Source of the DNA: Draconibacterium mangrovi
GTDB taxonomy: Bacteria > Bacteroidota > Bacteroidia > Bacteroidales > Prolixibacteraceae
NCBI RefSeq assembly: GCF_010586825.1
Contig: NZ_JAAAGB010000005.1
Span: 62,001-126,000 of the forward strand
Direction of reading: 5' to 3'
Length of the DNA stretch: 64,000 nucleotides
Of this stretch, positions 1 to 64,000 are shown piece after piece (position 1 is the first letter of the stretch; every line of letters starts with the position of its first letter). The translations under genes and the position numbers were made by a program. A model generated the notes under the pieces. That model saw only the letters and a list, made by a program, of their open reading frames with translations. It did not search any database and was not told the origin of the DNA.

Positions 1-185
1 AATGTCACCTTCTCATCGATCATTTCCTGCAGCTTATCGTCATCAAAACCGGTCAGCCACTCAATTACCTGGTGCAGCTCTTCTTTCGACCTTCCTTTTT
101 TCTCCACTTTTGTTACATAGTGCGGATATACTGCCGCAAATGTCATTTCCGCTATCCGCTTGTTATGCTCCGGTGTAGTTTTCAT
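1..185 (-). CDS. DUF2200 family protein, 3' end cut by window edge
   Basis: The minus strand reads MKTTPEHNKRIAEMTFAAVY and then continues with VEKKGRSKEELHQVIEWLTG, which is the conserved N-terminus of the DUF2200 family, small cytoplasmic proteins of about 110-120 residues and unknown function. The frame is open to the first base of the window, so roughly the last half lies outside. An in-frame ATG two codons upstream (ending at 191) is an alternative start. Family membership is recognised from memory of the conserved stretch; no role is claimed. Confidence 0.8.
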   Translation of the reverse strand, partial: MKTTPEHNKRIAEMTFAAVYPHYVTKVEKKGRSKEELHQVIEWLTGFDDDKLQEMIDEKVT

Positions 186-253
186 ATTCATTCAATATTT
201 TCAGTAATGTTCGTGTTTACTCACCTAAAAGTAACCATATTTCTATTACATTG

Positions 254-490
254 AAAAACTTTGTACCCGGGCTTAATCATTTAATTACGGGGCAAAAACT
301 TTGTGGGAAACGTTTAATCATTTAATCACGGCCCGGAAAATTCGTGGGAGGTGGTTAATCATTTAATCACGAGCAGAAAACATCGTGGGAAGCGTTTAAT
401 TATTTAATGACGGGGAAAAATCATTTTCGGCAATTATTAAACATTTAATGATGAGCCGAAAGCACCGTGTTGAGCTTTTGATCATTTAGT
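254..490. repeat. 41-bp degenerate tandem repeat array, six units
   Basis: The core TTAATCATTTAATCACGG recurs with starts at 273, 314, 355, 396, 437 and 478, exactly 41 bases apart every time. Between cores lies a more variable stretch resembling AAAA-nn-TCGTGGGA. The last two units have drifted most. The array fills the gap between the DUF2200 gene and the ZIP transporter gene. No open frame of interest crosses it. Confidence 0.9.
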
Positions 491-573
491 TTTTAGGCAA
501 CCACTTCCCAGCCGGCCTATTTTCATTAATACACAAGCCGAAACTCAGCGGAAGAAGAATGATCGTGTTTTGT

Positions 574-1383
574 TTATCCCAAAGCAACATCCAACAGCAT
601 CATGGTAGCAAAACCCAACATGGCACCAATGGTCGATAAATCGGTTTCGTTGCCTCGCTGCGATTCCGGGATCAGCTCTTCAACCACCACAAAAATCATT
701 GCTCCGGCTGCAAACGAAAGTGCGTAAGGCAGCAGTGGTTCGATGGTTAAAACCAGGTAAGCTCCCAGCACTCCGGCCATTGGCTCTACAATTCCTGAAA
801 GCTGTCCGTAGTTAAAAGCTTTCCAGCGCGAGAGTCCCTCGCGGCGCAGCGGAATAGAAACTGCCGCTCCCTCGGGGAAGTTTTGCAGCCCGATTCCCAT
901 GGCTAAAGCAATGGCTCCGGTAAGAATCCCCATGTCGGGATTATTGGCCAGGGCACCAAAAGCAACACCCACAGCCAAGCCTTCAGGTACATTGTGTAAA
1001 GTTATAGCCAGCACCAAAAGGATGCTTCGTTGCCAGGTTGTTTGAATTCCCTCGGCTTTGTCGATAGACAAACCAAGGTGAAGGTGAGGCAGAATTTTGT
1101 CGATCAACAACAGAAAAGCACCTCCGGCCAAAAATCCGATAACTGCCGGCTTCCACGACAATTCTCCTTGTGCTTCTGCCATTTCGATTGCCGGTTTCAA
1201 AAGCGACCAGAAACTGGCGGCAATCATTACGCCTGCTGCAAAACCGAGCATCGAATTCAAAATCTTTTTATTTATCGACTTAAAGAAGAATACCATGGAG
1301 GCTCCGGCTGCGGTTAAAAACCACGTGAAAAGTGTAGCACCCAGTGCCAGTAATATGGGATTATATTCTAATAGTTTCTCCAT
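574..1383 (-). CDS. ZIP family divalent metal transporter (GufA-like)
   Basis: Inner-membrane transporter of the ZIP family, expected to import zinc or related divalent cations. The 269-residue protein has about eight hydrophobic helices. The family metal-binding signatures are present: HNVPEG at residues 130-135 and QNFPEG at 167-172, the paired histidine/glutamate sites of helices IV and V. The frame is open upstream to 1431, but the start at 1383 gives the normal N-terminus (MEKLLEYNP), and a TAnnTTTG element lies inside the longer version. It is a single gene next to the menaquinone operon, on the same strand, with about 90 bases between its start and the end of menE. Confidence 0.88.
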
Positions 1384-1419
1384 TATTCTAATTTTTGTAT
1401 CTAAACGAATAGGGTAAAA

Positions 1420-1427
1420 CAAAGCTA
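1420..1427 (-). promoter_or_regulatory. candidate -7 element for the ZIP gene
   Basis: The minus strand reads TAGCTTTG, a match to the Bacteroidota -7 consensus TAnnTTTG, 36 bases upstream of the chosen ATG at 1383. I do not see a good TTTG at the expected -33 spacing, so this is a partial match. Confidence 0.4.
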
Positions 1428-1471
1428 ACAAAATTATTGTTCAGCATTTTAAAGTCAGCTTTTGTTGTAGC

Positions 1472-2527
1472 CTAATTTTTTAAAATCAATTTCAACTTTT
1501 TTCGGTCTATCTTCCCATTTTCAGTGCGTGGAAGTTTTTCGATAAAACGGATGTCTTTTGGTTGCTCGTATTTTGAAAGCAATTTGGTGCAGTGGTTTTG
1601 AATGATGGTTTTAACTTCACCATCAACCTTTCCTTCAATTAGCAGAATTATTTTCTCTCCAAGATGTTTGTCCGGCGCCGAACTGATGGCATAGGGCAGG
1701 GGCATTTCTTTAGCCAATTTCTCCTCAATTTGTTCGGCCAGAAATTTTATGCCTCCGGAAATGATGACATTATCAACGCGGCCCAGTACTTTAAAATGAT
1801 TACTATCTTTTAATTCACCCAAATCGTTGGTTTGGATGGCGCCGTTTTCAAGTCCCTGCATTACAATACGAATACAATCACGTTCATCCAGTTCAACAGA
1901 AATATCATCGAGACATTGGTAGCTATCGGTTTTATTGCTGCCATTTAATTGGCGAAGTGCAATGTGAGTTGCTGTTTCGGTCATGGCGTAACTCGAATAA
2001 CATTGTGTCGAAATTTGTTGCAGCTGGTCTTCCAAAAGTTTTGGAATTGCAGAACCGCCGATCAACAGGTTTTCAATGTTTTGCTCAGGCAGTGCCAGGT
2101 ATTTTGTTACCTGGTTAATTACCATAGCAGCAAACTTTATGGGCTTATTGTCTGACAATTTTGTAAAGTCTGATGCCGGATCAATAAGCAATAAATCGAG
2201 TTTTCCAATAAGTGCCCGCACTGTCATTAGCTTTCCTGCAATGTATCGACTGGGCAAACAATGCAATATGCTGTCGCCATCCTGTAACTCAAAAAAGCGA
2301 ATGGTGCGCAATGCACTGGCTGCTACAAAATCCTTTTTTAGTGTTATGGTTTTTGGTGTTCCAGTACTGCCCGATGTTTGTACTTCTATATAATCATTTG
2401 TATTGTACCATTCTTCCAGAAATTCCAACCAGGTTTGTTCCCATTCGCTATCAGCTTTCTGTTGCAGCAACTCTTTTATGTTTTCCGATTGCCCGTTTAT
2501 GGTAATATGTGATGGAAACAGTTCCAT
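1472..2527 (-). CDS. menE: o-succinylbenzoate--CoA ligase (MenE)
   Basis: ATP-dependent ligase that activates 2-succinylbenzoate with CoA in menaquinone synthesis; cytoplasmic. This is the short adenylate-forming type (351 residues). It has the P-loop SGSTGTPK at residues 52-59, the YAMTET motif at 180-185, and a C-terminal ENGKIDRKKL segment holding the usual catalytic lysine. The frame is open far upstream (to 2713), but ATG at 2527 is chosen because it overlaps the menC stop as TAATG, a one-base overlap typical of translational coupling, and because the upstream residues are antisense-like with no domain match. Last gene of the men operon. Confidence 0.9.
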   Translation of the reverse strand: MELFPSHITINGQSENIKELLQQKADSEWEQTWLEFLEEWYNTNDYIEVQTSGSTGTPKTITLKKDFVAASALRTIRFFELQDGDSILHCLPSRYIAGKLMTVRALIGKLDLLLIDPASDFTKLSDNKPIKFAAMVINQVTKYLALPEQNIENLLIGGSAIPKLLEDQLQQISTQCYSSYAMTETATHIALRQLNGSNKTDSYQCLDDISVELDERDCIRIVMQGLENGAIQTNDLGELKDSNHFKVLGRVDNVIISGGIKFLAEQIEEKLAKEMPLPYAISSAPDKHLGEKIILLIEGKVDGEVKTIIQNHCTKLLSKYEQPKDIRFIEKLPRTENGKIDRKKLKLILKN

Positions 2528-3555
2528 TACATTTCGAATGATTTTGCGGTGTTGTACCACAGCTTTTCGCCACGAATTTCTAATGGAGAGGAAATATTGT
2601 TCGTAAAAAGCTGACCGGTTCCCAATCCCTGGTGCATGGTAGTGTTTTTGGTAAAAGCCCACTGAGCAATGGCGTTTAATCCTATATTCGACTCGAGGTA
2701 CGATGTGATCCACCAGCCTATAAAACGTTCGTTGGCCAGTTCAATCCATTCGTCGCAACCCGAAATGCCACCATGTAAACTGGGTTTTAAAACCAGGTAT
2801 TGTGGCTGTATTGTATCCAGTAGTTGTATTTTTTCTTCGCGTTTGTTGATACCGATTAACTCTTCATCTAAAGCAATCGGCAGGGGAGTGGTTTTACACA
2901 ATTCAGCCATTTTGTTCCATTGACCCGCAAGAATTGGTTGTTCTATGGAATGAAGTTGTACTTCTGCAAGCCTTTTCAATTTGACTGGAGCAGAATCTCC
3001 ATCGAAAGCACCGTTGGCATCTACCCTTAGAATAATCTGATCGCTGGAGAAACGCTCGCGAACAGCTTTTAATAATTCCAGTTCCAACTCAAAATCTTTC
3101 GCTCCGATCTTTAGTTTGATACATCGAAAACCGGCTGCCAGTTTATCTTCTATCTGGTCTTGCATGTTTTCAATTTCATTCATCCATATCAGTCCGTTGA
3201 TTGGAATACCGGCTTCTCCGCATGTAAAAGCTGATGGAAAAAGTTCTCTTTTTCTTCCATGTTTCAAATCCAGCAGTGCAGATTCCAGTGCAAATTTCAA
3301 GGATGAGAGATTTTGTAGCAAGTCAATATTATTGATGAAATTCTCAGGATTGGTAGATATTCTTTCCAGCTGTTCTTCAACTTGTTCAGGCGTTTCAATA
3401 CTCAATCCCGGAAGTGGAGCACATTCCCCAAGCCCCGTTACACCATTCTCTTCCAAAAACAGATACCAAACTGTGCGTGCTTTTAACACCTCGCGCGATG
3501 TTTCGGCAGGTTGTTTAAAATGCAACTCATATTTTTGGTAGCGTGCTTTTATCAT
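2527..3555 (-). CDS. menC: o-succinylbenzoate synthase (MenC), enolase superfamily
   Basis: Dehydrates SHCHC to o-succinylbenzoate. The 342-residue protein has the enolase-superfamily layout: N-terminal capping domain, then a TIM barrel with the K-x-K acid/base pair (KLK at 147-149), metal ligands at D179, E205 and D230, and the second base at K257 (LVLKPS). Some relatives are dipeptide epimerases, but position between menA and menE settles the assignment. The start overlaps the end of menA by four bases (ATGA), so the pair is probably translationally coupled. Confidence 0.9.
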   Translation of the reverse strand: MIKARYQKYELHFKQPAETSREVLKARTVWYLFLEENGVTGLGECAPLPGLSIETPEQVEEQLERISTNPENFINNIDLLQNLSSLKFALESALLDLKHGRKRELFPSAFTCGEAGIPINGLIWMNEIENMQDQIEDKLAAGFRCIKLKIGAKDFELELELLKAVRERFSSDQIILRVDANGAFDGDSAPVKLKRLAEVQLHSIEQPILAGQWNKMAELCKTTPLPIALDEELIGINKREEKIQLLDTIQPQYLVLKPSLHGGISGCDEWIELANERFIGWWITSYLESNIGLNAIAQWAFTKNTTMHQGLGTGQLFTNNISSPLEIRGEKLWYNTAKSFEM

Positions 3556-4457
3556 GATAGTAGCAATCCGAGCGAGAACAGTAACGTTAATGCCAAAGTT
3601 TGCAATGCCAGTCGTTTTAAAAACGGATCAAGCTGGCGGCTGTCTTTTATGCGGAATATTTTTACAAGGTCGATAATTGAAACCGGCAATACCAACAGAA
3701 ATAACCACTGCCACGCCGTTTTTTGTTGCTGAAGTGTAAAAACGATCAGCGCAATCCACGCCAATAAAATAATTGTTGCGTGGTAAATGCGACTTTTAAG
3801 TGGCCCAAGTTTTACTGCAATCGTAATTTTCCCCGACTCTTTATCGTTTTCAATGTCGCGGGTATTGTTCAGGTTTAAAACTCCTGTGCTGAATAATCCC
3901 ATACTAATGGCCGGCAGCCACACGACAGTTTCAATAACATTGTTGTGCAGGTAAAAAACACCGATCACGGGCAGCAGACCAAAAAAGAGAAATACAAACA
4001 AATCGCCTAGTCCAATGTAACCGTATGAACGTTTGCCGGCCGTGTAAAAATAGGCGGCTAAAAGAGCCAGTATTCCCAGTCCTATATATACAAAAAATGC
4101 TGTTGGACTGTGATGCCACGTTCCAACAAAAACCAAAATAATTCCCAACAGAAAACTTAATCCGGCAATTACAGACATCCCGGATTTCATTTCTTTGATG
4201 GTAATCTCGCCACCCTGCATCGTTCGTGTTGGCCCCAAACGCTGATGATTGTCGGTGCCTTTTTGAAAATCACCGTAATCGTTGGCAAAGTTCGAAAACA
4301 CCTGTATCAACGTGGCAGTAAGCATTGCAAGAATAAAAATTTGCCAGTTAAACCCATGCCAAAATGCTGCCAGTGCCGAGCCCATTAAAATGCCCGACAA
4401 TGCCAGAGGCAAGGTGCGTAACCGTGATGCTTTTACCCAACTTTTTGCTGTTGCCAT
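3552..4457 (-). CDS. menA: 1,4-dihydroxy-2-naphthoate polyprenyltransferase (MenA)
   Basis: Integral membrane UbiA-family enzyme that prenylates DHNA to demethylmenaquinone. The 301 residues include about eight to nine hydrophobic helices and the prenyl-diphosphate/Mg-binding motif NFANDYGDFQKGTDN at residues 56-70 (D60, D63). A second acidic motif, NTRDIENDKESG, follows in the middle of the protein. It overlaps menC by four bases at its end; about 130 bases of A/T-rich, partly repetitive spacer separate it from menB upstream. Confidence 0.93.
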   Translation of the reverse strand: MATAKSWVKASRLRTLPLALSGILMGSALAAFWHGFNWQIFILAMLTATLIQVFSNFANDYGDFQKGTDNHQRLGPTRTMQGGEITIKEMKSGMSVIAGLSFLLGIILVFVGTWHHSPTAFFVYIGLGILALLAAYFYTAGKRSYGYIGLGDLFVFLFFGLLPVIGVFYLHNNVIETVVWLPAISMGLFSTGVLNLNNTRDIENDKESGKITIAVKLGPLKSRIYHATIILLAWIALIVFTLQQQKTAWQWLFLLVLPVSIIDLVKIFRIKDSRQLDPFLKRLALQTLALTLLFSLGLLLS

Positions 4458-4474
4458 ACTTGATACTTGATGCT

Positions 4475-4588
4475 AGATTTTGGATACTTGATACTGGATA
4501 CCCCGACGCTGCGGTCGGGATTTGACTGTGGCCGATTTTCAATTCGCTTCGCTCAACTCGTAACTCGTGGCTCGTATCTCGCGGCTTT
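4475..4588. repeat. short copy of the dispersed heptamer-phased spacer sequence
   Basis: Between menA and menB there is a stretch with actcgtaactcgtggctcgt, the same 7-base-phased wording that fills the large intergenic spaces at 38.0-39.3 kb and 42.0-42.5 kb, plus short direct repeats of gatacttgat. It is the only such copy inside the men operon and may be a recent insertion in the spacer. Confidence 0.5.
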
Positions 4589-4589
4589 A

Positions 4590-5414
4590 TTACGGAAATT
4601 TTGGGTATTTTTTAAAGTCAGGTTTACGTTTCTCAAGGAAGGCATGTTTTCCTTCCTGTGCTTCCTCGGTGAGGTAATAAAGCAAGGTAGCGTTTCCTGC
4701 AAACTCCTGAATTCCAATCTGACCGTCGAGTTCGGCGTTCAATCCAAGTTTTAGCATACGCAGTGCCAGCGGACTGTGTTCCTGCATTTTTTGAGCCCAG
4801 GAAACCACCTCGTCTTCCAACTGGTCAAGCGGAACAACTTTGTTTACCAGGCCCATTTCAAGCGCTTCGGCAGCCGAGTACTGACGGCACATAAACCATA
4901 TTTCGCGTGCTTTCTTTTGGCCCACAACACTGGCCAGGTACGACGATCCTAATCCTGCATCGAAGCTACCCACTTTTGGTCCGGTCTGACCAAAAATGGC
5001 ATTTTCGCTGGCAATACTAATGTCGCAAACCACGTGTAACACATGGCCGCCACCAATGGCATAACCATTCACCATGGCAATTACCGGTTTTGGCATGCTG
5101 CGAATTTGTTTTTGCACTTCAAGTATGTTCAGTCGTGGAATACCATTTTCGTCGATATAACCGCCGGTTCCTTTTACATTCTGGTCGCCACCCGAGCAAA
5201 AAGCCTTATCTCCGGCACCTGTCAGCACAATTACATTTATGCGGTTGTCTTCACGGCAAAGGTGCAAAGCATCGCTGATGTTGTTTACCGTTGTTGGACG
5301 GAATGCATTCCGCACCTGCTCGCGGTTGATGGTGATCTTGCCAATTCCATCGTAATAATCGAAAAAGATATCTTCGTATTCTTTAATGGTTTCCCATTGT
5401 CTTTTTGTATTCAT
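4590..5414 (-). CDS. menB: 1,4-dihydroxy-2-naphthoyl-CoA synthase (MenB)
   Basis: Crotonase-fold enzyme that cyclises o-succinylbenzoyl-CoA to DHNA-CoA; cytoplasmic, normally hexameric. The 274 residues show the oxyanion-hole segments SGGDQ (74-78) and YAIGGGH (118-124), and the MenB-specific stretch [12 protein letters not shown] (141-152). Length and sequence are ordinary for the family. It follows menD by 12 bases on the minus strand. Confidence 0.95.
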
Positions 5415-5426
5415 TGTATGTTGTTT

Positions 5427-7109
5427 TTATTGTTTTACAAACTTAAAAAGGCCCCGGAATGTTTTAGTATTCACTTCTGCATCGGTGAAAACTTCCAGGA
5501 TTGTGGCATTTTTTCTTATTGGGGAATACAACTCCGTGAGTGAGTCTTTTAACTCCGACTCATTTTCAGCACTTAAATAATCCAATCCAAAAGTATGGGC
5601 AATACCTTGTGCTTTAAATTTGTTTTCGGCAAAAAAATGCTGCTGGAAAGCGGGTGATTCGCCCGGTCCTTTTATCAAACTAAAGATGTTCCCACCTCCA
5701 TTATTGATTACAATAATCCGCAGATTCTCGTTGATATAATTGTTCCAAAGCGCATTTGAATCGTAGAAAAACGACAAATCACCAATTAGGACTGTATTTA
5801 TTTTTTCAGAGACAGACGCATAACCCACTGCAGTTGACATTGGTCCGTCGATTCCGCTGGTGCCACGATTACTTAAAAAAGTGGTGTTGTTTGGCCAGTT
5901 GGCAATTAACGCGTATCGAACAGGTGAACTGTTTCCCAAGTGCACAACCGAATTCTCGGGAATTGATTGGCCAACTTCTGCAATGACTTTCAGATCAGAA
6001 AACTGGCTTTCTGAAATATATTTGTCTCGCAGTTGATTGACTTCGTTCTCTTTGTTTTTCCAACGATGCAAATATTCCTGTTCTTTCTCACCTACTTCAG
6101 AGAGTAATTGTGAGAAAAAGGTGATTGCATCGGTTTTCACCACTTCTGTAAGCGATTGGTAAGTATCGTAATGATCGTTGGCCGGCGAAAGATGCCAATG
6201 TTGACCGGCTTTGTTTTTGCGCAAGAATTGTTTCAGTGCTTTAGAAACAAAATGTCCGCCAAAAGTGATCAGAATATCCGGTTGAAAATCAGAAGGAACG
6301 TCAGCCAGAATGGCCGCCATCAGCGTATCGACGCTTCCACAAAAACTTTCATCTTTCAGGTTGGCCAGATGTTCTTTTAAAACAACGGCACCGGTTTTTT
6401 CGATAAACCTTACCAGAAGTTTTTCCAATTCCTGATTGGGATTTTGTTGCCCGGCCAAAATCAGTACTTTATTTGACGAGTCAAGCTCAGAAGCTAACTT
6501 ATTTAGGCTTGCTTTATTGATGTCTAAAACTGATTCTTTAGTATCGATCGCTTTTGTTGCCGGTATTTCTTCGTCCAGCAAATCATGTAACGGTTCTTCC
6601 AGCGGAACATTGATATGCACCGGCGCTGGTTTCCCCGAAACAGCAGCGTTTAAGCACTCGTTTATTTCGCGTGCAGCCTGCCATAATTCGGTTTCCGATT
6701 CTTCCAACGGGAGGTTGTATTCCTTTTTTACAAAATTGGAATAAATACCTCTTTGATTGATGCACTGGTTTTCAAGCTGGTCGATCCAGTACTCCGGACG
6801 ATCGGCAGTGATAACGATCAGCGGAATAGTTAAATAATACGCCTCGGCAATGGCAGGTGCGTAGTTTAAGGTTGCTGTTCCCGAGCTACAGACAATAGCA
6901 ACCGGTTTGTTCAGGGCTTGTGACAATCCCATTGCAAAATAAGCTGCACTGCGTTCGTCAACTATGTTGCGGCAATTAAATAAACCACTTCCCACAAAAG
7001 TGTTTATCATTGGCCCGTTTCGCGATCCGGGAGAAATAACCACGTCATTTATGCCCTTCTGATGAAGGAGTGCTGCCAGTTGTTGAACGTGTTTTTTAGT
7101 TGAGATCAT
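5427..7109 (-). CDS. menD: SEPHCHC synthase (MenD), thiamine-diphosphate enzyme
   Basis: Condenses 2-oxoglutarate with isochorismate in a ThDP-dependent reaction, the committed step of classical menaquinone synthesis. The 560 residues have the three-domain layout: N-terminal PYR domain with SPGSRNGP, a central domain, and a C-terminal PP domain with GDLSFFYDSNAL and NNGGGNIFS for ThDP/Mg binding. The start at 7109 lies 14 bases inside the end of menF, so translation is probably coupled. Confidence 0.95.
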   Translation of the reverse strand: MISTKKHVQQLAALLHQKGINDVVISPGSRNGPMINTFVGSGLFNCRNIVDERSAAYFAMGLSQALNKPVAIVCSSGTATLNYAPAIAEAYYLTIPLIVITADRPEYWIDQLENQCINQRGIYSNFVKKEYNLPLEESETELWQAAREINECLNAAVSGKPAPVHINVPLEEPLHDLLDEEIPATKAIDTKESVLDINKASLNKLASELDSSNKVLILAGQQNPNQELEKLLVRFIEKTGAVVLKEHLANLKDESFCGSVDTLMAAILADVPSDFQPDILITFGGHFVSKALKQFLRKNKAGQHWHLSPANDHYDTYQSLTEVVKTDAITFFSQLLSEVGEKEQEYLHRWKNKENEVNQLRDKYISESQFSDLKVIAEVGQSIPENSVVHLGNSSPVRYALIANWPNNTTFLSNRGTSGIDGPMSTAVGYASVSEKINTVLIGDLSFFYDSNALWNNYINENLRIIVINNGGGNIFSLIKGPGESPAFQQHFFAENKFKAQGIAHTFGLDYLSAENESELKDSLTELYSPIRKNATILEVFTDAEVNTKTFRGLFKFVKQ

Positions 7110-8220
7110 TCTGTCGTATAGCTTCTATTGCCGATAACAAGGTTTTTGCTTTGTTGTTGGTCTCTTCCCATTCTTCTTCGGGAACCGACCGCGAAGTAAT
7201 TCCGCCACCTGCATAAAGCATGTATTTCTCCGGAATTATTTCCATGCAGCGCAAATTTACAAATAATCTTACTGAATCTTTTAGTTGCCAGGGACCAAGA
7301 AATCCGGTATAGTAACGCCGGTTGTGTTTTTCGATGGTACTTATAAATTTATCGGCTTTCGATTTTGGGAAACCACAAACCGCCGGTGTTGGATGCAACT
7401 CGGCGATAAAATCACCAAGACAGTCGTCCAGTTTCTTTTTGGCAAACAGAAAACTGGTGAACAGGTGCGCCACTTTTCCGCTTTCCAGGGTTTCCGGTCC
7501 GCGTGTGGTGTAGCGGTGAATATTAAATCGATACAGCAGGTCAACCAAATAGCGTGAGACAAAAGCTTGCTCTTCAATGTCCTTGGTGCTCCAGCCGTAT
7601 TCTGTCCCCGAAACACGGGGCTGCGTACCAGCCAGCGAAACGGTCTCCATGGTTTTTCCTTCCGATTTTAAAAGAATCTCAGGAGTAGCTCCCATCCACA
7701 AACCGGCTTTTGGCAGGTTAACCATATACACAAAAGCGTTTGGCGTTTGTTCGAATAACTGGATGTATAATTTCCCCAGCGATTCATTTTTTCGTTCTGC
7801 CGGAATAATGCGCGAAACAATCGCCTTTGCCAGTTTCGTATTTTTTATGGTATTTACGGTTTGCTCAATGTCGGAAAGATATTCTTCCTTTTCAATTATA
7901 TAGTGCGAAGTGTAGTTCGCCTGTTCTTTCTGCCCGGCTTTTACATCGTTCATATTGAGTTTGAGGATTTCCTCTATGCCCGTTTTGTAAATGTCTGGTT
8001 TTAACAGAATCAGCGGTGTCTCTTCGCTGACATGATAAGGTGCAAAAACAAATCCTTCCTGCCCGTTTAGGCGGCTCACCTCGTTGGGATAAAACAATGC
8101 TTCCTGGCACGAAATAAGCAGCTCGAGCGTTTTGTCGCCGGGCACCGACCAGAGAGCAAAAGAGCAGTTAAGCGTAACGAGTTCGTCGATCAGATGTATT
8201 AATCTTTCGTTATCGGTCAT
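7096..8220 (-). CDS. menF: isochorismate synthase (MenF)
   Basis: Chorismate-binding-domain enzyme converting chorismate to isochorismate. The 374-residue protein has a variable N-terminal part and the conserved C-terminal chorismate-binding fold with SLAGTQPR and ELHPTPAVCGFP. A salicylate or anthranilate synthase would also carry this fold, but its place directly before menD makes isochorismate synthase the clear choice. It overlaps the upstream thioesterase gene by 11 bases. Confidence 0.92.
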   Translation of the reverse strand: MTDNERLIHLIDELVTLNCSFALWSVPGDKTLELLISCQEALFYPNEVSRLNGQEGFVFAPYHVSEETPLILLKPDIYKTGIEEILKLNMNDVKAGQKEQANYTSHYIIEKEEYLSDIEQTVNTIKNTKLAKAIVSRIIPAERKNESLGKLYIQLFEQTPNAFVYMVNLPKAGLWMGATPEILLKSEGKTMETVSLAGTQPRVSGTEYGWSTKDIEEQAFVSRYLVDLLYRFNIHRYTTRGPETLESGKVAHLFTSFLFAKKKLDDCLGDFIAELHPTPAVCGFPKSKADKFISTIEKHNRRYYTGFLGPWQLKDSVRLFVNLRCMEIIPEKYMLYAGGGITSRSVPEEEWEETNNKAKTLLSAIEAIRQNDLN

Positions 8221-8647
8221 TCTTTTCAGTAATCATATTGGTAACACGTACAGATGAAATCAATCTCCCTTCTTCATTGCAAATATCAACATTCCACACA
8301 TGCGTTTGTTTGCCCCGATGAACGATTTTTGCAACTGCCAGCGCCTTGCCTTTTTTTAACACGCCTGTGTGATTGCCGTTTACCATTATTCCGAGCACTT
8401 CATACGCATTCATGTCAACCAGTAACATGCTGCCCAAACCGGCAAGAGTTTCGCCCATTGCCAGGTTGGCGCCACCATGTAAAATGCCTCCCGGGCGCGA
8501 ATTTTTTGCAGAGAGATCCAACATTCCCTCAACTCTTCCTTCCTCAATTTTTGTAATCTCAATTCCGAGGCTGCCAACCAGCGTGTCCCTAATGGCCTGA
8601 TTGATCAGTTCAACGGGTGTGTCGAATGATAATAGTGTAAAATCCAT
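8210..8647 (-). CDS. hotdog-fold thioesterase, probable DHNA-CoA hydrolase (MenI-type)
   Basis: First gene of the men operon. The 145-residue protein is a PaaI/YdiI-type hotdog thioesterase with the signature HGGANLAMGETLAG (residues 57-70), where E66 is the likely catalytic carboxylate. Hydrolysis of DHNA-CoA is needed between MenB and MenA. The operon position is the main reason for choosing that substrate; the fold alone fits many acyl-CoA substrates. A weak promoter-like pair on the minus strand (TATTTTAG at 8668-8675, TTTG at 8698-8701, gap 22) may drive the operon. Confidence 0.8.
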   Translation of the reverse strand: MDFTLLSFDTPVELINQAIRDTLVGSLGIEITKIEEGRVEGMLDLSAKNSRPGGILHGGANLAMGETLAGLGSMLLVDMNAYEVLGIMVNGNHTGVLKKGKALAVAKIVHRGKQTHVWNVDICNEEGRLISSVRVTNMITEKNDR

Positions 8648-8784
8648 AGTGCTATCCTAAAACGAGACTAAAATAACGGATAGTTTTCGAAAATTGCCAA
8701 AATGGCTTTTGTAATTTTAGTTTGGATTTCGAAATGAGGGAGATTTCAACATTGAGAAAGTGTTAAACAGCCCAATAAATTCGT

Positions 8785-8792
8785 TACATTTG
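8785..8792 (+). promoter_or_regulatory. candidate -7 element for the GDSL hydrolase gene
   Basis: TACATTTG fits TAnnTTTG and sits 31 bases before the ATG at 8823. No convincing -33 TTTG is seen at 19-21 bases upstream. Confidence 0.4.
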
Positions 8793-8822
8793 TTTTTCGT
8801 AAATCAACTTAAATAGATCCAA

Positions 8823-9581
8823 ATGAGTATTTCCAGAAGAAACTTCTTATACAAATCAACCGCAGGAGCCGTGGCTGCGGCAAGTATTTCAGGTATTGTT
8901 TCGTCATGTGTTTCGGAACCGAAACAAAAGGCAGCATCAATTTTTGCAAAAGGTGCCACGGTATTGTTTCAGGGCGATTCGATAACCGATGCCGGTCGCG
9001 ACAAACAAAATGAATCACCTAACCGTGCCTGGTCGTTCGGAAACGGTTATGCTTTGCTTGCAGCTTCGCAACTATTAAATACCTATCCTGCAGAACAACT
9101 TTCTATCTATAACCGGGGTATTAGTGGAAACAAAGTGTTTCAGCTGGCCGATCGCTGGGACAAAGATTGTATTGAATTAAAACCTGATGTGCTGAGTATT
9201 TTAATTGGTGTGAACGATTATTGGCACACACGCAACGGGAATTACGACGGTACCATTGAGATTTACGAGAATGATTACCGCGCTTTGCTAAAACGTACGC
9301 AGGAAGCTTTCCCGGGAGTGAAATTGGTTTTGTGCGAGCCATTTTATGTACTTAAAACAAGTGCAGTTGACGAAACATGGATTGAACCCATGCAACAATA
9401 CCAGGCAGCTGCAAAAAAGATATCGGACGAATTTGAAACCATTTGGGTACCTTTTCAGAAAGTATTTGATGAGGCAATAAAACACGCTCCGGGAACCTAC
9501 TGGACACCCGACGGAGTGCACCCTTCAATGGCCGGTGCCGAATTGATGGCTGCGGCCTGGCTGAAAGCTGTTGGTGAATAA
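8823..9581 (+). CDS. SGNH/GDSL hydrolase, predicted lipoprotein
   Basis: Predicted secreted esterase or carbohydrate esterase. The 252-residue protein begins with a twin-arginine-like leader (SRRNFL) and a hydrophobic segment ending in a lipobox-like GIVSSC, so Cys29 may be lipidated. The SGNH blocks are all visible: GDSITD with Ser53, NRGISGN, IGVNDYW, and DGVHPS near the C-terminus with D230 and H233. The natural substrate is unknown; relatives act on acetylated sugars or on lipids. It is monocistronic and faces away from the men operon. Confidence 0.85.
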   Translation: MSISRRNFLYKSTAGAVAAASISGIVSSCVSEPKQKAASIFAKGATVLFQGDSITDAGRDKQNESPNRAWSFGNGYALLAASQLLNTYPAEQLSIYNRGISGNKVFQLADRWDKDCIELKPDVLSILIGVNDYWHTRNGNYDGTIEIYENDYRALLKRTQEAFPGVKLVLCEPFYVLKTSAVDETWIEPMQQYQAAAKKISDEFETIWVPFQKVFDEAIKHAPGTYWTPDGVHPSMAGAELMAAAWLKAVGE

Positions 9582-9614
9582 TCGGATACGATATAATTTT
9601 CAAGATTGAATTCT

Positions 9615-9682
9615 AAATATCCAATATCCAATTTCGAATACTTGATCATTGAGCATTCTAAATTGAGTATTGGATATTTTTT
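9615..9682. terminator. bidirectional terminator between convergent genes
   Basis: AAATATCCAATA (9615-9626) pairs perfectly with TATTGGATATTT (9668-9679), followed by T residues in the plus direction and preceded by an A-rich stretch for the minus direction. It lies between the ends of the GDSL gene and the MATE gene. Confidence 0.6.
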
Positions 9683-9692
9683 CTAATCATTA

Positions 9693-11003
9693 TTATTCTT
9701 TCTTAGTCAATGGCTTCAATATTGTCCTTCTATATAAAAGCGATAAAATAACTCCCCGCGAAACCATAAAAAGCAACATTCCCATCCAAAGGGCGTGATT
9801 ATTCCAAACCGGATTTAAGAAATAATAAACCGGTGCAAAAATCAGCAAAGTTGAAACCAGCAGGCTGTTTCGCATGGGGCGCGATGCTGTTGCGCCGATA
9901 TAGATTCCGTCCCAAATAAATGAGCCAACACTTGCAATTGGAATAAGCACCACCCAAACCAGAAACTTTTGAGCGGTTTGGATAACATCTCTCTGCGAGG
10001 TAAGAAGTTTTAAAATAAAATTGGTGCCCGTCCAGTAGAGTAGGGTAAAAATAATTGCCAGTCCCAGTCCCCAATAAAGCAGCAGTTTTACTACCTTTTT
10101 TAAGTTTTCAATCTGTTTGGCTCCTATAAATTTACCTACCAATGCTTCGCCGGCAAAAGCAAAACCATCGATAAAAAAGGAGAAGAACATTAAAAACTGA
10201 AGTAAGATTGAATTAACGGCAAGTACTGTGTCGTTAATGCTGGCCGATTTCGAGGTAAAAAAGGTAAATACAACTATAATACAGAAAGTGCGGATGAAAA
10301 TATCGGAATTTACCCTAAAGAAACTTGACATAAATTTTAGGTCGATAATACCGGCTTTGGTGACATTAGGCAACATACTCCGGTATTTTTTTAGCAACAG
10401 AACAATGGCGGTTAATAGCCCAACATACTGCGAAATAGCCGTTCCTAAAGCTACACCTTCTGATTTCATATCAAGGCCAAAAACAAAAAATGCACTCAGC
10501 AGAATATTTACAACATTAACCACAATTGCAATAATCATGGGGTAGCGTGCATTTTGCATACCCAAAAACCACCCGCTAAAAACGAACAGACTTAGAGCGG
10601 CAGGAGCTGCCCAAACGCGGATTCGGAAATAGGCTTCGGCAAGCTTTTCAACTTCAGGACTTCCGCCTATAACTTTAAAACTTCCCCAAGCGATGGGGGA
10701 CTGTAGTAGCAAGATGAAAACACTAATAATAAAAGTTAGAATCAAGGCGCGAACCAGGATGGTAATGGCTTCGGCCGGTTTTTTTTCGCCGAATGCCTGT
10801 GCTGTGAATCCGGAAGTGCTCATACGCAGAAAACCAAACCCCCAGTAAATGATATTAAAAATCACACTCCCCAGCGAAATGGCACCAATGTAAATTTCCG
10901 ATCCAAGGTGCCCCATCAGGGCAAGATCGATCAAGCCCAGCAACGGAACGGTTATGTTGCTGATGATATTGGGAAGGGCAAGTTTTAATATGCTTTTATT
11001 CAT
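9693..11003 (-). CDS. MATE family efflux transporter (DinF/NorM-like)
   Basis: Inner-membrane cation-coupled multidrug or toxin exporter. The 436 residues contain about 12 hydrophobic helices in two halves. The N-terminal half shows the usual PNIISNITVPLLGLIDLALM helix and the AQAFGEKKPAEA segment; the C-terminal half has FAFAGEALVGKFIGAK, characteristic of the DinF subgroup. The ATG at 11003 begins directly with this conserved N-terminus. Substrate cannot be read from sequence. Confidence 0.88.
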   Translation of the reverse strand: MNKSILKLALPNIISNITVPLLGLIDLALMGHLGSEIYIGAISLGSVIFNIIYWGFGFLRMSTSGFTAQAFGEKKPAEAITILVRALILTFIISVFILLLQSPIAWGSFKVIGGSPEVEKLAEAYFRIRVWAAPAALSLFVFSGWFLGMQNARYPMIIAIVVNVVNILLSAFFVFGLDMKSEGVALGTAISQYVGLLTAIVLLLKKYRSMLPNVTKAGIIDLKFMSSFFRVNSDIFIRTFCIIVVFTFFTSKSASINDTVLAVNSILLQFLMFFSFFIDGFAFAGEALVGKFIGAKQIENLKKVVKLLLYWGLGLAIIFTLLYWTGTNFILKLLTSQRDVIQTAQKFLVWVVLIPIASVGSFIWDGIYIGATASRPMRNSLLVSTLLIFAPVYYFLNPVWNNHALWMGMLLFMVSRGVILSLLYRRTILKPLTKKE

Positions 11004-11020
11004 CCTTTTTTATTGGGGGG

Positions 11021-11028
11021 CAAAGGTA
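11021..11028 (-). promoter_or_regulatory. candidate -7 element for the MATE gene
   Basis: The minus strand reads TACCTTTG, a full TAnnTTTG match, only 17 bases before the ATG, implying a very short leader. No clear -33 box was found. Confidence 0.4.
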
Positions 11029-11202
11029 ATATTATTGATCAGGCCATTAAAAAGATAAAAGTAAATAAAATTTTTACGGTTTCTTTTCTGCTTATATACT
11101 GGGCTTTTGTCTCAATTTTCAGAATTAATTCATTGAAGTTCTGTATTTATTAATTCCTTCTATGAACAATAAAGGATTTCAATGTGTTTTATTATTCGAA
11201 GA

Positions 11203-11234
11203 TTTGGATTAATTCTAAATAGCGTCTATTTTTG
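11203..11234 (+). promoter_or_regulatory. promoter of the Mn-type superoxide dismutase gene
   Basis: TTTG at 11203-11206, a 20-base spacer, then TATTTTTG at 11227-11234: a full match to the Bacteroidota sigma-ABfr promoter. The ATG at 11278 lies 43 bases downstream. Because the promoter sits inside the longer open frame that begins at 11182, it also rules out that upstream start. Confidence 0.72.
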
Positions 11235-11277
11235 CCAAAGAGAAATAAACATATTTAAATCTTTAAATAATAATAAA

Positions 11278-11877
11278 ATGGCATTTGAATTACCAAAATT
11301 AGGATACGATTACACGGCACTGGAGCCACATATTGATGCAAGAACGATGGAAATCCATCACAGTAAGCACCATGCAGGTTATACAACAAACCTGAATGGA
11401 GCAGTTGAAGGAACTGATCTTGCAGGAAAATCAATAGAAGAAATTTTAAGTGGAGTTTCAGGTCAATCGACAGCAGTACGAAACAACGGTGGTGGATTTT
11501 TTAACCACAATTTGTACTGGGAAGTAATTGCACCAGGTGGTGCACCGACTCCGGAAGGAGTTTTATTAGACGCAGTAAATGATTCATTTGGAAGCATAGA
11601 AAATTTTCAGGAAGCCTTCACCAAGGCAGCTTTGACTCGCTTTGGGTCGGGTTGGGCATGGTTGGTTCTTCAAAACAATAAGCTGGTGGTTTCGTCTACG
11701 CCCAATCAGGATAATCCGCTGATGGATATGGCCGAAGTTCAGGGAACTCCAATTTTGGGGATTGATGTATGGGAACATGCATATTACCTGAACTACCAAA
11801 ACAGACGTCCGGATTATGTGAATGCATTCTGGAATCTCATCAACTGGGATGAAGTCGCCAGGCGGTTTAAAGGTTAG
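11278..11877 (+). CDS. sodA: superoxide dismutase, Mn-type signature
   Basis: Converts superoxide to oxygen and hydrogen peroxide. The 199-residue protein has the four metal ligands H27, H77, D164 and H168 (DVWEHAYY). The outer-sphere glutamine that tunes the metal comes from the C-terminal domain (Q145 in NQDNPL), while the N-terminal position is glycine (GGGFFNH): this is the Mn-type pattern in Fe/Mn SODs. Start moved to 11278, where the conserved [12 protein letters not shown] begins and where the upstream promoter fits. A strong terminator follows. Confidence 0.93.
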
Positions 11878-11894
11878 TTGATTTTTGGTTTTTT

Positions 11895-11922
11895 CCCCGG
11901 GGCAGAGGCTCCGGGGTTTTTA
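11895..11922 (+). terminator. rho-independent terminator after the first SOD gene
   Basis: CCCCGG (11895-11900) and CCGGGG (11911-11916) form a G/C stem with a ten-base loop, followed by TTTTTA. It separates the two SOD genes into different transcripts. Confidence 0.8.
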
Positions 11923-12129
11923 TTGCTCTTTTGAGTCGTTTTATGTTAATTAAGATTCTCATTGTGAGAATTCTAATCCATTTTTGCAACCTTCTCGATG
12001 ATTCTGATTCGCCTAAATTTTATTTAAACTCCTTCCAAATTAAACCTCCAGCTAATCCTTTTTGGCCCAAAAACGTTGTACCTTTAGCAGACAAAAATCA
12101 AAATTAGTAATCTTTAAACAAGGAAAATT

Positions 12130-12708
12130 ATGGCATTTAGTTTACCAAAACTTCCGTATGCAAATAATGCATTGGAACCAGTAATAAGTGAAAAAACAAT
12201 CGAGTTCCACTATGGAAAACATCACCAGGCTTATGTGAACAACCTTAACAACCTGGTGGAAGGAACAGAGTTTGAAAACGCAAGTCTGGAAGACATTGTT
12301 AAAAAGTCCGAAGGTGGAATTTTTAATAACGGAGCACAGGTTTGGAACCACACTTTCTATTTTATACAATTTAACCCTGATGGTTGTAAAGAGCCCAAGG
12401 ATGAATTAAAAGCCGCTATTGATGCCAAATTTGGATCGTTTGATGCTTTTAAAGAAGCGTTCTCGAAAGCAGCTGCCACTTTGTTTGGCTCGGGCTGGGC
12501 ATGGTTGGTTGTTGATGAAAACGGCGATCTGGAAATCGTTCAGACAAGTAACGCCGGCAATCCATTACGCGATGGTAAAAAGCCTATTCTCACCTGCGAT
12601 GTTTGGGAGCACGCCTACTATCTGGATAAACAAAATGCACGTCCGGCTTATGTTGCCGATTTCTGGAAAATTGTTGACTGGAAAGTTGTTTCAGAACGTT
12701 TTGCCTAA
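12130..12708 (+). CDS. sodB: superoxide dismutase, Fe-type signature
   Basis: Second Fe/Mn-family SOD, 192 residues, with ligands H27, H74, D157 and H161. Here the outer-sphere glutamine is in the N-terminal part (Q70 in GAQVWNHTF) and the C-terminal position is alanine (TSNAGNPL), the pattern of iron enzymes. It therefore complements the neighbouring Mn-type paralog. Both lack signal peptides and should be cytoplasmic. No clear promoter of its own was recognised. A small winged-helix-like gene follows after 14 bases and probably shares the transcript. Confidence 0.93.
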
Positions 12709-12722
12709 AAAAAGGAATAGGA

Positions 12723-12896
12723 ATGAGTACAGATAAAGTACTGGCGGCCATGCAGGCAGCTGGAAAACCGTTGAAGGCCGGCGAAATTGCTGAAGCTTCA
12801 GGATTGGATAAAAACGAAGTAGATAAAGCAATGAAAGTGCTGAAGGCCGAAGAAAAAATTGTGTCACCAAAGCGTTGTTTTTGGGAACCAAAATGA
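12723..12896 (+). CDS. small winged-helix-like protein (57 residues)
   Basis: ATG at 12723 to TGA at 12896 encodes a 57-residue protein beginning [16 protein letters not shown]. The middle, [20 protein letters not shown], reads like the helix-turn-helix of a MarR/ArsR-type winged helix, with a short wing near the C-terminus ([10 protein letters not shown]). It would be a minimal DNA-binding or protein-binding domain. It sits 14 bases after the Fe-type SOD and before a strong terminator, so it is probably co-transcribed. Function is unknown; a redox or metal regulator is only a guess. Confidence 0.75.
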
Positions 12897-12905
12897 GGAG
12901 AACAA

Positions 12906-12938
12906 AAAACGGGATTTTAACAATCCCGTTTTTTTTAT
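12906..12938 (+). terminator. terminator of the sodB-small HTH transcript
   Basis: AAAACGGGATT (12906-12916) pairs perfectly with AATCCCGTTTT (12922-12932) around a five-base loop, with a long T run after the stem. Confidence 0.88.
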
Positions 12939-13080
12939 CGTTTCAACTAAATACCAATTGTTCTTTAAAAGTGCGTATGGAAATTTAAAGATTACAATGG
13001 TTAATGCCAATACTACAACAAAGGAGCATTCTGAACAAAGTGAAAGAATGCGACATTTTCTTGTTTAATCGGTATAAAAA

Positions 13081-14457
13081 CTATTTTTTCCAGAGATATT
13101 CCATCTCCTCCAAAGTTTTTCCTTTTGTTTCGGGTACCATCTTCCACACAAAGAAGAAAGACAGTAAACTCATTAATCCATAAAAACCATAAGTTACAGC
13201 ACCGCTAAACTCCATCATGGCCGGATAGGTTGATGAAATAAAGTAGTTAGCTGCCCACTGAGCAACAACTGCAATTGCAACTGCACGACCACGAATTTTA
13301 TTCGGGAAGATCTCCGAAATAAGAACCCAACAAATAGGTCCCCACGACATCATAAATGAAGCAGTATAAACAATGATGAATATAAGTGTGCTAATTCCTA
13401 TTATTTCGAATAAAGCTAAGCCTGCTATAGCAAACATTCCAACTGCCATCCCGATTGAACCAACCATTAATAGTGGTTTACGTCCCCATTTATCAACCGT
13501 TACAATGGCTACAACGGTAAAAATAACGTTCACTAATCCCATTACAATGGTTTGCAACATCGAAGCATCTTTTGCGGCTCCCATACTTTCGAATATGCGT
13601 GGTGCGTAATATAATGCCACATTAATTCCTACAAATTGCTGAAATACTGAAAGCAGAATACCAATAATAATTACCAATTTTCCGTACGACCATAATTTGC
13701 CTGAATGACTTTCAACGGTTGCTTTAATATCATTAAGAATTTCTTTTGCCCTGCTTTTTCCATTTATTTTTTCAAGAATAACAAGGGCTTCGCTATCTTT
13801 TTGTTTCAAAGCGAGGTATCGTGGTGTTTCGGGAACGAAAAACAGCAATAGTCCAAATAAACCAGCAGGTATCGACTCGGATAAGAACATTCTTCTCCAT
13901 CCGATTTCGTTGATCCATTCCAGCGTTTGACCATTAGCAATTCCCCAGTTAACAAAGTATACAACCAACATTCCAAAGATAATCGCAAACTGGTTTATCG
14001 AAACTAATCGTCCACGAATATCTTCAGGGGCAATTTCACCAATGTACATGGGAACAATAGCCGATGCCATTCCAACGCCAATTCCTCCAATAATACGGTA
14101 GAAATTAAACATGTATAGCAGCCCTAAAGAGGCCTGGCCTTTGTCGAAAAATAAGAATTCGGGATATCCTGAACCCAGCGCTGAAATAAAGAAAAGCAAA
14201 GCGGCGATCATCAGCGATTTCCTACGGCCAATTTTTAGAGCAAAAATACCCGATATTCCACCACCAATAATACAGCCAATTAAGGCGCTTGAAATGGTTA
14301 AGCCGTGAATTAGAGTACTTAGGCCCTGACTATCGATGAGGAAGGCTTGTACCGATTTTTCGGCACCTGAAATAACCGCTGTATCGTAACCAAACAGCAA
14401 GCCTCCTAGTGTGGCTACAATGGTTATCGAAAAAATATAAAAACTATTATTTTTCAT
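13081..14457 (-). CDS. xylE: D-xylose:H+ symporter, MFS sugar porter (XylE-like)
   Basis: Major facilitator superfamily sugar porter, 458 residues with 12 hydrophobic helices. Family signatures are present: LFGYDTAVISG in helix 1, KIGRRKSL after helix 2, PETPRYLALK in the central loop, DKWGRKPLL after helix 8 and PETKGKTLEEME at the C-terminus. Xylose is inferred as substrate from linkage to xylA and xylB on the same strand. The frame is open 14 codons further upstream, but MKNNSFYIFS at 14457 is the normal N-terminus. Confidence 0.88.
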   Translation of the reverse strand: MKNNSFYIFSITIVATLGGLLFGYDTAVISGAEKSVQAFLIDSQGLSTLIHGLTISSALIGCIIGGGISGIFALKIGRRKSLMIAALLFFISALGSGYPEFLFFDKGQASLGLLYMFNFYRIIGGIGVGMASAIVPMYIGEIAPEDIRGRLVSINQFAIIFGMLVVYFVNWGIANGQTLEWINEIGWRRMFLSESIPAGLFGLLLFFVPETPRYLALKQKDSEALVILEKINGKSRAKEILNDIKATVESHSGKLWSYGKLVIIIGILLSVFQQFVGINVALYYAPRIFESMGAAKDASMLQTIVMGLVNVIFTVVAIVTVDKWGRKPLLMVGSIGMAVGMFAIAGLALFEIIGISTLIFIIVYTASFMMSWGPICWVLISEIFPNKIRGRAVAIAVVAQWAANYFISSTYPAMMEFSGAVTYGFYGLMSLLSFFFVWKMVPETKGKTLEEMEYLWKK

Positions 14458-14673
14458 AGTATTGGTAATGTTAGTTTGGTGTAAAGAAGCCCAATCCAAA
14501 CAAATTTTTGAACCGGGCTTTCTTTAAATATGATTTAAGATAAGTCTTGATCTATCTGATTTAGATATGTGTTATATATATGCATTAAATGGCTACTTTA
14601 ATTATTCATATTTATATAATCATCTCATAATAAATCTAAGAATAGATTCAAAATACTCAGGTTCCTTATCTAA

Positions 14674-15990
14674 TTAAATATACATGTTTACAATTGCTTC
14701 GTACAATTCTTGCTTACCACTTATTTGTTTTGGTTCGCCATTGGCTTTTGCATATTCATATACATCTTCAAAAGAAAGTTTTCCTTCTTCGAATTCTTTT
14801 CCTTTACCTCCGTCAAATGACGCATAACGGTCGGCAAGCATTTTTTCGTAAGGAGAATCTTCCAGAATAGCAGCTGCAGTTTCCAATGCACGTGCCATAA
14901 CATCCATTCCACTGATGTGTGCAATGAATAAATCTTCTAAATCGGTTGAGTTACGACGGATTTTTGCATCGAAGTTAGTACCTCCGCCTTGAATACCACC
15001 ACCTTTTAGAATAACGATCATTGCCTGTGTTAATTCATACAAGTCAATTGGGAATTGGTCGGTGTCCCATCCGTTCTGAACATCGCCACGGTTAGCATCA
15101 ATTGCACCAAGCATACCATTGTCAACGGCGCATTGTAATTCGTGTTCGAATGTATGACCGGCCAAAGTAGCATGGTTTACTTCAATATTAATTTTGAAAT
15201 CGTTCTCCAACCCAAATTCTTTTAAGAAGCCGATAACTGTCTCAGTATCTACGTCGTACTGATGTTTCATTGGCTCCATTGGTTTGGGCTCAATTAAGAA
15301 TGTTCCGGTAAAACCTTTTGAACGACCATAGTCGCGGGCCATTTGCAACATTGTTCCAAGGTGTTGTTTTTCACGTTTCATGTTGGTGTTTAACAACGAC
15401 ATGTAACCTTCGCGTCCTCCCCAGAATACATAAGCTTTACCTCCAAGTGCAATTGTAGCATCGATTGAGTTTTTAATTTGAAGCATTGCACGTGCTGCAG
15501 TATCAAAATCAGGGTTAGTGCTGGCACCGTTCATGTAACGTGCATGAGAGAATACATTGGCAGTTCCCCACATCAGTTTAATACCAGTTTCAGCTTGTTT
15601 TTCTTTTGCATACTCAACAATTGCTTTCAGGTTAGCTTCGTATTCTTCAATGCTGTTGCCTTCATCTATTAAGTCGATATCGTGGAAACAATAATATTCG
15701 ATACCCATTTTTGACATGAATTCGAAACCTGCGTCCATTTTATTTTTTGCTGCTTCCAAAGCATCAGCAGCACCAACCCATGGATGATCTTGTGTAGGGC
15801 CACCAAATGGATCACCACCATCGGCGCAAAGGCTGTGCCACCATGCCATTGAGAATTTAAACCACTCGGCCATGGTTTTACCATAAACTACTTTTTCAGG
15901 ATTGTAGTAACGGAAAGCCATTGGATTTTTACTGTCTTTTCCTTCAAATTTGATTTTTTCCACTGATGGGAAGTAAACTTTTGTACTCAT
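14674..15990 (-). CDS. xylA: xylose isomerase
   Basis: Interconverts D-xylose and D-xylulose; cytoplasmic, two metal ions per subunit. The 438 residues are the class II (longer) form. Diagnostic stretches are [33 protein letters not shown] and [20 protein letters not shown], which carry the active-site histidine and the metal-binding carboxylates. It lies between xylB (62 bases upstream) and xylE (216 bases downstream), all on the minus strand. Confidence 0.96.
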
Positions 15991-16052
15991 ATTGCTAATT
16001 CTTAAATTATTATTGTTGTTGTTAATTTGTCTGTAACTCCAGTTAATATTGT

Positions 16053-17534
16053 TTAGATGAATTTCTCCAATAAATTCTTCCAGTTGCCGTAAGCTTCTTC
16101 GTATTCAGCTTTTTTCTTCAAGTCAGGTTCAATGGTTTCCAACTTTGTCAGGCTGCCAAATGCCTCATTAAACGATTTGTAATATCCTGATCCAACTCCG
16201 GTACCTCGTGCAGCACCAACCGATCCGTCGGTATTGTATAATTCGATTGTGGCTCCTGAGATTCCAGCAAGCGTGTCTCTGAAAATTGGACTGAGGAACA
16301 TATTTGCTTTCCCTGCACGAATAACAGACGGATTAATACCAATATTTCTCATGATTTCCATTCCGTAATTGAACGAGAAAACGATTCCTTCCTGAGCTGC
16401 ACGCAGCAGGTGCCCTTTATCGTGAATGTTAAAACTTATACCGCTAAATTGTGACCCGATGTTTTTGTTCTGAAGAACACGCTCAGCACCGTTTCCAAAG
16501 GGTAGGATAGAGATGCCATCCGACCCGATAGCCACTTTTGAAGCCAGGTCATTCATTGCTTCATACGAAAGATCTTCGGCCACCATTCGTTTCAGCCAGG
16601 CATTTAAAATACCTGTTCCGTTAATACACAGCAAAACTCCAAGTCGTGGATCTTCCTGCGTATGATTAACGTGAGCAAATGTGTTTACCCGCGACTGCGG
16701 ATCGTATTTAATTTCGCTGCTTACACCATAAACCACTCCGGAAGTTCCGGCTGTTGTGGCAATTTCTCCAGGATTCAGCACGTTTAACGACAATGCGTTG
16801 TTGGGTTGGTCGCCCGCACGGTAACTTACTTTTGTTTTAGTTGATAGACCAAGTTCGGCAGCCGTTTTAGCGCTTAGCTGGCCCGATGTTGCAAAAGTAG
16901 GTACTATTTCAGGAATAATATCGGACGAAAAACCGTAGTTGTCGAACAACATTGTAGCCAGGTCGTTTTCTTTGAAATTCCACATAATACCCTCAGAAAG
17001 ACCGCTGATGGTTGTTTGTGCTTCGCCAGTAAGTTTCATCGCAATATAATCACCAGGAAGCATAATTTTATGAACCTTCCCAAAAGTCTTGGGTTCATTT
17101 TCTTTTACCCATTTTAGTTTCGATGCGGTAAAGTTACCCGGTGAGTTTAACAGGTTGGTTAAACAACGCTGGCCACCAATTTCTTCAAAAGCTTTATCGC
17201 CATAAACAGCAGCGCGGCTGTCGCACCAAATAATCGAGGGGCGCAAAACTTCCAGGTTTTTGTCTACCATTACCAAACCATGCATTTGATACGAAATACC
17301 AATCGACTCAATACTTTCTTTATCAATATTAGCGATTGAGAGAACTTCTGCCAAAGCCAACTTCAGATTTTTCCACCAAAGCTCCGGCTCTTGTTCTGCC
17401 CAGCCTGCTCTGTGTGCGGTAATTTTCATTTCCTGTTTTGGGTAAAACGATGAAGCTACCAGGTTTCCACTGTTTGCTTCTACTAACGAAACCTTAACTG
17501 AAGAGCTTCCGATATCGAGTCCTAATAAGTGCAT
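16053..17534 (-). CDS. xylB: xylulokinase
   Basis: FGGY-family kinase that phosphorylates D-xylulose to xylulose 5-phosphate. The 493 residues show the N-terminal phosphate-binding motif [13 protein letters not shown], the catalytic/sugar-binding region SYQMHGLV and IIWCDSRA, and the C-terminal ATPase segment [13 protein letters not shown] followed by [10 protein letters not shown]. It is the first gene of the operon xylB-xylA-xylE, preceded by a good promoter and an operator-like repeat. Confidence 0.94.
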
Positions 17535-17567
17535 GATTATAAGTGAATTTATTTATTTAGTTTTTAA

Positions 17568-17580
17568 TCTGTTCTGTTCT
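17568..17580. promoter_or_regulatory. operator-like repeat upstream of xylB
   Basis: TCTGTTCTGTTCT (minus strand AGAACAGAACAGA), two and a half direct copies of a five-base unit, lies 9 bases downstream of the xylB -7 element, where a bound repressor would block transcription. The identical 13 bases occur at 18666-18678 before the GntR-type regulator gene. I infer it is the binding site of that regulator. Confidence 0.6.
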
Positions 17581-17589
17581 GATACGGTG

Positions 17590-17620
17590 CAAAAATAAAT
17601 CTATTTTGTATGATCTCAAA
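17590..17620 (-). promoter_or_regulatory. promoter of the xylBAE operon
   Basis: On the minus strand TTTG (17620-17617), 19 bases, then TATTTTTG (17597-17590), a complete Bacteroidota promoter match. The xylB ATG at 17534 is about 55 bases downstream. Confidence 0.7.
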
Positions 17621-17647
17621 CTTTAAAAAAAATGTTTTAAAACATGT

Positions 17648-18637
17648 TTACAGCGACGACCTGAGTTTTAGGGTTGTTGGAATCTCAACATTTACAGGCT
17701 TGCCCTGTACTATAAACTCAGCTGCTTTTTTTCCCATTTGGTTAAAATCGGTTGAAATTACTGTTATGCCTTCTTTAACGTATTTTTTCATTGGTGTTTC
17801 GTTGTACGAGATCACGCCGACTTCGCGGCCGGGTTCAAATCCTTTTTCAGAACACTGATCAAGAAATTTTGCCAGCGTACGATCGCTCACCAGAAGATAA
17901 AGGTCTCCTTTCTTTAAGTTAAATTCATCGAAGGTTGTTATCACCCTGTGGTTTAAATTATATTTCTTAGCAAAACGTTCGAAATGGTCCACAATCTCAC
18001 GCGGGTGATAAGTGAAATCAGGATAAAAAAGCGTAAAACGTTTGTATTTCGATATAGCACTTTTATTTTCATCGAGGCAATTATAAACGGCTTCACCGAA
18101 ATTCTGAAAAACACTCGATTTTCCTTCTCCATTTATTTTCCAGTCGATAATAAGCAACTGTTCTTCCGGAATTTTATCAATAATACTTTTCACCTTTTTG
18201 TGTTCGAAATTCATTACAATATATTTGGTGTAACGTCCCACGCTTTCGGTAATAATCTTATCGAAAAGGTCGATGTTGTAATGGTGAAAATGCAGATCAA
18301 CACTAATGTTTTTAGGCAAATGGTTCAGAATAGAGTGATAAAGCACTTCTTTGTATGCCTTAAACGTATCGAGAAACAAAAATATCTTGGTAATTTTTCG
18401 GGTAACAAAATAACCTCGGTTGGGAACCGATTCTACCACACCACGTTTTTTAAGCTCAGCATAAGCCTTAAAAACGGTATCTCTCGATAGTTGGCAATCT
18501 TTCATTATCTGATTTACCGAAGGAAGCATGTCGCCTTCTTTTAACTCATTCCTACTGATAGAGTCGAGAATGGCGTCAACCAATTGCTGAAATTTCAGAA
18601 CATTTGAGTTCTTTTCGATCGTGAATTTTATATTCAT
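17648..18637 (-). CDS. GntR-type regulator with LacI-like ligand domain, probable xylose repressor
   Basis: Predicted transcription factor of 329 residues. Residues 15-80 form a GntR winged helix (LPSVNQIMKDCQLSRDTVFK, then the GYFV wing). Residues from about 90 onward resemble a periplasmic-binding/LacI sensor domain (VGVISYNETPMKKYVKEGIT near the end), the same architecture as AraR of Bacillus. It lies directly upstream of xylB on the same strand, and both genes carry the same 13-base repeat just after their -7 elements, suggesting repression of xylBAE and of itself with a pentose as inducer. That role is inference from position and shared site. Confidence 0.82.
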   Translation of the reverse strand: MNIKFTIEKNSNVLKFQQLVDAILDSISRNELKEGDMLPSVNQIMKDCQLSRDTVFKAYAELKKRGVVESVPNRGYFVTRKITKIFLFLDTFKAYKEVLYHSILNHLPKNISVDLHFHHYNIDLFDKIITESVGRYTKYIVMNFEHKKVKSIIDKIPEEQLLIIDWKINGEGKSSVFQNFGEAVYNCLDENKSAISKYKRFTLFYPDFTYHPREIVDHFERFAKKYNLNHRVITTFDEFNLKKGDLYLLVSDRTLAKFLDQCSEKGFEPGREVGVISYNETPMKKYVKEGITVISTDFNQMGKKAAEFIVQGKPVNVEIPTTLKLRSSL

Positions 18638-18665
18638 TAGAATGGTTTTATTTCAGAACCCCTAT

Positions 18666-18678
18666 TCTGTTCTGTTCT
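18666..18678. promoter_or_regulatory. operator-like repeat upstream of the regulator gene
   Basis: TCTGTTCTGTTCT, identical to the site at 17568-17580, abuts the -7 element of the regulator gene. Suggests autoregulation. Confidence 0.58.
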
Positions 18679-18679
18679 A

Positions 18680-18713
18680 CAAATCTAATAATAATAATTG
18701 TAATTGCCTCCAA
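18680..18713 (-). promoter_or_regulatory. candidate promoter of the xylose regulator gene
   Basis: The minus strand has TAGATTTG (18687-18680), a full TAnnTTTG match 43 bases before the ATG. The nearest TTG (18713-18711) is 23 bases upstream, slightly longer than the usual 19-21, so the -33 part is doubtful. The rest of the 308-base gap up to 18945 shows nothing else I can name. Confidence 0.48.
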
Positions 18714-18945
18714 TGTAATACAAGTGTACAGTAAATAGTACATTAACTGTATTTAACATTTATTAAAGTTGGCCGGCGCAATAGTTCCAAAGCTAACACG
18801 TTTTGGAATAAAAGGGTAGAGTGAGGTTATTTTTTCTAGTGGTTAAGTTTGGTCAGCAATTCTTTTTTAGCCTCAGGTTCTATCCTTTTTTCTTTTAATT
18901 TGAATTTAGCTTATTAATTTTACTTCAGAATAAGAAGTAAAAATC

Positions 18946-19518
18946 ATGATCAAAGAACTTATAACCCGTAATCGCAGTTATCGCCGCTTTGATGAGGCGG
19001 TAAAAATTTCTTCAGAACAAATTACCAAATGGATAGAGTTGGCCCGGCTTTCGGGGAGTGGCAGAAATGCACAACCGTTAAAATATGCCATTGTTACCAA
19101 AGCTGAAAAGTGCGCAAAAATTTTTCCTTTTCTGGGATGGGCCGGATATTTGACGAACTGGAAAGGGCCGGCAGAAGGGGAGCGACCAGTGGCCTATGTT
19201 GCTGTAATTAAAGACCTGAATATTGCCGAAAACCATTACTGCGACGATGGAATTGCCATGCAAAGTATTTTACTCGGAACTGTTGAAGATGGTTTTGGCG
19301 GTTGTATGATTGGGTCGGTAAACAAAGCCAAGGTAGCAAAATTGCTGGGGCTGAATGAAAAACAAGAGTTACTATATATTATTGCGTTGGGAAAACCTGC
19401 CGAAAAAGTTGTAATTGATGAGGCTAAAGATGGTGAAATAAAATACTGGCGCGATGAAAATGGAGTACATCATGTACCGAAACGGCCGATTGATGAAATC
19501 GTTATTATAAATGATTAA
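18946..19518 (+). CDS. nitroreductase family protein
   Basis: FMN-dependent NAD(P)H oxidoreductase fold, 190 residues. The N-terminus (ITRNRSYRRFDEAVKIS) and the segment SGSGRNAQPLKYAIV match the FMN-binding part of the nitroreductase family; a second FMN contact is expected around GIAMQSILLGTVEDGFGGCM. The acceptor is unknown. It stands alone between divergent and convergent neighbours. Confidence 0.82.
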   Translation: MIKELITRNRSYRRFDEAVKISSEQITKWIELARLSGSGRNAQPLKYAIVTKAEKCAKIFPFLGWAGYLTNWKGPAEGERPVAYVAVIKDLNIAENHYCDDGIAMQSILLGTVEDGFGGCMIGSVNKAKVAKLLGLNEKQELLYIIALGKPAEKVVIDEAKDGEIKYWRDENGVHHVPKRPIDEIVIIND

Positions 19519-19599
19519 AAGCATCGAACATTAATGATTCCATGTGAACATATACAGAACTAAAAAGGAACTTAATTATAATTCACAGGATTTGCTAAG

Positions 19600-19720
19600 A
19601 ATAGGCTCCCTTTTATAAGGGGAGCTCCCGTTAGGGTGAGGGGTAATTAATTTCAATATTTTGTCTCATTACCCTTTTGTCTGTCGACATTTTCCCTTAG
19701 AAAGGGAAAACAGCTTTAAC
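19600..19720. repeat. dispersed intergenic palindromic sequence
   Basis: CCCTTTTATAAGGG and TTTTCCCTTAGAAAGGGAAAA are perfect or near-perfect hairpins flanking a stretch GAGCTCCCGTTAGGGTGAGG. This wording is reminiscent of dispersed spacer sequences in Bacteroidota. No coding potential is seen. Confidence 0.4.
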
Positions 19721-19766
19721 GTTGACCTCAAAAGGATGTGAGTTTGTTGCAGGAAAAGCATAAAAA

Positions 19767-19790
19767 AAAGGATGGCACTGCCATCCTTTT
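19767..19790. terminator. bidirectional terminator between nitroreductase and proline dehydrogenase genes
   Basis: AAAAGGATGG (19767-19776) pairs perfectly with CCATCCTTTT (19781-19790) around a four-base loop, with A- and T-rich flanks on the two sides. It sits 19 bases after the end of the minus-strand gene. Confidence 0.8.
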
Positions 19791-19808
19791 CGGTTTAACT
19801 CCTAAAAA

Positions 19809-20720
19809 TTACCCCCTTATAAAAAGTGCCTTAATTATATGTTGAGCCATTTTTGGATTCTCTTTTAATCTTCGGGTTGAATAGTTAAACCATTTTTCGC
19901 CAAACGGAACATACACACGCATTTTGTGCCCGTTGTCGACGATTAACTGGCGCAGTTCGGGTGTTACCCCGTACAGCATCTGGAATTCGTACATATCTTT
20001 CGGGATATTCATTTCACCGATCATCTTCATCGATTCCTCAACCAGATATTTATCGTGAGTAGCAATTCCCACGTACATTTTATTTTCGAACATGTATTTC
20101 AAGTCCTTCAGGAAATGCTTGCGAACTTCTTCGTATTCTTTAAAAGCAATATTTTCGGGTTCAACGTAAATTCCTTTACACAGTCGGAAACTGATCGGGT
20201 AATTGGCGTTGTTCAGGTCGTTCAGTGCTACCAAATCACTTTCGGTACGGCGTAAATACGCCTGAAGCACCAACCCAACATGTTTTGGAAATTCCTTTCT
20301 TAAACGGCGGAAAATATCCAATTCGATATCAACACATTGCGAGTCTTCCATATCAATACGAATGAAAGAATCTTTTTGCGCAGCGAACTGAACCACTTCG
20401 CGAAGCAGGTTGTAGCACACCTCTTTATCCAGAAGCAACCCAAACATGGTGGGTTTTATCGAGAAGTTACCTTTTACATTCTCCGAAGTAAAACGCTCAA
20501 TCACTTCCAGGTATTCGTCACGGTTTTTTTCTGCTTCATCAAGTCTGGTAATAAATTCACCTAAAATATCAACCGTAACTTCAATTCCCTTTTCATTCAA
20601 TAGTTTTGAGGCAAGCAAACCTTCCTCCATCGATTCGCCTGCAATGTACCTTTTCGAGAAAACCCAAACCAGTTTTTTGGGCATGTAAGGCAGCATATTT
20701 GCTATTAACTTATTCAACAT
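19809..20720 (-). CDS. proline dehydrogenase
   Basis: FAD-dependent single-domain proline dehydrogenase (PRODH) that oxidises proline to pyrroline-5-carboxylate and passes electrons to quinone. The 303 residues form the TIM-barrel domain. Visible signatures are FIRIDMEDSQ, RLCKGIYVEPENIAF, IATHDKYLVE, FQMLYGV and the substrate-binding C-terminal motif YVPFGEKWFNYSTRRLKENP, with the paired arginines. The partner dehydrogenase for glutamate semialdehyde is not in the window. Confidence 0.92.
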   Translation of the reverse strand: MLNKLIANMLPYMPKKLVWVFSKRYIAGESMEEGLLASKLLNEKGIEVTVDILGEFITRLDEAEKNRDEYLEVIERFTSENVKGNFSIKPTMFGLLLDKEVCYNLLREVVQFAAQKDSFIRIDMEDSQCVDIELDIFRRLRKEFPKHVGLVLQAYLRRTESDLVALNDLNNANYPISFRLCKGIYVEPENIAFKEYEEVRKHFLKDLKYMFENKMYVGIATHDKYLVEESMKMIGEMNIPKDMYEFQMLYGVTPELRQLIVDNGHKMRVYVPFGEKWFNYSTRRLKENPKMAQHIIKALFIRG

Positions 20721-20898
20721 TTTATAATTTAGGTAAATACTATTTTTCGCAGCATAAAAATACTATGTGAGACTCCCCTCGTGCAATGACGTTTATCATT
20801 GGCATATCATGATTTTAGGCAGCTTTTTTATAGAACTTATTGATTATTAATAACATGAAAAAATTGTTAATTAGAGTAGGGCATTTCCGCTAAAAAAG

Positions 20899-20906
20899 TA
20901 TCTTTG
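20899..20906 (+). promoter_or_regulatory. candidate -7 element for the OmpH-like gene
   Basis: TATCTTTG fits TAnnTTTG; it lies 99 bases before the ATG at 21006. No well-spaced TTTG is visible upstream, so only the -7 box is claimed. Confidence 0.4.
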
Positions 20907-21005
20907 TCGGGATTTAAAAAGTTGAACCTAAAAATTTATTGAAGATTACAGTTGCCCGTAGCGCGACTTAAATTCAGTATATTGATGAAGTAAAAAATAA
21001 AAAAG

Positions 21006-21602
21006 ATGAAAGGAACATCGTTAGTAGTTAGTGTAGTGCTTTTTGTTGCAGTTGCAGTTTTGTACGTTTTACATTTTACAGGTAACGGCGCCAGTGAAGG
21101 AACACCAATTAAAGCAGCTGCCGGAACGGGCGGCGATTTGAAAATCGCTTATATTAAAGCCGATTCAGTGCTTTTAAATTACACCTTATCGCAAGATTTG
21201 CACGATGAGTTTACCAAACAACAGGAAGCTTATACTACTGAGTACGGAACTAAACGCCAGTCGTTTGAAAAGGAAGCAGCTGCTTTCCAGGAAAAACTTC
21301 AGCGCGGAGGCTTTTTGACTGAACAACGTGCCGTTCAGGAACGTGATCGTTTATTGGGTAAAGAGCAGGAAATTCAAAAGCTTGATCAGGAGCTGTCCAC
21401 AAAACTGGCTAAAATCCAGCAGGACAACAACAATCAAATCCTGGACAATATGATGGATTACCTGGATCGTTACAACGAAAAAGCCGGTTACGATTACATT
21501 TTAAATGGTGCAAACGTATTAGTTGGCCCTGAGGTAAATAATATTACTGCCGATGTTTTAAAGGCCTTGAACGAAGAATACGAAGCCACAAAAACAGAAT
21601 AA
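21006..21602 (+). CDS. OmpH/Skp-like protein with N-terminal membrane anchor
   Basis: 198-residue protein of the Skp (OmpH) family, periplasmic chaperones that hold unfolded outer-membrane proteins. An N-terminal hydrophobic segment (residues 5-24) has no obvious cleavage site and may act as an anchor. After the start of the mature part (KIAYIKADSVLLNYTL), a long charged helical region (about residues 75-150) is predicted to form the coiled-coil arms. The C-terminus (YDYILNGANVLVGPEVNNIT) is the usual ending of this family. It is monocistronic, followed by a strong terminator. Confidence 0.85.
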   Translation: MKGTSLVVSVVLFVAVAVLYVLHFTGNGASEGTPIKAAAGTGGDLKIAYIKADSVLLNYTLSQDLHDEFTKQQEAYTTEYGTKRQSFEKEAAAFQEKLQRGGFLTEQRAVQERDRLLGKEQEIQKLDQELSTKLAKIQQDNNNQILDNMMDYLDRYNEKAGYDYILNGANVLVGPEVNNITADVLKALNEEYEATKTE

Positions 21603-21622
21603 TACAACATAAGCATATAGGG

Positions 21623-21650
21623 AAATCCGGGTTAGCGCCCGGATTTTTTT
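21623..21650 (+). terminator. terminator of the OmpH-like gene
   Basis: AAATCCGGG (21623-21631) pairs with CCCGGATTT (21638-21646) around a six-base loop and is followed by a run of T. Confidence 0.88.
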
Positions 21651-21674
21651 TGCTTTTTATTTTAGCTTTGTCCT

Positions 21675-22862
21675 ATGTTCGCCGATAAATACCTGGAAAA
21701 GAATCAGCACAAAAACCTCATCAATGAGTTGCCCGAAGCAGCGCCGGGAATAATTGTTGTTATTCCGTGTTTACGCGAAACGGAGTTGACGAAAACTTTG
21801 AACTCGCTGAATGCATGTGATTTGCCGGGATGTATGGTTGAAGTGATTCTGCTTATCAACCAATCGGAGGCAGCGGACGAAGAAACAATCCGAATAAACA
21901 AACAAACAAAAGCTGAGGCGGATGAATGGATAGCGACCAACCCAAAAACCGACATTCGGTTTTATGCTGTTGGCCCCATAAACCTGAAAAAGAAATGGGC
22001 AGGAGCAGGTTTGGCACGCAAAAAGGGAATGGATGAAGCCATCAGCAGATTCAATCTCAACGATAACAAAGATGGAATTTTAGTGTCGTTGGATGCCGAT
22101 ACACTGGTGGCAAAAAACTACCTGGTTGAAATTGAGAGGCATTTCTGGGAACACCCGAAACAGGTTGGTGCTACACTGGCTTTCGAACATCAAAAACAAC
22201 AGCTGGATAAAAAGCACCGCGAGGGGATTGAGCTTTACGAACTGTACCTCGATTATTACAAAAGGGCACTTCATTATTGTGGTTATCCGTATTCGCTGTT
22301 CACTATTGGTTCGGCCTTTGCCGTAAAAGCTGAAGCTTACGTTAAACGTGGAGGAATGAACAGGCGACAGGCTGGCGAAGATTTTTACTTCCTGCAAAAC
22401 CTGGTGCAAATTGGCCGGGTTGGAGAAATAACGTCCACAAAAGTTTATCCATCAGCACGATTATCGAACCGGGTGCCTTTTGGTACCGGCCCGATTTTGC
22501 AAAAATGGATGAAAGGGGAGGAGGACCTGACACTTACATACAATTTCGAAGCGTTTAAAAACCTGCATCAGTTTTTTGCTCAAAAAGATCGTTTATTTAA
22601 AATTCACCCAAACGATTATTTGGAGTTTTTGAACAATTTAAATATGCCTGTAAAGGAATTTCTAGAGCTGGATAAATTTAGTATTGAGCTGGAGGATTTA
22701 AACAACAATTGTTCGCGTTTGGAAACTTTTCAGGTACGTTTCTTCCAAAAATTCAATGCCTTTAAAATCCTGAAATTTCTGAATTTCGCCCACGAAAAAT
22801 TTTATCAGAAAGTGGATTTGCAGCTGCAGGTAAAATTATTGAATCAGGAGCAGCTGGATTAA
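21675..22862 (+). CDS. family 2 glycosyltransferase
   Basis: 395-residue GT-A fold glycosyltransferase. The N-terminal nucleotide-sugar domain starts at IIVVIPCLRET, the DxD-type metal motif is SLDADT, and GEDFYFLQNL is the acceptor-side acidic motif. There is a GSAFAVKAEAY segment as in other GT2 enzymes. No membrane helix is evident, so it is probably cytoplasmic or membrane-associated. Acceptor and sugar are unknown and no glycan cluster surrounds it. Confidence 0.8.
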   Translation: MFADKYLEKNQHKNLINELPEAAPGIIVVIPCLRETELTKTLNSLNACDLPGCMVEVILLINQSEAADEETIRINKQTKAEADEWIATNPKTDIRFYAVGPINLKKKWAGAGLARKKGMDEAISRFNLNDNKDGILVSLDADTLVAKNYLVEIERHFWEHPKQVGATLAFEHQKQQLDKKHREGIELYELYLDYYKRALHYCGYPYSLFTIGSAFAVKAEAYVKRGGMNRRQAGEDFYFLQNLVQIGRVGEITSTKVYPSARLSNRVPFGTGPILQKWMKGEEDLTLTYNFEAFKNLHQFFAQKDRLFKIHPNDYLEFLNNLNMPVKEFLELDKFSIELEDLNNNCSRLETFQVRFFQKFNAFKILKFLNFAHEKFYQKVDLQLQVKLLNQEQLD

Positions 22863-22987
22863 AGCTTCTGCAGTCGAAGAACAACTTCTCTCAAACAATT
22901 TAAAATTGTGCATTTCTATAGATTAATTTGTTGAACCTCAGATTTTAGTGCCGTGATATTCCTGTTGGAAACCTTCGGATTAATAAT

Positions 22988-23002
22988 ATGGAATGATTCC
23001 AT
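22988..23002. other. palindrome in the 344-base gap before the ferredoxin gene
   Basis: ATGGAATGATTCCAT is a perfect 15-base palindrome with one central base, about 140 bases upstream of the ferredoxin promoter. It could be an operator or a chance hairpin. Apart from this and the promoter, the gap 22863-23206 holds no gene that I can see. Confidence 0.3.
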
Positions 23003-23139
23003 TCCGAAAAATTAGCATTAGTAAAATTAACAAAATGAAGATTAATTGAATATTAATATGTGCATAGGTAGTAATGTATTGAATGTTAGTTGTTTTTAGG
23101 ATGTTACTGTAAAACATGTCAATAAAATGTTTTTTGAAC

Positions 23140-23169
23140 TTTGATTTTATATCAAACTTTGTACTTTTG
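23140..23169 (+). promoter_or_regulatory. promoter of the ferredoxin gene
   Basis: TTTG at 23140-23143, 18 bases, TACTTTTG at 23162-23169. The ATG follows 37 bases later. Confidence 0.65.
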
Positions 23170-23206
23170 CTGAAAACGAGAATGTTTAACTTTAAAATTC
23201 ATTGTT

Positions 23207-23377
23207 ATGGCATACAAAATTTCAGATGAATGTATCGCATGCGGTACTTGTATCGATGAGTGCCCGGTTGACGCAATTGCAGAAGGTGATATCTATACCA
23301 TCGATGCAGAGCTTTGTACAGACTGTGGTTCATGCGCAGAAGTTTGTCCGGTTGAGGCAATTGCTATTGAAGAATAG
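23207..23377 (+). CDS. 2[4Fe-4S] ferredoxin
   Basis: A 56-residue clostridial-type ferredoxin. Two CxxCxxCxxxCP motifs are complete: cysteines 9, 12, 15, 19 and cysteines 37, 40, 43, 47, each followed by proline. It should carry low-potential electrons in the cytoplasm, for example for pyruvate:ferredoxin oxidoreductase. A longer frame starting at 23202 overlaps it but is out of phase and has no family resemblance. A good promoter and a terminator make it a single-gene transcript. Confidence 0.95.
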   Translation: MAYKISDECIACGTCIDECPVDAIAEGDIYTIDAELCTDCGSCAEVCPVEAIAIEE

Positions 23378-23398
23378 TCCGCTCATCATAAAGACATT

Positions 23399-23424
23399 AA
23401 AGCTCGCGCATGCGGGCTTTTTTT
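23399..23424 (+). terminator. terminator of the ferredoxin gene
   Basis: AAAGCTCGC (23399-23407) pairs, with one G-T wobble, with GCGGGCTTT (23412-23420), then T residues. Confidence 0.8.
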
Positions 23425-23468
23425 ATGCCCTTGCGCAACCTTTCCCGCATATTCCCCGTCTTGCGAAT

Positions 23469-24281
23469 ATGAAAAACCTAATCCTGTTTAGTATCTTATT
23501 GCTTGGTTTGTTGTCTGCCTGTAATAAGGATAATATGGAATTTTCAGATCCTGAATATCCAGGCAAGTATTGTATTTTATCAGATGCAGAACGTAATGAT
23601 CTGTTCAATGATTTTCAATCGGATTTAAAAATGTATTTCGAGATCGATTCTTTTGGTTTTCCTGATAGAAAGAATGAGACTCACTGGGGAAGTGAGCTTT
23701 TTACCGAAACTATTAATGATACTGAATCGGTTGAGAACATCATAGATTCGTTTATTAATGCTAATCGTGAATTATACGGGGTAACGGATTTTTCGCAGCT
23801 TAAGCCCGAACGGTTTAGTAGTAGCTGGGCAAGTTACGGCGGAGTCCTGGTTCAGGAAAATGAAAACGACCGAAATCGTTGGATGGTACGATTTAAAAAC
23901 CAGGTGTACAATGGCATTGAAGTTTATGATACGAAAATAGGAATGTATGTTTCAGCCAAAGGAGTTTACCAAACTTATGGTCACTGGTATTCGGTTATTC
24001 ACTTGCCACTGAAAGAAGATGTTTCATATGATGAAGCCAAACAAACATTAATTGGCCGAAAATTTCAATATTATGATTGGGGAGGAGGAAAGGAAACGGT
24101 AATTACTGCAGATGCATTTTATACCGACGATAATCCCGAAATGATGATCGTTCCCTATCGCCGGGGCAATTGTATTGAAATGCGTTTATGCTGGAAGATA
24201 GCTTCTAAAACAATCTGGAATTTTTATGTGGACGTAATGAACGGAGAACTAGTGTTGAACGAGCAAACAGTCTTTTTTTAG
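23469..24281 (+). CDS. lipoprotein of unknown function (270 residues)
   Basis: Begins MKNLILFSILLLGLLSAC, a lipoprotein signal peptide with the lipobox LLSAC, so it should be anchored in the envelope. The rest is a soluble domain with no motif that I recognise. The segment EDVSYDEAKQTLIGRKFQYY followed by MRLCWKIAS resembles the PepSY-like propeptide pattern, but that is weak. The start at 23469 is chosen for the signal peptide; the frame is open upstream through the ferredoxin gene in another phase. No clear operon partner. Confidence 0.8.
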   Translation: MKNLILFSILLLGLLSACNKDNMEFSDPEYPGKYCILSDAERNDLFNDFQSDLKMYFEIDSFGFPDRKNETHWGSELFTETINDTESVENIIDSFINANRELYGVTDFSQLKPERFSSSWASYGGVLVQENENDRNRWMVRFKNQVYNGIEVYDTKIGMYVSAKGVYQTYGHWYSVIHLPLKEDVSYDEAKQTLIGRKFQYYDWGGGKETVITADAFYTDDNPEMMIVPYRRGNCIEMRLCWKIASKTIWNFYVDVMNGELVLNEQTVFF

Positions 24282-24326
24282 TTCGGGAATCAAACCATCC
24301 ATTTTCTACATTGAAGCACTTTATAT

Positions 24327-25922
24327 TTAAAACCCATTCAACTCCATAAAAACAGTTGGTAGAATCAATAAAAATCCAATTACTATCAGCATTAAAGTAA
24401 ACGAAGCCGCCCATTTAAACCACTTTTCGTAAGGTATACGTGCTACTCCCAAAACCCCGATTAATACGCCACTTGTAGGCGTAATCATATTGGTAAAACC
24501 ATCGCCCAGTTGAAAGATTACAACAGTTGTCTGGCGCGAAATTCCAATCAAATCCGATATCTGCGACATAATAGGAATGGTTAAGGCCGCCTGTCCTGAT
24601 CCGCTAGGGATAAACACATTTAGCATGGTTTGTATCAGGTACATAATTCCCACTGTTCCAACTTCGCCGAAGTTTTGCATCGAATTGGAAACATAAAACA
24701 GGATGGTATCAATAATTTGTCCGTCTTCAAGAATTACAACTATTCCGCGGGCGAGGCCAACGATCATTGCTGCCGGAAGAATGTCTTTGGCACCATCTAA
24801 AAAAAGTTTGGTAATGGTATTGGGCGATTTATTGGCCGCAATGCCGGCAAAAACTCCCATGGCAAAAAAGATGGTTGCAATTTCTTTAATATACCAGCCG
24901 TGCCCCATAACGCCAATTACCAGGAAAACGATGGTGAACGTGAGCAGGGTTAAAATAAAATATTGCACCGACCGCCACAGGGTTAAAACGCCCATAACAA
25001 TAAAAAGCACCGTAGCCACCGGAATGGCCGGAACAGAAAATACATTGTTGCCAATGGTTATTGAACTTTGAGGGATGGTGATGGAGAATACGATAAGTGC
25101 AACCGAAATTACTGCCAGGGTAAACCAAGCGGCTGTAGGTTTTATCTTTTCAATTTTTACAGCTGTGGTTTCGTTGCGCGATCGCCAGTAGGCATCATCG
25201 TCGTACACAACTGACTTTGTCGGGTCTTTTTTTATTTTGGCGGCATAACGCAGAATAAATGCAAAGCCAAAAAAGTTGATTACCGCCCACATCAGAATTC
25301 GGTATTCCAAACCTGAAAACAGGGGGATATGCGATAGTCCCTGCGCAACACCAACGGTAAACGGATTTAAAAAGGCACCGGCAAAACCCATTGCTGCAGC
25401 AATAAAACAGAGCGAAACACCAACAATCGAGTCGTAACCCATAGATATGGCCAGCGGAACAAAAATGATGGTAAATGCGATGGTTTCTTCGCTCATGCCG
25501 AAAATGGCCCCAAACAAGCTGAAGATGGTCATTATAGAAACAAGAACAATATTATGCACGCCAATAAAAGAAAGTGCTTTCAATCGTTCAAGCCGTTTTA
25601 AACGTTTCAGAAAAGTATAGATACCAATGTCGATTGCCTTGCTGTCGTTAAGAATCCAGAACGAACCACCGATCAATAGAATAAGCGCAATTATATTCGA
25701 GGTACTCAAAATTCCATCAAAAAAAGACGAGAAAACCTGCCATGTTTGTATATGGCTGTCGGTTTTATGAAACGAACCGGTTTGTATTACACTGCGTTCA
25801 ACGCCATTAACAACAACACTCTCGCGTTCAAATTGACCACCGGGGATAATCCAGGTTAGCAAAGCACAAAAAACAATCAGAAAAAATATGATGACGTAGG
25901 TATGCGGAACTTTTTTTAACAT
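24327..25922 (-). CDS. YfcC family permease
   Basis: 531-residue integral membrane protein with about 12-13 hydrophobic helices, matching the YfcC/ArgI-type branch of the C4-dicarboxylate anaerobic carrier (DcuC-like) superfamily. Typical stretches are TWIIPGGQFERE near the N-terminus, FGMSEETIAF, GFAGAFLNPFTVGVAQ and the SGSGQAALTIPIM plus GDGFTNMITPTSGV repeats in the second half. Family members are thought to move basic amino acids or carboxylates; the substrate here is unknown. Monocistronic, convergent with the lipoprotein gene. Confidence 0.85.
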   Translation of the reverse strand: MLKKVPHTYVIIFFLIVFCALLTWIIPGGQFERESVVVNGVERSVIQTGSFHKTDSHIQTWQVFSSFFDGILSTSNIIALILLIGGSFWILNDSKAIDIGIYTFLKRLKRLERLKALSFIGVHNIVLVSIMTIFSLFGAIFGMSEETIAFTIIFVPLAISMGYDSIVGVSLCFIAAAMGFAGAFLNPFTVGVAQGLSHIPLFSGLEYRILMWAVINFFGFAFILRYAAKIKKDPTKSVVYDDDAYWRSRNETTAVKIEKIKPTAAWFTLAVISVALIVFSITIPQSSITIGNNVFSVPAIPVATVLFIVMGVLTLWRSVQYFILTLLTFTIVFLVIGVMGHGWYIKEIATIFFAMGVFAGIAANKSPNTITKLFLDGAKDILPAAMIVGLARGIVVILEDGQIIDTILFYVSNSMQNFGEVGTVGIMYLIQTMLNVFIPSGSGQAALTIPIMSQISDLIGISRQTTVVIFQLGDGFTNMITPTSGVLIGVLGVARIPYEKWFKWAASFTLMLIVIGFLLILPTVFMELNGF

Positions 25923-26110
25923 GCATGAATGATTTAAAAAACGTAATATAAGAATTTATATCAGATCAGGCGAAAGCGAAAATTGAACTAACGGGAGACT
26001 GGATTCTATTTTGATACTACTATACTGATAAACATTATGAAAAGTTCTTTTTATGTGATTGATTTTTCTTAAATTGTTAGAAGTAAATTTAAACGACACA
26101 CTTAGAAATA

Positions 26111-27187
26111 ATGCGAAACTATTTGATTTTACTCCTCATATCGTTAACAGCATTTGGTAGTTATGGTCAAAAGGCTACCAGCGACAGTACTTCCGTTGCA
26201 CAGGAAAAAGAACAGAAAAACTTTAACTTTAACCTGATGCCGTATATGAGTTACAACCGTAACCTCGAATTTATGTACGGTGTGCTGCCGCTGGCTATGT
26301 ACCGGCTAAACCCAAACGATACTATTTCTCCAAAATCCTTGTCGGGGATTACCGGTGTTTTTACTACCAACGGATCAAAATTTATTGGCTTTTTTAACCG
26401 CTGGCACCTGGCGCAAGACACCTGGCGTATTCAATTATATGGGGCTACCGGAAATCATATTTCGCAGTTTTACTACGATTATGATGTAACGCCCGGATTT
26501 TACGATTATAAAACAAAGACAAAACTGATTAGTATAGGACTTCAGCGAAAAGTATTCCACACGCTTTATGCGGGCATAAGCTATACATATGCGCATCATT
26601 TTACGAAATACGAAGATGAGATAATACCCGATGCAACCACTGATACGCATTCGTTGCAGTACATTGCTTTGTGGGATACCCGAAACGAAGTGTATTATCC
26701 CACCGACGGAAATCAGATACGTTTAAAGTGGAATTCCTTTCCGCAGTGGATGGGCAACGATATTGAAGCCAATAAAATTATTACCGAGTACAATCAGTAT
26801 TTTCCTTTTCACGACGGACGCGATGTTCTCGCTGCCCGCTTTTCGGGTACTTTTGGTTTGGGCGATATAGCTTTCGAACAGCAGGTTGTGCTTGGTGGTA
26901 ACGATATTCGTGGCTACTCGGAAGCCAAATACCGTGGCGATGGACTAATGGCAATTCAGGGCGAATACCGTTACAATTTTGCCAGTAGAATGGGGTTGGT
27001 TGGTTTTGCCGGATTGGCTACTATTTACGGCTCGCCAACCAAAGAGTTTGACTGGGATTTATATCCCGGATTTGGTGTAGGCTATCGCTATCAGGCTTTT
27101 AAATCGGCCAATTTTAACATCGGGCTTGATGCTGCGTTGGGTAAAGACGACTGGGGAGTTTATTTCAGAATAGGAGAAGCATTTTAA
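26111..27187 (+). CDS. Omp85/BamA-TamA family outer-membrane barrel
   Basis: 358 residues with a cleavable signal peptide ending FGSYGQ. The body is a 16-strand-type surface-antigen barrel without POTRA domains. The Omp85 signature loop is present as GGNDIRGYSEAKYRGDG, followed by strands ending in a C-terminal aromatic residue (IGEAF). Its stop overlaps the start of the next gene as TAATG, so the two products are probably made together. Likely function is insertion or transport across the outer membrane in concert with the DUF748 protein. Confidence 0.88.
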   Translation: MRNYLILLLISLTAFGSYGQKATSDSTSVAQEKEQKNFNFNLMPYMSYNRNLEFMYGVLPLAMYRLNPNDTISPKSLSGITGVFTTNGSKFIGFFNRWHLAQDTWRIQLYGATGNHISQFYYDYDVTPGFYDYKTKTKLISIGLQRKVFHTLYAGISYTYAHHFTKYEDEIIPDATTDTHSLQYIALWDTRNEVYYPTDGNQIRLKWNSFPQWMGNDIEANKIITEYNQYFPFHDGRDVLAARFSGTFGLGDIAFEQQVVLGGNDIRGYSEAKYRGDGLMAIQGEYRYNFASRMGLVGFAGLATIYGSPTKEFDWDLYPGFGVGYRYQAFKSANFNIGLDAALGKDDWGVYFRIGEAF

Positions 27188-29400
27188 TGGATTTGAAACA
27201 GCTGCACAGAATGGAAACAAAAGAAGGAAAACAAAAGACCGGAAAACGGAAGCGTATTGTATTGATAATATTGCTGGCATTGACTTTTATTGTGGTGGTC
27301 GCACTGGCACTGGCGCCGGGTTTTATTAAAAATTACATCAATAAAAACGGCGCGGAACTTTCAGGCCGCACAATCGCTATCGAAAAAATAAAGTACAATT
27401 ATTTTACATCTACCTTGCGGGTGTTTAATATGGCGATGTACGAACAGAACAATACCGATGTTTTTGTTGGTTTCGATACGCTTTTACTCAATCTTAAACC
27501 GTTGCGTTTTCTTAAACACGAAATTAATGTGCAGCAATTTCAACTGGTAAATCCTTATTCGCAGGTCATTCAAACCGATACGGTATTTAATTTTTCCGAT
27601 ATCATTGAGTTTTTTGATACGGAAGAAGCAGAGGTCGACGAAGATACCACGCAGGCAAAACCGTACCGTCTGGACCTGAATTTACTGGAAATAAAGAACG
27701 GAACGGTGAGTTACACCGATACTAAACTAAATCATAATATAAAAATGGAGGACCTTAGCTTTCTAATTCCTCAAATTTATTGGGGAGGCGAAGAAAGTAC
27801 AGCCGATCTGGCTTTTAATGTTGGTCATGGAGGTAGCATTAGCACCACATTTGATTATAACTCGAAAACGGGCGATTTCTCAGGCGATATAAAACTAACT
27901 AAACTGGTTCTCGATATTGCTTTGCCTTATATCAAGGAGTACATGCAATTTAATAAAATGGAAGGAACGCTTGATGCTACGGTGGAATTTAATGGTAATG
28001 AGAACGATCTGACAAACTTTTCGATGAGCGGAAATGCAGAAGTAGATAGCCTGATGTTTACTGATCTGAACGACAGAAATGTGTTGGGAGCAGCAAAAGC
28101 CAACCTGGATTTAAACCATTCGAAGCCCTTGTTATACCAGGCCGAGGTTGGGAAGATAGAAATTACAAAACCTTATGTATATTTTGCTTTGATTGACTCC
28201 TTATCAAATTTCGAAAAAATGATGGTGCCGGTGGAGGCTGAAACAGTTGCAGACACGACTGAAAGCGAAGAAAACGAACCTTACGATATTATGATCGATA
28301 AACTTGTGATCGACGATGGACTTATCGATTTTAGCGATCAACGTTTGCAGGAAGTTTTTAATTACGAACTGTCGCAGGTGCATGTCGATATGGATTCGCT
28401 CTCACTAAACAGCAACTGGCTGGAGATTAATTCGAATATGAAACTGAATAAACGAGGCAACCTGGAAGCTGAACTGGGTTTGAATCCTTACGATCCGTTT
28501 CAGCATATTGAGCTGAATTATGTGTTGTCCGATTTTCAGTTGCCCGATATTAATATTTACTCGAAACACTACGCCGGACTGCCCATTTTATTTGGCGATA
28601 TGTATTACCGTAACAAAACGTCCATCGTTAATAAACAGCTGAACAGCGAAAACGAACTGGTAATCCGTAATGTTGAAATGGGTCGAAAATCGGGAGGATT
28701 GTACGATATTCCAATAAAGCTTGCCTTATTCATTCTGAAAGACAAAAATGGCGATGTGAACCTGGATATTCCGGTAACCGGCGATTTGTCGGATCCGAGA
28801 ACCGATGTGGGAAAAATTGTGTGGAACACATTGAAAGGATTTATGGGCAAAATTGTATCCTCACCTTTCAGGGCACTTGGAAATTTGCTGGGTGCCGATC
28901 CGAAAGAACTGGAAGAAATTACTATGGTATACAGCGATACCACATTAACGCGCAAACAACATCGTTCGCTCGATTTACTGTTGGAGTTGGAACAACAAAA
29001 ACCGGGGCTGCTGATTGAGATGCAATATATGAACGACCGTAAACTGGAACGTGTTGATGCGGCTGCACAGATTGTACAAGATAATTACACCAAAGAAACA
29101 GGTAAGAGTCCGAGAGGTAACAACAAAGAATACCTCGAATATTTGAAAACTGAAACGCAACGCGATTCGCTGGTAATGCAGGATTACGAACGCCTGCTTG
29201 CTCCCGAAACGATGGTTGACAGTGTAATCATTTCCCGCGAAAACAATCGTCATCAATTGGTGCAGAGCTATTTGCACGAGCAGAACGATTCAACTACGAT
29301 TCGTGTGCTGGAATACAACGAAGATGAAGTGTTGAATATTGGCAGCCGGCCACAATTCAAAATTTCTTATAAACTTGCCGAAGACGAGGTAGAGCACTAA
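27187..29400 (+). CDS. DUF748/AsmA-like envelope protein
   Basis: 737-residue protein with a basic N-terminus, one transmembrane helix (about residues 24-46) and a long periplasmic part rich in beta strands and repeats of the DUF748 type (LDLNLLEIKNGTVSYTDTKL; YDIMIDKLVIDDGLIDFSDQ). AsmA/DUF748 proteins are now linked to lipid transport between the membranes. The C-terminal 150 residues are helical and charged. Coupling to the Omp85-type barrel immediately upstream supports a joint envelope role. An internal ATG eight codons in is an alternative start. Confidence 0.85.
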   Translation: MDLKQLHRMETKEGKQKTGKRKRIVLIILLALTFIVVVALALAPGFIKNYINKNGAELSGRTIAIEKIKYNYFTSTLRVFNMAMYEQNNTDVFVGFDTLLLNLKPLRFLKHEINVQQFQLVNPYSQVIQTDTVFNFSDIIEFFDTEEAEVDEDTTQAKPYRLDLNLLEIKNGTVSYTDTKLNHNIKMEDLSFLIPQIYWGGEESTADLAFNVGHGGSISTTFDYNSKTGDFSGDIKLTKLVLDIALPYIKEYMQFNKMEGTLDATVEFNGNENDLTNFSMSGNAEVDSLMFTDLNDRNVLGAAKANLDLNHSKPLLYQAEVGKIEITKPYVYFALIDSLSNFEKMMVPVEAETVADTTESEENEPYDIMIDKLVIDDGLIDFSDQRLQEVFNYELSQVHVDMDSLSLNSNWLEINSNMKLNKRGNLEAELGLNPYDPFQHIELNYVLSDFQLPDINIYSKHYAGLPILFGDMYYRNKTSIVNKQLNSENELVIRNVEMGRKSGGLYDIPIKLALFILKDKNGDVNLDIPVTGDLSDPRTDVGKIVWNTLKGFMGKIVSSPFRALGNLLGADPKELEEITMVYSDTTLTRKQHRSLDLLLELEQQKPGLLIEMQYMNDRKLERVDAAAQIVQDNYTKETGKSPRGNNKEYLEYLKTETQRDSLVMQDYERLLAPETMVDSVIISRENNRHQLVQSYLHEQNDSTTIRVLEYNEDEVLNIGSRPQFKISYKLAEDEVEH

Positions 29401-29510
29401 AAAACTTCCAGAGAAATAAATACAAATAAGCAGAAACTGATAGGCATTACTCAACATTTTACAAACTTAAACGTTGGATTGAGACTGTTTGAATAGGTAT
29501 TAAAATTACA

Positions 29511-30017
29511 ATGAAAAAAAGTTATATCAGTTTATTAGGTGGCATTATTGCCCTGTTTTTTGTTTTGAATGTTAACGCCCAGGAACTCGATCATGATGAT
29601 CATGAACACCACGACCATACACACGGACACAAAACTGAAATAGGAATCGGAAACTCGGCTGTCTATTTTTTTGGTGAAGAAGAATTTAGCTATGGTTTGC
29701 ATCTCCACGTGGTCAGAAATATCGGTCATTCGAATTTTGGAGTGGGACTGGCTTATGAGCGTATTTTCGACGAACACCACCACAATACAATTGGTATTGT
29801 TGGTAGTTATACACCTGCTGACAGGCTTCATTTTGCACTTACACCCGGAATTGCTTTTGAAGGCGAAGACTGGGATGAGAAAAACTTCGCCCTACACTTC
29901 GAAACAGCCTACGATTTCCAGGTCGGTAATATCCACATGGGACCAATGGTAGAGCTGGGTTATAATTTCGAGCACGTGCATTTAAGCATGGGATTACACA
30001 TCGGTTTTGGCCTGTAA
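29511..30017 (+). CDS. small outer-membrane barrel-like protein with His/Asp-rich N-terminus
   Basis: 168 residues. A signal peptide ends at VNAQ; directly after it comes a stretch of about 20 residues made almost only of His, Asp and Glu (DHDDHEHHDHTHGHK), a likely metal-binding tail. The remainder alternates polar and hydrophobic residues, as in a small beta barrel, and ends IGFGL. It lies 110 bases after the DUF748 gene and about 200 before the TonB receptor gene, which has its own promoter. A metal-related role is inferred from the His-rich tail and from the next genes. Confidence 0.75.
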   Translation: MKKSYISLLGGIIALFFVLNVNAQELDHDDHEHHDHTHGHKTEIGIGNSAVYFFGEEEFSYGLHLHVVRNIGHSNFGVGLAYERIFDEHHHNTIGIVGSYTPADRLHFALTPGIAFEGEDWDEKNFALHFETAYDFQVGNIHMGPMVELGYNFEHVHLSMGLHIGFGL

Positions 30018-30024
30018 TAACATA

Positions 30025-30141
30025 ATCCCCAAAACAGGGGATGCAAAATTCTGAAAATATTAAATTCGTTGCCGGTAATATGCTGGCAATCTTTCTTTTA
30101 TGTGGTATGTAAGTGCTGCCTGTCCGATCTGTGACAGCACC
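30025..30141 (+). other. hairpins between the His-rich barrel gene and the TonB receptor gene
   Basis: Three stem-loops are visible: ATCCCC/GGGGAT at 30025-30042, TTGCCGG/CTGGCAA near 30069-30089 followed by a pyrimidine-rich run (a possible terminator), and GTGCTG/CAGCAC at about 30112-30141. I do not recognise a riboswitch. Confidence 0.4.
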
Positions 30142-30162
30142 TGATTTCACTACAATAGGGGA

Positions 30163-30193
30163 TTGTGCACCCATTTGTATCCCTCTATTTTTG
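30163..30193 (+). promoter_or_regulatory. promoter of the TonB receptor gene
   Basis: TTG at 30163-30165, 20 bases, then TATTTTTG at 30186-30193; the ATG at 30226 follows 32 bases later. The promoter lies inside the longer open frame, supporting the later start. Confidence 0.65.
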
Positions 30194-30225
30194 CGAACAC
30201 TACTTTGATAGAATTCGTGAAAACA

Positions 30226-32658
30226 ATGGAGGTAAAAACAATTTCTGGAAATAATCTTTTTAAAAATATTCTGCTGAGCTTGTCGGTGGTTTTGCTATTG
30301 CAGCAAAATGTTAGGGCGCAATCTGCCGAAAAGGTGGAGCTCGCCGGAATCGTTCAAACGGCTGACGGCGAAACATTGCCGGGAGTGAATCTGGTTCTAA
30401 ATCCGGGCAATAAAGGAGTAATCACCGATATCAACGGGGAATTCACTTTTCAAAATATTTCATCCGGCACTTATAAGTTACAGGTGAGCTCCATCGGTTT
30501 TCAATCGCTCAACCGGGAAGTGCAGGTAAAAGGCGGAAAGTCGCCTGCCTTGCAACTGGTTTTGGAGCCTGAAAATTACATGATCAACGATGTGGTGGTG
30601 AGTGGGAAATCCGCTACACGGCGTGTAATCGAGCAGGCATACCAGGTTTCTTCGGTATCTACCAAAGAATTGTTCAACAGCACCAGCGATGCAAAATCGG
30701 TGTTAGATCGTATTCCCGGTGTTCGTATTCAGGAAGAAGGAGGAATGGGCTCGGACCTCAGTTTTACGCTAAACGGTTTTTCCGGCGACCAGGTGAAGTT
30801 TTTTATGGACGGAATTCCAATGGATAATGCTGGTTCGATTACACTGGGCGATCTGCCTGTAAATATGATCGAACGTATTGACGTGTACAAAGGGGTTGTG
30901 CCGGTTTGGCTGGGCACCGATGCATTGGGCGGAGCGGTGAATATCATTACCAACCGCACCAATAATTACCTCGATGCATCGTATGCTTACGGATCGTTTA
31001 ACACCCATCGTACGTCGTTGAATGGCGCTCATACCAACGAGGAAACAGGCTTTACTCTACGCGGCAATTTGTTTTATAATTATTCCGACAACGATTATAA
31101 AGTATGGGCGCGTATTGTGGAAAACAACACGGTTGTGGATACCGCCTGGGTGCGTCGTTTTCACGATCGTTACCGCTCCGGTTCGTTAAAGCTGGAAACC
31201 GGACTGGTGGATAAATCATTTGCCGACCAGTTACTGCTGGGCGTTATGCTTTCTGCAAACGACAAGCAGGTGCAGCACGGCGCTACCATGAATACCGTTT
31301 ACGGCGGTATTGTTCGGAACAGCCAATCGGTGATGCCCACATTGCGCTACAATAAAAAAGATTTGCTGACCGAAGGATTGGATGTAAGCCTGTACAGTGC
31401 CCTGAACCGGAGCCGGTCGGAAGTGATCGACACGCTGCAGGGGGTGCGATACAACTGGCTGGGAGAACAATCGATAATTTATACATCCAATGGTGAGCGG
31501 TCGACCGATGGCGAGTTTTACCGCACCTTCACCACACTTGACGAAACGGATTTTAATACCCAGCTAAATGCCGGTTATGCATTGAGCACCCGCAGTTCGC
31601 TGGCATTAAATTACTCATTGAATTATTTTCACCGAAAAGCACACGACACGGAGCACCCCGACGAGCCGGCCAACCGTTTTCCTAAAGACCTGACCAAACA
31701 GGTGCTTGGCCTGGCTTACAAATTCGATTTGAATAATAAATGGAGTACCACGCTGTTTGGGAAAATGTACCACATTCATGCCGCTACCTCAAAACTGTTC
31801 GATTTTGCATTGGAAACCCAGCGTGTTGAGGCGGTGGATAACAAACAGTTCAACTTTGGCTACGGACTGGCAACCAGCTATTTTGTTATGCCGGAATTGC
31901 AGCTGAAATTCTCGTACGAGCATACTGCCCGAATGCCCATGCCCGAAGAAATTTTTGGCGATGGTTTGTTTGTAGAAGCCAATCCCGATCTGGGGCCGGA
32001 GCAAAGCGATAATATCAACCTTGGAGCAGCTTTTAGCACACAAAAATTGGGTAACCATCATTTGTCGGTCGGAAGTAGTTTGATCTACCGCGAGGCAAAA
32101 GACCTGATCTATACCGTTGTTACGGTTTCCAGTCCGCAAACACGTTACGATAACCTCAGCGACACGCGAGTACTGGGCGTAGAAGGAAATCTGCAATATG
32201 CCTGGAAAGACGTTTTCCACGCCGGAGCCAACGTAACTTATCAGGATATTACCGATCGAGCCAAGCTGATCTATAACGAGTCGTACACCGGATCGGGCTG
32301 GCAAACCAATTACCACTATGGTTTTCGTTTGCCAAATAAACCATATTTGTTTGCCAATTTTAATGCCGGAGCAACAGCTAAAAATGTGCTGGTCGACGGC
32401 TCAACGCTTAATGTCAACTACTTTGTAAATTTTGTGGAGAAATACTTTTTAACCTGGACCGAACTCGGAGCCGGCAGCGACAAGTATGTTATTCCGCGCC
32501 AGATTTCACACGATATCGAATTAAGTTATTCGCTAAAAAGCGGCAAATACAACATTGCCGCCGAATGCCGCAATTTGTTCGATACAAAACTTTACGATAA
32601 ATATTACTTACAAAAACCCGGACGCTCGTTTAGCATTAAGCTCCGGTATACGATCTAA
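30226..32658 (+). CDS. TonB-dependent receptor (XusA-like)
   Basis: 810-residue outer-membrane receptor. Signal peptide ends VRAQ; then a carboxypeptidase-regulatory-like domain (GIVQTADGETLPGVNLVL to about residue 115), a plug domain (SVLDRIPGVRIQEEGG, GIPMDNAGSI, VYKGVVPVWLG, GGAVNIIT) and a C-terminal 22-strand barrel ending FSIKLRYTI. The downstream DUF4374, PepSY and reductase genes point to iron-siderophore import like the Xus system of Bacteroides. Start chosen at MEVKTISGNN because the upstream codons overlap the promoter. Confidence 0.92.
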   Translation: MEVKTISGNNLFKNILLSLSVVLLLQQNVRAQSAEKVELAGIVQTADGETLPGVNLVLNPGNKGVITDINGEFTFQNISSGTYKLQVSSIGFQSLNREVQVKGGKSPALQLVLEPENYMINDVVVSGKSATRRVIEQAYQVSSVSTKELFNSTSDAKSVLDRIPGVRIQEEGGMGSDLSFTLNGFSGDQVKFFMDGIPMDNAGSITLGDLPVNMIERIDVYKGVVPVWLGTDALGGAVNIITNRTNNYLDASYAYGSFNTHRTSLNGAHTNEETGFTLRGNLFYNYSDNDYKVWARIVENNTVVDTAWVRRFHDRYRSGSLKLETGLVDKSFADQLLLGVMLSANDKQVQHGATMNTVYGGIVRNSQSVMPTLRYNKKDLLTEGLDVSLYSALNRSRSEVIDTLQGVRYNWLGEQSIIYTSNGERSTDGEFYRTFTTLDETDFNTQLNAGYALSTRSSLALNYSLNYFHRKAHDTEHPDEPANRFPKDLTKQVLGLAYKFDLNNKWSTTLFGKMYHIHAATSKLFDFALETQRVEAVDNKQFNFGYGLATSYFVMPELQLKFSYEHTARMPMPEEIFGDGLFVEANPDLGPEQSDNINLGAAFSTQKLGNHHLSVGSSLIYREAKDLIYTVVTVSSPQTRYDNLSDTRVLGVEGNLQYAWKDVFHAGANVTYQDITDRAKLIYNESYTGSGWQTNYHYGFRLPNKPYLFANFNAGATAKNVLVDGSTLNVNYFVNFVEKYFLTWTELGAGSDKYVIPRQISHDIELSYSLKSGKYNIAAECRNLFDTKLYDKYYLQKPGRSFSIKLRYTI

Positions 32659-32682
32659 AATATTTAATTAAAATTCAAAAAT

Positions 32683-33912
32683 ATGAAAAGAGTAAAACTA
32701 TTACCCCTATTAACCATGACTGCTTTACTGGCAGTAGGAACGCTGTTGTTTAGCGCTTGCAGCGATGAGAACGAAGTGCCGGAAGTGATTACCGGCGATG
32801 CAAATTATGCTTTAAGTCTGGCTTATCAGGGCACCGACGGAAATTATACTTATTACACCGTATTGTTCGAAGATGTAATGAGCGGAAGCCTTTCGGCCGT
32901 AGGTCAGGGTATCGATCATTTAGGGTATTATACCTACAATCAGGTGGACGATCGTATTTATGCCACCGGTGGTTTTGAGCTGACCGATATTATTGCACTG
33001 GAAAAAAATACCGATGGAGAACTGGTGGAAACCGGTGGAAACTCGTCGTTTGGCAACAGCCTGCAGGACGTTGTGGAAGCTGAAGACGGAATGTTATTGG
33101 CGATTGAAATGGCATCATCGTCGGATGTGATTACACTGCATCAAATTGATGCTGAAACAGTAACTGCCGAAAGCTCTGTAAGTACTGCAGTTTCTGAAAT
33201 TACAGATCAATTCGGCCCGTCGTATTCGGGAATGGTACAAAGTGGCGATTTTCTGTTTGTAAGTTTCTACATCAGCGACCCAACCACTTATACCACCGCG
33301 CACACCGATGTGGCTCAGGTAGCTGTTTTTAGCTATCCCGGGTTGCAGTTTGTAAAAGTTATTGAAGACGATCGTACCGGTCCGGTTGGAGGTTTTGGTA
33401 CAAAATCAGGATTGATAAAGGACGAAATTGGAAATGTATATGCACTGTCGCATACCAATCCTGCCAATGGATTTAGCCAGTTTACAAAAGATCCTGCGAT
33501 TTTGCGTATTAACAGTGGCGACAGCGAATTCGACAGCAACTACATCTTCGATTTTAATACCGTTACCGACAGTCTGACGACAGCTCACTTGGTTTACCTG
33601 GGTAACAACAAAGTTTTTGTTGAAATGAATACCGCAAAACGAAGCGAGCAGTCGGCATGGGCAGATGGTCCGTTAAAACCGGCAGTTCTTGATCTTTCGG
33701 CAAAAACAATTGATTATATCAGCGGAGTGCCGGAGCATTCAGGATTGGGTCGTAAACTGATATCAACAAGTTTATACGATGGCCAGCACATTTACATGGT
33801 TGTTCCTGAAGATGTAAATTCATATGTCTATCAAATCGATCCGGTAAATTACACAGCAACAAAAGGTGCCGAAGTGCAGGCCAATTTCACTGCCGGATTC
33901 TTTAAATTCTAA
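32683..33912 (+). CDS. DUF4374 lipoprotein (XusB-like siderophore-binding protein)
   Basis: 409 residues with a lipoprotein signal peptide (LLFSAC, Cys26) and a body of the DUF4374 type, a beta-propeller-like fold. In Bacteroides, the DUF4374 lipoprotein XusB is a surface-exposed binder of enterobacterial siderophores that works with TonB receptor XusA. Here it follows the receptor by 24 bases, so co-transcription is likely. Assignment rests on the recognised family plus gene order; the ligand is inferred. Two strong hairpins follow the stop codon. Confidence 0.85.
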   Translation: MKRVKLLPLLTMTALLAVGTLLFSACSDENEVPEVITGDANYALSLAYQGTDGNYTYYTVLFEDVMSGSLSAVGQGIDHLGYYTYNQVDDRIYATGGFELTDIIALEKNTDGELVETGGNSSFGNSLQDVVEAEDGMLLAIEMASSSDVITLHQIDAETVTAESSVSTAVSEITDQFGPSYSGMVQSGDFLFVSFYISDPTTYTTAHTDVAQVAVFSYPGLQFVKVIEDDRTGPVGGFGTKSGLIKDEIGNVYALSHTNPANGFSQFTKDPAILRINSGDSEFDSNYIFDFNTVTDSLTTAHLVYLGNNKVFVEMNTAKRSEQSAWADGPLKPAVLDLSAKTIDYISGVPEHSGLGRKLISTSLYDGQHIYMVVPEDVNSYVYQIDPVNYTATKGAEVQANFTAGFFKF

Positions 33913-33945
33913 TTTGACACTAAAAACACTTGTAGTTCATAAACT

Positions 33946-33987
33946 GATCTCCGTGTTCCGCTATGGGGGGCATGGAGATCCCTTTTT
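33946..33987 (+). terminator. hairpin with T run after the DUF4374 gene
   Basis: GATCTCCGTG (33946-33955) pairs with CATGGAGATC (33971-33980) with one wobble, followed by CCCTTTTT. It would terminate or attenuate transcription between the DUF4374 and PepSY genes. Confidence 0.65.
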
Positions 33988-33999
33988 AAAATTCATGCG

Positions 34000-34042
34000 A
34001 ATCAAGGGTTGAACAACATTATAAGGTAAAACCCTTGATTTT
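34000..34042 (+). terminator. second hairpin upstream of the PepSY gene
   Basis: AATCAAGGGTT (34000-34010) pairs perfectly with AACCCTTGATT (34030-34040). It may be a second terminator or a leader structure for the PepSY-reductase pair. Confidence 0.5.
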
Positions 34043-34176
34043 ACCTCAAAGCCTAAAGGATGATCAAGTATTTTCTCGCTTTCTTCCTTCAGGATAGAGG
34101 TGAAAAAGGGAGAAAAATCAGCTATCAATTACGAGCTCAACTTTTGATTCGAATCATTAAAAAATTACTGCAAAGC

Positions 34177-35346
34177 ATGCAAAATTGGAAAGTGCTTGTT
34201 CGAAAGTTACATCTCTGGCTGGGTTTAGGTTCCGGTCTTATTGTTTTTATCGTCAGTATCACCGGCTGCATTTATGTTTTTCAAAACGAAATAATGAAAG
34301 TCGTGGAACCGTGGCGAACCGTTGAAGCACAGAATAAAGCTTTTGTTCCGCCCAGTCAATTGGTTGATACTGCCTCGTTTTACATGCCGGGGAAAACACC
34401 GTCGGGGCTCACGTACGAAGATGAAACGGGCGCAGCTGCTGTGGGGTTTTATTATACCGAAAACGATAAAATGGATTTTGGCGTTGTATTTCTCGATCCC
34501 TACAGCGGAAAGATGTTGCATAAAAAAGAGGCCGTTTTACATGGCGACTTTGATTTTTTCCAGTTTGTAATTAAAGGACACCGTTTCCTATGGCTCCCGC
34601 CGGCAATCGGAAAACCGGTGGTGGGAATCGGAGTGCTGCTGTTTGTGGTATTGCTGATTACCGGAATTATTATGTGGTGGCCGGTGAAATGGAACGCCAA
34701 AAACCGCGAAAGGAGTTTCCGTATAAAATGGTCGGCAGGGTGGAAACGGCTGAACCTCGACCTGCACAATGTTCCCGGGTTTTATGCAGCCTTGTTTCTG
34801 CTGATCATCGCCTGCACCGGCCTGGTGTGGAGTTTTAAGTGGTTCGAACATGGCGTTTATTACGTGGCATCAGGAGGGGAGAGCAAAGCTGCGCATGAGC
34901 ATCCGCACTCCATTGTTCAGCCGGCTTCTTCGGTAACTGCTGATAGCATTCCGGCCATCGACAGGGCTTTTTATCTGGCACTGGAACAATACCCGGATCC
35001 AAAACGCATTTATATGACACCGCAATTGCGCGAGGTCGACGATGCCATTGAAGTGGTTTTATATAAACACCAGGGGCGCTATTATCATAACGATGAGTAT
35101 TTTTTCGATCGTTACACCTTAGAACTACTGGAAGTGGAAAAATACGATGAGGCCGGTTTTGCCGATAAGCTCGATCATATGAATTACGATCTTCATACCG
35201 GGGCAATCTGGGGGCTGCCCGGAAAAATACTCGTTTTTATACTGGGACTGGTGAGTGCCAGCTTGCCGGTTACCGGTTTTTTTGTGTGGTACAACAAACG
35301 CAGAAAAAGTAGTCGCCAAGCGCGTTTATTGCAGTCAAAATTGTAA
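34177..35346 (+). CDS. PepSY-TM membrane protein (XusC-like)
   Basis: 389-residue inner-membrane protein with four clear transmembrane helices: after KLHLWLG, around GVLLFVVLLITGIIMWWPV, at GFYAALFLLIIACTGLVW, and GKILVFILGLVSASLP. Conserved histidines (KLHLW, GHRFLW, DLHNVPG, DLHTG) fit haem ligation, as in ferric-siderophore reductases of the PepSY family. Two PepSY-like periplasmic domains separate the helices. Start placed at MQNWKVLVRKLHLW, the normal family N-terminus, rather than 39 codons earlier. The next gene begins two bases after its stop. Confidence 0.86.
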   Translation: MQNWKVLVRKLHLWLGLGSGLIVFIVSITGCIYVFQNEIMKVVEPWRTVEAQNKAFVPPSQLVDTASFYMPGKTPSGLTYEDETGAAAVGFYYTENDKMDFGVVFLDPYSGKMLHKKEAVLHGDFDFFQFVIKGHRFLWLPPAIGKPVVGIGVLLFVVLLITGIIMWWPVKWNAKNRERSFRIKWSAGWKRLNLDLHNVPGFYAALFLLIIACTGLVWSFKWFEHGVYYVASGGESKAAHEHPHSIVQPASSVTADSIPAIDRAFYLALEQYPDPKRIYMTPQLREVDDAIEVVLYKHQGRYYHNDEYFFDRYTLELLEVEKYDEAGFADKLDHMNYDLHTGAIWGLPGKILVFILGLVSASLPVTGFFVWYNKRRKSSRQARLLQSKL

Positions 35347-35348
35347 AT

Positions 35349-36893
35349 ATGTTTTTTAAAAATCTCTTTTCGCATCCGGTAGAATCGGCACCGCTTATGG
35401 TTTTGTACGGCACAAAATCGGGCAACTCAAAAACTGTGGCTGAAGAACTGGCGAAGCAGCTGAACCGGCAAAATATTGAGAACCGGGTGAGCAGCATGTC
35501 GAAAGTTAAACCGCAACAATTAAAAGATGTGGAGCGCGCGTTGCTGGTGGTTAGCACGCACGACGATGGCGAACCACCGGTAAAAGCCCGAAAGTTTTAC
35601 AACCAATTGCAAGCCGCAGATATGCCGGTTTTGGAACATCTGGAATTTGCTGTTTGTGCTTTGGGTGATTCAAGTTACGACAGCTTTTGCGAGGCCGGAA
35701 AAGCCCTGGAGAAACAGTTGAAGGAGCTTGGAGCAAAAGAAATGTTGCCACGAAAAGACTGTGACGAAGAGTTTGCACAGCCGGCAGTGGAGTGGATAAA
35801 AGAGGTGCTGACCCGGTTAAAAACGGGAAAGGAGCAGACAACTGAAATAGTCATGGAACGCTCAAAATGGTACCACGGCACCTTAAAGCAGCGTGAATTG
35901 TTATCGGTAGATGCCGAAAACAATTCCACTTATCATCTGGAAATTGATTGCCCGGAAGCAGCCGGAAATTATAAAAGCGGCGATCTGCTGGATGTAATTC
36001 CCGAAAATCCTGCAGAACTGGTTCAGGCGCTTTGCGAAAAGTTAGAGGCACCACAACTGGCAGCTGCTTTTGCAAGGGAAAAAGAAATTACACGCGTAAA
36101 TCGGCAGTTGATAAAGGCTTATGCCGGGGCGACTTCAAATAAATCGCTGGCTGAATTGCTTACTCAAAATGAGGCACTAAATACCTATCTAAAAAATGCA
36201 AATGTACTTGATCTGCTTAACGATTTCCCGGCAGAAATTTCCGGCGAAAAGTTGCTTTCGTTGTTGCCTCCAATCCGCATTCGGCAGTTTTCCATAAGCG
36301 GCGTGCCAAATGCCGAAAAGCCAATTGGTCTGATGGTAAAAACCGTGCGTTTTCAGTTCAATGGTAAAAAACATTTGGGAGCAGCTTCCAGCTGGTTAAA
36401 CGAAAGCATTGAGCCCGGTAGTCTTATTCGTTTTCGCCTGGCAGCAAATTCCGATTTTCACATGCCGGCCGATAGAAATACTCCGATTTTGATGATCGCC
36501 GCCGGAACCGGAGTAGCACCATTCCGTGCTTTTGTAAATGAGTTGGAGCAACATGATTTCCCGTCAAGTGCGTGGCTGCTGTGGGGCGAACAGTTGCATC
36601 ATTCTGAAAACCGTTACTACTCCGAATTCAGCAAAATAAGTCAACAGCACGCCAACTTTTTGTTCGATGCCGTGGAATCGCGTAACCCGCAAAATCCAAT
36701 ATATGTGCAGGATAGGCTACTGAAAAAACACCACGAAGTAGCGGCATTTATCAATCACGGTGCACATGTTTATGTCTGCGGCTCAAAAGCAATGGGTGCC
36801 GGCGTTGAAAAAGCCCTGCAGCAAATCTTTCCGGATTCCGCAGCCTGGGAAATTTTTAAATCTTCCGGACGGTATCATTGGAGTTGTTATTGA
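35349..36893 (+). CDS. diflavin reductase (sulfite reductase flavoprotein-like)
   Basis: 514 residues with three parts: an FMN flavodoxin domain (YGTKSGNSKTVAEELAKQL; STHDDGEPP; CALGDSSYDSFC) to about residue 150; an FAD-binding connecting domain with RQFSIS near 312; and a ferredoxin-reductase NADP domain with AAGTGVAPFRAF near 383 and a terminal aromatic pair. This is the CysJ/cytochrome P450-reductase architecture. It is adjacent to the PepSY gene with a two-base gap, so I infer that it feeds electrons to the membrane protein for reductive iron release. No sulfite reductase haemoprotein is nearby. Confidence 0.88.
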   Translation: MFFKNLFSHPVESAPLMVLYGTKSGNSKTVAEELAKQLNRQNIENRVSSMSKVKPQQLKDVERALLVVSTHDDGEPPVKARKFYNQLQAADMPVLEHLEFAVCALGDSSYDSFCEAGKALEKQLKELGAKEMLPRKDCDEEFAQPAVEWIKEVLTRLKTGKEQTTEIVMERSKWYHGTLKQRELLSVDAENNSTYHLEIDCPEAAGNYKSGDLLDVIPENPAELVQALCEKLEAPQLAAAFAREKEITRVNRQLIKAYAGATSNKSLAELLTQNEALNTYLKNANVLDLLNDFPAEISGEKLLSLLPPIRIRQFSISGVPNAEKPIGLMVKTVRFQFNGKKHLGAASSWLNESIEPGSLIRFRLAANSDFHMPADRNTPILMIAAGTGVAPFRAFVNELEQHDFPSSAWLLWGEQLHHSENRYYSEFSKISQQHANFLFDAVESRNPQNPIYVQDRLLKKHHEVAAFINHGAHVYVCGSKAMGAGVEKALQQIFPDSAAWEIFKSSGRYHWSCY

Positions 36894-37020
36894 GTGGAAA
36901 GTTGGGAGTCGGAAGTTGGAAAACCGAAGAGATGGCCAACTCGTAATTTGCAATTTGTGTCTTGCAGCTTCTTTAATCCTTCATCCTTTCACTTGGCTTG
37001 CCCCAGCTTAAAGAAATAAA
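36894..37020. repeat. short copy of the dispersed heptamer-phased spacer
   Basis: Contains ggaagttggaaaaccgaaga, then aactcgtaatttgcaatttg and ctttaatccttcatcctttc, ending in a variant of the cttggcttgccccag module. It is a shorter, altered version of the spacer sequence at 38.0-39.3 kb. Confidence 0.6.
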
Positions 37021-37135
37021 TCTTAAAAAGTAGCGGGTAAATCAATCATACACTTTTCTATTAAGCAACTTATAGTTAAATTGCAATACAAGCCCGGATT
37101 ACAAATCAATCCTACGCTATAAATAGAGAAGAAAA

Positions 37136-37837
37136 ATGGAATTTATAGATGCACTCAAATATGGAGCTATTGGATTATGCGCTATCCTTTTTGCTCTTTC
37201 AACAAAGTTGCTGTTAAAGGAACAAGACCGCAATGATGATGCGCGTCAGCCCATTTTAAACACCATTAAATGGTTTCTGGTTGTCTCCTTTTTAATGGCG
37301 GTGTTTTTTGGTATAACCGAGTTTCTGAAACCGGATAAAACAAATGCGACGCTGGAAAATGCGATAACAACGGTATGGGAATCTCATTATTCGGAATATA
37401 CCACTGATACAACATTACTGTTAAAAGCACAGCGGGTAAAAGAAGGTGACAACGAATGGGAGGGGACGGCAGATTCGGCCAAAGTGTGTGAAGATATTAT
37501 TTCGGAGCTGGAAATGTGCATGAACGAGCGATCGAGCATTGAATTTGAATTTTACACCTACATTATTCGTTTAAAAAAGGAGATTAATGATAAAGGAGGA
37601 ACGATAAATGTTGATTTTAATCCCGACAATAACAAAAAGGATGTTTATGAAATTCTCGAATTCATATTTATAAACCTCGAATTAACCGCTAAACAAAACT
37701 TAAACGACGATGAAGTGCGTTCATTGTGGAAACAATCCAAACGATCGTGGTCGACTAAAAATTTTAAGTTTATCGATTATTGGGATGTTGCACAATTGGT
37801 ACGCGAATACCTGGATAAGTTTTACCCGAACGAATAG
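37136..37837 (+). CDS. membrane-anchored protein of unknown function (233 residues)
   Basis: Two hydrophobic segments near the N-terminus (about residues 8-27 and 46-64) are followed by a soluble, mostly helical, charged domain of some 165 residues. I do not recognise a family. It stands alone between two repeat-filled spaces, downstream of the siderophore-type locus but separated by 240 bases, so no functional link is claimed. Confidence 0.7.
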   Translation: MEFIDALKYGAIGLCAILFALSTKLLLKEQDRNDDARQPILNTIKWFLVVSFLMAVFFGITEFLKPDKTNATLENAITTVWESHYSEYTTDTTLLLKAQRVKEGDNEWEGTADSAKVCEDIISELEMCMNERSSIEFEFYTYIIRLKKEINDKGGTINVDFNPDNNKKDVYEILEFIFINLELTAKQNLNDDEVRSLWKQSKRSWSTKNFKFIDYWDVAQLVREYLDKFYPNE

Positions 37838-38234
37838 ACTATCTCACAAAAAATCTTGTTGCCTTTCGAAAATAAGAAATTGAAATGTTTCATTTCTGAC
37901 ATATCCAGACGAGTTTCACGGCGCCGTCCCCCTTGGCGAAGGGCGATTTAGAGGGATTGATCTTTTTACTTGAGAATACCTGAATGCGTAAATGCAAAAA
38001 TGCGTTATTAAAAACTCAATGCCCAGTGACCAATGACCAATGACTAATGACCAGCGACTCGCAGCTCGTAGCTTTAATTCATCCTTAATCATTAATCCTT
38101 CATCCTTCCATTCGGCTTGCCACAGTCGTTCCTCCCTCGCAATGACTTTTTCCTGGGCGAAACTCGGCAGCGGACAATGAATTTATTTATCCCGTTACGA
38201 TTCATTATTGTTCGTTTTAATTTATCATGACTAT

Positions 38235-38334
38235 CGTTGTCCTTACAGACAACGCTTTTACGTGCCGGACCTTTGGTCCTATTCTTTTAGGGGCAAAGCC
38301 CCGGTACTTTTTAGCATCGTCTGTGAGGGCGATG
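38235..38334. repeat. four-hairpin module, copy 1
   Basis: In order: CGTTG/CAACG, GGACC-TTT-GGTCC, GGGGC-AAA-GCCCC, CATCG/CGATG, all perfect, within 100 bases. Confidence 0.8.
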
Positions 38335-38555
38335 TAAGATTCCCATTTTGCCAACAGCCTACCACTCGCAACTAGCATCTAGCGGCTCGCAGCTTTCTTT
38401 AATCCTTCATCCCTAATCCTTCATCCTTTCATTCGGCTTGCCACAGTAGTTCCTCCCTCTCAAGGACTTTTTCCTGGGCGAAACTCGGCAGCGGACAATG
38501 AATTCATTCATTCCGGCACGATTCATTATTGTTCGTTTTAATTTATCATGACTAT

Positions 38556-38655
38556 CGTTGCCCTTACAGACAACGCTTTTACGTGCCGGACCTTTGGTCC
38601 TGTTCGTTTAGGGGCAAAGCCCCGGTACTTTTTAGCATCGTCTGTGAGGGCGATG
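38556..38655. repeat. four-hairpin module, copy 2
   Basis: Same four perfect stems as copy 1, 321 bases further on. Confidence 0.8.
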
Positions 38656-38997
38656 TAAGATTCCCATTTTGCCAACAGCCTACCACCCGCAACTAGCAGC
38701 TAGTGGCTCGCAGCTCGTAGCTTTCTTTAATCCTTAATCCCTAATCCTTTCACTCGGTTTGATGTCATTGCGATACCGATGAGTAAGCGAATCGGTAGAA
38801 GCAATCTCTATCAGCTAGCGACTCGCAGCTCGTAGCTTTAATTCATCCTTAATCATTAATCCTTAATCCTTTCACTCGGCTTCCACAGTCGTTCCTCCCT
38901 CGAAATGACTTTTTCCTGGGCGAAACTCGACAGCGGACAATTAATTATTTTATCCTGGTATGATTTATTATTGTTCGTTTTAATTTATCATGACTAT

Positions 38998-39097
38998 CGT
39001 TGCCCTTACAGACAACGCTTTTACGTGCCGGACCTTTGGTCCTGTTCGTTTAGGGGCAAAGCCCCGGTACTTTTTAGGATCGTCTGTGAGGGCGATG
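38998..39097. repeat. four-hairpin module, copy 3
   Basis: Same order; the last stem has one mismatch (GATCG for CATCG). Confidence 0.78.
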
Positions 39098-39436
39098 TAA
39101 GATTCCCATTTTGCCAACAGCCTACCACCAGTAACTAGCAGCTAGTGGCTAGCAGCTCGCAGCTTTCTTTAATCCTTCATCCTTCATCCCTAATCCTTTC
39201 ATTCGGCTTGCCACAGTCGTTCCTCCCTCGCAATGACAGTTCCGGTTTATATCCCCGTCAGCAAATGCCCAGTGCCCAGTGCCCAATGACCAATGACTAG
39301 CGACTAGCAGCTCGCAGCTTTCTTTAATCCTTCATCCTTTATCAATAATCTTTCATAACCCTGTAACCAACAACAACTTCGTGCGTCTTTAAAACATCCG
39401 GTTCATTCATTCACGGAAAACTAAAGCTATTGAAAC

Positions 39437-41860
39437 ATGATTAAAAACTTATTGAAACACAGCTTGCGGGCGCTGAAGAAGCAGAAAGGATACGTTGCCA
39501 TCAACATCTTTGGCCTGGCCATTGGAATAGCCTGCAGTATTATTATCGCACTTTTTATTATTCACGAGTTAAGTTACGATCAGTACCACGAAAACAAAGA
39601 CCGTATTTACCGGGTAAACTTAGACGGTAAGATTGGCGAACAGGAAGTAAATGCCTCGTACTCGGCGTCGATACTTGGGCCAACCATGGTAAACGATTTC
39701 CCTGAAGTTGAAAAATTCTGCCGCTTAAATACCTGGGGCGAAACCATTATAAAAAAAGAAGATATCGCGTATGTGATCGACGATTTTGCTGAAGTGGATT
39801 CTACCTTTTTTGAGCTGTTTTCTATTCCGCTGCTAAAAGGCAACAGCAAAACCGTGCTGAATGAACCCAATACCATGGTTTTGTCGGAGTCGACAGCAAA
39901 AAAGATCTTTGGCAACGAAGATCCTATCAATAAAATGCTGCGTGTTAATACCGGGCAGGATCCTTACCGCATAACCGGAGTAATGGCCGACTTCCCCGAG
40001 GAAACACATTTTAACGCCAACATTCTCACGTCGTTTATGACCAACCGAAGAGCCAACGATCCCGAGTGGCTCAACAACAGTTTCTCCACCTATGTGTTGC
40101 TTAAACCAAATACTTCGGCAGCTAATGTGGAAGATAAGTTTTCAGGATTGATTGAAAAATACGTTGGGCCGCGGGTGCAGGAAATGATGGGTATAATGTT
40201 GGAGGATTTTATTGCACAGGGCAATCGCTACAGTTTTCACCTGCAGCCGGTAACAAAAATACACCTTCAGCCGGAAATCGAACACGAAGTAAAACCGGCC
40301 ACCGACCCGAAATACCTGGTGATTTTCAGTAGTGTGGCCATTTTAATTATCGTTATTGCCTCCATTAATTTTATGAACCTGTCGACCGCGCAGGCCACAA
40401 AACGCGCCAAAGAGATTGGAGTGAAGAAGGTAAGCGGATCGTCAAAAGGAATGCTCATTCTGCAGTTCCTTACCGATTCTACCTTGATTTCGTTTATCGC
40501 ACTGATTCTGGCCGTGGTTATCGTTTTTGTGTCGCTACCGTTTTTTAACGACGTTTTTGATACACAGGTACGATTTAACCTCATCCAGCATTTCTACTAT
40601 ATTCCCTTGCTCATTGCCTTTGCCCTGTTTGTAGGTTTTGTTGCAGGCGCTTATCCGGCCTTTTATCTTTCGTCGTTTAATCCCAATACGGTGTTGCGCG
40701 GAAAGCTTCGCGACGGGGCAAAAAACGGGAAATTACGCCGCATTCTGGTGTCGGTGCAGTTTCTTATTTCCATTATTCTTATTGTTGGAACCATCATTAT
40801 GTACCGCCAGCTAACGTACATGGTAAATAAAGATGTTGGTTTTGGTAAAGACCGTTTGATGGTGATAGGAAGTGCCGGTTCTATTGGCGACCAGGTAAAA
40901 GCATTTAAACAGGAAATTCTGAAAATACCCGGCGTTGAGTTTGTTTCGGCGTCGACAGCTGTTCCGGGGCATAACAATAACAACAACGGTTATATGCTGG
41001 AAGGCCACGACGGACAGACCTACCTGATGCAAACCGCTTATGTTGATTACGATTTTCTGAAAACCTATAACATGCAACTCCGCGACGGGCGCTTTTTCGA
41101 CCGCGAGTTTGGTGCCGACCGCGAAGCTTGTGTGGTAAACCGGAAAACCATTGAAGAGTTTGGTATCGACGATTACACTCAAACCCGCTTTATTGTTGTA
41201 TTTACCGACGAGGGCGATAAAAAATTTATGCCCATTATTGGCGTTTGTAACGATTTTCATTTCGAATCGCTACACAGCCGCATCAACCCGTATGTAATGC
41301 GGTTTAAGGAAGACGACAATAACTGGGGCTATATTTCGGTGAAATTCAACACCGATGCATCGGCAGCGGCCATTAACCAGATCGAAGAAAGCTGGAAACG
41401 TTTTGCATCGAACAACCCGATGCGCTATTTCTTTATGGACGAAGATTTTGCGCACATGTATAAATCCGAAAGGCAAAACGCCAAACTATCGGTGGTATTT
41501 GCCATTCTGGGGATTTTTATTGCCGCACTCGGACTGTTCGGACTTACCTCGTTTACCGTTGAGCAACGCACCAAGGAAGTGGGGGTGCGCAAAGCACTGG
41601 GAGCTTCGGGTTACAGTATTTTTTACCTCATTTCGAAAGAAATCGTTATCCTGGTTTGCGTGTCAACCCTGGTGGCCAGTCCGCTTATTTACTGGGTGGC
41701 GAGCAACTGGCTGCATAATTATTACTACCGCATCCACCTCGGAGCGCTCGAGTTTATTGTTGGTTTTATTGCCGCCATTTCCATAGCACTGCTTACCATC
41801 AGTTATAAAACGCTGCAAACACTGCGGATTAACCCGGCGCATACGTTGAGGTATGAGTAG
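39437..41860 (+). CDS. FtsX/MacB-type ABC transporter permease
   Basis: 807-residue inner-membrane protein with the layout of Bacteroidota MacB-like permeases: TM helix at about residues 20-42 (GLAIGIACSIIIALFII), a MacB periplasmic core domain, an FtsX block of three helices (ATKRAKEIGVKKVSGSSKGM precedes helix 3), a second periplasmic domain and a second FtsX block (VEQRTKEVGVRKALGAS). The C-terminus ends with the usual INPAHTLRYE. No ATPase gene is adjacent, which is common for this expanded family. Possible roles are lipoprotein or peptide export, or stress sensing. Confidence 0.88.
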   Translation: MIKNLLKHSLRALKKQKGYVAINIFGLAIGIACSIIIALFIIHELSYDQYHENKDRIYRVNLDGKIGEQEVNASYSASILGPTMVNDFPEVEKFCRLNTWGETIIKKEDIAYVIDDFAEVDSTFFELFSIPLLKGNSKTVLNEPNTMVLSESTAKKIFGNEDPINKMLRVNTGQDPYRITGVMADFPEETHFNANILTSFMTNRRANDPEWLNNSFSTYVLLKPNTSAANVEDKFSGLIEKYVGPRVQEMMGIMLEDFIAQGNRYSFHLQPVTKIHLQPEIEHEVKPATDPKYLVIFSSVAILIIVIASINFMNLSTAQATKRAKEIGVKKVSGSSKGMLILQFLTDSTLISFIALILAVVIVFVSLPFFNDVFDTQVRFNLIQHFYYIPLLIAFALFVGFVAGAYPAFYLSSFNPNTVLRGKLRDGAKNGKLRRILVSVQFLISIILIVGTIIMYRQLTYMVNKDVGFGKDRLMVIGSAGSIGDQVKAFKQEILKIPGVEFVSASTAVPGHNNNNNGYMLEGHDGQTYLMQTAYVDYDFLKTYNMQLRDGRFFDREFGADREACVVNRKTIEEFGIDDYTQTRFIVVFTDEGDKKFMPIIGVCNDFHFESLHSRINPYVMRFKEDDNNWGYISVKFNTDASAAAINQIEESWKRFASNNPMRYFFMDEDFAHMYKSERQNAKLSVVFAILGIFIAALGLFGLTSFTVEQRTKEVGVRKALGASGYSIFYLISKEIVILVCVSTLVASPLIYWVASNWLHNYYYRIHLGALEFIVGFIAAISIALLTISYKTLQTLRINPAHTLRYE

Positions 41861-42540
41861 GGTGAATGATTTAATGCTTTAATGAGCAGTAGCTTTGTAA
41901 AATTGCCTACTGCGATTTTGCCAACTGCCTACTTGTTGCAGATTGATCTTAAGATTGATGGAGATTGAATGAGATTGAGGGATTGAAGGACTGAATGTTG
42001 GAATGCTTAAATGCGTGAATGCAAAAATGCTTTAATAAAAACACACAACAAGTAACCAATGACTCACAACTCGTATCTCGTAACTCGTGGCTCGCAGCTA
42101 GTAACTAGCGGCTCGCAGCTTTGATTCATCCTTCATCCTTCATCCTTAATCCTTAATCCTTCCATTCGGTTTGCCACGGTCGTTCCTCCCTCGCAATGAC
42201 ATTATTTGTTAGCTAAAGTCGGCAGCGGACAATGAATGATTTCATCCGGGCACGATTCACCACTGTCCGCTGCCCTGACACTCAATACTATCGAGTCATT
42301 GCGATACCGATGAGTTAACGAATCGGTAGAAGCAATCTCTATCAACCAGCAACCAGCAACTCGCAACTCGTATCTAGTAACTCGTGGCTCGCAGCTAGCA
42401 ACCAGCGGCTCGCAACTCGTAGCTCGTAGCTTTGATTCATCCTTCATCCTTAATCCTTAATCCTTCATCAATAATCCTTCTATTCAATTTAATACAGTTA
42501 TCCCTCTGCAGCACAACATTGTAATTCATACCCAAAAAGA
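41861..42540. repeat. heptamer-phased tracts, GCAGCGGACA hairpin and related modules
   Basis: Two long tracts keep strict 7-base phasing (42061-42165: ctcgtaa-ctcgtgg-type units, then tcatcct/taatcct units; 42352-42485 likewise). Between them are the cgttcctccctcgcaatgac module (42181-42200), a hairpin of GGCAGCGGACA (42221-42231) with TGTCCGCTGCC (42264-42274), and tcattgcgataccgatgagt-to-gaagcaatctct (42297-42342) with an ACCGAT/ATCGGT stem. The short open frames here are translations of repeats. Confidence 0.85.
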
Positions 42541-42558
42541 AATACCAATAAATAAAAA

Positions 42559-42975
42559 ATGGAAAACCAAAACTACCCCGGAGTTTTTGTAAGAGTAAAA
42601 GCAGTGATAACCGACTCGGTAATCCTTTTGATTTTTATGCTGGGCATTGTTGCTTTGTTCGATCGTTTCGAAAACGTTCCCGATTTTGCACGGATAGCGG
42701 CATTTGTATTTATTTTCCTGCTTTACGACCCGCTTTTTACCAGCATCTTTGGCGGAACAATTGGTCATTTTCTGTTTGGAATTCGCGTAAAACGAGCCAA
42801 CAACCCGGAGAAGAATATTCTTTTCCCGCTGGCAGTAATCCGCTACATCATAAAAGCTTTGCTGGGCTGGCTTTCCTTAATCACCGTAAGCGGCAATAAA
42901 AAGGCAAAAGCCATACATGATATTGTGGTACAATCGATAGTTATTTATAAACATCCTGTTGCTGCGATCAACTAA
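42559..42975 (+). CDS. RDD family membrane protein
   Basis: 138 residues with three hydrophobic helices. The family name residues are visible: R and D in the first helix (VRVKAVITDSVILL) and D in the second (LLYDPLF), and the GGTIGHFLFGIRV motif is typical. RDD proteins are small transport- or stress-related membrane proteins of poorly known function. A degraded copy of its 3' end lies at 43645-43731. Confidence 0.85.
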   Translation: MENQNYPGVFVRVKAVITDSVILLIFMLGIVALFDRFENVPDFARIAAFVFIFLLYDPLFTSIFGGTIGHFLFGIRVKRANNPEKNILFPLAVIRYIIKALLGWLSLITVSGNKKAKAIHDIVVQSIVIYKHPVAAIN

Positions 42976-43058
42976 TCCTTCGTGTCCTCTTTTGTTTTAA
43001 CTAAACAATAGTTACTTTTATAACACATACTCAAAAGAGCAAACAAACATTTCCGGTC

Positions 43059-43622
43059 ATGAGAAATTACAAACTGTTGTTTATCCTGATCCTTATCCTC
43101 CCGCTTGGAGCCTGTATTTTCGATAACGACGACGATGGGCCAATGTTCTATCTGTTTGTTGAAGGTTATACTGAAGTGGACGGCGTATTGATTTCCGGCC
43201 CCGAACCACCGGTGCTACATATTGATTTTCCTACCTATCGCTACAATGAAGACCTGCATACACTAAATGGTATCATCGATTTTGAGATGAATAAAGACCT
43301 CAAATTTATTTACGGCGGAGGAACCTGTTTAACGGGTACAGCAGGTGCCGGTTGTGCTACGGGGCTCACCGGAGTTTACGAAATACCTTTTAAACACGCC
43401 GCGTTTGAATTGCTGAAAATTGAAACCGACGGTACCATTCGGTTTATATACGATGACGAAGTTTTTAGCCTGGCTGTAAATGAAGAACATGCCGTGCTTA
43501 CCTCCTCCATAGATACAAGCGATGTAAATGGGGTAATTAGCATCTCCGAAATTACAAGTACACATACCATATCGAATTTTGGTTTTATCGAAGAGGAAGA
43601 TATTATTCCGTGGGAGTGGTAA
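43059..43622 (+). CDS. lipoprotein of unknown function (187 residues)
   Basis: Signal peptide with lipobox LGAC, then an acidic linker (FDNDDDGP) and a soluble, probably beta-rich domain. A Cys pair (CLTGTAGAGC) may form a disulfide. No family is recognised. It lies between the intact RDD gene and the RDD gene remnant. Confidence 0.75.
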   Translation: MRNYKLLFILILILPLGACIFDNDDDGPMFYLFVEGYTEVDGVLISGPEPPVLHIDFPTYRYNEDLHTLNGIIDFEMNKDLKFIYGGGTCLTGTAGAGCATGLTGVYEIPFKHAAFELLKIETDGTIRFIYDDEVFSLAVNEEHAVLTSSIDTSDVNGVISISEITSTHTISNFGFIEEEDIIPWEW

Positions 43623-43644
43623 GCGGAGAAGACGATACTTTTAA

Positions 43645-43731
43645 AAAGCAAAAGCCATCCATGATATTGTGATACAATCAAGTTTTATTTATAAAAACCC
43701 AGTCGGCACGCAAAACCCTAAAAACCAATAA
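43645..43731 (+). pseudogene. 3' remnant of a second RDD family gene
   Basis: The frame reads KAKAIHDIVIQSSFIYKNPV and then GTQNPKNQ before TAA, closely matching the C-terminus of the intact RDD protein (KAKAIHDIVVQSIVIYKHPV). A TAA lies directly upstream and there is no start codon, so only the last 29 codons or so of the paralog survive. Its stop codon abuts the ATG of the next gene (TAAATG), suggesting that the next gene was once downstream of this RDD copy in an operon. Confidence 0.75.
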
Positions 43732-44484
43732 ATGACACGAATTAAACTCGAAACACTATTCACTTCAAACATTCCGGTGGACTGCCACCTTTTAAAAGGC
43801 CGGTTGGAAACCGAAGGCATCGATTGTTTTCTTTTTGATGAAAATATAGTTTGGGTACATCCCTTTCGGGCGGTTGCCGTTGGAGGTGTAAAACTAAAAG
43901 TACCGTCGCACCAGCTTGAGCCGGCCGCTGCACTGCTCGAACACCTGAAAAAAGGCTGTTTGCCGGATGAAATGGGGGAGTACAAAATCAGCGAAATCCT
44001 TCAGTCGGAATACCACAGGCAACAGGAGATTTTAAGCATCAAATCGGCAATTCGTAATAACCCGGCTTTGCTGGATAAGCCTGCTGAAATAAAAACCACG
44101 CTGTTAAACCCCGCCGAAGTGGCTGAAATTGTTGAAGAAGAAAAGGAATTTCAAGTGCTGGCGAACAAAAAATTACATTTTACCTGGGATGATTTTTTCT
44201 ATGAATTGTTCGATTTCGACCGCGACGTATTTAAGTATTTGCGAACCCGCCCGGTTGAATATTACCTGGATAAAGAGCTGGTAGATCGGTATAATTCCCG
44301 TGCCGCCGACGAACATGCGCTTATTTGCCCCAACTGTAAATCGGATAACACCAAATACGGATTTGCGATCGACTACAAATGGGATGTGTTGTACCTGGTT
44401 TTGTCGCTGCTATTCAGTACTCCTTTCCCCTTGATCCGTAAAAAATCGCATTGTTTCGATTGCGGCCACAATTTTAACGCCTAA
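43732..44484 (+). CDS. DUF2007 protein with C-terminal zinc ribbon
   Basis: 250 residues. The N-terminal 75 residues (LFTSNIPVDCHLLKGRLETE, then VGGVKLKVPSHQLEPAAALL) match the DUF2007 'putative signal transducing' domain. The middle is helical and acidic. The C-terminus has a zinc ribbon, CPNCKSDNTKYGF and CFDCGHNF, with a hydrophobic stretch (VLYLVLSLLFSTPFPL) between the Cys pairs that could dip into the membrane. Function unknown. The gene starts immediately after the RDD remnant. Confidence 0.82.
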   Translation: MTRIKLETLFTSNIPVDCHLLKGRLETEGIDCFLFDENIVWVHPFRAVAVGGVKLKVPSHQLEPAAALLEHLKKGCLPDEMGEYKISEILQSEYHRQQEILSIKSAIRNNPALLDKPAEIKTTLLNPAEVAEIVEEEKEFQVLANKKLHFTWDDFFYELFDFDRDVFKYLRTRPVEYYLDKELVDRYNSRAADEHALICPNCKSDNTKYGFAIDYKWDVLYLVLSLLFSTPFPLIRKKSHCFDCGHNFNA

Positions 44485-44995
44485 AAAGCGATCATCACCC
44501 AGTGACCAAAATGACCAGTGACCAATGACCAATGCCCAGTGACTAATGACAAATGACCAATGACCAATAACTCGCAACTCGTGTCTCGCAGCTCGTAACT
44601 CTTTTAATCCCCTTGATTATCAAAACTTTTCCACAATTATTTTATTTTATGTAAACAAATGTTATTTTTAACACTCCTTACCCGGTCACAGAGAAGATTT
44701 CGTTGTGTTGGAAAGACCCCGGAAGTACTTGGATTAGCCGTTTGTAAACGACTATCCGTTAGCTGGCGGATTTGTAAATGTTTACAAGCGGATAGATTAT
44801 TTGAAATAAACAACTTATAAGAAAATCTAATTTTGACGCTATAAGCGATGTATGGGTAATATACTTATACGTACGTTATGCAACATTTTAAATCAAGAGA
44901 TATGACAATTAAATATGAAATGTAAAACAAGATTTCAAGGACTATTTTTTAAAATAAAATGCTTTCTCTATTATCTAAAAATTTATAACTCAAAT
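44485..44995. other. spacer with heptamer tract and REP-like palindromes
   Basis: 44498-44610 carries gaccaatgaccaatgcccag-type and ctcgcaactcgtgtctcgca-type 7-base tracts. 44739-44793 has stacked palindromes: CGTTTGTAAACG, ATCCG...CGGAT and TTGTAAATGTTTACAA. The sequence becomes strongly A/T-rich from about 44610. GTTATGCAAC at 44875-44884 marks the left border of the SIR2 unit. No gene seen. Confidence 0.6.
44875..44884 (+). other. left border site of the SIR2 two-gene unit
   Basis: GTTATGCAAC is the exact reverse complement of GTTGCATAAC at 47059-47068, which follows the stop of the SIR2 gene by five bases. In an integron cassette the first bases (TTATGC) and the R'' site of the terminal attC (GCATAAC) are complementary in just this way. 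Confidence 0.5.
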
Positions 44996-45850
44996 ATGAC
45001 TGATGAATTAAAAGATAACTTTCCTTATGTAATGCTGGATAGAACATTTTCAGAAAAAGAAGTGAAGAAAAATTACTCAAGTTTAAGTGTAAAATCCTCA
45101 GCTCTTACGAAATCATGGAATGATACAATTAACTCTCAGTGGACTATAAGGGATTTCATAGCGATTAAAATGATATTGTCATCAACAATATTATTAAGCT
45201 CTGTCGAACATGCAAATAAAGTAAATCTTAAAATTGTAGAACCATACCTTTTATACTACTCTCTTCTTAATTGCGCACGAGCAGTTGTTTTGACCTCTCC
45301 ATTCGTGGAATGGAATGAAGATGACTTATTTACAATGACACATTCAAAAACAATAAATTTACTTGGAGATATAGTTGCAAAATATAACAAAACAAAGGGT
45401 GCTGAGATTAGAAAGTTTATTGTTTGGGCTAGAGAATATCGAGAGATATTTTCCTATAAATTTCCTGCGAATGGATTAACTAATCATCACTTATCAAGCA
45501 TAGAAGTCATTGATAACTGTAAGATTATGTGCGAAATTGCTCAATTTCAGAGTAAAGTTCTAGAAAATTCAATATGCAAAAATGTAAAAGGTGAATTTAA
45601 CTTTGACCAAAATTACTTTGAAGTAGGATATATTTATGGGAAGGATAATTTTCAATTCATTGACGAGGAAGATTGGTACAGACTTTCATATATCAATAGA
45701 AAGCAAAAAAGACCATATAGCATACATTCTACAATGACGGAGGGAATGGTTGAGGATTTCATTGGAGCTTGGTGTACAGAGGATGAAATTGAATCTGATT
45801 TGATATATAATCCTGACTTAAATTGGCAAATTATTTTTCCACTTCCTTAA
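44996..45850 (+). CDS. unknown protein paired with SIR2 protein (284 residues)
   Basis: Protein beginning MTDELKDNFPYVMLDRTFSE. It is mostly helical with no signal peptide. The centre contains a segment EPYLLYYSLLNCARAVVLT that is reminiscent of HEPN or YaaC-like helical domains, but the catalytic RxxxxH of HEPN nucleases is not evident. I do not recognise a family. It precedes the SIR2 gene by 39 bases on the same strand, in an A/T-rich segment unlike the neighbouring core genes. A sensor, inhibitor or second effector for the SIR2 enzyme are the options. The frame is open 27 codons further upstream, but the chosen ATG gives a more natural N-terminus. Confidence 0.72.
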   Translation: MTDELKDNFPYVMLDRTFSEKEVKKNYSSLSVKSSALTKSWNDTINSQWTIRDFIAIKMILSSTILLSSVEHANKVNLKIVEPYLLYYSLLNCARAVVLTSPFVEWNEDDLFTMTHSKTINLLGDIVAKYNKTKGAEIRKFIVWAREYREIFSYKFPANGLTNHHLSSIEVIDNCKIMCEIAQFQSKVLENSICKNVKGEFNFDQNYFEVGYIYGKDNFQFIDEEDWYRLSYINRKQKRPYSIHSTMTEGMVEDFIGAWCTEDEIESDLIYNPDLNWQIIFPLP

Positions 45851-45889
45851 AAATATGCAACACAATTTTTACAATTAAACTAAACCAAG

Positions 45890-47053
45890 ATGAGCAATAT
45901 TTATGAATATATAAATGCATCTCAAAAAATGATTGAGAACATTGAAAATATGAAACTCAACTATTCTACCAGCTATATGAATATGTTGAAGAGTAGTATT
46001 GCTACAATAAATAGATTAAACATTGAAAATCTTACTCACAAATTACCTGCAACAAGGAAGTCTACTTCTAAAACAGCAATTCGTAATTTAAAAATAGCTT
46101 TTAAAGATGGCAGTCTCAATTTAGTTTTAGGTGCAGGTATTTCTTCTATATATGGCTTACCCAATTGGAATAACCTTCTGCAAAGACTTTTATTTAAAAC
46201 AATTGAAGAAGAGCCTCAAAAAGCCTCCGTTATTTCAAAAGTATTTACTAAACTATTCAATCCAAATCCGCTAGTTGCAGGTCGTTATCTACAAGAAACA
46301 CTCATCGATGAGAAGATTAAAAACAAATTTGAAAAAGATGTTCGAAGTGCTCTCTATGAAACATATGATAAAGATGTGGAATCGCATATAATGGATGAGA
46401 TAATTAAGTTGTGTGTTGCCCCTGGCAACAGTCCCAATCTAGATGGTATAATAACCTACAATTATGATGATGTTATAGAAACAAAACTTAATGAAAAAGG
46501 TATAGACATACCATTTCAGTCTGTATATGGTCAAGGTATCAATCCTGATAACAAATCATTACCAATTTACCATGTTCATGGATATCTACCCCAGAAAGGA
46601 AGAATAAACATACATAACTCTATAACTTTAGGTGAATTTGTTTACCATGAGCAGTACAACAATATCTATAGTTGGAATAATATTGTCCAAATAAATAAGT
46701 TCAGAGATAAGGTTTGTCTTTTTATAGGAATATCACTTTCTGACCCAAATATTCGTCGTTTATTGGATATTGCAAATTCTCAAAAGACTAAGAAAAAGTA
46801 CCATTATATTCTGAAAATAAGACCAGAAAGAAACTGGGTTGAAGAAAGATTAAGGAAGATATTAGATGAAAATCCTGAAATCTTTAATGAAAAAGTAATA
46901 GCAAATATTGACTTTGATGAGACGGTTAGCTTTCTGATGGAAATGCAAAATAGATTTGAAGAAAAAGACACAGAGTCTTTGGGAGTGAAAACTGTATGGA
47001 TAGATGACTATGATAGAGATATTTCGGAAATACTCAAAAAAATTAGAGAATAA
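45890..47053 (+). CDS. SIR2-like domain protein, predicted NADase of a defence system
   Basis: 387 residues. After an N-terminal helical part (1-70) comes a SIR2-type domain: NAD-binding LVLGAGIS (78-85), TYNYDD (189-194), HVHG with the catalytic-type H230 (228-231), and FIGISLSDPNIRRLL (278-292). This is the SIR2_2 pattern of bacterial antiphage proteins (compare ThsA, DSR and AVAST-type effectors), which usually cleave NAD and stop growth rather than deacetylate. The C-terminal 90 residues are unassigned. Pairing with the upstream unknown gene suggests a two-component abortive-infection system; that is inference. Confidence 0.85.
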   Translation: MSNIYEYINASQKMIENIENMKLNYSTSYMNMLKSSIATINRLNIENLTHKLPATRKSTSKTAIRNLKIAFKDGSLNLVLGAGISSIYGLPNWNNLLQRLLFKTIEEEPQKASVISKVFTKLFNPNPLVAGRYLQETLIDEKIKNKFEKDVRSALYETYDKDVESHIMDEIIKLCVAPGNSPNLDGIITYNYDDVIETKLNEKGIDIPFQSVYGQGINPDNKSLPIYHVHGYLPQKGRINIHNSITLGEFVYHEQYNNIYSWNNIVQINKFRDKVCLFIGISLSDPNIRRLLDIANSQKTKKKYHYILKIRPERNWVEERLRKILDENPEIFNEKVIANIDFDETVSFLMEMQNRFEEKDTESLGVKTVWIDDYDRDISEILKKIRE

Positions 47054-47058
47054 AAAAC

Positions 47059-47193
47059 GTTGCATAACACATTGTATATGGCAGGCGGGGATTTCAGCGG
47101 TATGACAAGTCAGACCTTCTGCTCACTCTCCTGCGGGTCTGACTGGATTTCTCTTCGAAATCTCGCCCGACCACATTAAAGTGATTGTTGGCG
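47059..47193 (+). other. attC-like imperfect hairpin after the SIR2 gene
   Basis: Starts GTTGCATAAC (47059-47068) and ends GTTGGCG (47187-47193). Inside are a perfect 9-base stem, AGTCAGACC (47108-47116) with GGTCTGACT (47136-47144), and an outer imperfect stem, GGCGGGGATTTC (47084-47095) with GAAATCTCGCCC (47157-47168), with an unpaired base as in folded attC sites. Length, simple sites at the ends and an imperfect palindrome fit an integron attC, but no integrase gene is in the window and the core sites deviate from the common consensus. Confidence 0.45.
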
Positions 47194-47237
47194 TTCATTG
47201 AAGGGAATCTCCGAACAATAAAGGAAAATATTAAAAT

Positions 47238-48983
47238 ATGGATTTTTATAGAAAAACAACTTTAGGATTATTTGATAGTTCACAGAAGTCATTCACAATA
47301 CCTGTATATCAAAGAGCATATTCTTGGGAGAAACCAGAATGGAAAACGTTTCTAAATGATTTGATAGAACAAATTGAAGGAGGAAACAATTACTTTTATG
47401 GTAACCTTTTGCTCGAGACGATAAAGAAAGATGTTAAATATGAAATCATTGACGGACAACAAAGAATAACGACACTAACCATATTTATACGTTCTATATT
47501 AAATGTTTTAGCTACACGAAAATCGGAAAGTGAATTAAAGGATTTTGACTTTTTAACTAAAGAGACAATTTTCTTGAAAAACGGAGGGAACATAAAATTA
47601 CGTCCTGTAGAATATGATAGAGCATGTTATGATGCATTGATCGTTGACAATAAGGATAAATATGAAGTTAGTACACAATCTCAAGAAAGAATTAAGGAGG
47701 CAAAAAACTATTTTATTGTTGAGCTTTCAAAATTGCCTACAGAAAAGATTTTAAACATTCTTGAAAAAATTGAAGGAACTGATTTGACTGTTATTGAATT
47801 AGCAGGGAAAAAGGATTCTGCATTAATGTTTGAGCTTGAAAATAACAGAGGTAAAGACTTGACAAACATGGAAAAAATCAAGTCTTATTTCATGTATCAA
47901 ATGTATGTATACAGCGAGCCTGAAGAAACGGAATCTAATATTGAGAATGTATCTAATATTTTCAAACTTATTTATTTACTTATCAATGACTATAAACGCT
48001 TAAATGAGGATAGTGTCTTAATTTATCACAATAATGCTTACATAAAGGGGTATAACTACAGAACATTAAATGATATAAAAGAGGTATTTAAGTCATCTGA
48101 AAATAAAGTTGAATGGATTAAAAATTACATTTCAGAACTTCATACTTCATTCTCAAATATGAAGAAATATGAGCAGTCAGATGATGACTATTCTGCAAAA
48201 TTATTTGAACTGAAAGCTCCCGCATTTATTTATCCATTTATCATCAAAGGATATAAGTATTTTGGAGATGATAAGAAGAAATTGAACACTCTATTTCGAG
48301 TGTTGGAGATTTTAACATTTAGAGCCAAACTAATTAATAGTCGTGCCAATATTCAAGAACGTTTGAATTCAATTCTATTATCATTCAATGGAGATTTACC
48401 ATCGTTGATTACTGCAATTAAGAATAAGCTGAATGAATCTTGGTATTGGGGTGATTCTAATGTTAAAAACTATTTAAACGGAGGGATGTATGGAAATGGA
48501 GTATTGAACTACCTCCTTTGGCAATATGAAAACTCGATACAAAATAAAGGTTATAAAATAAAAAAGTTCTCATTGGATAATGAGCAGATAGAACACATTT
48601 CTCCAAGAACACCCAGAGTGGGAGAAGAACTAACCTGCGGATACGATGTAAATGAAGAAAATGAGTATTCCGAAGAGTTTATATCAAACAAATTGAATTC
48701 ATTGGGTAATCTAATGTTAATTTCAGGTTCACATAATGCATCGATTGGAAATAAAGCGTTCAAAGAAAAACTAGAATCATATAAAAAGAACCCATTATTA
48801 AATCAGCAAGCAGAAATAAAAGATTATGCTGAGTTAGAGAATGATAACGCAATTTGGAAAACTTCATCAATTGATAAAAGACATACTGATATTGTGAGCT
48901 TTGCTAGAAAAAAGTGGAGTTTCGACTCTATCGATGTAAAATACTTGATTCCAACATTAGAAGAATATTTGGAGAATAATTAA
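47238..48983 (+). CDS. DUF262/DUF1524 protein, GmrSD-like type IV restriction nuclease
   Basis: 581 residues. N-terminal DUF262 domain: IPVYQRAYSWEK (21-32) and the nucleotide-binding/hydrolysis motif DGQQR (72-76). C-terminal DUF1524 HNH-type domain: QIEHISPR (about 449-456), then LNSLGNLMLISGSHNASIGN with the conserved N residues. Fused DUF262-DUF1524 proteins (GmrSD, BrxU-type) cut modified phage DNA using NTP. It follows the attC-like hairpin and is equally A/T-rich, so it probably belongs to the same accessory island as the SIR2 pair. Confidence 0.86.
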   Translation: MDFYRKTTLGLFDSSQKSFTIPVYQRAYSWEKPEWKTFLNDLIEQIEGGNNYFYGNLLLETIKKDVKYEIIDGQQRITTLTIFIRSILNVLATRKSESELKDFDFLTKETIFLKNGGNIKLRPVEYDRACYDALIVDNKDKYEVSTQSQERIKEAKNYFIVELSKLPTEKILNILEKIEGTDLTVIELAGKKDSALMFELENNRGKDLTNMEKIKSYFMYQMYVYSEPEETESNIENVSNIFKLIYLLINDYKRLNEDSVLIYHNNAYIKGYNYRTLNDIKEVFKSSENKVEWIKNYISELHTSFSNMKKYEQSDDDYSAKLFELKAPAFIYPFIIKGYKYFGDDKKKLNTLFRVLEILTFRAKLINSRANIQERLNSILLSFNGDLPSLITAIKNKLNESWYWGDSNVKNYLNGGMYGNGVLNYLLWQYENSIQNKGYKIKKFSLDNEQIEHISPRTPRVGEELTCGYDVNEENEYSEEFISNKLNSLGNLMLISGSHNASIGNKAFKEKLESYKKNPLLNQQAEIKDYAELENDNAIWKTSSIDKRHTDIVSFARKKWSFDSIDVKYLIPTLEEYLENN

Positions 48984-48990
48984 CAACGAA

Positions 48991-49016
48991 ACCTCCGCTG
49001 GCGCGGATTTGTAAAC
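48991..49016. repeat. REP-like palindromic unit
   Basis: CCTCCGCTGGCGCGGATTTG followed by TAAACC, the same wording as at 49584-49616 and 56841-56870. Confidence 0.5.
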
Positions 49017-49077
49017 CCTACTACTAAATAGAAACGAACAACATTCAATAACAACACTACTAATTAAAACCTACAAA

Positions 49078-49257
49078 ATGAAAACAAACATTATTATTTA
49101 CATCGTAAGCCTTGTAATACTGATTGCAGGAATAATTTTAACCGTTGAGAATCCCGGTTCAGGATGAATGCAAATGATAGCCGGAGGGGTAACCTTTTTA
49201 GGACTTACACTGAATATTCTGGGTTTTTCGTTGCGCATCAGGCAAAAAAGAAATTGA
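49078..49257 (+). pseudogene. small two-helix membrane protein gene interrupted by in-frame TGA
   Basis: ATG at 49078 gives MKTNIIIYIVSLVILIAGII, then LTVENPGSG and a TGA at 49165-49167; the same frame continues MQMIAGGVTFLGLTLNILGF to a second stop at 49255-49257. Both halves are plausible transmembrane helices, so the natural reading is a 59-residue protein with TGG changed to TGA. A sequencing error is possible. No selenocysteine signal was recognised. Confidence 0.6.
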
Positions 49258-49293
49258 ACAAACACCGCTGCAGTGAATCACTTCGCTTAGTGA

Positions 49294-49585
49294 TAATAAC
49301 AACCACTAATAACTAAATCATATAATTATGACCGACAAACAAGTAACAAAAGTAATTGGAATCATTTATTTTATCGGAGCAGTAATGGTGCTGACGGGCG
49401 CATTTTTCAGACTTCAACATTACCCATACGGATTATCACTGTTGTTCCTGGGATTTATGCTTGGTGCAGTAAGCAGTGCTTTTGATATCTCCAGGTTAAA
49501 AAAGAAAATAAAACGATTGGAAAAACAACTACATCAAAACCTGGATTAAAACACCGCTACCGCGCCCCAGAAGGTTAGGGGCATC
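49294..49585 (+). repeat. 292-bp direct repeat, copy 1
   Basis: From taataacaaccactaataac to gttaggggcatc, including a whole 73-codon gene. Copy 2 is at 50163-50453, almost identical. Confidence 0.88.
49328..49549 (+). CDS. small two-helix membrane protein, copy 1
   Basis: 73 residues: two hydrophobic helices (KVIGIIYFIGAVMVLTGAFF; GLSLLFLGFMLGAVSS) joined by RLQHYPYG, then a basic coiled-coil tail (RLKKKIKRLEKQLHQ). The GAFFRLQHYPYG hairpin is like the first part of GldL-type gliding/secretion proteins, but this is far shorter and no gld gene is nearby. It differs from copy 2 in only four residues. Function unknown. Confidence 0.75.
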   Translation: MTDKQVTKVIGIIYFIGAVMVLTGAFFRLQHYPYGLSLLFLGFMLGAVSSAFDISRLKKKIKRLEKQLHQNLD

Positions 49586-49616
49586 CTCCGCTGGCGCGGA
49601 TTTGTAATCCGTGCCT
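49584..49616. repeat. REP-like palindromic unit
   Basis: Contains GCTGGCGCGGATTTGTAATC ending CGTGCC; GGATTTGTAATCC is a near-perfect palindrome. Confidence 0.5.
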
Positions 49617-49651
49617 CGGTTGAAACAAGCGAAAAAATAAAATCAAGATTA

Positions 49652-50086
49652 ATGACCACTTTATCATTTCTTCATAAAAATGGGCTAATCAAACTTACTC
49701 AAAAAAGAGTTGAGCAATGGTATAGAATGCAGGATACGTCGAAACTCGTTTTTGCCTTGGAGAATGGTTTGTATGATGTTAGGTTGTTAGCGGCTAAACA
49801 TTTAGGAAATTTAAGAGCTGTAAATGCGGTTTCGGCGCTTAGAAAAAGTTTAAATGATAAGGTGAAATTAGTTTCGCTTGAATCAGCACAGGCATTACGT
49901 AAATTAACGAACGACCCGGTTATAATAGCAGAGATTGATAACAAACTTAAATATTGGGAGGAAGAAGAAGAAAAAGAGCAAAACCGAGTTATTAATAATG
50001 AGGTTCACAATGAAATGCCCAAATGGAAAAAGAGAGACTGGGTTGGGATTGTGAAAGAAATGCTTAAAAAACCAATGCGATGGTAA
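49652..50086 (+). CDS. HEAT-repeat-like protein (144 residues)
   Basis: After an N-terminal helical segment, the stretch LVFALENGLYDVRLLAAKHL, then NAVSALRKSLND and VKLVSLESAQALRKL shows two or three HEAT/PBS-lyase-type helical pairs. The C-terminus is charged with a helical EEEEEKEQNR segment. Such short HEAT proteins mediate protein contacts. It lies between the two copies of the 292-bp direct repeat, so it may have arrived with, or been enclosed by, that duplication. Confidence 0.7.
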   Translation: MTTLSFLHKNGLIKLTQKRVEQWYRMQDTSKLVFALENGLYDVRLLAAKHLGNLRAVNAVSALRKSLNDKVKLVSLESAQALRKLTNDPVIIAEIDNKLKYWEEEEEKEQNRVINNEVHNEMPKWKKRDWVGIVKEMLKKPMRW

Positions 50087-50162
50087 ATTCCGGATTTAAA
50101 CTATAATTATAATTTTTACTACCGCTGCCGCGCCCCCGAAACTTCGGTGCAACGAGCAGTGT

Positions 50163-50453
50163 TAATAACAACCACTAATAACTAAATCAAATAAGATGAC
50201 CGACAAACAAGTAACAAAAGTAATTGGAATCATTTATTCTATCGGAGCAGTAATGGTTCTGGTGGGCGCATTTTTCAGACTTCAACATTATCCATACGGA
50301 TTATCACTATTGTTCCTGGGATTCATACTTGGTGCAGTAAGCAGTGCTTTTGATATCTCCAGGTTAAAAAAGAAAATAAAACGATTGGAAAAACAACTAC
50401 ATCAAAACCTGGAGTAAAACACCGCTGCCGCGCCCCAGAAAGTTAGGGGCATC
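50163..50453 (+). repeat. 292-bp direct repeat, copy 2
   Basis: Near-identical to 49294-49585, including flanking bases on both sides of the gene, so the duplication is recent. Confidence 0.88.
50196..50417 (+). CDS. small two-helix membrane protein, copy 2
   Basis: 73 residues, the same as the protein at 49328 except for S/F, V/T, I/M and E/D changes. All but one are conservative, which suggests that both copies are still translated. Two transmembrane helices and a basic coiled-coil tail. Confidence 0.75.
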   Translation: MTDKQVTKVIGIIYSIGAVMVLVGAFFRLQHYPYGLSLLFLGFILGAVSSAFDISRLKKKIKRLEKQLHQNLE

Positions 50454-50504
50454 GCGCGGTTTTTGCTCCGAATGGGGGAAACAAAGCGGAATATTTGATT
50501 TAGT

Positions 50505-50827
50505 GGAGGGGAAACGAAAATTTGCGTAACTATTCGTTGCCCTTACGAACAACGCTTAAACGTTTCGGACCTTTGGCTCTTTTCGTTTAGGATATCAAAT
50601 AATCCCGTAGGGATTTGATTTTAGTAAGCCCGGATGAATGATCCGTCGGCAGATGGAGCGAGAAATCCGGGGGTAAAAGGTAAACCGGAAAAGGCGCATC
50701 AGCCAAAGCAGATCAGGGCACGGAAGATCTATGCGCCGCAATTAGCAAAGTTAAATCACCACCCCGTCAGCGAAAGCATATGAATCATCAGAGTTAAAAT
50801 CTCATATCGCTGCCACCCCTCCTGGCA
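50505..50827. repeat. 323-bp tandem repeat, copy A
   Basis: Begins ggaggggaaacgaaaa. Contains CGTTG/CAACG and ggaccttt elements related to the four-hairpin module at 38 kb, AATCCC-gta-GGGATT, and a GCCCGGAT...ATCCGGG stem. No gene. The stretch 50454-50504 before it (acaaagcggaatatttgatt) is also found at about 55993-56012. Confidence 0.85.
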
Positions 50828-51150
50828 GGAGGGGAAACGAAAATCTGCGTAACTATTCGTTGCCCTTACGAACAACGCTTAAACGTTACGGACCTTTGGC
50901 CCTTTTCGTTTAGGATATCAAATAATCCCGTAGGGATTTGATTTTAGTAAGCCCGGATGAACGATCCGTCGGCAGACGGAGCGAGTAATCCGGGGGTAAA
51001 AGGTAAACCGGAAAAGGCGCATCAGCCAAAGCAGATCAGGGCAGGGAAGATCTATGCGCCGCAATTAGCAAAGTTAAATCACCACTCCGTCAGTGAAAGC
51101 ATATAAATCATCAGAGTTAAAATCTCATATCGCTGCCACCCCTCCTGGCA
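50828..51150. repeat. 323-bp tandem repeat, copy B
   Basis: Second copy, with only scattered substitutions. The remaining bases to 51314 are a non-coding leader of the next gene with no clear promoter match. Confidence 0.85.
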
Positions 51151-51314
51151 GTAGGGGAAATTAAATCAGTGGGGAGGTGGTTTTTTATTTTATCACCTCA
51201 ACCGACCATAGTTCAAAACAGGATTTGCAAAAGCCCATAATTTACCATAACTTGTATACTTATTAACCAAATACTATAAAACGTAACCTTTTTAATAACT
51301 AAAACCCACAAATT

Positions 51315-51806
51315 ATGGCAACCAAAACACCTACGGGGATTCCCGAGCCGGTAATTAACGAGGCTAGCCAGTTAATTACAAATGCACTTATCGTTTTAAA
51401 ATCTTATTTAATTGCTTTAACGCCCCACGAGCGGCAGATCAGCGCCAAAATCAGCGATCGTTCCTATCCTTTTGTGGAAAAAACGTGCGATTATACGCTT
51501 TTGGCCCCTGAGTATGTTCCTCAATACATGGATGCCGAAAAGCTGCGCACCGATCTGCAGGTACACGACCAGCTGATTGAACTGCTGCGCATAAGCAAAC
51601 AGCTTACCAACGGACTGGATGATTCGGCATTAAAAACCGGTGGCGATAGTTTCACCAATGCCCTTAATTATTACAACTCGGTTCGGCAGGCATCGCGCAT
51701 TAATGTGCCCGGAGCCAAAAGCATTTACGAGGATTTGAAAAAACGTTTTATCCGAAGCAATTACGCTAAGGATACGGGGCAAAATGAACAGCCGGAAGAA
51801 GATTGA
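51315..51806 (+). CDS. unknown helical protein, paralog 1 (163 residues)
   Basis: Cytoplasmic, mostly helical, no signal peptide. It shares with the protein at 52377 a common pattern: an N-terminal helix, LIALTPHERQISAKISDRSY-like central segment, FVEKTCDYTLLAPEYVPQYM, a VHDQLIELLR helix and the C-terminal VPGAKSIYEDLKKRF. I recognise no family or function. An acidic tail ends the protein. Confidence 0.75.
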   Translation: MATKTPTGIPEPVINEASQLITNALIVLKSYLIALTPHERQISAKISDRSYPFVEKTCDYTLLAPEYVPQYMDAEKLRTDLQVHDQLIELLRISKQLTNGLDDSALKTGGDSFTNALNYYNSVRQASRINVPGAKSIYEDLKKRFIRSNYAKDTGQNEQPEED

Positions 51807-51827
51807 TTCATTCTTTATATAACAGGA

Positions 51828-52190
51828 TTATTTATTTGTAAGGGAGCATCCATTGAGGTGTTCCCTTTTCTTTTGCTCAAAAACAAAAGATACGGAGTAG
51901 CGAGCACCCTTTTTTTGCAACAAAAGTACTGTTACTACCTTCTGAAGCACAAATTCCGCCTTCGGAAGCTGAATTGACACCTTCAGAAGCTCAAGCTTCA
52001 GCTTCGGAAGCCGAAATTCCACCTTCGGAAGCTTAACGTCCGGCTTCGGAAGCTCAACGTTCAGCTTAAAAAGCTCAAACGACACCTTCGGAAGCACAAG
52101 TTTTAACTTTTGAACGCGGAGCTTCAGCTTCAGAAGCCCGAACGATACCTTCAGAAGCCCAAAGAGTACCTTCGGAAGGTAGAGTGACAC
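51828..52190 (-). CDS. possible repeat-encoded 120-residue protein
   Basis: The open frame reads seven-residue repeats ([28 protein letters not shown] and so on) for most of its length, because 21 bases equal seven codons. A repeat of that length without stops keeps frames open by itself, so this is weak evidence of a gene. If real, the alternating pattern suggests beta structure. Confidence 0.2.
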
Positions 52191-52212
52191 CTTCGGAAGT
52201 ACCCCCTTGAAT
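51940..52212. repeat. 21-bp tandem array, 13 units, with CTTCGGAAG palindromes
   Basis: Units of exactly 21 bases begin with TTCGGAAGC (or TTCAGAAGC) at 51940, 51961 and so on to 52192. Each unit boundary forms CCTTCGGAAG, a palindrome with a UUCG-type loop. On the minus strand the array has an open frame with a seven-residue repeat built on LPKVxFx. Whether that frame (51828-52190) is translated is unclear; I see no ribosome-binding or promoter signal. Confidence 0.88.
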
Positions 52213-52376
52213 TCTCGAAAGGGCTTGAGGTAGATTTGTTTATGTGTTGTGTATCAGTGATATGTCGCAAAGCATAAAAATTACACGCTGCGTGTTTTGG
52301 CAGAAAGGAAAGGGGTGTTGTAAATTCGGTTCAGTGTTAAACAATAATAATTTTTAATCTATTAAAACACACAAAA

Positions 52377-52865
52377 ATGGATAACAAAATCAATTTTACC
52401 ATTCCGGCCGAAACAGTTACTCAAGTAAATGAAGCACTGACAACGATTAGCACCGCTTTGCAACCTTATGTGATTGCCTTGTCGGCCGACGAACGCCGCG
52501 AACTCCCCAAAATGAGTGACAAAACCCAGCCTTTTGTTGATAAAGCGCTCGACTACCTGAGCCGTGCACCACAATTTGCACCTCCGTATATGGATGTCGA
52601 TGGCATGCGGAACGATATGACGGTGCATAACCAGCTGATGCCGCTGTTGCGCCAGGTGCGTATTTTGTCGGATAACCTCGACGATACCACGATGGAAGCC
52701 GGCGCCGAAAGTTATGTGGCAGCACTGATGTATTACAACTCGGTGAAAATGGCGGCTAAAATGGATATCCCGGGAGCCAAATCGATTTACGACGACCTGA
52801 GTAAACGTTTTGAAAAAACAACTACGGGAAGCGAAGAAACACCAGTAGAAACAGAAACAAGATAA
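52377..52865 (+). CDS. unknown helical protein, paralog 2 (162 residues)
   Basis: Paralog of the protein at 51315: both share TIPAETV-like starts, YVIALSADERRELPKMSDKT, FVDKALDYLSRAPQFAPPYM, VHNQLMPLLR, NLDDTTMEAGAESY, ALMYYNSVK and IPGAKSIYDDLSKRF. The pair is separated by the 21-bp repeat array. Cytoplasmic and helical; no domain recognised. The TETR-rich tail is polar. Confidence 0.75.
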   Translation: MDNKINFTIPAETVTQVNEALTTISTALQPYVIALSADERRELPKMSDKTQPFVDKALDYLSRAPQFAPPYMDVDGMRNDMTVHNQLMPLLRQVRILSDNLDDTTMEAGAESYVAALMYYNSVKMAAKMDIPGAKSIYDDLSKRFEKTTTGSEETPVETETR

Positions 52866-53128
52866 TATTCCCGGGGCATGTGATCAGGGAGTTTGTTAAT
52901 TTTTCGGTAAGTTCAGAAGATGCATCGGTAACGGTGCATCTTTTTTTTGTGCCCTTTTAGATTGCTTTTCTGCCTGCTAATATCCAGTGACCAATGTCCT
53001 ATGACCAGTTCCAGCTTCGCTCAACTTTTTCCTTGATTCATCCTTCAATTCTTTCACAAATCCTTTTATTCCATTCAAACAATTCCTATTTTGAAGGAGT
53101 TAATAGCAATGAATCACACCTGCAAATT

Positions 53129-54103
53129 ATGAAAACAAATTACACCCTGCTTGTTGGCCTCATCGTTCTGGTACTCACCAACTGTACTAATCCAAAACAA
53201 ACGCAAGATAAAGCTGTGCCCGAATCCACTAAAAAACCTACCCTTTACGGTAACTACGTAAACGATACTTATGCCATACGCCACGAGGGATACGACTGGG
53301 TGGCGGTAAGGGTAAAAGAAGGTGCTGATAATTCCATTTATGTATCGGTGCGTTCGCGTGCCGATAAAAATAACCCAACTTGCTCGTTTGATGCACGGGC
53401 TTTTAAAACCGATGATAACACCTACGAATCGGTGAACCACGGCAAGGCCATTGTTTACTCCTTTTCCAACGATTCGTTAACCATTTCCACTAAAAACGAG
53501 GCCGACGAAAACATGCTTTACTTCTTTTGCTCAGGTGGAGCCACGTTTGCCGGAAGCTACACAAAAATTGATGAGCCGCTCGATACCAACCAGGTTGATA
53601 AAACCTCGTTTATTAAGGTTTTACGTTTACAGGATGTTGGGTTTACGGTTTCCTCTATCCGAAATAACAAGGCAAACACCTTTACCGTAAGCACTTTTGG
53701 CCTGCCACACGACTACAACGAAACCTTTGAAATTACAGGTTCGCGGGTAACAGATGCCGAGGTGGAAGACCTGAATGCCGACGGATCGCCCGAATTATTT
53801 GTGTATACCCAATCGGATGGCAGCGGGAGTTACGGCAATGTTTATGCTTTTTCGGTGAATAATTTAAAGTCGATGAGCCAAGTGAATTTTCCACCGGTAG
53901 CCGAAAACACTGAGCTAAACAAAGGTTATATGGGGCACGATGCGTTTGCCGTGGTTGAGAATCGCCTGGTGCAACGTTTTCCGGTATATAACGATGGCGA
54001 CAGCAACGCCAATCCAACCGGCGGTATACGGCAAATAAGCTACAAACTTACCGAAGGAGAAGCCATGCGCCAGCTGAAAGTTGATAGGGTTAGTGAGTAT
54101 TGA
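53129..54103 (+). CDS. lipoprotein with PliI-type lysozyme inhibitor domain
   Basis: 324 residues. Signal peptide MKTNYTLLVGLIVLVLTNC ends in a lipobox-like Cys. The N-terminal half (about 35-170) is a small beta domain with a Cys pair. The C-terminal half carries the pattern of PliI, periplasmic inhibitors of invertebrate-type lysozyme: VEDLNADGSPELFVYTQSDG, GSYGNVYAFSVNN, GYMGHDAFAVVENRLVQRFP and GGIRQISYKL. That would protect peptidoglycan from animal lysozymes. Start set at the signal peptide; the frame is open 45 codons earlier. Confidence 0.8.
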   Translation: MKTNYTLLVGLIVLVLTNCTNPKQTQDKAVPESTKKPTLYGNYVNDTYAIRHEGYDWVAVRVKEGADNSIYVSVRSRADKNNPTCSFDARAFKTDDNTYESVNHGKAIVYSFSNDSLTISTKNEADENMLYFFCSGGATFAGSYTKIDEPLDTNQVDKTSFIKVLRLQDVGFTVSSIRNNKANTFTVSTFGLPHDYNETFEITGSRVTDAEVEDLNADGSPELFVYTQSDGSGSYGNVYAFSVNNLKSMSQVNFPPVAENTELNKGYMGHDAFAVVENRLVQRFPVYNDGDSNANPTGGIRQISYKLTEGEAMRQLKVDRVSEY

Positions 54104-54104
54104 A

Positions 54105-54152
54105 TTAGTTATTGAGTGAATAAGTTATTGAGTAAATTAGTTATTGAGTGAA
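54105..54152. repeat. 16-bp tandem repeat, three units
   Basis: ttagttattgagtgaa, taagttattgagtaaa, ttagttattgagtgaa, immediately after the PliI-type gene. Confidence 0.85.
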
Positions 54153-54280
54153 TACGGAAAAGTTTAGTGTTACCTGATAACTGCTTCCCAAACCTCAGCA
54201 CTTAAATTGTATGACGGAGTGGGGCTTGAATTTAAAATTGCCAAATGCTAAACAGTTATATGGCCAAGCGCCCAATAACT

Positions 54281-54735
54281 GTAACTTGCAGCTAGCAACT
54301 GGTAGCTTCCTTCATCCTTTGAAACACCTTTTTGCACCGTGGCTTTAGCCCGGTGTAATTTTGAGACCACAAGAACGGCTTTAGCCATTAATTTTCTCAT
54401 TAAAGGCTAAAGCCTAAAATGCTATTTACTCCTATATCACCGCCCTGAAGGACGGTGCAAAAAAATCTGTCAGCACGCGAATCCTTACACGAGGAAAAGA
54501 TTGCTTCTCCGCCAGCTGGCGGATCGCAACGACGTTGTTTGTTGTGGGGACCCGGCAGCGGACAATGACTTATTCATCCTGTTATGAATTACTTCTGTCC
54601 GCTGCCCTGCTCCTGTATATACCGCGTCATTGCGATGCCGATGAGTTTTACGATTCGGGAGAAGCAATCTCTGGCAGCCGGCAACCAGCGGCTCGCAGCC
54701 TTAATTCATCCTTCATCCTTAATCGATAATCCTTA
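54281..54735. repeat. repeat-filled spacer before the sigma factor gene
   Basis: Contains a REP-like element (54329-54466), CTCCGCCAGCTGGCGGA (54508-54524), a GGCAGCGGACA (54554-54564)/TGTCCGCTGCC (54596-54606) hairpin, the tcattgcgatgccgatgagt...gaagcaatctct element (54626-54673) and a short heptamer tract (54690-54735). The short open frames here are not credible genes. Confidence 0.75.
54329..54466. repeat. 138-bp REP-like/MITE-like element with inverted ends
   Basis: TTTTTGCACCGT at the left end (54329-54340) and ACGGTGCAAAAA at the right (54453 onward) are inverted copies extending with mismatches to about 26 bases. Inside are GGCTTTAGCC and GGCTAAAGCC palindromes. No transposase gene is present. 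Confidence 0.6.
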
Positions 54736-54736
54736 C

Positions 54737-55597
54737 TTAGCCCAGATATGTTTTCAATAAATTACTTCGTGATGATTTTTGTAAGCGTCGGATAGCCTTT
54801 TCTTTTATCTGCCGCACCCTTTCGCGGGTCAATCCAAATCGTTCTCCGATTTCTTCCAGTGTCATTTCCCGGCAACCGAGACCGAAATACAGTCTGATAA
54901 TGTCGTTCTCGCGTTCTACCAATGTTTCTAATGCACGGTGTACCTCTTTTTGCAGTGATTCCGTCATCAGCTCACGGTCGGCGTTTGGTGAATCTTTATT
55001 TACCAAAACATCCAAAAGACTATTTTCTTCGCTATACGCGAAGGGGGCGTCAACAGAAACATGTCTTCCTGATACCCTGAGCGTAGCGGCAACTTTTTCG
55101 GCAGGTAACTCCAGTATTTCTGCTAATTCTTCCGGCGATGGCTTCCGTTCATGTTCTTGCTCAAATTTTGCGATTGTCCTGTTAATTTTATGCAACGAAC
55201 CTACCTGATTTAATGGCAAACGGACAATACGTGATTGTTCGGCAATTGCCTGAAGAATTGATTGCCGAATCCACCACACTGCATAGGAAATAAATTTAAA
55301 CCCACGTGTTTCATCAAACTTCTGACCTGCTTTAATCAATCCAAGGTTTCCTTCGTTTATCAGATCGGGTAGGCTCAATCCCTGATTTTGGTACTGCTTT
55401 GCCACCGATACAACAAAACGCAAGTTAGCTCTGGTTAATTTTTCCAAAGCATCGTGGTCGCCTTTTTTAATTCGTTGTGCTAATTCAACTTCTTCCTCAA
55501 CCGTAATAAGTTGTTCCTTGCCAAGTTCCTGCAAATACTTGTCTAACGAAGCACTTTCACGGTTAGTAATAGTCGTTGTAATCTTTAACTGTCTCAT
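54737..55597 (-). CDS. rpoD: RNA polymerase sigma factor, RpoD/SigA family
   Basis: 286 residues, the short primary-sigma form of Bacteroidota. Regions visible in order: 1.2 ([20 protein letters not shown]), 2.1-2.4 ([56 protein letters not shown]), 3 and 4.2 with the helix-turn-helix [20 protein letters not shown]. It would read TTTG/TAnnTTTG promoters. Some positions, such as the region 3 linker and [12 protein letters not shown], look divergent from what I remember of the usual sequence, so a second paralog elsewhere is possible. It is monocistronic amid repeats. Confidence 0.88.
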
Positions 55598-56072
55598 AGT
55601 TTTCCTAAAAAAGCATGCAATAGTACACCGGGAAAGCCGAACCGATTAACCACCTCTCTCTGGTTTTTAAACCAGGTCCGTACAGGTATTGACTACGCAC
55701 TCGCACAGCAACATGCATATTATATACTTTTGTAACAAAGCCTGTATGCTATACTTAAAAAGTATGCATTAATATCTCTCCTGCGATCAGTGACTCCGAT
55801 TTTTGGTGGTAAGGTGGTCCGATTTTTCCACAGCTACTACTACGAAAGAAATACAGGCTTTGTTGCAATGCGCATTGTAAGATTTTAAGCTAATCCTCTG
55901 GATTAAACCAAACGCGGTACCCCCTCCTGGATCCCCTTTGTCGGCCAACACACAAGCCTTACCCTGACATTTCCTCCGTCGGCTGACGGAGAAACAAAGC
56001 GGAATATCTGATTTGTGGAGGGGAAATGAAAACAGCAAAAATTAGCCGGAGTATTTTGATCAGGATAACTTT
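55598..56072. other. spacer upstream of the sigma factor gene
   Basis: No gene recognised. 55746-55769 has an imperfect palindrome ATGCTATACTTAAAAAGTAT continuing GCAT. 55969-55988 has CTCCGTC-GGCT-GACGGAG, a perfect hairpin, followed by acaaagcggaatatctgatt and a ggaggggaaatgaaaa stretch that also occur near 50.48-50.52 kb. No -7/-33 promoter pair was found for the sigma gene. Confidence 0.45.
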
Positions 56073-56744
56073 TTATTTTCGTTTTGTTGGCAGATAATAC
56101 CCCAAATTTATCCCAACATTAAAACCTCTGAAGTTTCCGGAATAGGCTATGTTGTAATCCACATACGGAGCTACAATAAACTTATTGAAATACGTGTTTA
56201 ACTCCATTCCCAGGGCAAAACAGGTAGCTCCATCGTACCCGTCGGGATGTTCCGGACTTACAACATTCGAAAACTGTTTAAACCGAAGAAAACTTACATA
56301 TGGAGAGATTTCGATATTGTTGTGCGTGGGAATATGATAGGCAATATGTTCGCTGGAGAGAAGCATTGTAAGCCCAAAAAATACAAAGGTCCAAAATTCT
56401 GTTCCAATATCATCCTCTTCATCAGCTAAAACCCCCATGCCCAGCATCCATAAAGGTAAACCTATCGTTCCGATACCCCATTGTGAATGGTCTTCCCCGA
56501 TCAAAAAACCTGAATCGAAGCTGAATCGTTCTCCCAAAAACATGCGCATTTTTATCCCCCCTGATAAACTTGAATTGTAAGGATTGTTTGCTGAAAGGTA
56601 GCCTGTTGACACAAAAATGCTGAAATCGCGCTTGCTGTGCAGCATCGCCGGTTCAGAAGGCGTATTTGAAAAAATGCCATCCTGAGCAGATAGAAACAAG
56701 GGAAGAACAGAAACTATAAGCACTATGTATAGTAACTTTTTCAT
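56073..56744 (-). CDS. outer-membrane-barrel-like protein of unknown function (223 residues)
   Basis: Cleavable signal peptide ending FLSAQ, then alternating strands (FSIFVSTGYLSANNP; IKMRMFLGERFSFDSGFLIG; NIEISPYVSFLRFKQ; FRGFNVGINLGYYL) consistent with a small beta barrel. Cys178 is single. There are two more hydrophobic stretches in the middle (LPLWMLGMGVL, FWTFVFFGLTMLL) that look helical, which is unusual for a barrel. No family named. Confidence 0.72.
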   Translation of the reverse strand: MKKLLYIVLIVSVLPLFLSAQDGIFSNTPSEPAMLHSKRDFSIFVSTGYLSANNPYNSSLSGGIKMRMFLGERFSFDSGFLIGEDHSQWGIGTIGLPLWMLGMGVLADEEDDIGTEFWTFVFFGLTMLLSSEHIAYHIPTHNNIEISPYVSFLRFKQFSNVVSPEHPDGYDGATCFALGMELNTYFNKFIVAPYVDYNIAYSGNFRGFNVGINLGYYLPTKRK

Positions 56745-56840
56745 GTCGGTTTTTTGGTCTTCATAAAATTGTTTCAGTCATACACCAATCTGCAATGTCT
56801 GTTATTCTATACGATTTTGTGACGCTTGGGTTATGAAATC

Positions 56841-56870
56841 CTTTGCTGACGCCGATTTGTAAGTCGTGCC
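56841..56870. repeat. REP-like palindromic unit
   Basis: CTTTGCTGACGCCGATTTGT followed by AAGTCGTGCC, a diverged copy of the units at 48991 and 49584. Confidence 0.45.
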
Positions 56871-57028
56871 TTGTTCAGCACTCTGCTTACATGTTTTAAC
56901 CATCCTGTTGGTGAAAGCCTGTTTTTAATCCCCGATGGTATTTAAGATCGTTACCATCATTACCGGGAGAGGGGGAAAGTTTTTTGAATTGAAACGTATC
57001 CAGACAGAAGGCTGTACGGTATTGCCGT

Positions 57029-57397
57029 TTACTTCTTAAAAATAAAAAACACTGCTAAAATCAGGAAAACGAAACCCACAAAATGATTCCATTTGAATGA
57101 TTCTGTTCGGAAAATAAGAATGGTAAAAATGGTGAAAACAACAAGGGTTATCACTTCCTGTAATACCTTTAACTCGATCAAAGAAAACGGTCCGCCGTTG
57201 TCTTTAAATCCCAAACGGTTTGCCGGAACCTGAAAAAAATATTCAAACAAAGCAATTCCCCAGCTGATTAACACAATGCCAATCATACTAAGCTGACTAA
57301 ACCACTTCATTTCACTAAATTTCAAATGTCCATACCATGCTATCGTCATGAATGTATTCGACATTATCAGCATACCAATTGTAAAAAGACCTTTCAT
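57029..57397 (-). CDS. DUF486 (DMT superfamily) membrane protein
   Basis: 122 residues with four hydrophobic helices. LMSNTFMTIAWYGHLKF at the N-terminus, IALFEYFFQVPANRLGF and FSLIELKVLQEVITLVVF are the conserved blocks of DUF486, a family in the drug/metabolite transporter superfamily. Substrate unknown. It is followed and preceded by gene-free spacers; the protein is complete. Confidence 0.88.
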   Translation of the reverse strand: MKGLFTIGMLIMSNTFMTIAWYGHLKFSEMKWFSQLSMIGIVLISWGIALFEYFFQVPANRLGFKDNGGPFSLIELKVLQEVITLVVFTIFTILIFRTESFKWNHFVGFVFLILAVFFIFKK

Positions 57398-57962
57398 ATA
57401 CAGGATTGATAAAACGCAGCAAATCTATTAAATTCTTCAATCCATTATCGTTTGCGGTAGTGCAAATTTCTGCCAGGCTCTGATTTGTAATTGGTGCACT
57501 GTTTATCCGGCAACTAAATTGTTTCGGGCAGCCGTTATTTCATCAAAAAAGCCTTTTGTAATATTTGTCCGGAATGTTGTGTAAAAGCATTTGGAATTCA
57601 ATTACGTTACACCGCACCAAAAAGACCTAAGCTATTAATCATGGGTTATCTTTAGTACAAATAACCAGGATGGTTCTTTTTAATCCGGACACATCTATAC
57701 CGGCAGGATCGTGGATCTTTTGGGGAATTTGATTCGCCTTGTCGATAACTGGAGCTTTTGTGGGTGTAAAAACCGGGCAACGTTGAAGTATGCGGGTAGG
57801 TATTTTATCATTCCTTCAGCAATAACAATCCAAGGCTTAGATAACCTTTACTCCGTAAAACCGTAATAGCCTGAGAGCTTATTTACACCGTTCGTATTGT
57901 TTGGTTTTTTAGCGTATGTGAGGGAAAACGAACTGATTTCAACTAACCTTTAGATTTCAACA
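57398..57962. other. 565-base space without a recognisable gene
   Basis: A few short open frames have no family resemblance. I see no tRNA, array or clear promoter. No module of the dispersed repeats was recognised here. Confidence 0.5.
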
Positions 57963-58415
57963 ATGAAAAAAATTCTGGTAGTGATAGTTTTGGGCCTGAT
58001 GTCGTTAAGCGTGCAGGGGCAGTGGTATACAAGGTCGTATGGTGTCGAGGATATCAACGATCTAAGCAAGGCACAGTTAAACTATGCCTTACAACGGGCT
58101 CAGGCCAATGTAAAAGCCGGGAAAATACTTACCTGGTCGGGCGTTGGGGCGTTTTCTGCAGGACTGGTTATTGTCGCTATTAGTTTAGATGATTTCTGGG
58201 AATTCTGGGACGATGATAATCAGAATCAGTTTGTGTTTGGCAGCACACTTATGCTTTTGGGAATGGCCTCAACTGCTGTTGGTGTTCCCTTTTGGATTGC
58301 CGGTGCTTCGCGTAAAAAGCAGGTGGAAATTGCCTTGCTTCGGTTTAATTCATCGGCGTATACCGGTTTCAAACAACCCGATCAGTTTGGACTCAGTTTT
58401 ACAATCAGTTTTTGA
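57963..58415 (+). CDS. secreted/membrane protein of unknown function (150 residues)
   Basis: Signal peptide ending VQGQ, then a short helical part (LSKAQLNYALQRAQANVKAG) and two hydrophobic helices (about residues 58-76 and 92-114), ending in a strand-like tail GLSFTISF. Similar small proteins occur across Bacteroidota but have no assigned function. It converges with the desuccinylase-like gene. Confidence 0.72.
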   Translation: MKKILVVIVLGLMSLSVQGQWYTRSYGVEDINDLSKAQLNYALQRAQANVKAGKILTWSGVGAFSAGLVIVAISLDDFWEFWDDDNQNQFVFGSTLMLLGMASTAVGVPFWIAGASRKKQVEIALLRFNSSAYTGFKQPDQFGLSFTISF

Positions 58416-58471
58416 CCGCCGGGCAGGAATTGCCGGGGTTTTCCTGCTCGATCATTCCGGCATTTTTTAGC

Positions 58472-59596
58472 CTACTTCCTTTCAAACGTTTCCCGAACCT
58501 CGGCTACCCGGCCTACAACCTGGCCTTTTTTTATTGCAGGAGTAGCAATGGTTACAATAACTATTCCCGAAATTGGTGTAAAATATTCTTCCACAACTTT
58601 CCCCCAATAGTCGGTGGTGTAACCAAACTTGGTCCCTTTAATTACATATTGCCCGCGGTCGGTTAAGGGATAAAAAATACCATCATAATTACAGGTCATG
58701 GCCTGTTCGTTTTCCAGGTAAACAGGGTGCTCATTCGTGTAAGCTTCTCCTTCGAGCATGCCGGTTTTACGCATAACATTTAGCAGGTCGCTGGTAGCCA
58801 CTTCCAGTTCTTCGGCAGTAACAATCCCGCGGTCGCCCCATTCCAGGGTAATCGCCGAAGCTCCCTGTCGCAGTGCTTCAAAATCAGAAAACTCCGAAGC
58901 AGCAGTATCTGCTATCCACGTATAATCGAAAGGGAAGAGGTATTTGTTGCTCATGGCATGTGCCAGCTCGTATGATTTTTTATCCATCTCCGGATCGGGG
59001 CAATTGTAGTAAAAATACAGGTAATCGATAATACGTTCGTTAAACTCACCTCCGTGTAAATCAATATAATAATCGCTTTTAGGCAGCACCTCGGAGGTAA
59101 TGGTGTAGGTCATTCTTTCGGTAAGAGTGCCCTCTTTTTTCCCGGGAAATGAACGGTTCATGTTTTTATGATCTACCGGATTATTGTAAACCATTTTTTC
59201 TTTGAACGAAAGTGTATTGGCTACGTGAATAAGCACCAGCGTTCCTGATAGCTCATTTGGTTGCACCAGCGATTTCAACCGTTGCAGGGCAATTATCGGT
59301 ACGTATTCGGTACCATGCAATCCTGCTAACAGCGTGAGCACCGGTCCCGGTTTAGTTCCGCAAATTATGCTTACAGGGATAGTTGTTCCCTGGTCCACAC
59401 CGCTGTCGACCACTAAATTCCCCGAAACAATTTCTCCGGGAACAGCTTTTAATGTGCCAATGCTTAGTGCTTCACTGCTTTGTGCATAAAGAACTATGGG
59501 CAAACTATACAGAAGAAGTACCAGCAGAAAGATTCTGAATACGGATACGCGTTGATGTACTGGCGGGATTGGGCCGGCGAAAGGTAAAGATTTCAT
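58472..59596 (-). CDS. succinylglutamate desuccinylase/aspartoacylase family protein, exported
   Basis: 374 residues with an N-terminal signal segment (IFLLVLLLYSLPIVLYAQ). The M14-like zinc hydrolase blocks are present: GLHGTE (His and Glu ligands), the DHKNMNRSFPG segment and DLHGG (third ligand and neighbour), followed by a C-terminal beta-barrel domain. The family removes acyl groups from amino acids, or acts as a carboxypeptidase; the exported location suggests scavenging of acylated amino acids or peptides. The substrate is not known. Confidence 0.84.
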   Translation of the reverse strand: MKSLPFAGPIPPVHQRVSVFRIFLLVLLLYSLPIVLYAQSSEALSIGTLKAVPGEIVSGNLVVDSGVDQGTTIPVSIICGTKPGPVLTLLAGLHGTEYVPIIALQRLKSLVQPNELSGTLVLIHVANTLSFKEKMVYNNPVDHKNMNRSFPGKKEGTLTERMTYTITSEVLPKSDYYIDLHGGEFNERIIDYLYFYYNCPDPEMDKKSYELAHAMSNKYLFPFDYTWIADTAASEFSDFEALRQGASAITLEWGDRGIVTAEELEVATSDLLNVMRKTGMLEGEAYTNEHPVYLENEQAMTCNYDGIFYPLTDRGQYVIKGTKFGYTTDYWGKVVEEYFTPISGIVIVTIATPAIKKGQVVGRVAEVRETFERK

Positions 59597-59866
59597 GATT
59601 TTTCATTTTGGTTGTTATGGTATACGCTTTTTCAGAACTGAAAGTTGACGTTGCACAATAAATGAGCACGGTAACGGCTGCACGGATTTGTTTTCTGTTC
59701 TCCTCACTACTAACCGGCAACAATAATCCTTCGATGCCTGCGATGCTATTGGTATCCTTTTAAAGATTCTAACGTATAGACGGTTATGTTAATGGAGCTT
59801 TCGTCCTGATCCGCGATATGCCTGATCTCATCTGTTTAATTTTAAGTTTCACCAAATAAAAAGAAC

Positions 59867-60778
59867 ATGAAAAAACTTGTTTGCCTTTTACTGGTGCTTG
59901 TATGGGGCACCTGCGCCTTTGCGCAAACCAAAAACGGAACAGTGTATTCGGAACATGAATACATTAACAAAACACGCGAAATGTGGAAAGCCTTTCAGGA
60001 TGGCGATGCCGCAGCCTTTCAAAGTTTTTTTGCCGACAGTGTTTTTCGCTCAATGAACGGGACCTGGGACAAAGTATCAAGCGCAGTGTTTAAAAATGCT
60101 ACCGAATCGTGGAGCAAAGCTTACGAAAATCTGGAAGTAAAAGATGACAAACCTGCGTATCCGGATGCCATCGATTACGGAGAAGGAGGAACATGGGTGC
60201 AGGATTGGTTGTTGTTTACCGGCACACACATTGAAAGCGGAATTAATATAGCCATACCGTATCACAACCTCTACAAATTTAACGACAACGGAAAAATTAC
60301 ACATATTGGTTTTTATTTCCCAACCGCTACATTCGACGCCATTCGCAAAAGCGGTACCACCTCCGAAAACGGTGAAGTGTATGATAATCATCCATACATT
60401 ACAACGGTACGAAAGGCAGTTAATGCCTACTGTAATAAAAACCTCGACGAACTGGTGGCGTTTTATACCGAAAATGCCCGGTTCAGCGATTTAACCATGC
60501 CGTGGAATGAATCATTTCCACTGGAAGATGCAAAAAAAGGCTGGATGGCTGATTTTGAAAAATACGATAAGATTACTGTGAAACAACAGGGTTATCCCGA
60601 CTGTATCCATTATAATAACGGAGATATGACCGTTGTTTATTCCTGGTGGACATGGTCGGCAGTAGATCCAGCTACCCAAAAGAAACTGGAGGTACCGGTA
60701 ATGATGTCGGATTATTTTAATAAAGATGGAAAAATTACCATGCAAAGTCTTTATATGAGTACCAGTAACCTTGAATAA
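59867..60778 (+). CDS. exported protein with two SnoaL/NTF2-like domains
   Basis: 303 residues; signal peptide ends CAFAQ. Two copies of an NTF2-like cone fold follow: residues about 30-165 (MWKAFQDGDAAAFQSFFADS ... HIGFYFP) and 175-300 (VNAYCNKNLDELVAFYTENA ... ITMQSLYMSTS). Such domains bind or transform small molecules, and the repeat suggests internal duplication. No catalytic assignment is possible. It has its own terminator. Confidence 0.8.
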   Translation: MKKLVCLLLVLVWGTCAFAQTKNGTVYSEHEYINKTREMWKAFQDGDAAAFQSFFADSVFRSMNGTWDKVSSAVFKNATESWSKAYENLEVKDDKPAYPDAIDYGEGGTWVQDWLLFTGTHIESGINIAIPYHNLYKFNDNGKITHIGFYFPTATFDAIRKSGTTSENGEVYDNHPYITTVRKAVNAYCNKNLDELVAFYTENARFSDLTMPWNESFPLEDAKKGWMADFEKYDKITVKQQGYPDCIHYNNGDMTVVYSWWTWSAVDPATQKKLEVPVMMSDYFNKDGKITMQSLYMSTSNLE

Positions 60779-60816
60779 GAAATACCTTACTACTTATTGA
60801 AATACTTTTTTTTAAG

Positions 60817-60847
60817 AAAGGACCGTCCGTTTTGGATGGTCTTTTTT
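60817..60847 (+). terminator. terminator of the SnoaL-like gene
   Basis: GACCGTCC (60821-60828) pairs with GGATGGTC (60834-60841) with one wobble; A residues precede and T residues follow. Confidence 0.72.
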
Positions 60848-60929
60848 AATCCCTTCCGCGCTACCGAAACTTCGGGACATTGCGTGGTCTTTTGGATTGT
60901 TTTGGTGGTTTCTCCTCTGCAATGGCAAT

Positions 60930-61055
60930 TTCAGGTTATATACCCGGTAGCGGACAATAACCTTATTCATTCCGGCATAATTCATTTCTGTCCACTGCCC
61001 TGATTATTATTCTATCGTGTCATTCGATCCGTCGGCTGACGGAGAAGCAATCTCA
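60930..61055. repeat. dispersed GCAGCGGACA hairpin and GAAGCAATCTC element
   Basis: GGTAGCGGACA (60946-60956) pairs with TGTCCACTGCC (60989-60999), then tgtcattcgatccgtcggct and gacggagaagcaatctc. Same modules as at 42.2 and 54.55 kb. Confidence 0.7.
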
Positions 61056-61071
61056 ATAATTATTGCAACAA

Positions 61072-61100
61072 AAAAGGCTTAACAAGTTGTCAAGCCTTTT
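61072..61100 (-). terminator. terminator of the lipoprotein gene at 61126
   Basis: AAAAGGCTT (61072-61080) and AAGCCTTTT (61092-61100) form a stem; read on the minus strand it is followed by a T-rich run. Confidence 0.75.
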
Positions 61101-61125
61101 GTATTGGGGTATAAAGATCCGGCTC

Positions 61126-61701
61126 TTACCGTTTGCCTTTTAGCATTGTAATGGTTCCTTCCCAGTAATGGTGCGAGTTGTTGTCTTCTGTACTGTTGTA
61201 ATCATCCGACCAACCTCCTCCTGTGGCTCCTTCGAAACGTCCGGATCCACCAACTATTTCAAACGGATCTCTCCAGTAGTTAACAACATAATCCGGGTGA
61301 TCTTCCAACGGCGGAGAAACTACAGCTCCTTCAACAGTGATAAACAGTGTATCACCGTTGTCGGCTAGAATGTAGGCGTAAGTATTGCCATAAAAGATTG
61401 AATCTCCACCAGCTGACGCGCCAAGAATACAAAAATCAAAATGGACGGTGGAAACTCCCACATGCGTTCCTTCGCCAACACCGTCGACGATAATATTTGC
61501 ATCGCATTTGTCTCCATTGGGCATATACGTTCCAAGGTAATGCGCTTTAAATGGAACAGTTACCATTTTTACGTCTCCATCTTTATCGGAGCCGTACTTA
61601 CCGCTTTTCAGGTCGGAGGTAACATCTTCATTAAAATCTGCACAAGCAAAACAAAGGCTGACGCAGAAAACCAGACACAGCAATTTTCTGAAATTTTTCA
61701 T
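61126..61701 (-). CDS. lipoprotein of unknown function (191 residues)
   Basis: Signal peptide with lipobox CFAC. The domain that follows is beta-rich and ends with a glycine-rich motif (FEIVGGSGRFEGATGGG) like that of small beta-barrel proteins of the allene-oxide-cyclase/dirigent type. That comparison is loose. Monocistronic with a terminator. Confidence 0.75.
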   Translation of the reverse strand: MKNFRKLLCLVFCVSLCFACADFNEDVTSDLKSGKYGSDKDGDVKMVTVPFKAHYLGTYMPNGDKCDANIIVDGVGEGTHVGVSTVHFDFCILGASAGGDSIFYGNTYAYILADNGDTLFITVEGAVVSPPLEDHPDYVVNYWRDPFEIVGGSGRFEGATGGGWSDDYNSTEDNNSHHYWEGTITMLKGKR

Positions 61702-62325
61702 AATTGGTAATTTTTGGTTAATAAAAAGTCTGGTTTTTCCACAACAGAAAATGGACGTAACTTTTCTTACGGATATTGCGGAATAAAAGTTATCCTATGT
61801 GTTTTGTAGGAAGGATATTGTTTGCAATGAAGTTTGGTCTTTAATCCTCTGTCCCGATCATCGCATCGGGAGGGATTAAAGGGTGATTGGACGTGATTGC
61901 TTTGGTCGTTCCTCCCTCGCAATTACATAAGCAGGTGGGGTAAGGCAGCAACGAACAATTAAATCTTTCATCCCGGCACGATTCACAAATGTCCGCTGCC
62001 TTGTACTTATTACATTGAATGTCATTCTATGGTGGAATACAAAAATGTTGGGAGGGTCTCAATAATCGTTGGTAGAAAAAAGAAGGGGAAAGCTCTATGG
62101 ACGCTTTTTGAAGATGATTGATAGTTTACAAACCCCTAAGCACAAAACCAATCATAAATACAGAAGTCGCTTTCCCCTGTATCATCTTTACCAAGAGTCA
62201 TACCAAAGCTGAATGAGGTCTGACCTTTAGATGTTTAACAAAATATTATATTTTCAACCTTTCTCAATTTGGGAATTATTTCCTCATTTGAGTCCATTTC
62301 CAGGTGAAGGGAAGTACGTGTGGAA
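61702..62325. repeat. 624-base gene-free space with dispersed modules
   Basis: 61911-61926 has cgttcctccctcgcaatt, and 61944-62000 has a diverged GGCAGC...GAACA / TGTCCGCTGCC hairpin around tcccggcacgattcac. The rest, 62001-62325, shows no feature I recognise; a chance stem cannot be excluded. Confidence 0.6.
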
Positions 62326-62889
62326 TTACTTCTGCATGTATTTCGGTACCGGAATCATGATGTGAACATAGGGCGTTCCGCTCCACATTACCCACGGGCC
62401 GCCGTTATCCGAATTTGTTGGTATTCCTTCAATAACTGATTCGTCCGGTGAGACAACGACGATATGCGGCACTTGTATTTCCATCCATTCGTTGTCGGGA
62501 GTAGGACTGGTATCCCAGGGATTTGTATTGCTGCGCGGAGCTCCTCCCTGCAAAAAATAGCCAAAGCCTGTTCGGGTAATATCAGGTGTTCGTTTTTCTT
62601 TTATGGCACTGAAAAGCTCAATAATTTGATCGTCGATACACATGGGATTATAACCGTCCATATGTGGATTATCGGGGAAACAGGTCCACCCGTTGGTTCC
62701 TTCACGCAAAACGATTGGTTTTCCGTCGGGTTCTGACGAGTAGTCGAGAATGGTGGCATTTTTAGTAATCGAAGGTGGTCCGGCACTCATGGCTTCTTCG
62801 ATTCTGGCTTTTATATCGTTGGTTTGCGCTTGTGTGGGAAGGTGCACTAAACCTAAAAGTAAAATAGTTATAATTGAAAGTGTTTTCAT
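62326..62889 (-). CDS. exported protein of unknown function (187 residues)
   Basis: Signal peptide ends PTQAQ. The body has ATILDYSSEPDGKPIVLREG, GWTCFPDNPHMDGYNPMCID and a tail VMWSGTPYVHIMIPV. I recall similar uncharacterised exported proteins, but no function is known. It is preceded by the TPR protein gene on the same strand with 41 bases between, so the two may be co-transcribed. Confidence 0.75.
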   Translation of the reverse strand: MKTLSIITILLLGLVHLPTQAQTNDIKARIEEAMSAGPPSITKNATILDYSSEPDGKPIVLREGTNGWTCFPDNPHMDGYNPMCIDDQIIELFSAIKEKRTPDITRTGFGYFLQGGAPRSNTNPWDTSPTPDNEWMEIQVPHIVVVSPDESVIEGIPTNSDNGGPWVMWSGTPYVHIMIPVPKYMQK

Positions 62890-62930
62890 CTCAGTTTATA
62901 ATAAGGAGTTTCAATCAGCCAAAAAAGAGA

Positions 62931-64000
62931 TTATTTAATCCTTGAACTGTTGATTGGAATATCTGCAGTTGCCCATATATCTGTTAATTGTTGATCGATT
63001 TCAGCAACTTTATCACTGTTTCCAAGCTTATTGTAAGCCCGTTTCAAACCGTGAAAAGCCCAACCATTTCGTGGAAAATTGGCAAGGTCTTCCCGGTAAG
63101 TCTCGATGGCATCACGGTAGTTTTCAGCTTCAATCTGAACCGCCCCTAAATGATGGCGTACCGAGAAAAACCAGTCAGGAGGTTCATTGTAGTTTAATGC
63201 ATCTTCGATTGTTATGGCTTCGGTTAGTAATTTAACCGATTGCGAATAATCTTTTTGCGTAGCCAGAATCTCAGCTTTCAAAACATGGTGCGCTATCTGA
63301 ACCAACTCGTAAGTTGAGTTAATATCCCAAATGGTCAGGTCTTTCAAACTTTCGTCCTGCGCTAAAATTTCAAGATTGTCAAGTTCCTTTTGCGCTCCGG
63401 CAACATCTTGTTTTGCCAGAAATGCCATTCCCCGGGCATAAGAACGAACTGCAGAAGGATAACTTAATGAAGGCGTCTCATCGGGTAAAGTAAGAATTTT
63501 ATCCCACTTCCCGAATTTTACATACACATAGTACGGGATAGTGTAATAATGCTGAAGAGTTCCCCAGCCGGGCTCTTTCATCAACTGTATACTAACCATT
63601 TCTCCCAATTTCTCTGATGCTAGAATTCCCCAGTAACTGTTTCCCTCCAGTGTAGCTGTAGCTGCCATAAAATGATAATTGTGCGGATAATAAGTTAGAG
63701 GATACACGCCCTGGGCATGACAGGCAGTGGTGTATGAGCTGTCGGATGCAACAGCATTTATATTCGCAACAGTTCCCTTATGATAGTGCCCTGTGCGAAT
63801 ATAAATATGCGAAGGCATATGCACTAAATGTCCTGCTCCGGGTACAAGCCCGTCGTCGAAAACCTTGGCAGAAGGAATACCTCTTTCCGGAGTATTTGAG
63901 GATTCAACTGCATGAATATATAAGTGATGAGCTCCCGGATGTAGTGGATTCTGCGCTATAATCTTTTCCAGTACTTCCTCAATTTCCGTCGTCCAGGATT
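62931..64000 (-). CDS. TPR-repeat protein, 5' end cut by window edge
   Basis: The minus-strand frame is open to the last base of the window. It reads IIAQNPLHPGAHHLYIHAVE, then GLVPGAGHLVHMPSHIYIRT, a well-conserved block in a family of uncharacterised TPR proteins, and continues with helical repeats (QEYRDAIETYREDLANFPRN-like, GLKRAYNKLGNSDKVAEID) to a C-terminus at 62931. An apparent start at 63824 is an internal GTG in the conserved block, so the true start lies beyond 64000. The histidines (HH..H, HMPSH) could bind a metal. Function unknown. Confidence 0.8.
   Translation of the reverse strand, partial: SWTTEIEEVLEKIIAQNPLHPGAHHLYIHAVESSNTPERGIPSAKVFDDGLVPGAGHLVHMPSHIYIRTGHYHKGTVANINAVASDSSYTTACHAQGVYPLTYYPHNYHFMAATATLEGNSYWGILASEKLGEMVSIQLMKEPGWGTLQHYYTIPYYVYVKFGKWDKILTLPDETPSLSYPSAVRSYARGMAFLAKQDVAGAQKELDNLEILAQDESLKDLTIWDINSTYELVQIAHHVLKAEILATQKDYSQSVKLLTEAITIEDALNYNEPPDWFFSVRHHLGAVQIEAENYRDAIETYREDLANFPRNGWAFHGLKRAYNKLGNSDKVAEIDQQLTDIWATADIPINSSRIK

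Follow-up and report, generated by a model that had tools for sequence, protein, structure and literature searches.

A SIR2 gene unit of Draconibacterium mangrovi as a probable mobile cassette of an integron-type system associated with an XerA-like recombinase

The window analysed here, a stretch of 64,000 nucleotides from the genome of Draconibacterium mangrovi, carries on its forward strand a two-gene unit that begins with the sequence GTTATGCAAC (44875..44884). The first gene (44915..45850) encodes a protein of 311 residues with no match in Pfam, PADLOC or NCBIfam at E 0.001, and the second (45890..47053) a protein of 387 residues with a SIR2_2 domain (residues 186-319), for which ThsA and LmuA were the best PADLOC models. 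Judged from its sequence, the SIR2_2 product is probably an NAD-consuming defence effector, and the gene pair probably a SIR2-based defence unit. Close behind the second gene lies GTTGCATAAC (47059..47068), the R'' of an attC-like hairpin of 134 bases (47060..47193) that is supported by folding, alignment and a covariance model, and whose end, the R' GTTGGCG (47187..47193), is at the same time the start of the following unit (47187..48990), with a cassette-like beginning and a GmrSD-type restriction gene (47238-48983). Directly before the cassette, an imperfect inverted repeat, GTATGGGTAATATACTTATACGTAC (44850..44874), ends a solo attI (44634..44874), a dispersed element of ≈ 240 bp without a recombinase gene, which was recognized by its similarity to elements in relatives. 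The unit had been described as A/T-rich compared with both sides, and the GC fractions bear this out: they range over 0.29-0.34 in the 500-base bins of 44500-48999, whereas the left side (42500-44499) has 0.40-0.43 and the right side (49000-51499) 0.37-0.47. The GmrSD-type gene downstream falls within the low-GC stretch too.

In integron gene cassettes the 5' end pairs with the R'' of the cassette's own attC. The window unit follows this rule, as the sequence-only reading had proposed: GTTATGCAAC is the exact reverse complement of GTTGCATAAC in 10 of 10 bases, both by direct reading and by script. Among 3583 control GTT positions in 23 sequences (not preceded by C, 4.5 kb searched ahead, hairpin not required), an exact partner of ten bases was found within 4.5 kb at 54 (1.5%) and one of nine bases at 169 (4.7%). 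The imperfect hairpin ending in GTTGGCG is likewise present, and a covariance-model search, as had been proposed for it, gave support, in that model R2, trained on 40 hairpins of relatives with the own genome left out, scored it at 57.6 bits (E 1.6e-12 in 119 kb) and matched nothing else within the 64-kb window at E up to 1; a model whose training set includes the window hairpin also returned one match in the 64 kb. Folding of the bottom strand as single-stranded DNA yielded a z of -2.26, with 4 of 200 shuffles as good, as compared with -1.18 and 23 of 200 for the top strand, an asymmetry that is expected of an attC. The core consensus of attC sites is GTTRRRY / RYYYAAC, and RRRY is not strictly matched by the GTTATGC and GTTGGCG of the window. 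An Rfam search of the locus returned just one snoRNA match at chance level, and a pattern for the hairpin start had 0 matches in viral contigs. From these sequence features and the comparisons given below, the SIR2 unit is read as a mobile cassette belonging to an integron-type system, with a probability of roughly 0.87.

A search for the hairpin beside other genes in related genomes had been suggested, and model R1 recognized hairpins in 36 of the 37 genomes of the genus, with 28 matches in the own genome. A scan that required GTT together with its complement and a hairpin able to fold yielded 77 distinct cassettes whose paired ends match exactly over 9 bp, 76 of them from the genus and one from a genome of the same order and another family (G026); their regularity is thus partly a product of selection. 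An earlier pair list (309 candidates, one mismatch allowed) consisted mostly of chance pairs, and all counts refer to the stricter scan. The cassettes hold one or more genes. The hairpin measures 119-129 bp from R'' to R' in 65 of the 77 cassettes, and the open reading frames point towards the attC in 82 of 82 cases at a length of at least 100 residues and in 86 of 92 at a length of at least 60. A consensus hairpin from 66 sites comprises 19 pairs, 15 of which have changes on both sides, and its AAC:GTT is invariant in 66/66, a feature that, like part of the pairing, is partly built in by the scan. Cassettes also follow one another in chains in which the R' of each attC doubles as the left border of the cassette behind it (five in L046, four in L032, three each in L044 and L050). 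Chance pairs at chain ends, such as a second step in the window at 47348, were excluded from the chains.

The alternative originally offered, another kind of excising element, with inverted borders of 10 bp, that is unrelated to integrons and, for example, transposon-like, agrees with the inverted ends visible in the window, but the ends of a transposon would be constant, while the left ends of the 77 cassettes include 51 different 9-mers behind which the hairpin is kept. This variation led to the rejection of a transposon-like element with fixed ends; furthermore, neither ORF of the unit matches a transposase and the cassette chains have common borders, so that the sequence evidence leaves this explanation very improbable. 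The classification as a lone, CALIN-like cassette had to be given up as well. A CALIN consists of two or more clustered attC sites without a nearby integrase, and this identity was rejected because the window contains one attC model match in 64 kb and the cassette stands behind an attI-like site; nor is the cassette a lone one in a genome with 28 R1 matches and, at G000:C6, a recombinase with an attI-like site and a cassette.

As to the cargo, the 84 ORFs scanned comprise defence-type and other families among the matches listed (25 of 164 PADLOC families, 25 of 54 Pfam families), and cassette cargo appears to be accessory and often defence-like. In a search at E 1e-10, only one of the 37 genus genomes, namely its own, had the SIR2 gene, and relatives of this gene occur in 5 of 395 genomes of the phylum, the own one counted. 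The 311-residue partner does not stand beside the other four SIR2 relatives, in loci taken with ≈ 1.5 kb on each side, and the pair is therefore no recurrent unit as far as seen. The sequence-only reading was to fall if covariance models gave no support and relatives lacked the hairpin or always carried the two genes, with diverged flanks; model support, hairpins in relatives and a SIR2 gene in 1 of 37 genomes were found instead. No attC was recognized by either of the two models run on the window in the GmrSD-type unit to the right, which is probably a cassette after loss of its attC.

The solo attI pattern occurs at 26 places in 10 of the 37 genomes, and ten of these places (the window, L086, L087 and L089 to L095) were inspected with their downstream sequence. 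Elements of relatives that resemble the window's solo attI are each followed by a different sequence, from the same base onward. Nine solo attIs were located by similarity to the left flank of the window only, pairing not being used, and six of these nine have an exact 9-base downstream partner, as compared with 4.7% of the control positions; at L087 and L088 a credible partner is missing, and the pairing of L086 includes one mismatch. At the counterpart of the window site in G012, a gene corresponding to the left gene (81% amino acid identity) and the attI are followed by another cassette, with ends GTTAGGGCAC...GTGCCCTAAC and an attC at L095:14570-14702, and then by a gene resembling the right-flank gene of the window (60%). 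The own site G000:C22 and G002:C16 agree in the left flank as far as the GTT of the attI (96-97% over 2.6 kb) and in the right flank from the R' GTTAAC onward (one difference in the first 38 bases, further pieces 87-88%), and between these flanks one genome holds two cassettes and the other a single unrelated cassette. Among the attI sites compared, none was an exactly empty allele. These occupants also bear on the proposal that the units are degenerate, immobile remnants of once-mobile cassettes whose system no longer works in the own genome. It would account for the imperfect inverted repeat of the window attI (7 of 12 positions match, other copies of the same type having 7 to 10), for the next unit without an attC and for two solo attIs of G024 that adjoin recombinase remnants of 88 residues. 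On the other hand, close relatives carry different cassettes at corresponding sites, and the recombinase at G000:C6 has an open frame of 378 residues with its catalytic motifs in place, so that decay of the system is distinctly unlikely.

The window itself contains no phage-integrase domain, all 12 of the 12 Pfam matches in the genome lying elsewhere, and the initial remark on the missing integrase is upheld. Against the XerA model NF040815 the recombinase scores 223 bits, above the cut-off of 220, and it remains below the cut-off of 265 of the IntI model TIGR02249, with 210.6 and 216.1 bits for the two members scanned. In passages of PMC9668308 and PMC7790495, an additional domain, I2, is given as a defining trait of the IntI integrase; according to the latter source, no other proteins have been found to contain I2, single-strand recombination depends on this domain, and the Xer proteins, the closest relatives of IntI, lack it. 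The catalytic lysine and the HxLRH motif are 64-65 residues apart in 16 of 20 XerA-like members and 106-107 in 13 of 13 IntI; the other four members have 79-80 residues, counted from an earlier lysine, and no insertion there in alignment A2. By this alignment and by the spacing, and for nine members also by alignment with an IntI, I2 is absent in 20/20; by the spacing it is present in 13/13 IntI. The XerA-like recombinase has an extra N-terminal domain that weakly resembles XPB/HARP DNA-binding folds; a HARP origin is only suggestive, and a profile search of solved structures with this domain returned no HARP and an unrelated partial match to CapG (E 0.0016). At L030 a few codons gave the impression that the locus begins with a recombinase remnant, and tblastn found none there.

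A further explanation has to be weighed at this point, namely that the cassettes stem from canonical IntI integrons by lateral transfer and that the XerA-like recombinase is not their mover. Integrons had been called not commonly described in Bacteroidota, but they are not rare there, as 105 of 395 genomes, drawn evenly, have a canonical IntI above the cut-off, and a review lists the phylum (PMC8618304). At 3 of 13 IntI loci of other Bacteroidota, hairpins give weak matches to model R1 (best 32.9 bits), and paired ends occur ≈ 170 bp past IntI in L204, L210 and L211, so that the sites could be shared with IntI systems; a strong match of 62.9 bits concerns one hairpin of G277, which is not among the matched genomes of the IntI survey. 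Against this, IntI exceeds the cut-off in 0 of the 25 genus genomes, out of 37, that the search covered, while hairpins are present in 36/37, and in 15 of 21 loci, those where the first paired end was identified, this end, with which the array begins, lies 43-126 bp past the stop of the XerA-like gene. An origin from IntI integrons is accordingly unlikely. From sequence comparison, the system of the genus is very likely an integron-type platform, and it is likely that the I2-less XerA-like enzyme, which is linked to the hairpins by association, mobilizes the cassettes.

It can be envisaged that a cassette is excised as a circle, that the bottom strand of its hairpin folds, and that the G000:C6 recombinase, acting in trans, or a similar one inserts the cassette at the GTT step of an attI; for the SIR2 unit, the solo attI at 44634-44874 would have been the target. 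Because the recombinase lacks I2, the folded site would have to be recognized by other means, perhaps by the N-terminal domain. In its widest form, which we regard as an even bet, the proposal is that of a second, IntI-independent integron lineage, in which an I2-less XerA-like enzyme recombines a folded single-stranded attC read by an N-terminal structure-specific DNA-binding domain, cassettes with many defence genes are gathered in arrays and at solo attI landing pads, and the gut rAID arrays form a branch. If true, a hairpin-cassette system with an I2-less enzyme would be a direct test of the published tie between I2 and single-strand recombination, and an instance of convergence; such a system may achieve by a second route what integrons do. 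It could also answer the question of how the orphan immunity genes of rAID clusters get collected; the cassette reservoir in Bacteroidota would be a place to seek new defence systems, and attI, attC and recombinase a possible tool for gut Bacteroides.

Among known systems, the genus recombinase shares with Xer proteins (XerA 4a8e/5hxy, XerC/XerD) the catalytic core and the lack of an I2 block, and differs in its extra N-terminal domain, in its attI/attC-type context and in a PL motif at the C terminus, which aligns with IntI4. With canonical, sedentary chromosomal integrons the system has in common the attC-type hairpin, the pairing of 5' end and R'', the attI beside the recombinase, co-oriented arrays and the polarity of the ends, and it deviates in a recombinase that lacks I2 and has an extra N-terminal domain, in paired ends of 9-10 bp and in solo attIs. 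A literature search on integrons, Bacteroidota and attC returned no title about the XerA-like system. The closest described system is that of the recombinase-associated acquired interbacterial defence (rAID) clusters of gut Bacteroidales, whose biogenesis mechanism is called an area of active research in PMC12247911, the main text of which uses the word integron 0 times. In searches that most subscription papers lay outside of, no paper linking rAID with integrons was found beyond an unrelated one, nor anything that treats integrons together with immunity genes and type VI secretion in Bacteroidales. The recombinases of two gut plasmid arrays are homologous to that of the genus (≈ 51% identity), the one of L052 grouping within the XerA-like family in a tree; behind them lie T6SS immunity genes and, by eye and uncounted, hairpins of ≈ 50 bp with paired ends in several gaps. 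Model R1 did not recognize hairpins at L052, L053 and L134-L136, all of them gut loci, nor at L124 and L125, and since it misses the gut loci, where the hairpins are shorter, the link to rAID rests on the recombinase and on the paired ends seen by eye. Conserved intergenic motifs (alignment A4; gaps of L052 and L053 by eye) are a further likeness, as is a recombinase upstream of co-oriented short genes in the genus arrays and at the own C6, though not at the recombinase-free window locus. In contrast to rAID clusters, which are described by their orphan T6SS immunity cargo, the genus system appears to carry a wider, partly defence-like cargo, and it has an attC of ≈ 130 bp, a recognizable attI and dispersed solo attIs.

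The cassette 5' end GTTATGCAAC (44875-44884) and its partner GTTGCATAAC (47059-47068), which forms the R'' end of the attC-like hairpin and follows immediately on the SIR2 stop codon, were read directly, as was the imperfect hairpin up to 47193; the paired borders proposed in the sequence-only reading are present. Folded as single-stranded DNA, the bottom strand of the site is more stable than shuffled sequences (z -2.26), the top strand to a lesser degree (z -1.18). Covariance model R2, trained on 40 sites with the window and its own genome left out, detects the window's site with 57.6 bits and scores the own-genome sites in loci L027-L031 at 20.9 to 81.5 bits. In the consensus hairpin of 66 aligned sites (the window's and 65 others), 19 pairs are predicted and compensated changes occur at 15, a count biased in favour of the structure because the prediction used the same alignment and the sites had been picked for folding; one pair is represented by UA 34, GC 17, AU 11 and CG 2 times. 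The low GC content ascribed to the unit was borne out, its restriction to the unit was not: the low-GC stretch extends over about 44500-49000 and takes in the next unit (47187-48990), a GmrSD-type restriction gene behind a cassette-like start and with no attC, where it stops. Farther to the right, a 73-aa ORF is found in two copies (49328 and 50196), and a duplication of ≈ 240 bp (50599-50837 and 50922-51160) matches with both copies a single place in locus L086.

The supposition of a lone cassette fails, as model R1 finds 28 matches in the own genome. Strong matches to the left half of the hairpin occur there at three further places, beside other genes; two of these units have exact 10-base ends (CTTAGCGGTA/TACCGCTAAG and GTTAGGCTTA/TAAGCCTAAC), and the best end pair of the third, GTTAGGGTGC/GTACCATAAC, has two mismatches. 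Since the two ends change together from one unit to the next and the hairpin is conserved, the putative cassettes follow the rule of an integron, not that of a transposon. R1, whose training includes the window's site, has matches in 36 of 37 genomes of the genus at E 1e-4, with 1 to 89 in each. Short tandem repeats were seen by eye upstream of two own-genome solo cassettes, in L029 (2040-2290) and L028.

The ≈ 240 bp that precede the window's cassette constitute a dispersed element, a solo attI (an attI-like site lacking a recombinase gene), whose copies in relatives end at the same base and are each followed by different sequence. Among the matches listed, nine extend to this boundary, and for six of them an exact 9-base partner lies downstream; the partner of the solo attI in L086 has one mismatch, and no 9-base partner was found downstream of those in L087 and L088. 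The core is an inverted repeat immediately 5' of GTT, in its best form GTATGTGTAA-TACAC-TTACACATAC, and is degenerate in the window's copy. Two copies in genome G024 (C5:369680-369977 and 470229-470526) adjoin 88-aa C-terminal recombinase remnants, which suggests how solo attIs may arise. Two comparisons served as tests for cassette exchange. Between own contig C22 and G002 contig C16, the left flanks are 96-97% identical across 2.6 kb as far as the attI and the right flanks are similar from R' (the initial 38 bases differ at one position, later pieces are 87-88% identical), with unrelated cassettes between them, two versus one. In the second comparison, the G012 equivalent of the window's site comprises the left gene (81% aa), an attI and a different cassette with exact 10-base ends and an attC, and further on a gene similar to that of the window's right flank (60% aa). 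In G002, the window's right flank (pieces of 92-96% identity) stands behind an attI and a different cassette with a single mismatch between its paired ends, and the left gene lies at another place. An exactly empty attI site was not met in the genomes compared here.

On own contig C6, a 378-aa tyrosine recombinase is encoded, and GTTGTGTGTA follows behind a palindrome 91 bp past its stop; 2 kb beyond, TACACACAAC with a hairpin and the next cassette start, GTTACCTGC, precede the contig end. The predicted attI types differ, because the C6 attI has another palindrome. Relatives of the recombinase (40-69% identity) were taken from 14 further genus genomes among 24; a more distant member came from G016, and two more from families elsewhere in the order. 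In many stretches around them the R' end of an attC doubles as the left end of the following cassette. A strict scan that demanded GTT, a partner matching exactly over 9 bases and a hairpin able to fold yielded 77 distinct cassettes, 76 of them in genomes of the genus and one in G026, with 51 different left 9-mers and a median length of 1318 bp (range 689-4533); in 65 of the 77, the hairpin measures 119-129 bp from R'' to R'. Although orientation was no scan criterion, all 82 ORFs with a length of 100 aa or more, and 86 of the 92 with 60 aa or more, point towards the attC.

The cargo scan covered 84 proteins, 82 from ORFs of the scanned cassettes plus the pair of the window's unit. The 25 listed of 164 matched PADLOC families include mad3, mad8, AriA, LmuB, PtuA, KwaB, a type IIG enzyme and several PDC candidates; the 25 listed of 54 Pfam families include AAA and AbiEii-like ATPases, SMC_N, Eco57I and RhuM as well as the non-defence families sulfatase, TonB plug and IS91-type transposase. 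We infer a defence function for part of the cargo from these matches. The models nearest to the window's SIR2 protein are ThsA and LmuA, and it is found in one of 37 genus genomes, its own; the 311-aa protein encoded with it matches no Pfam, PADLOC or NCBIfam model at E 0.001. In G277, from another family of the phylum, the product of a gene directly behind an R1 attC of 62.9 bits (L218, 884-2421) matches it with 39%.

The hairpin very probably belongs to an integron-type system of wide distribution whose recombinase is unusual; the reading as cassette and platform is strong. In an even sample of 395 Bacteroidota genomes, 39 match the N-terminal domain profile of the recombinase, in 28 of 171 genera, and in a scan of genome contigs the best 80 of at least 498 places that encode relatives fell in Bacteroidales, Flavobacteriales, Saprospiraceae and Cytophagales, with five metagenome bins whose labels put them outside the phylum (L130, L132, L140, L150, L193). 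The XerA-like enzyme is the likely mover of the cassettes, by a mechanism that would do without I2, the additional domain regarded as a defining trait of IntI (PMC9668308). Canonical IntI lies above the cut-off in 105 of the 395 genomes; outside the window's class it is thus frequent within the phylum, with loci L204-L215 as examples. At canonical IntI loci, R1 gave weak hairpin matches in 3 of 13, and paired ends lie behind IntI in L204, L210 and L211; the two systems might share sites. The attC models built in one study cover 11 taxa, with Bacteroidota not included (PMC8352920). For recombinase-associated acquired interbacterial defence (rAID), a 2025 preprint describes the mechanism of biogenesis as an area of active research, and its main text does not contain the word integron (PMC12247911). 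By eye, the gut arrays retrieved for comparison have paired ends, for example ATTACCAATA with TATTGGTAA in the gut plasmid array L053.
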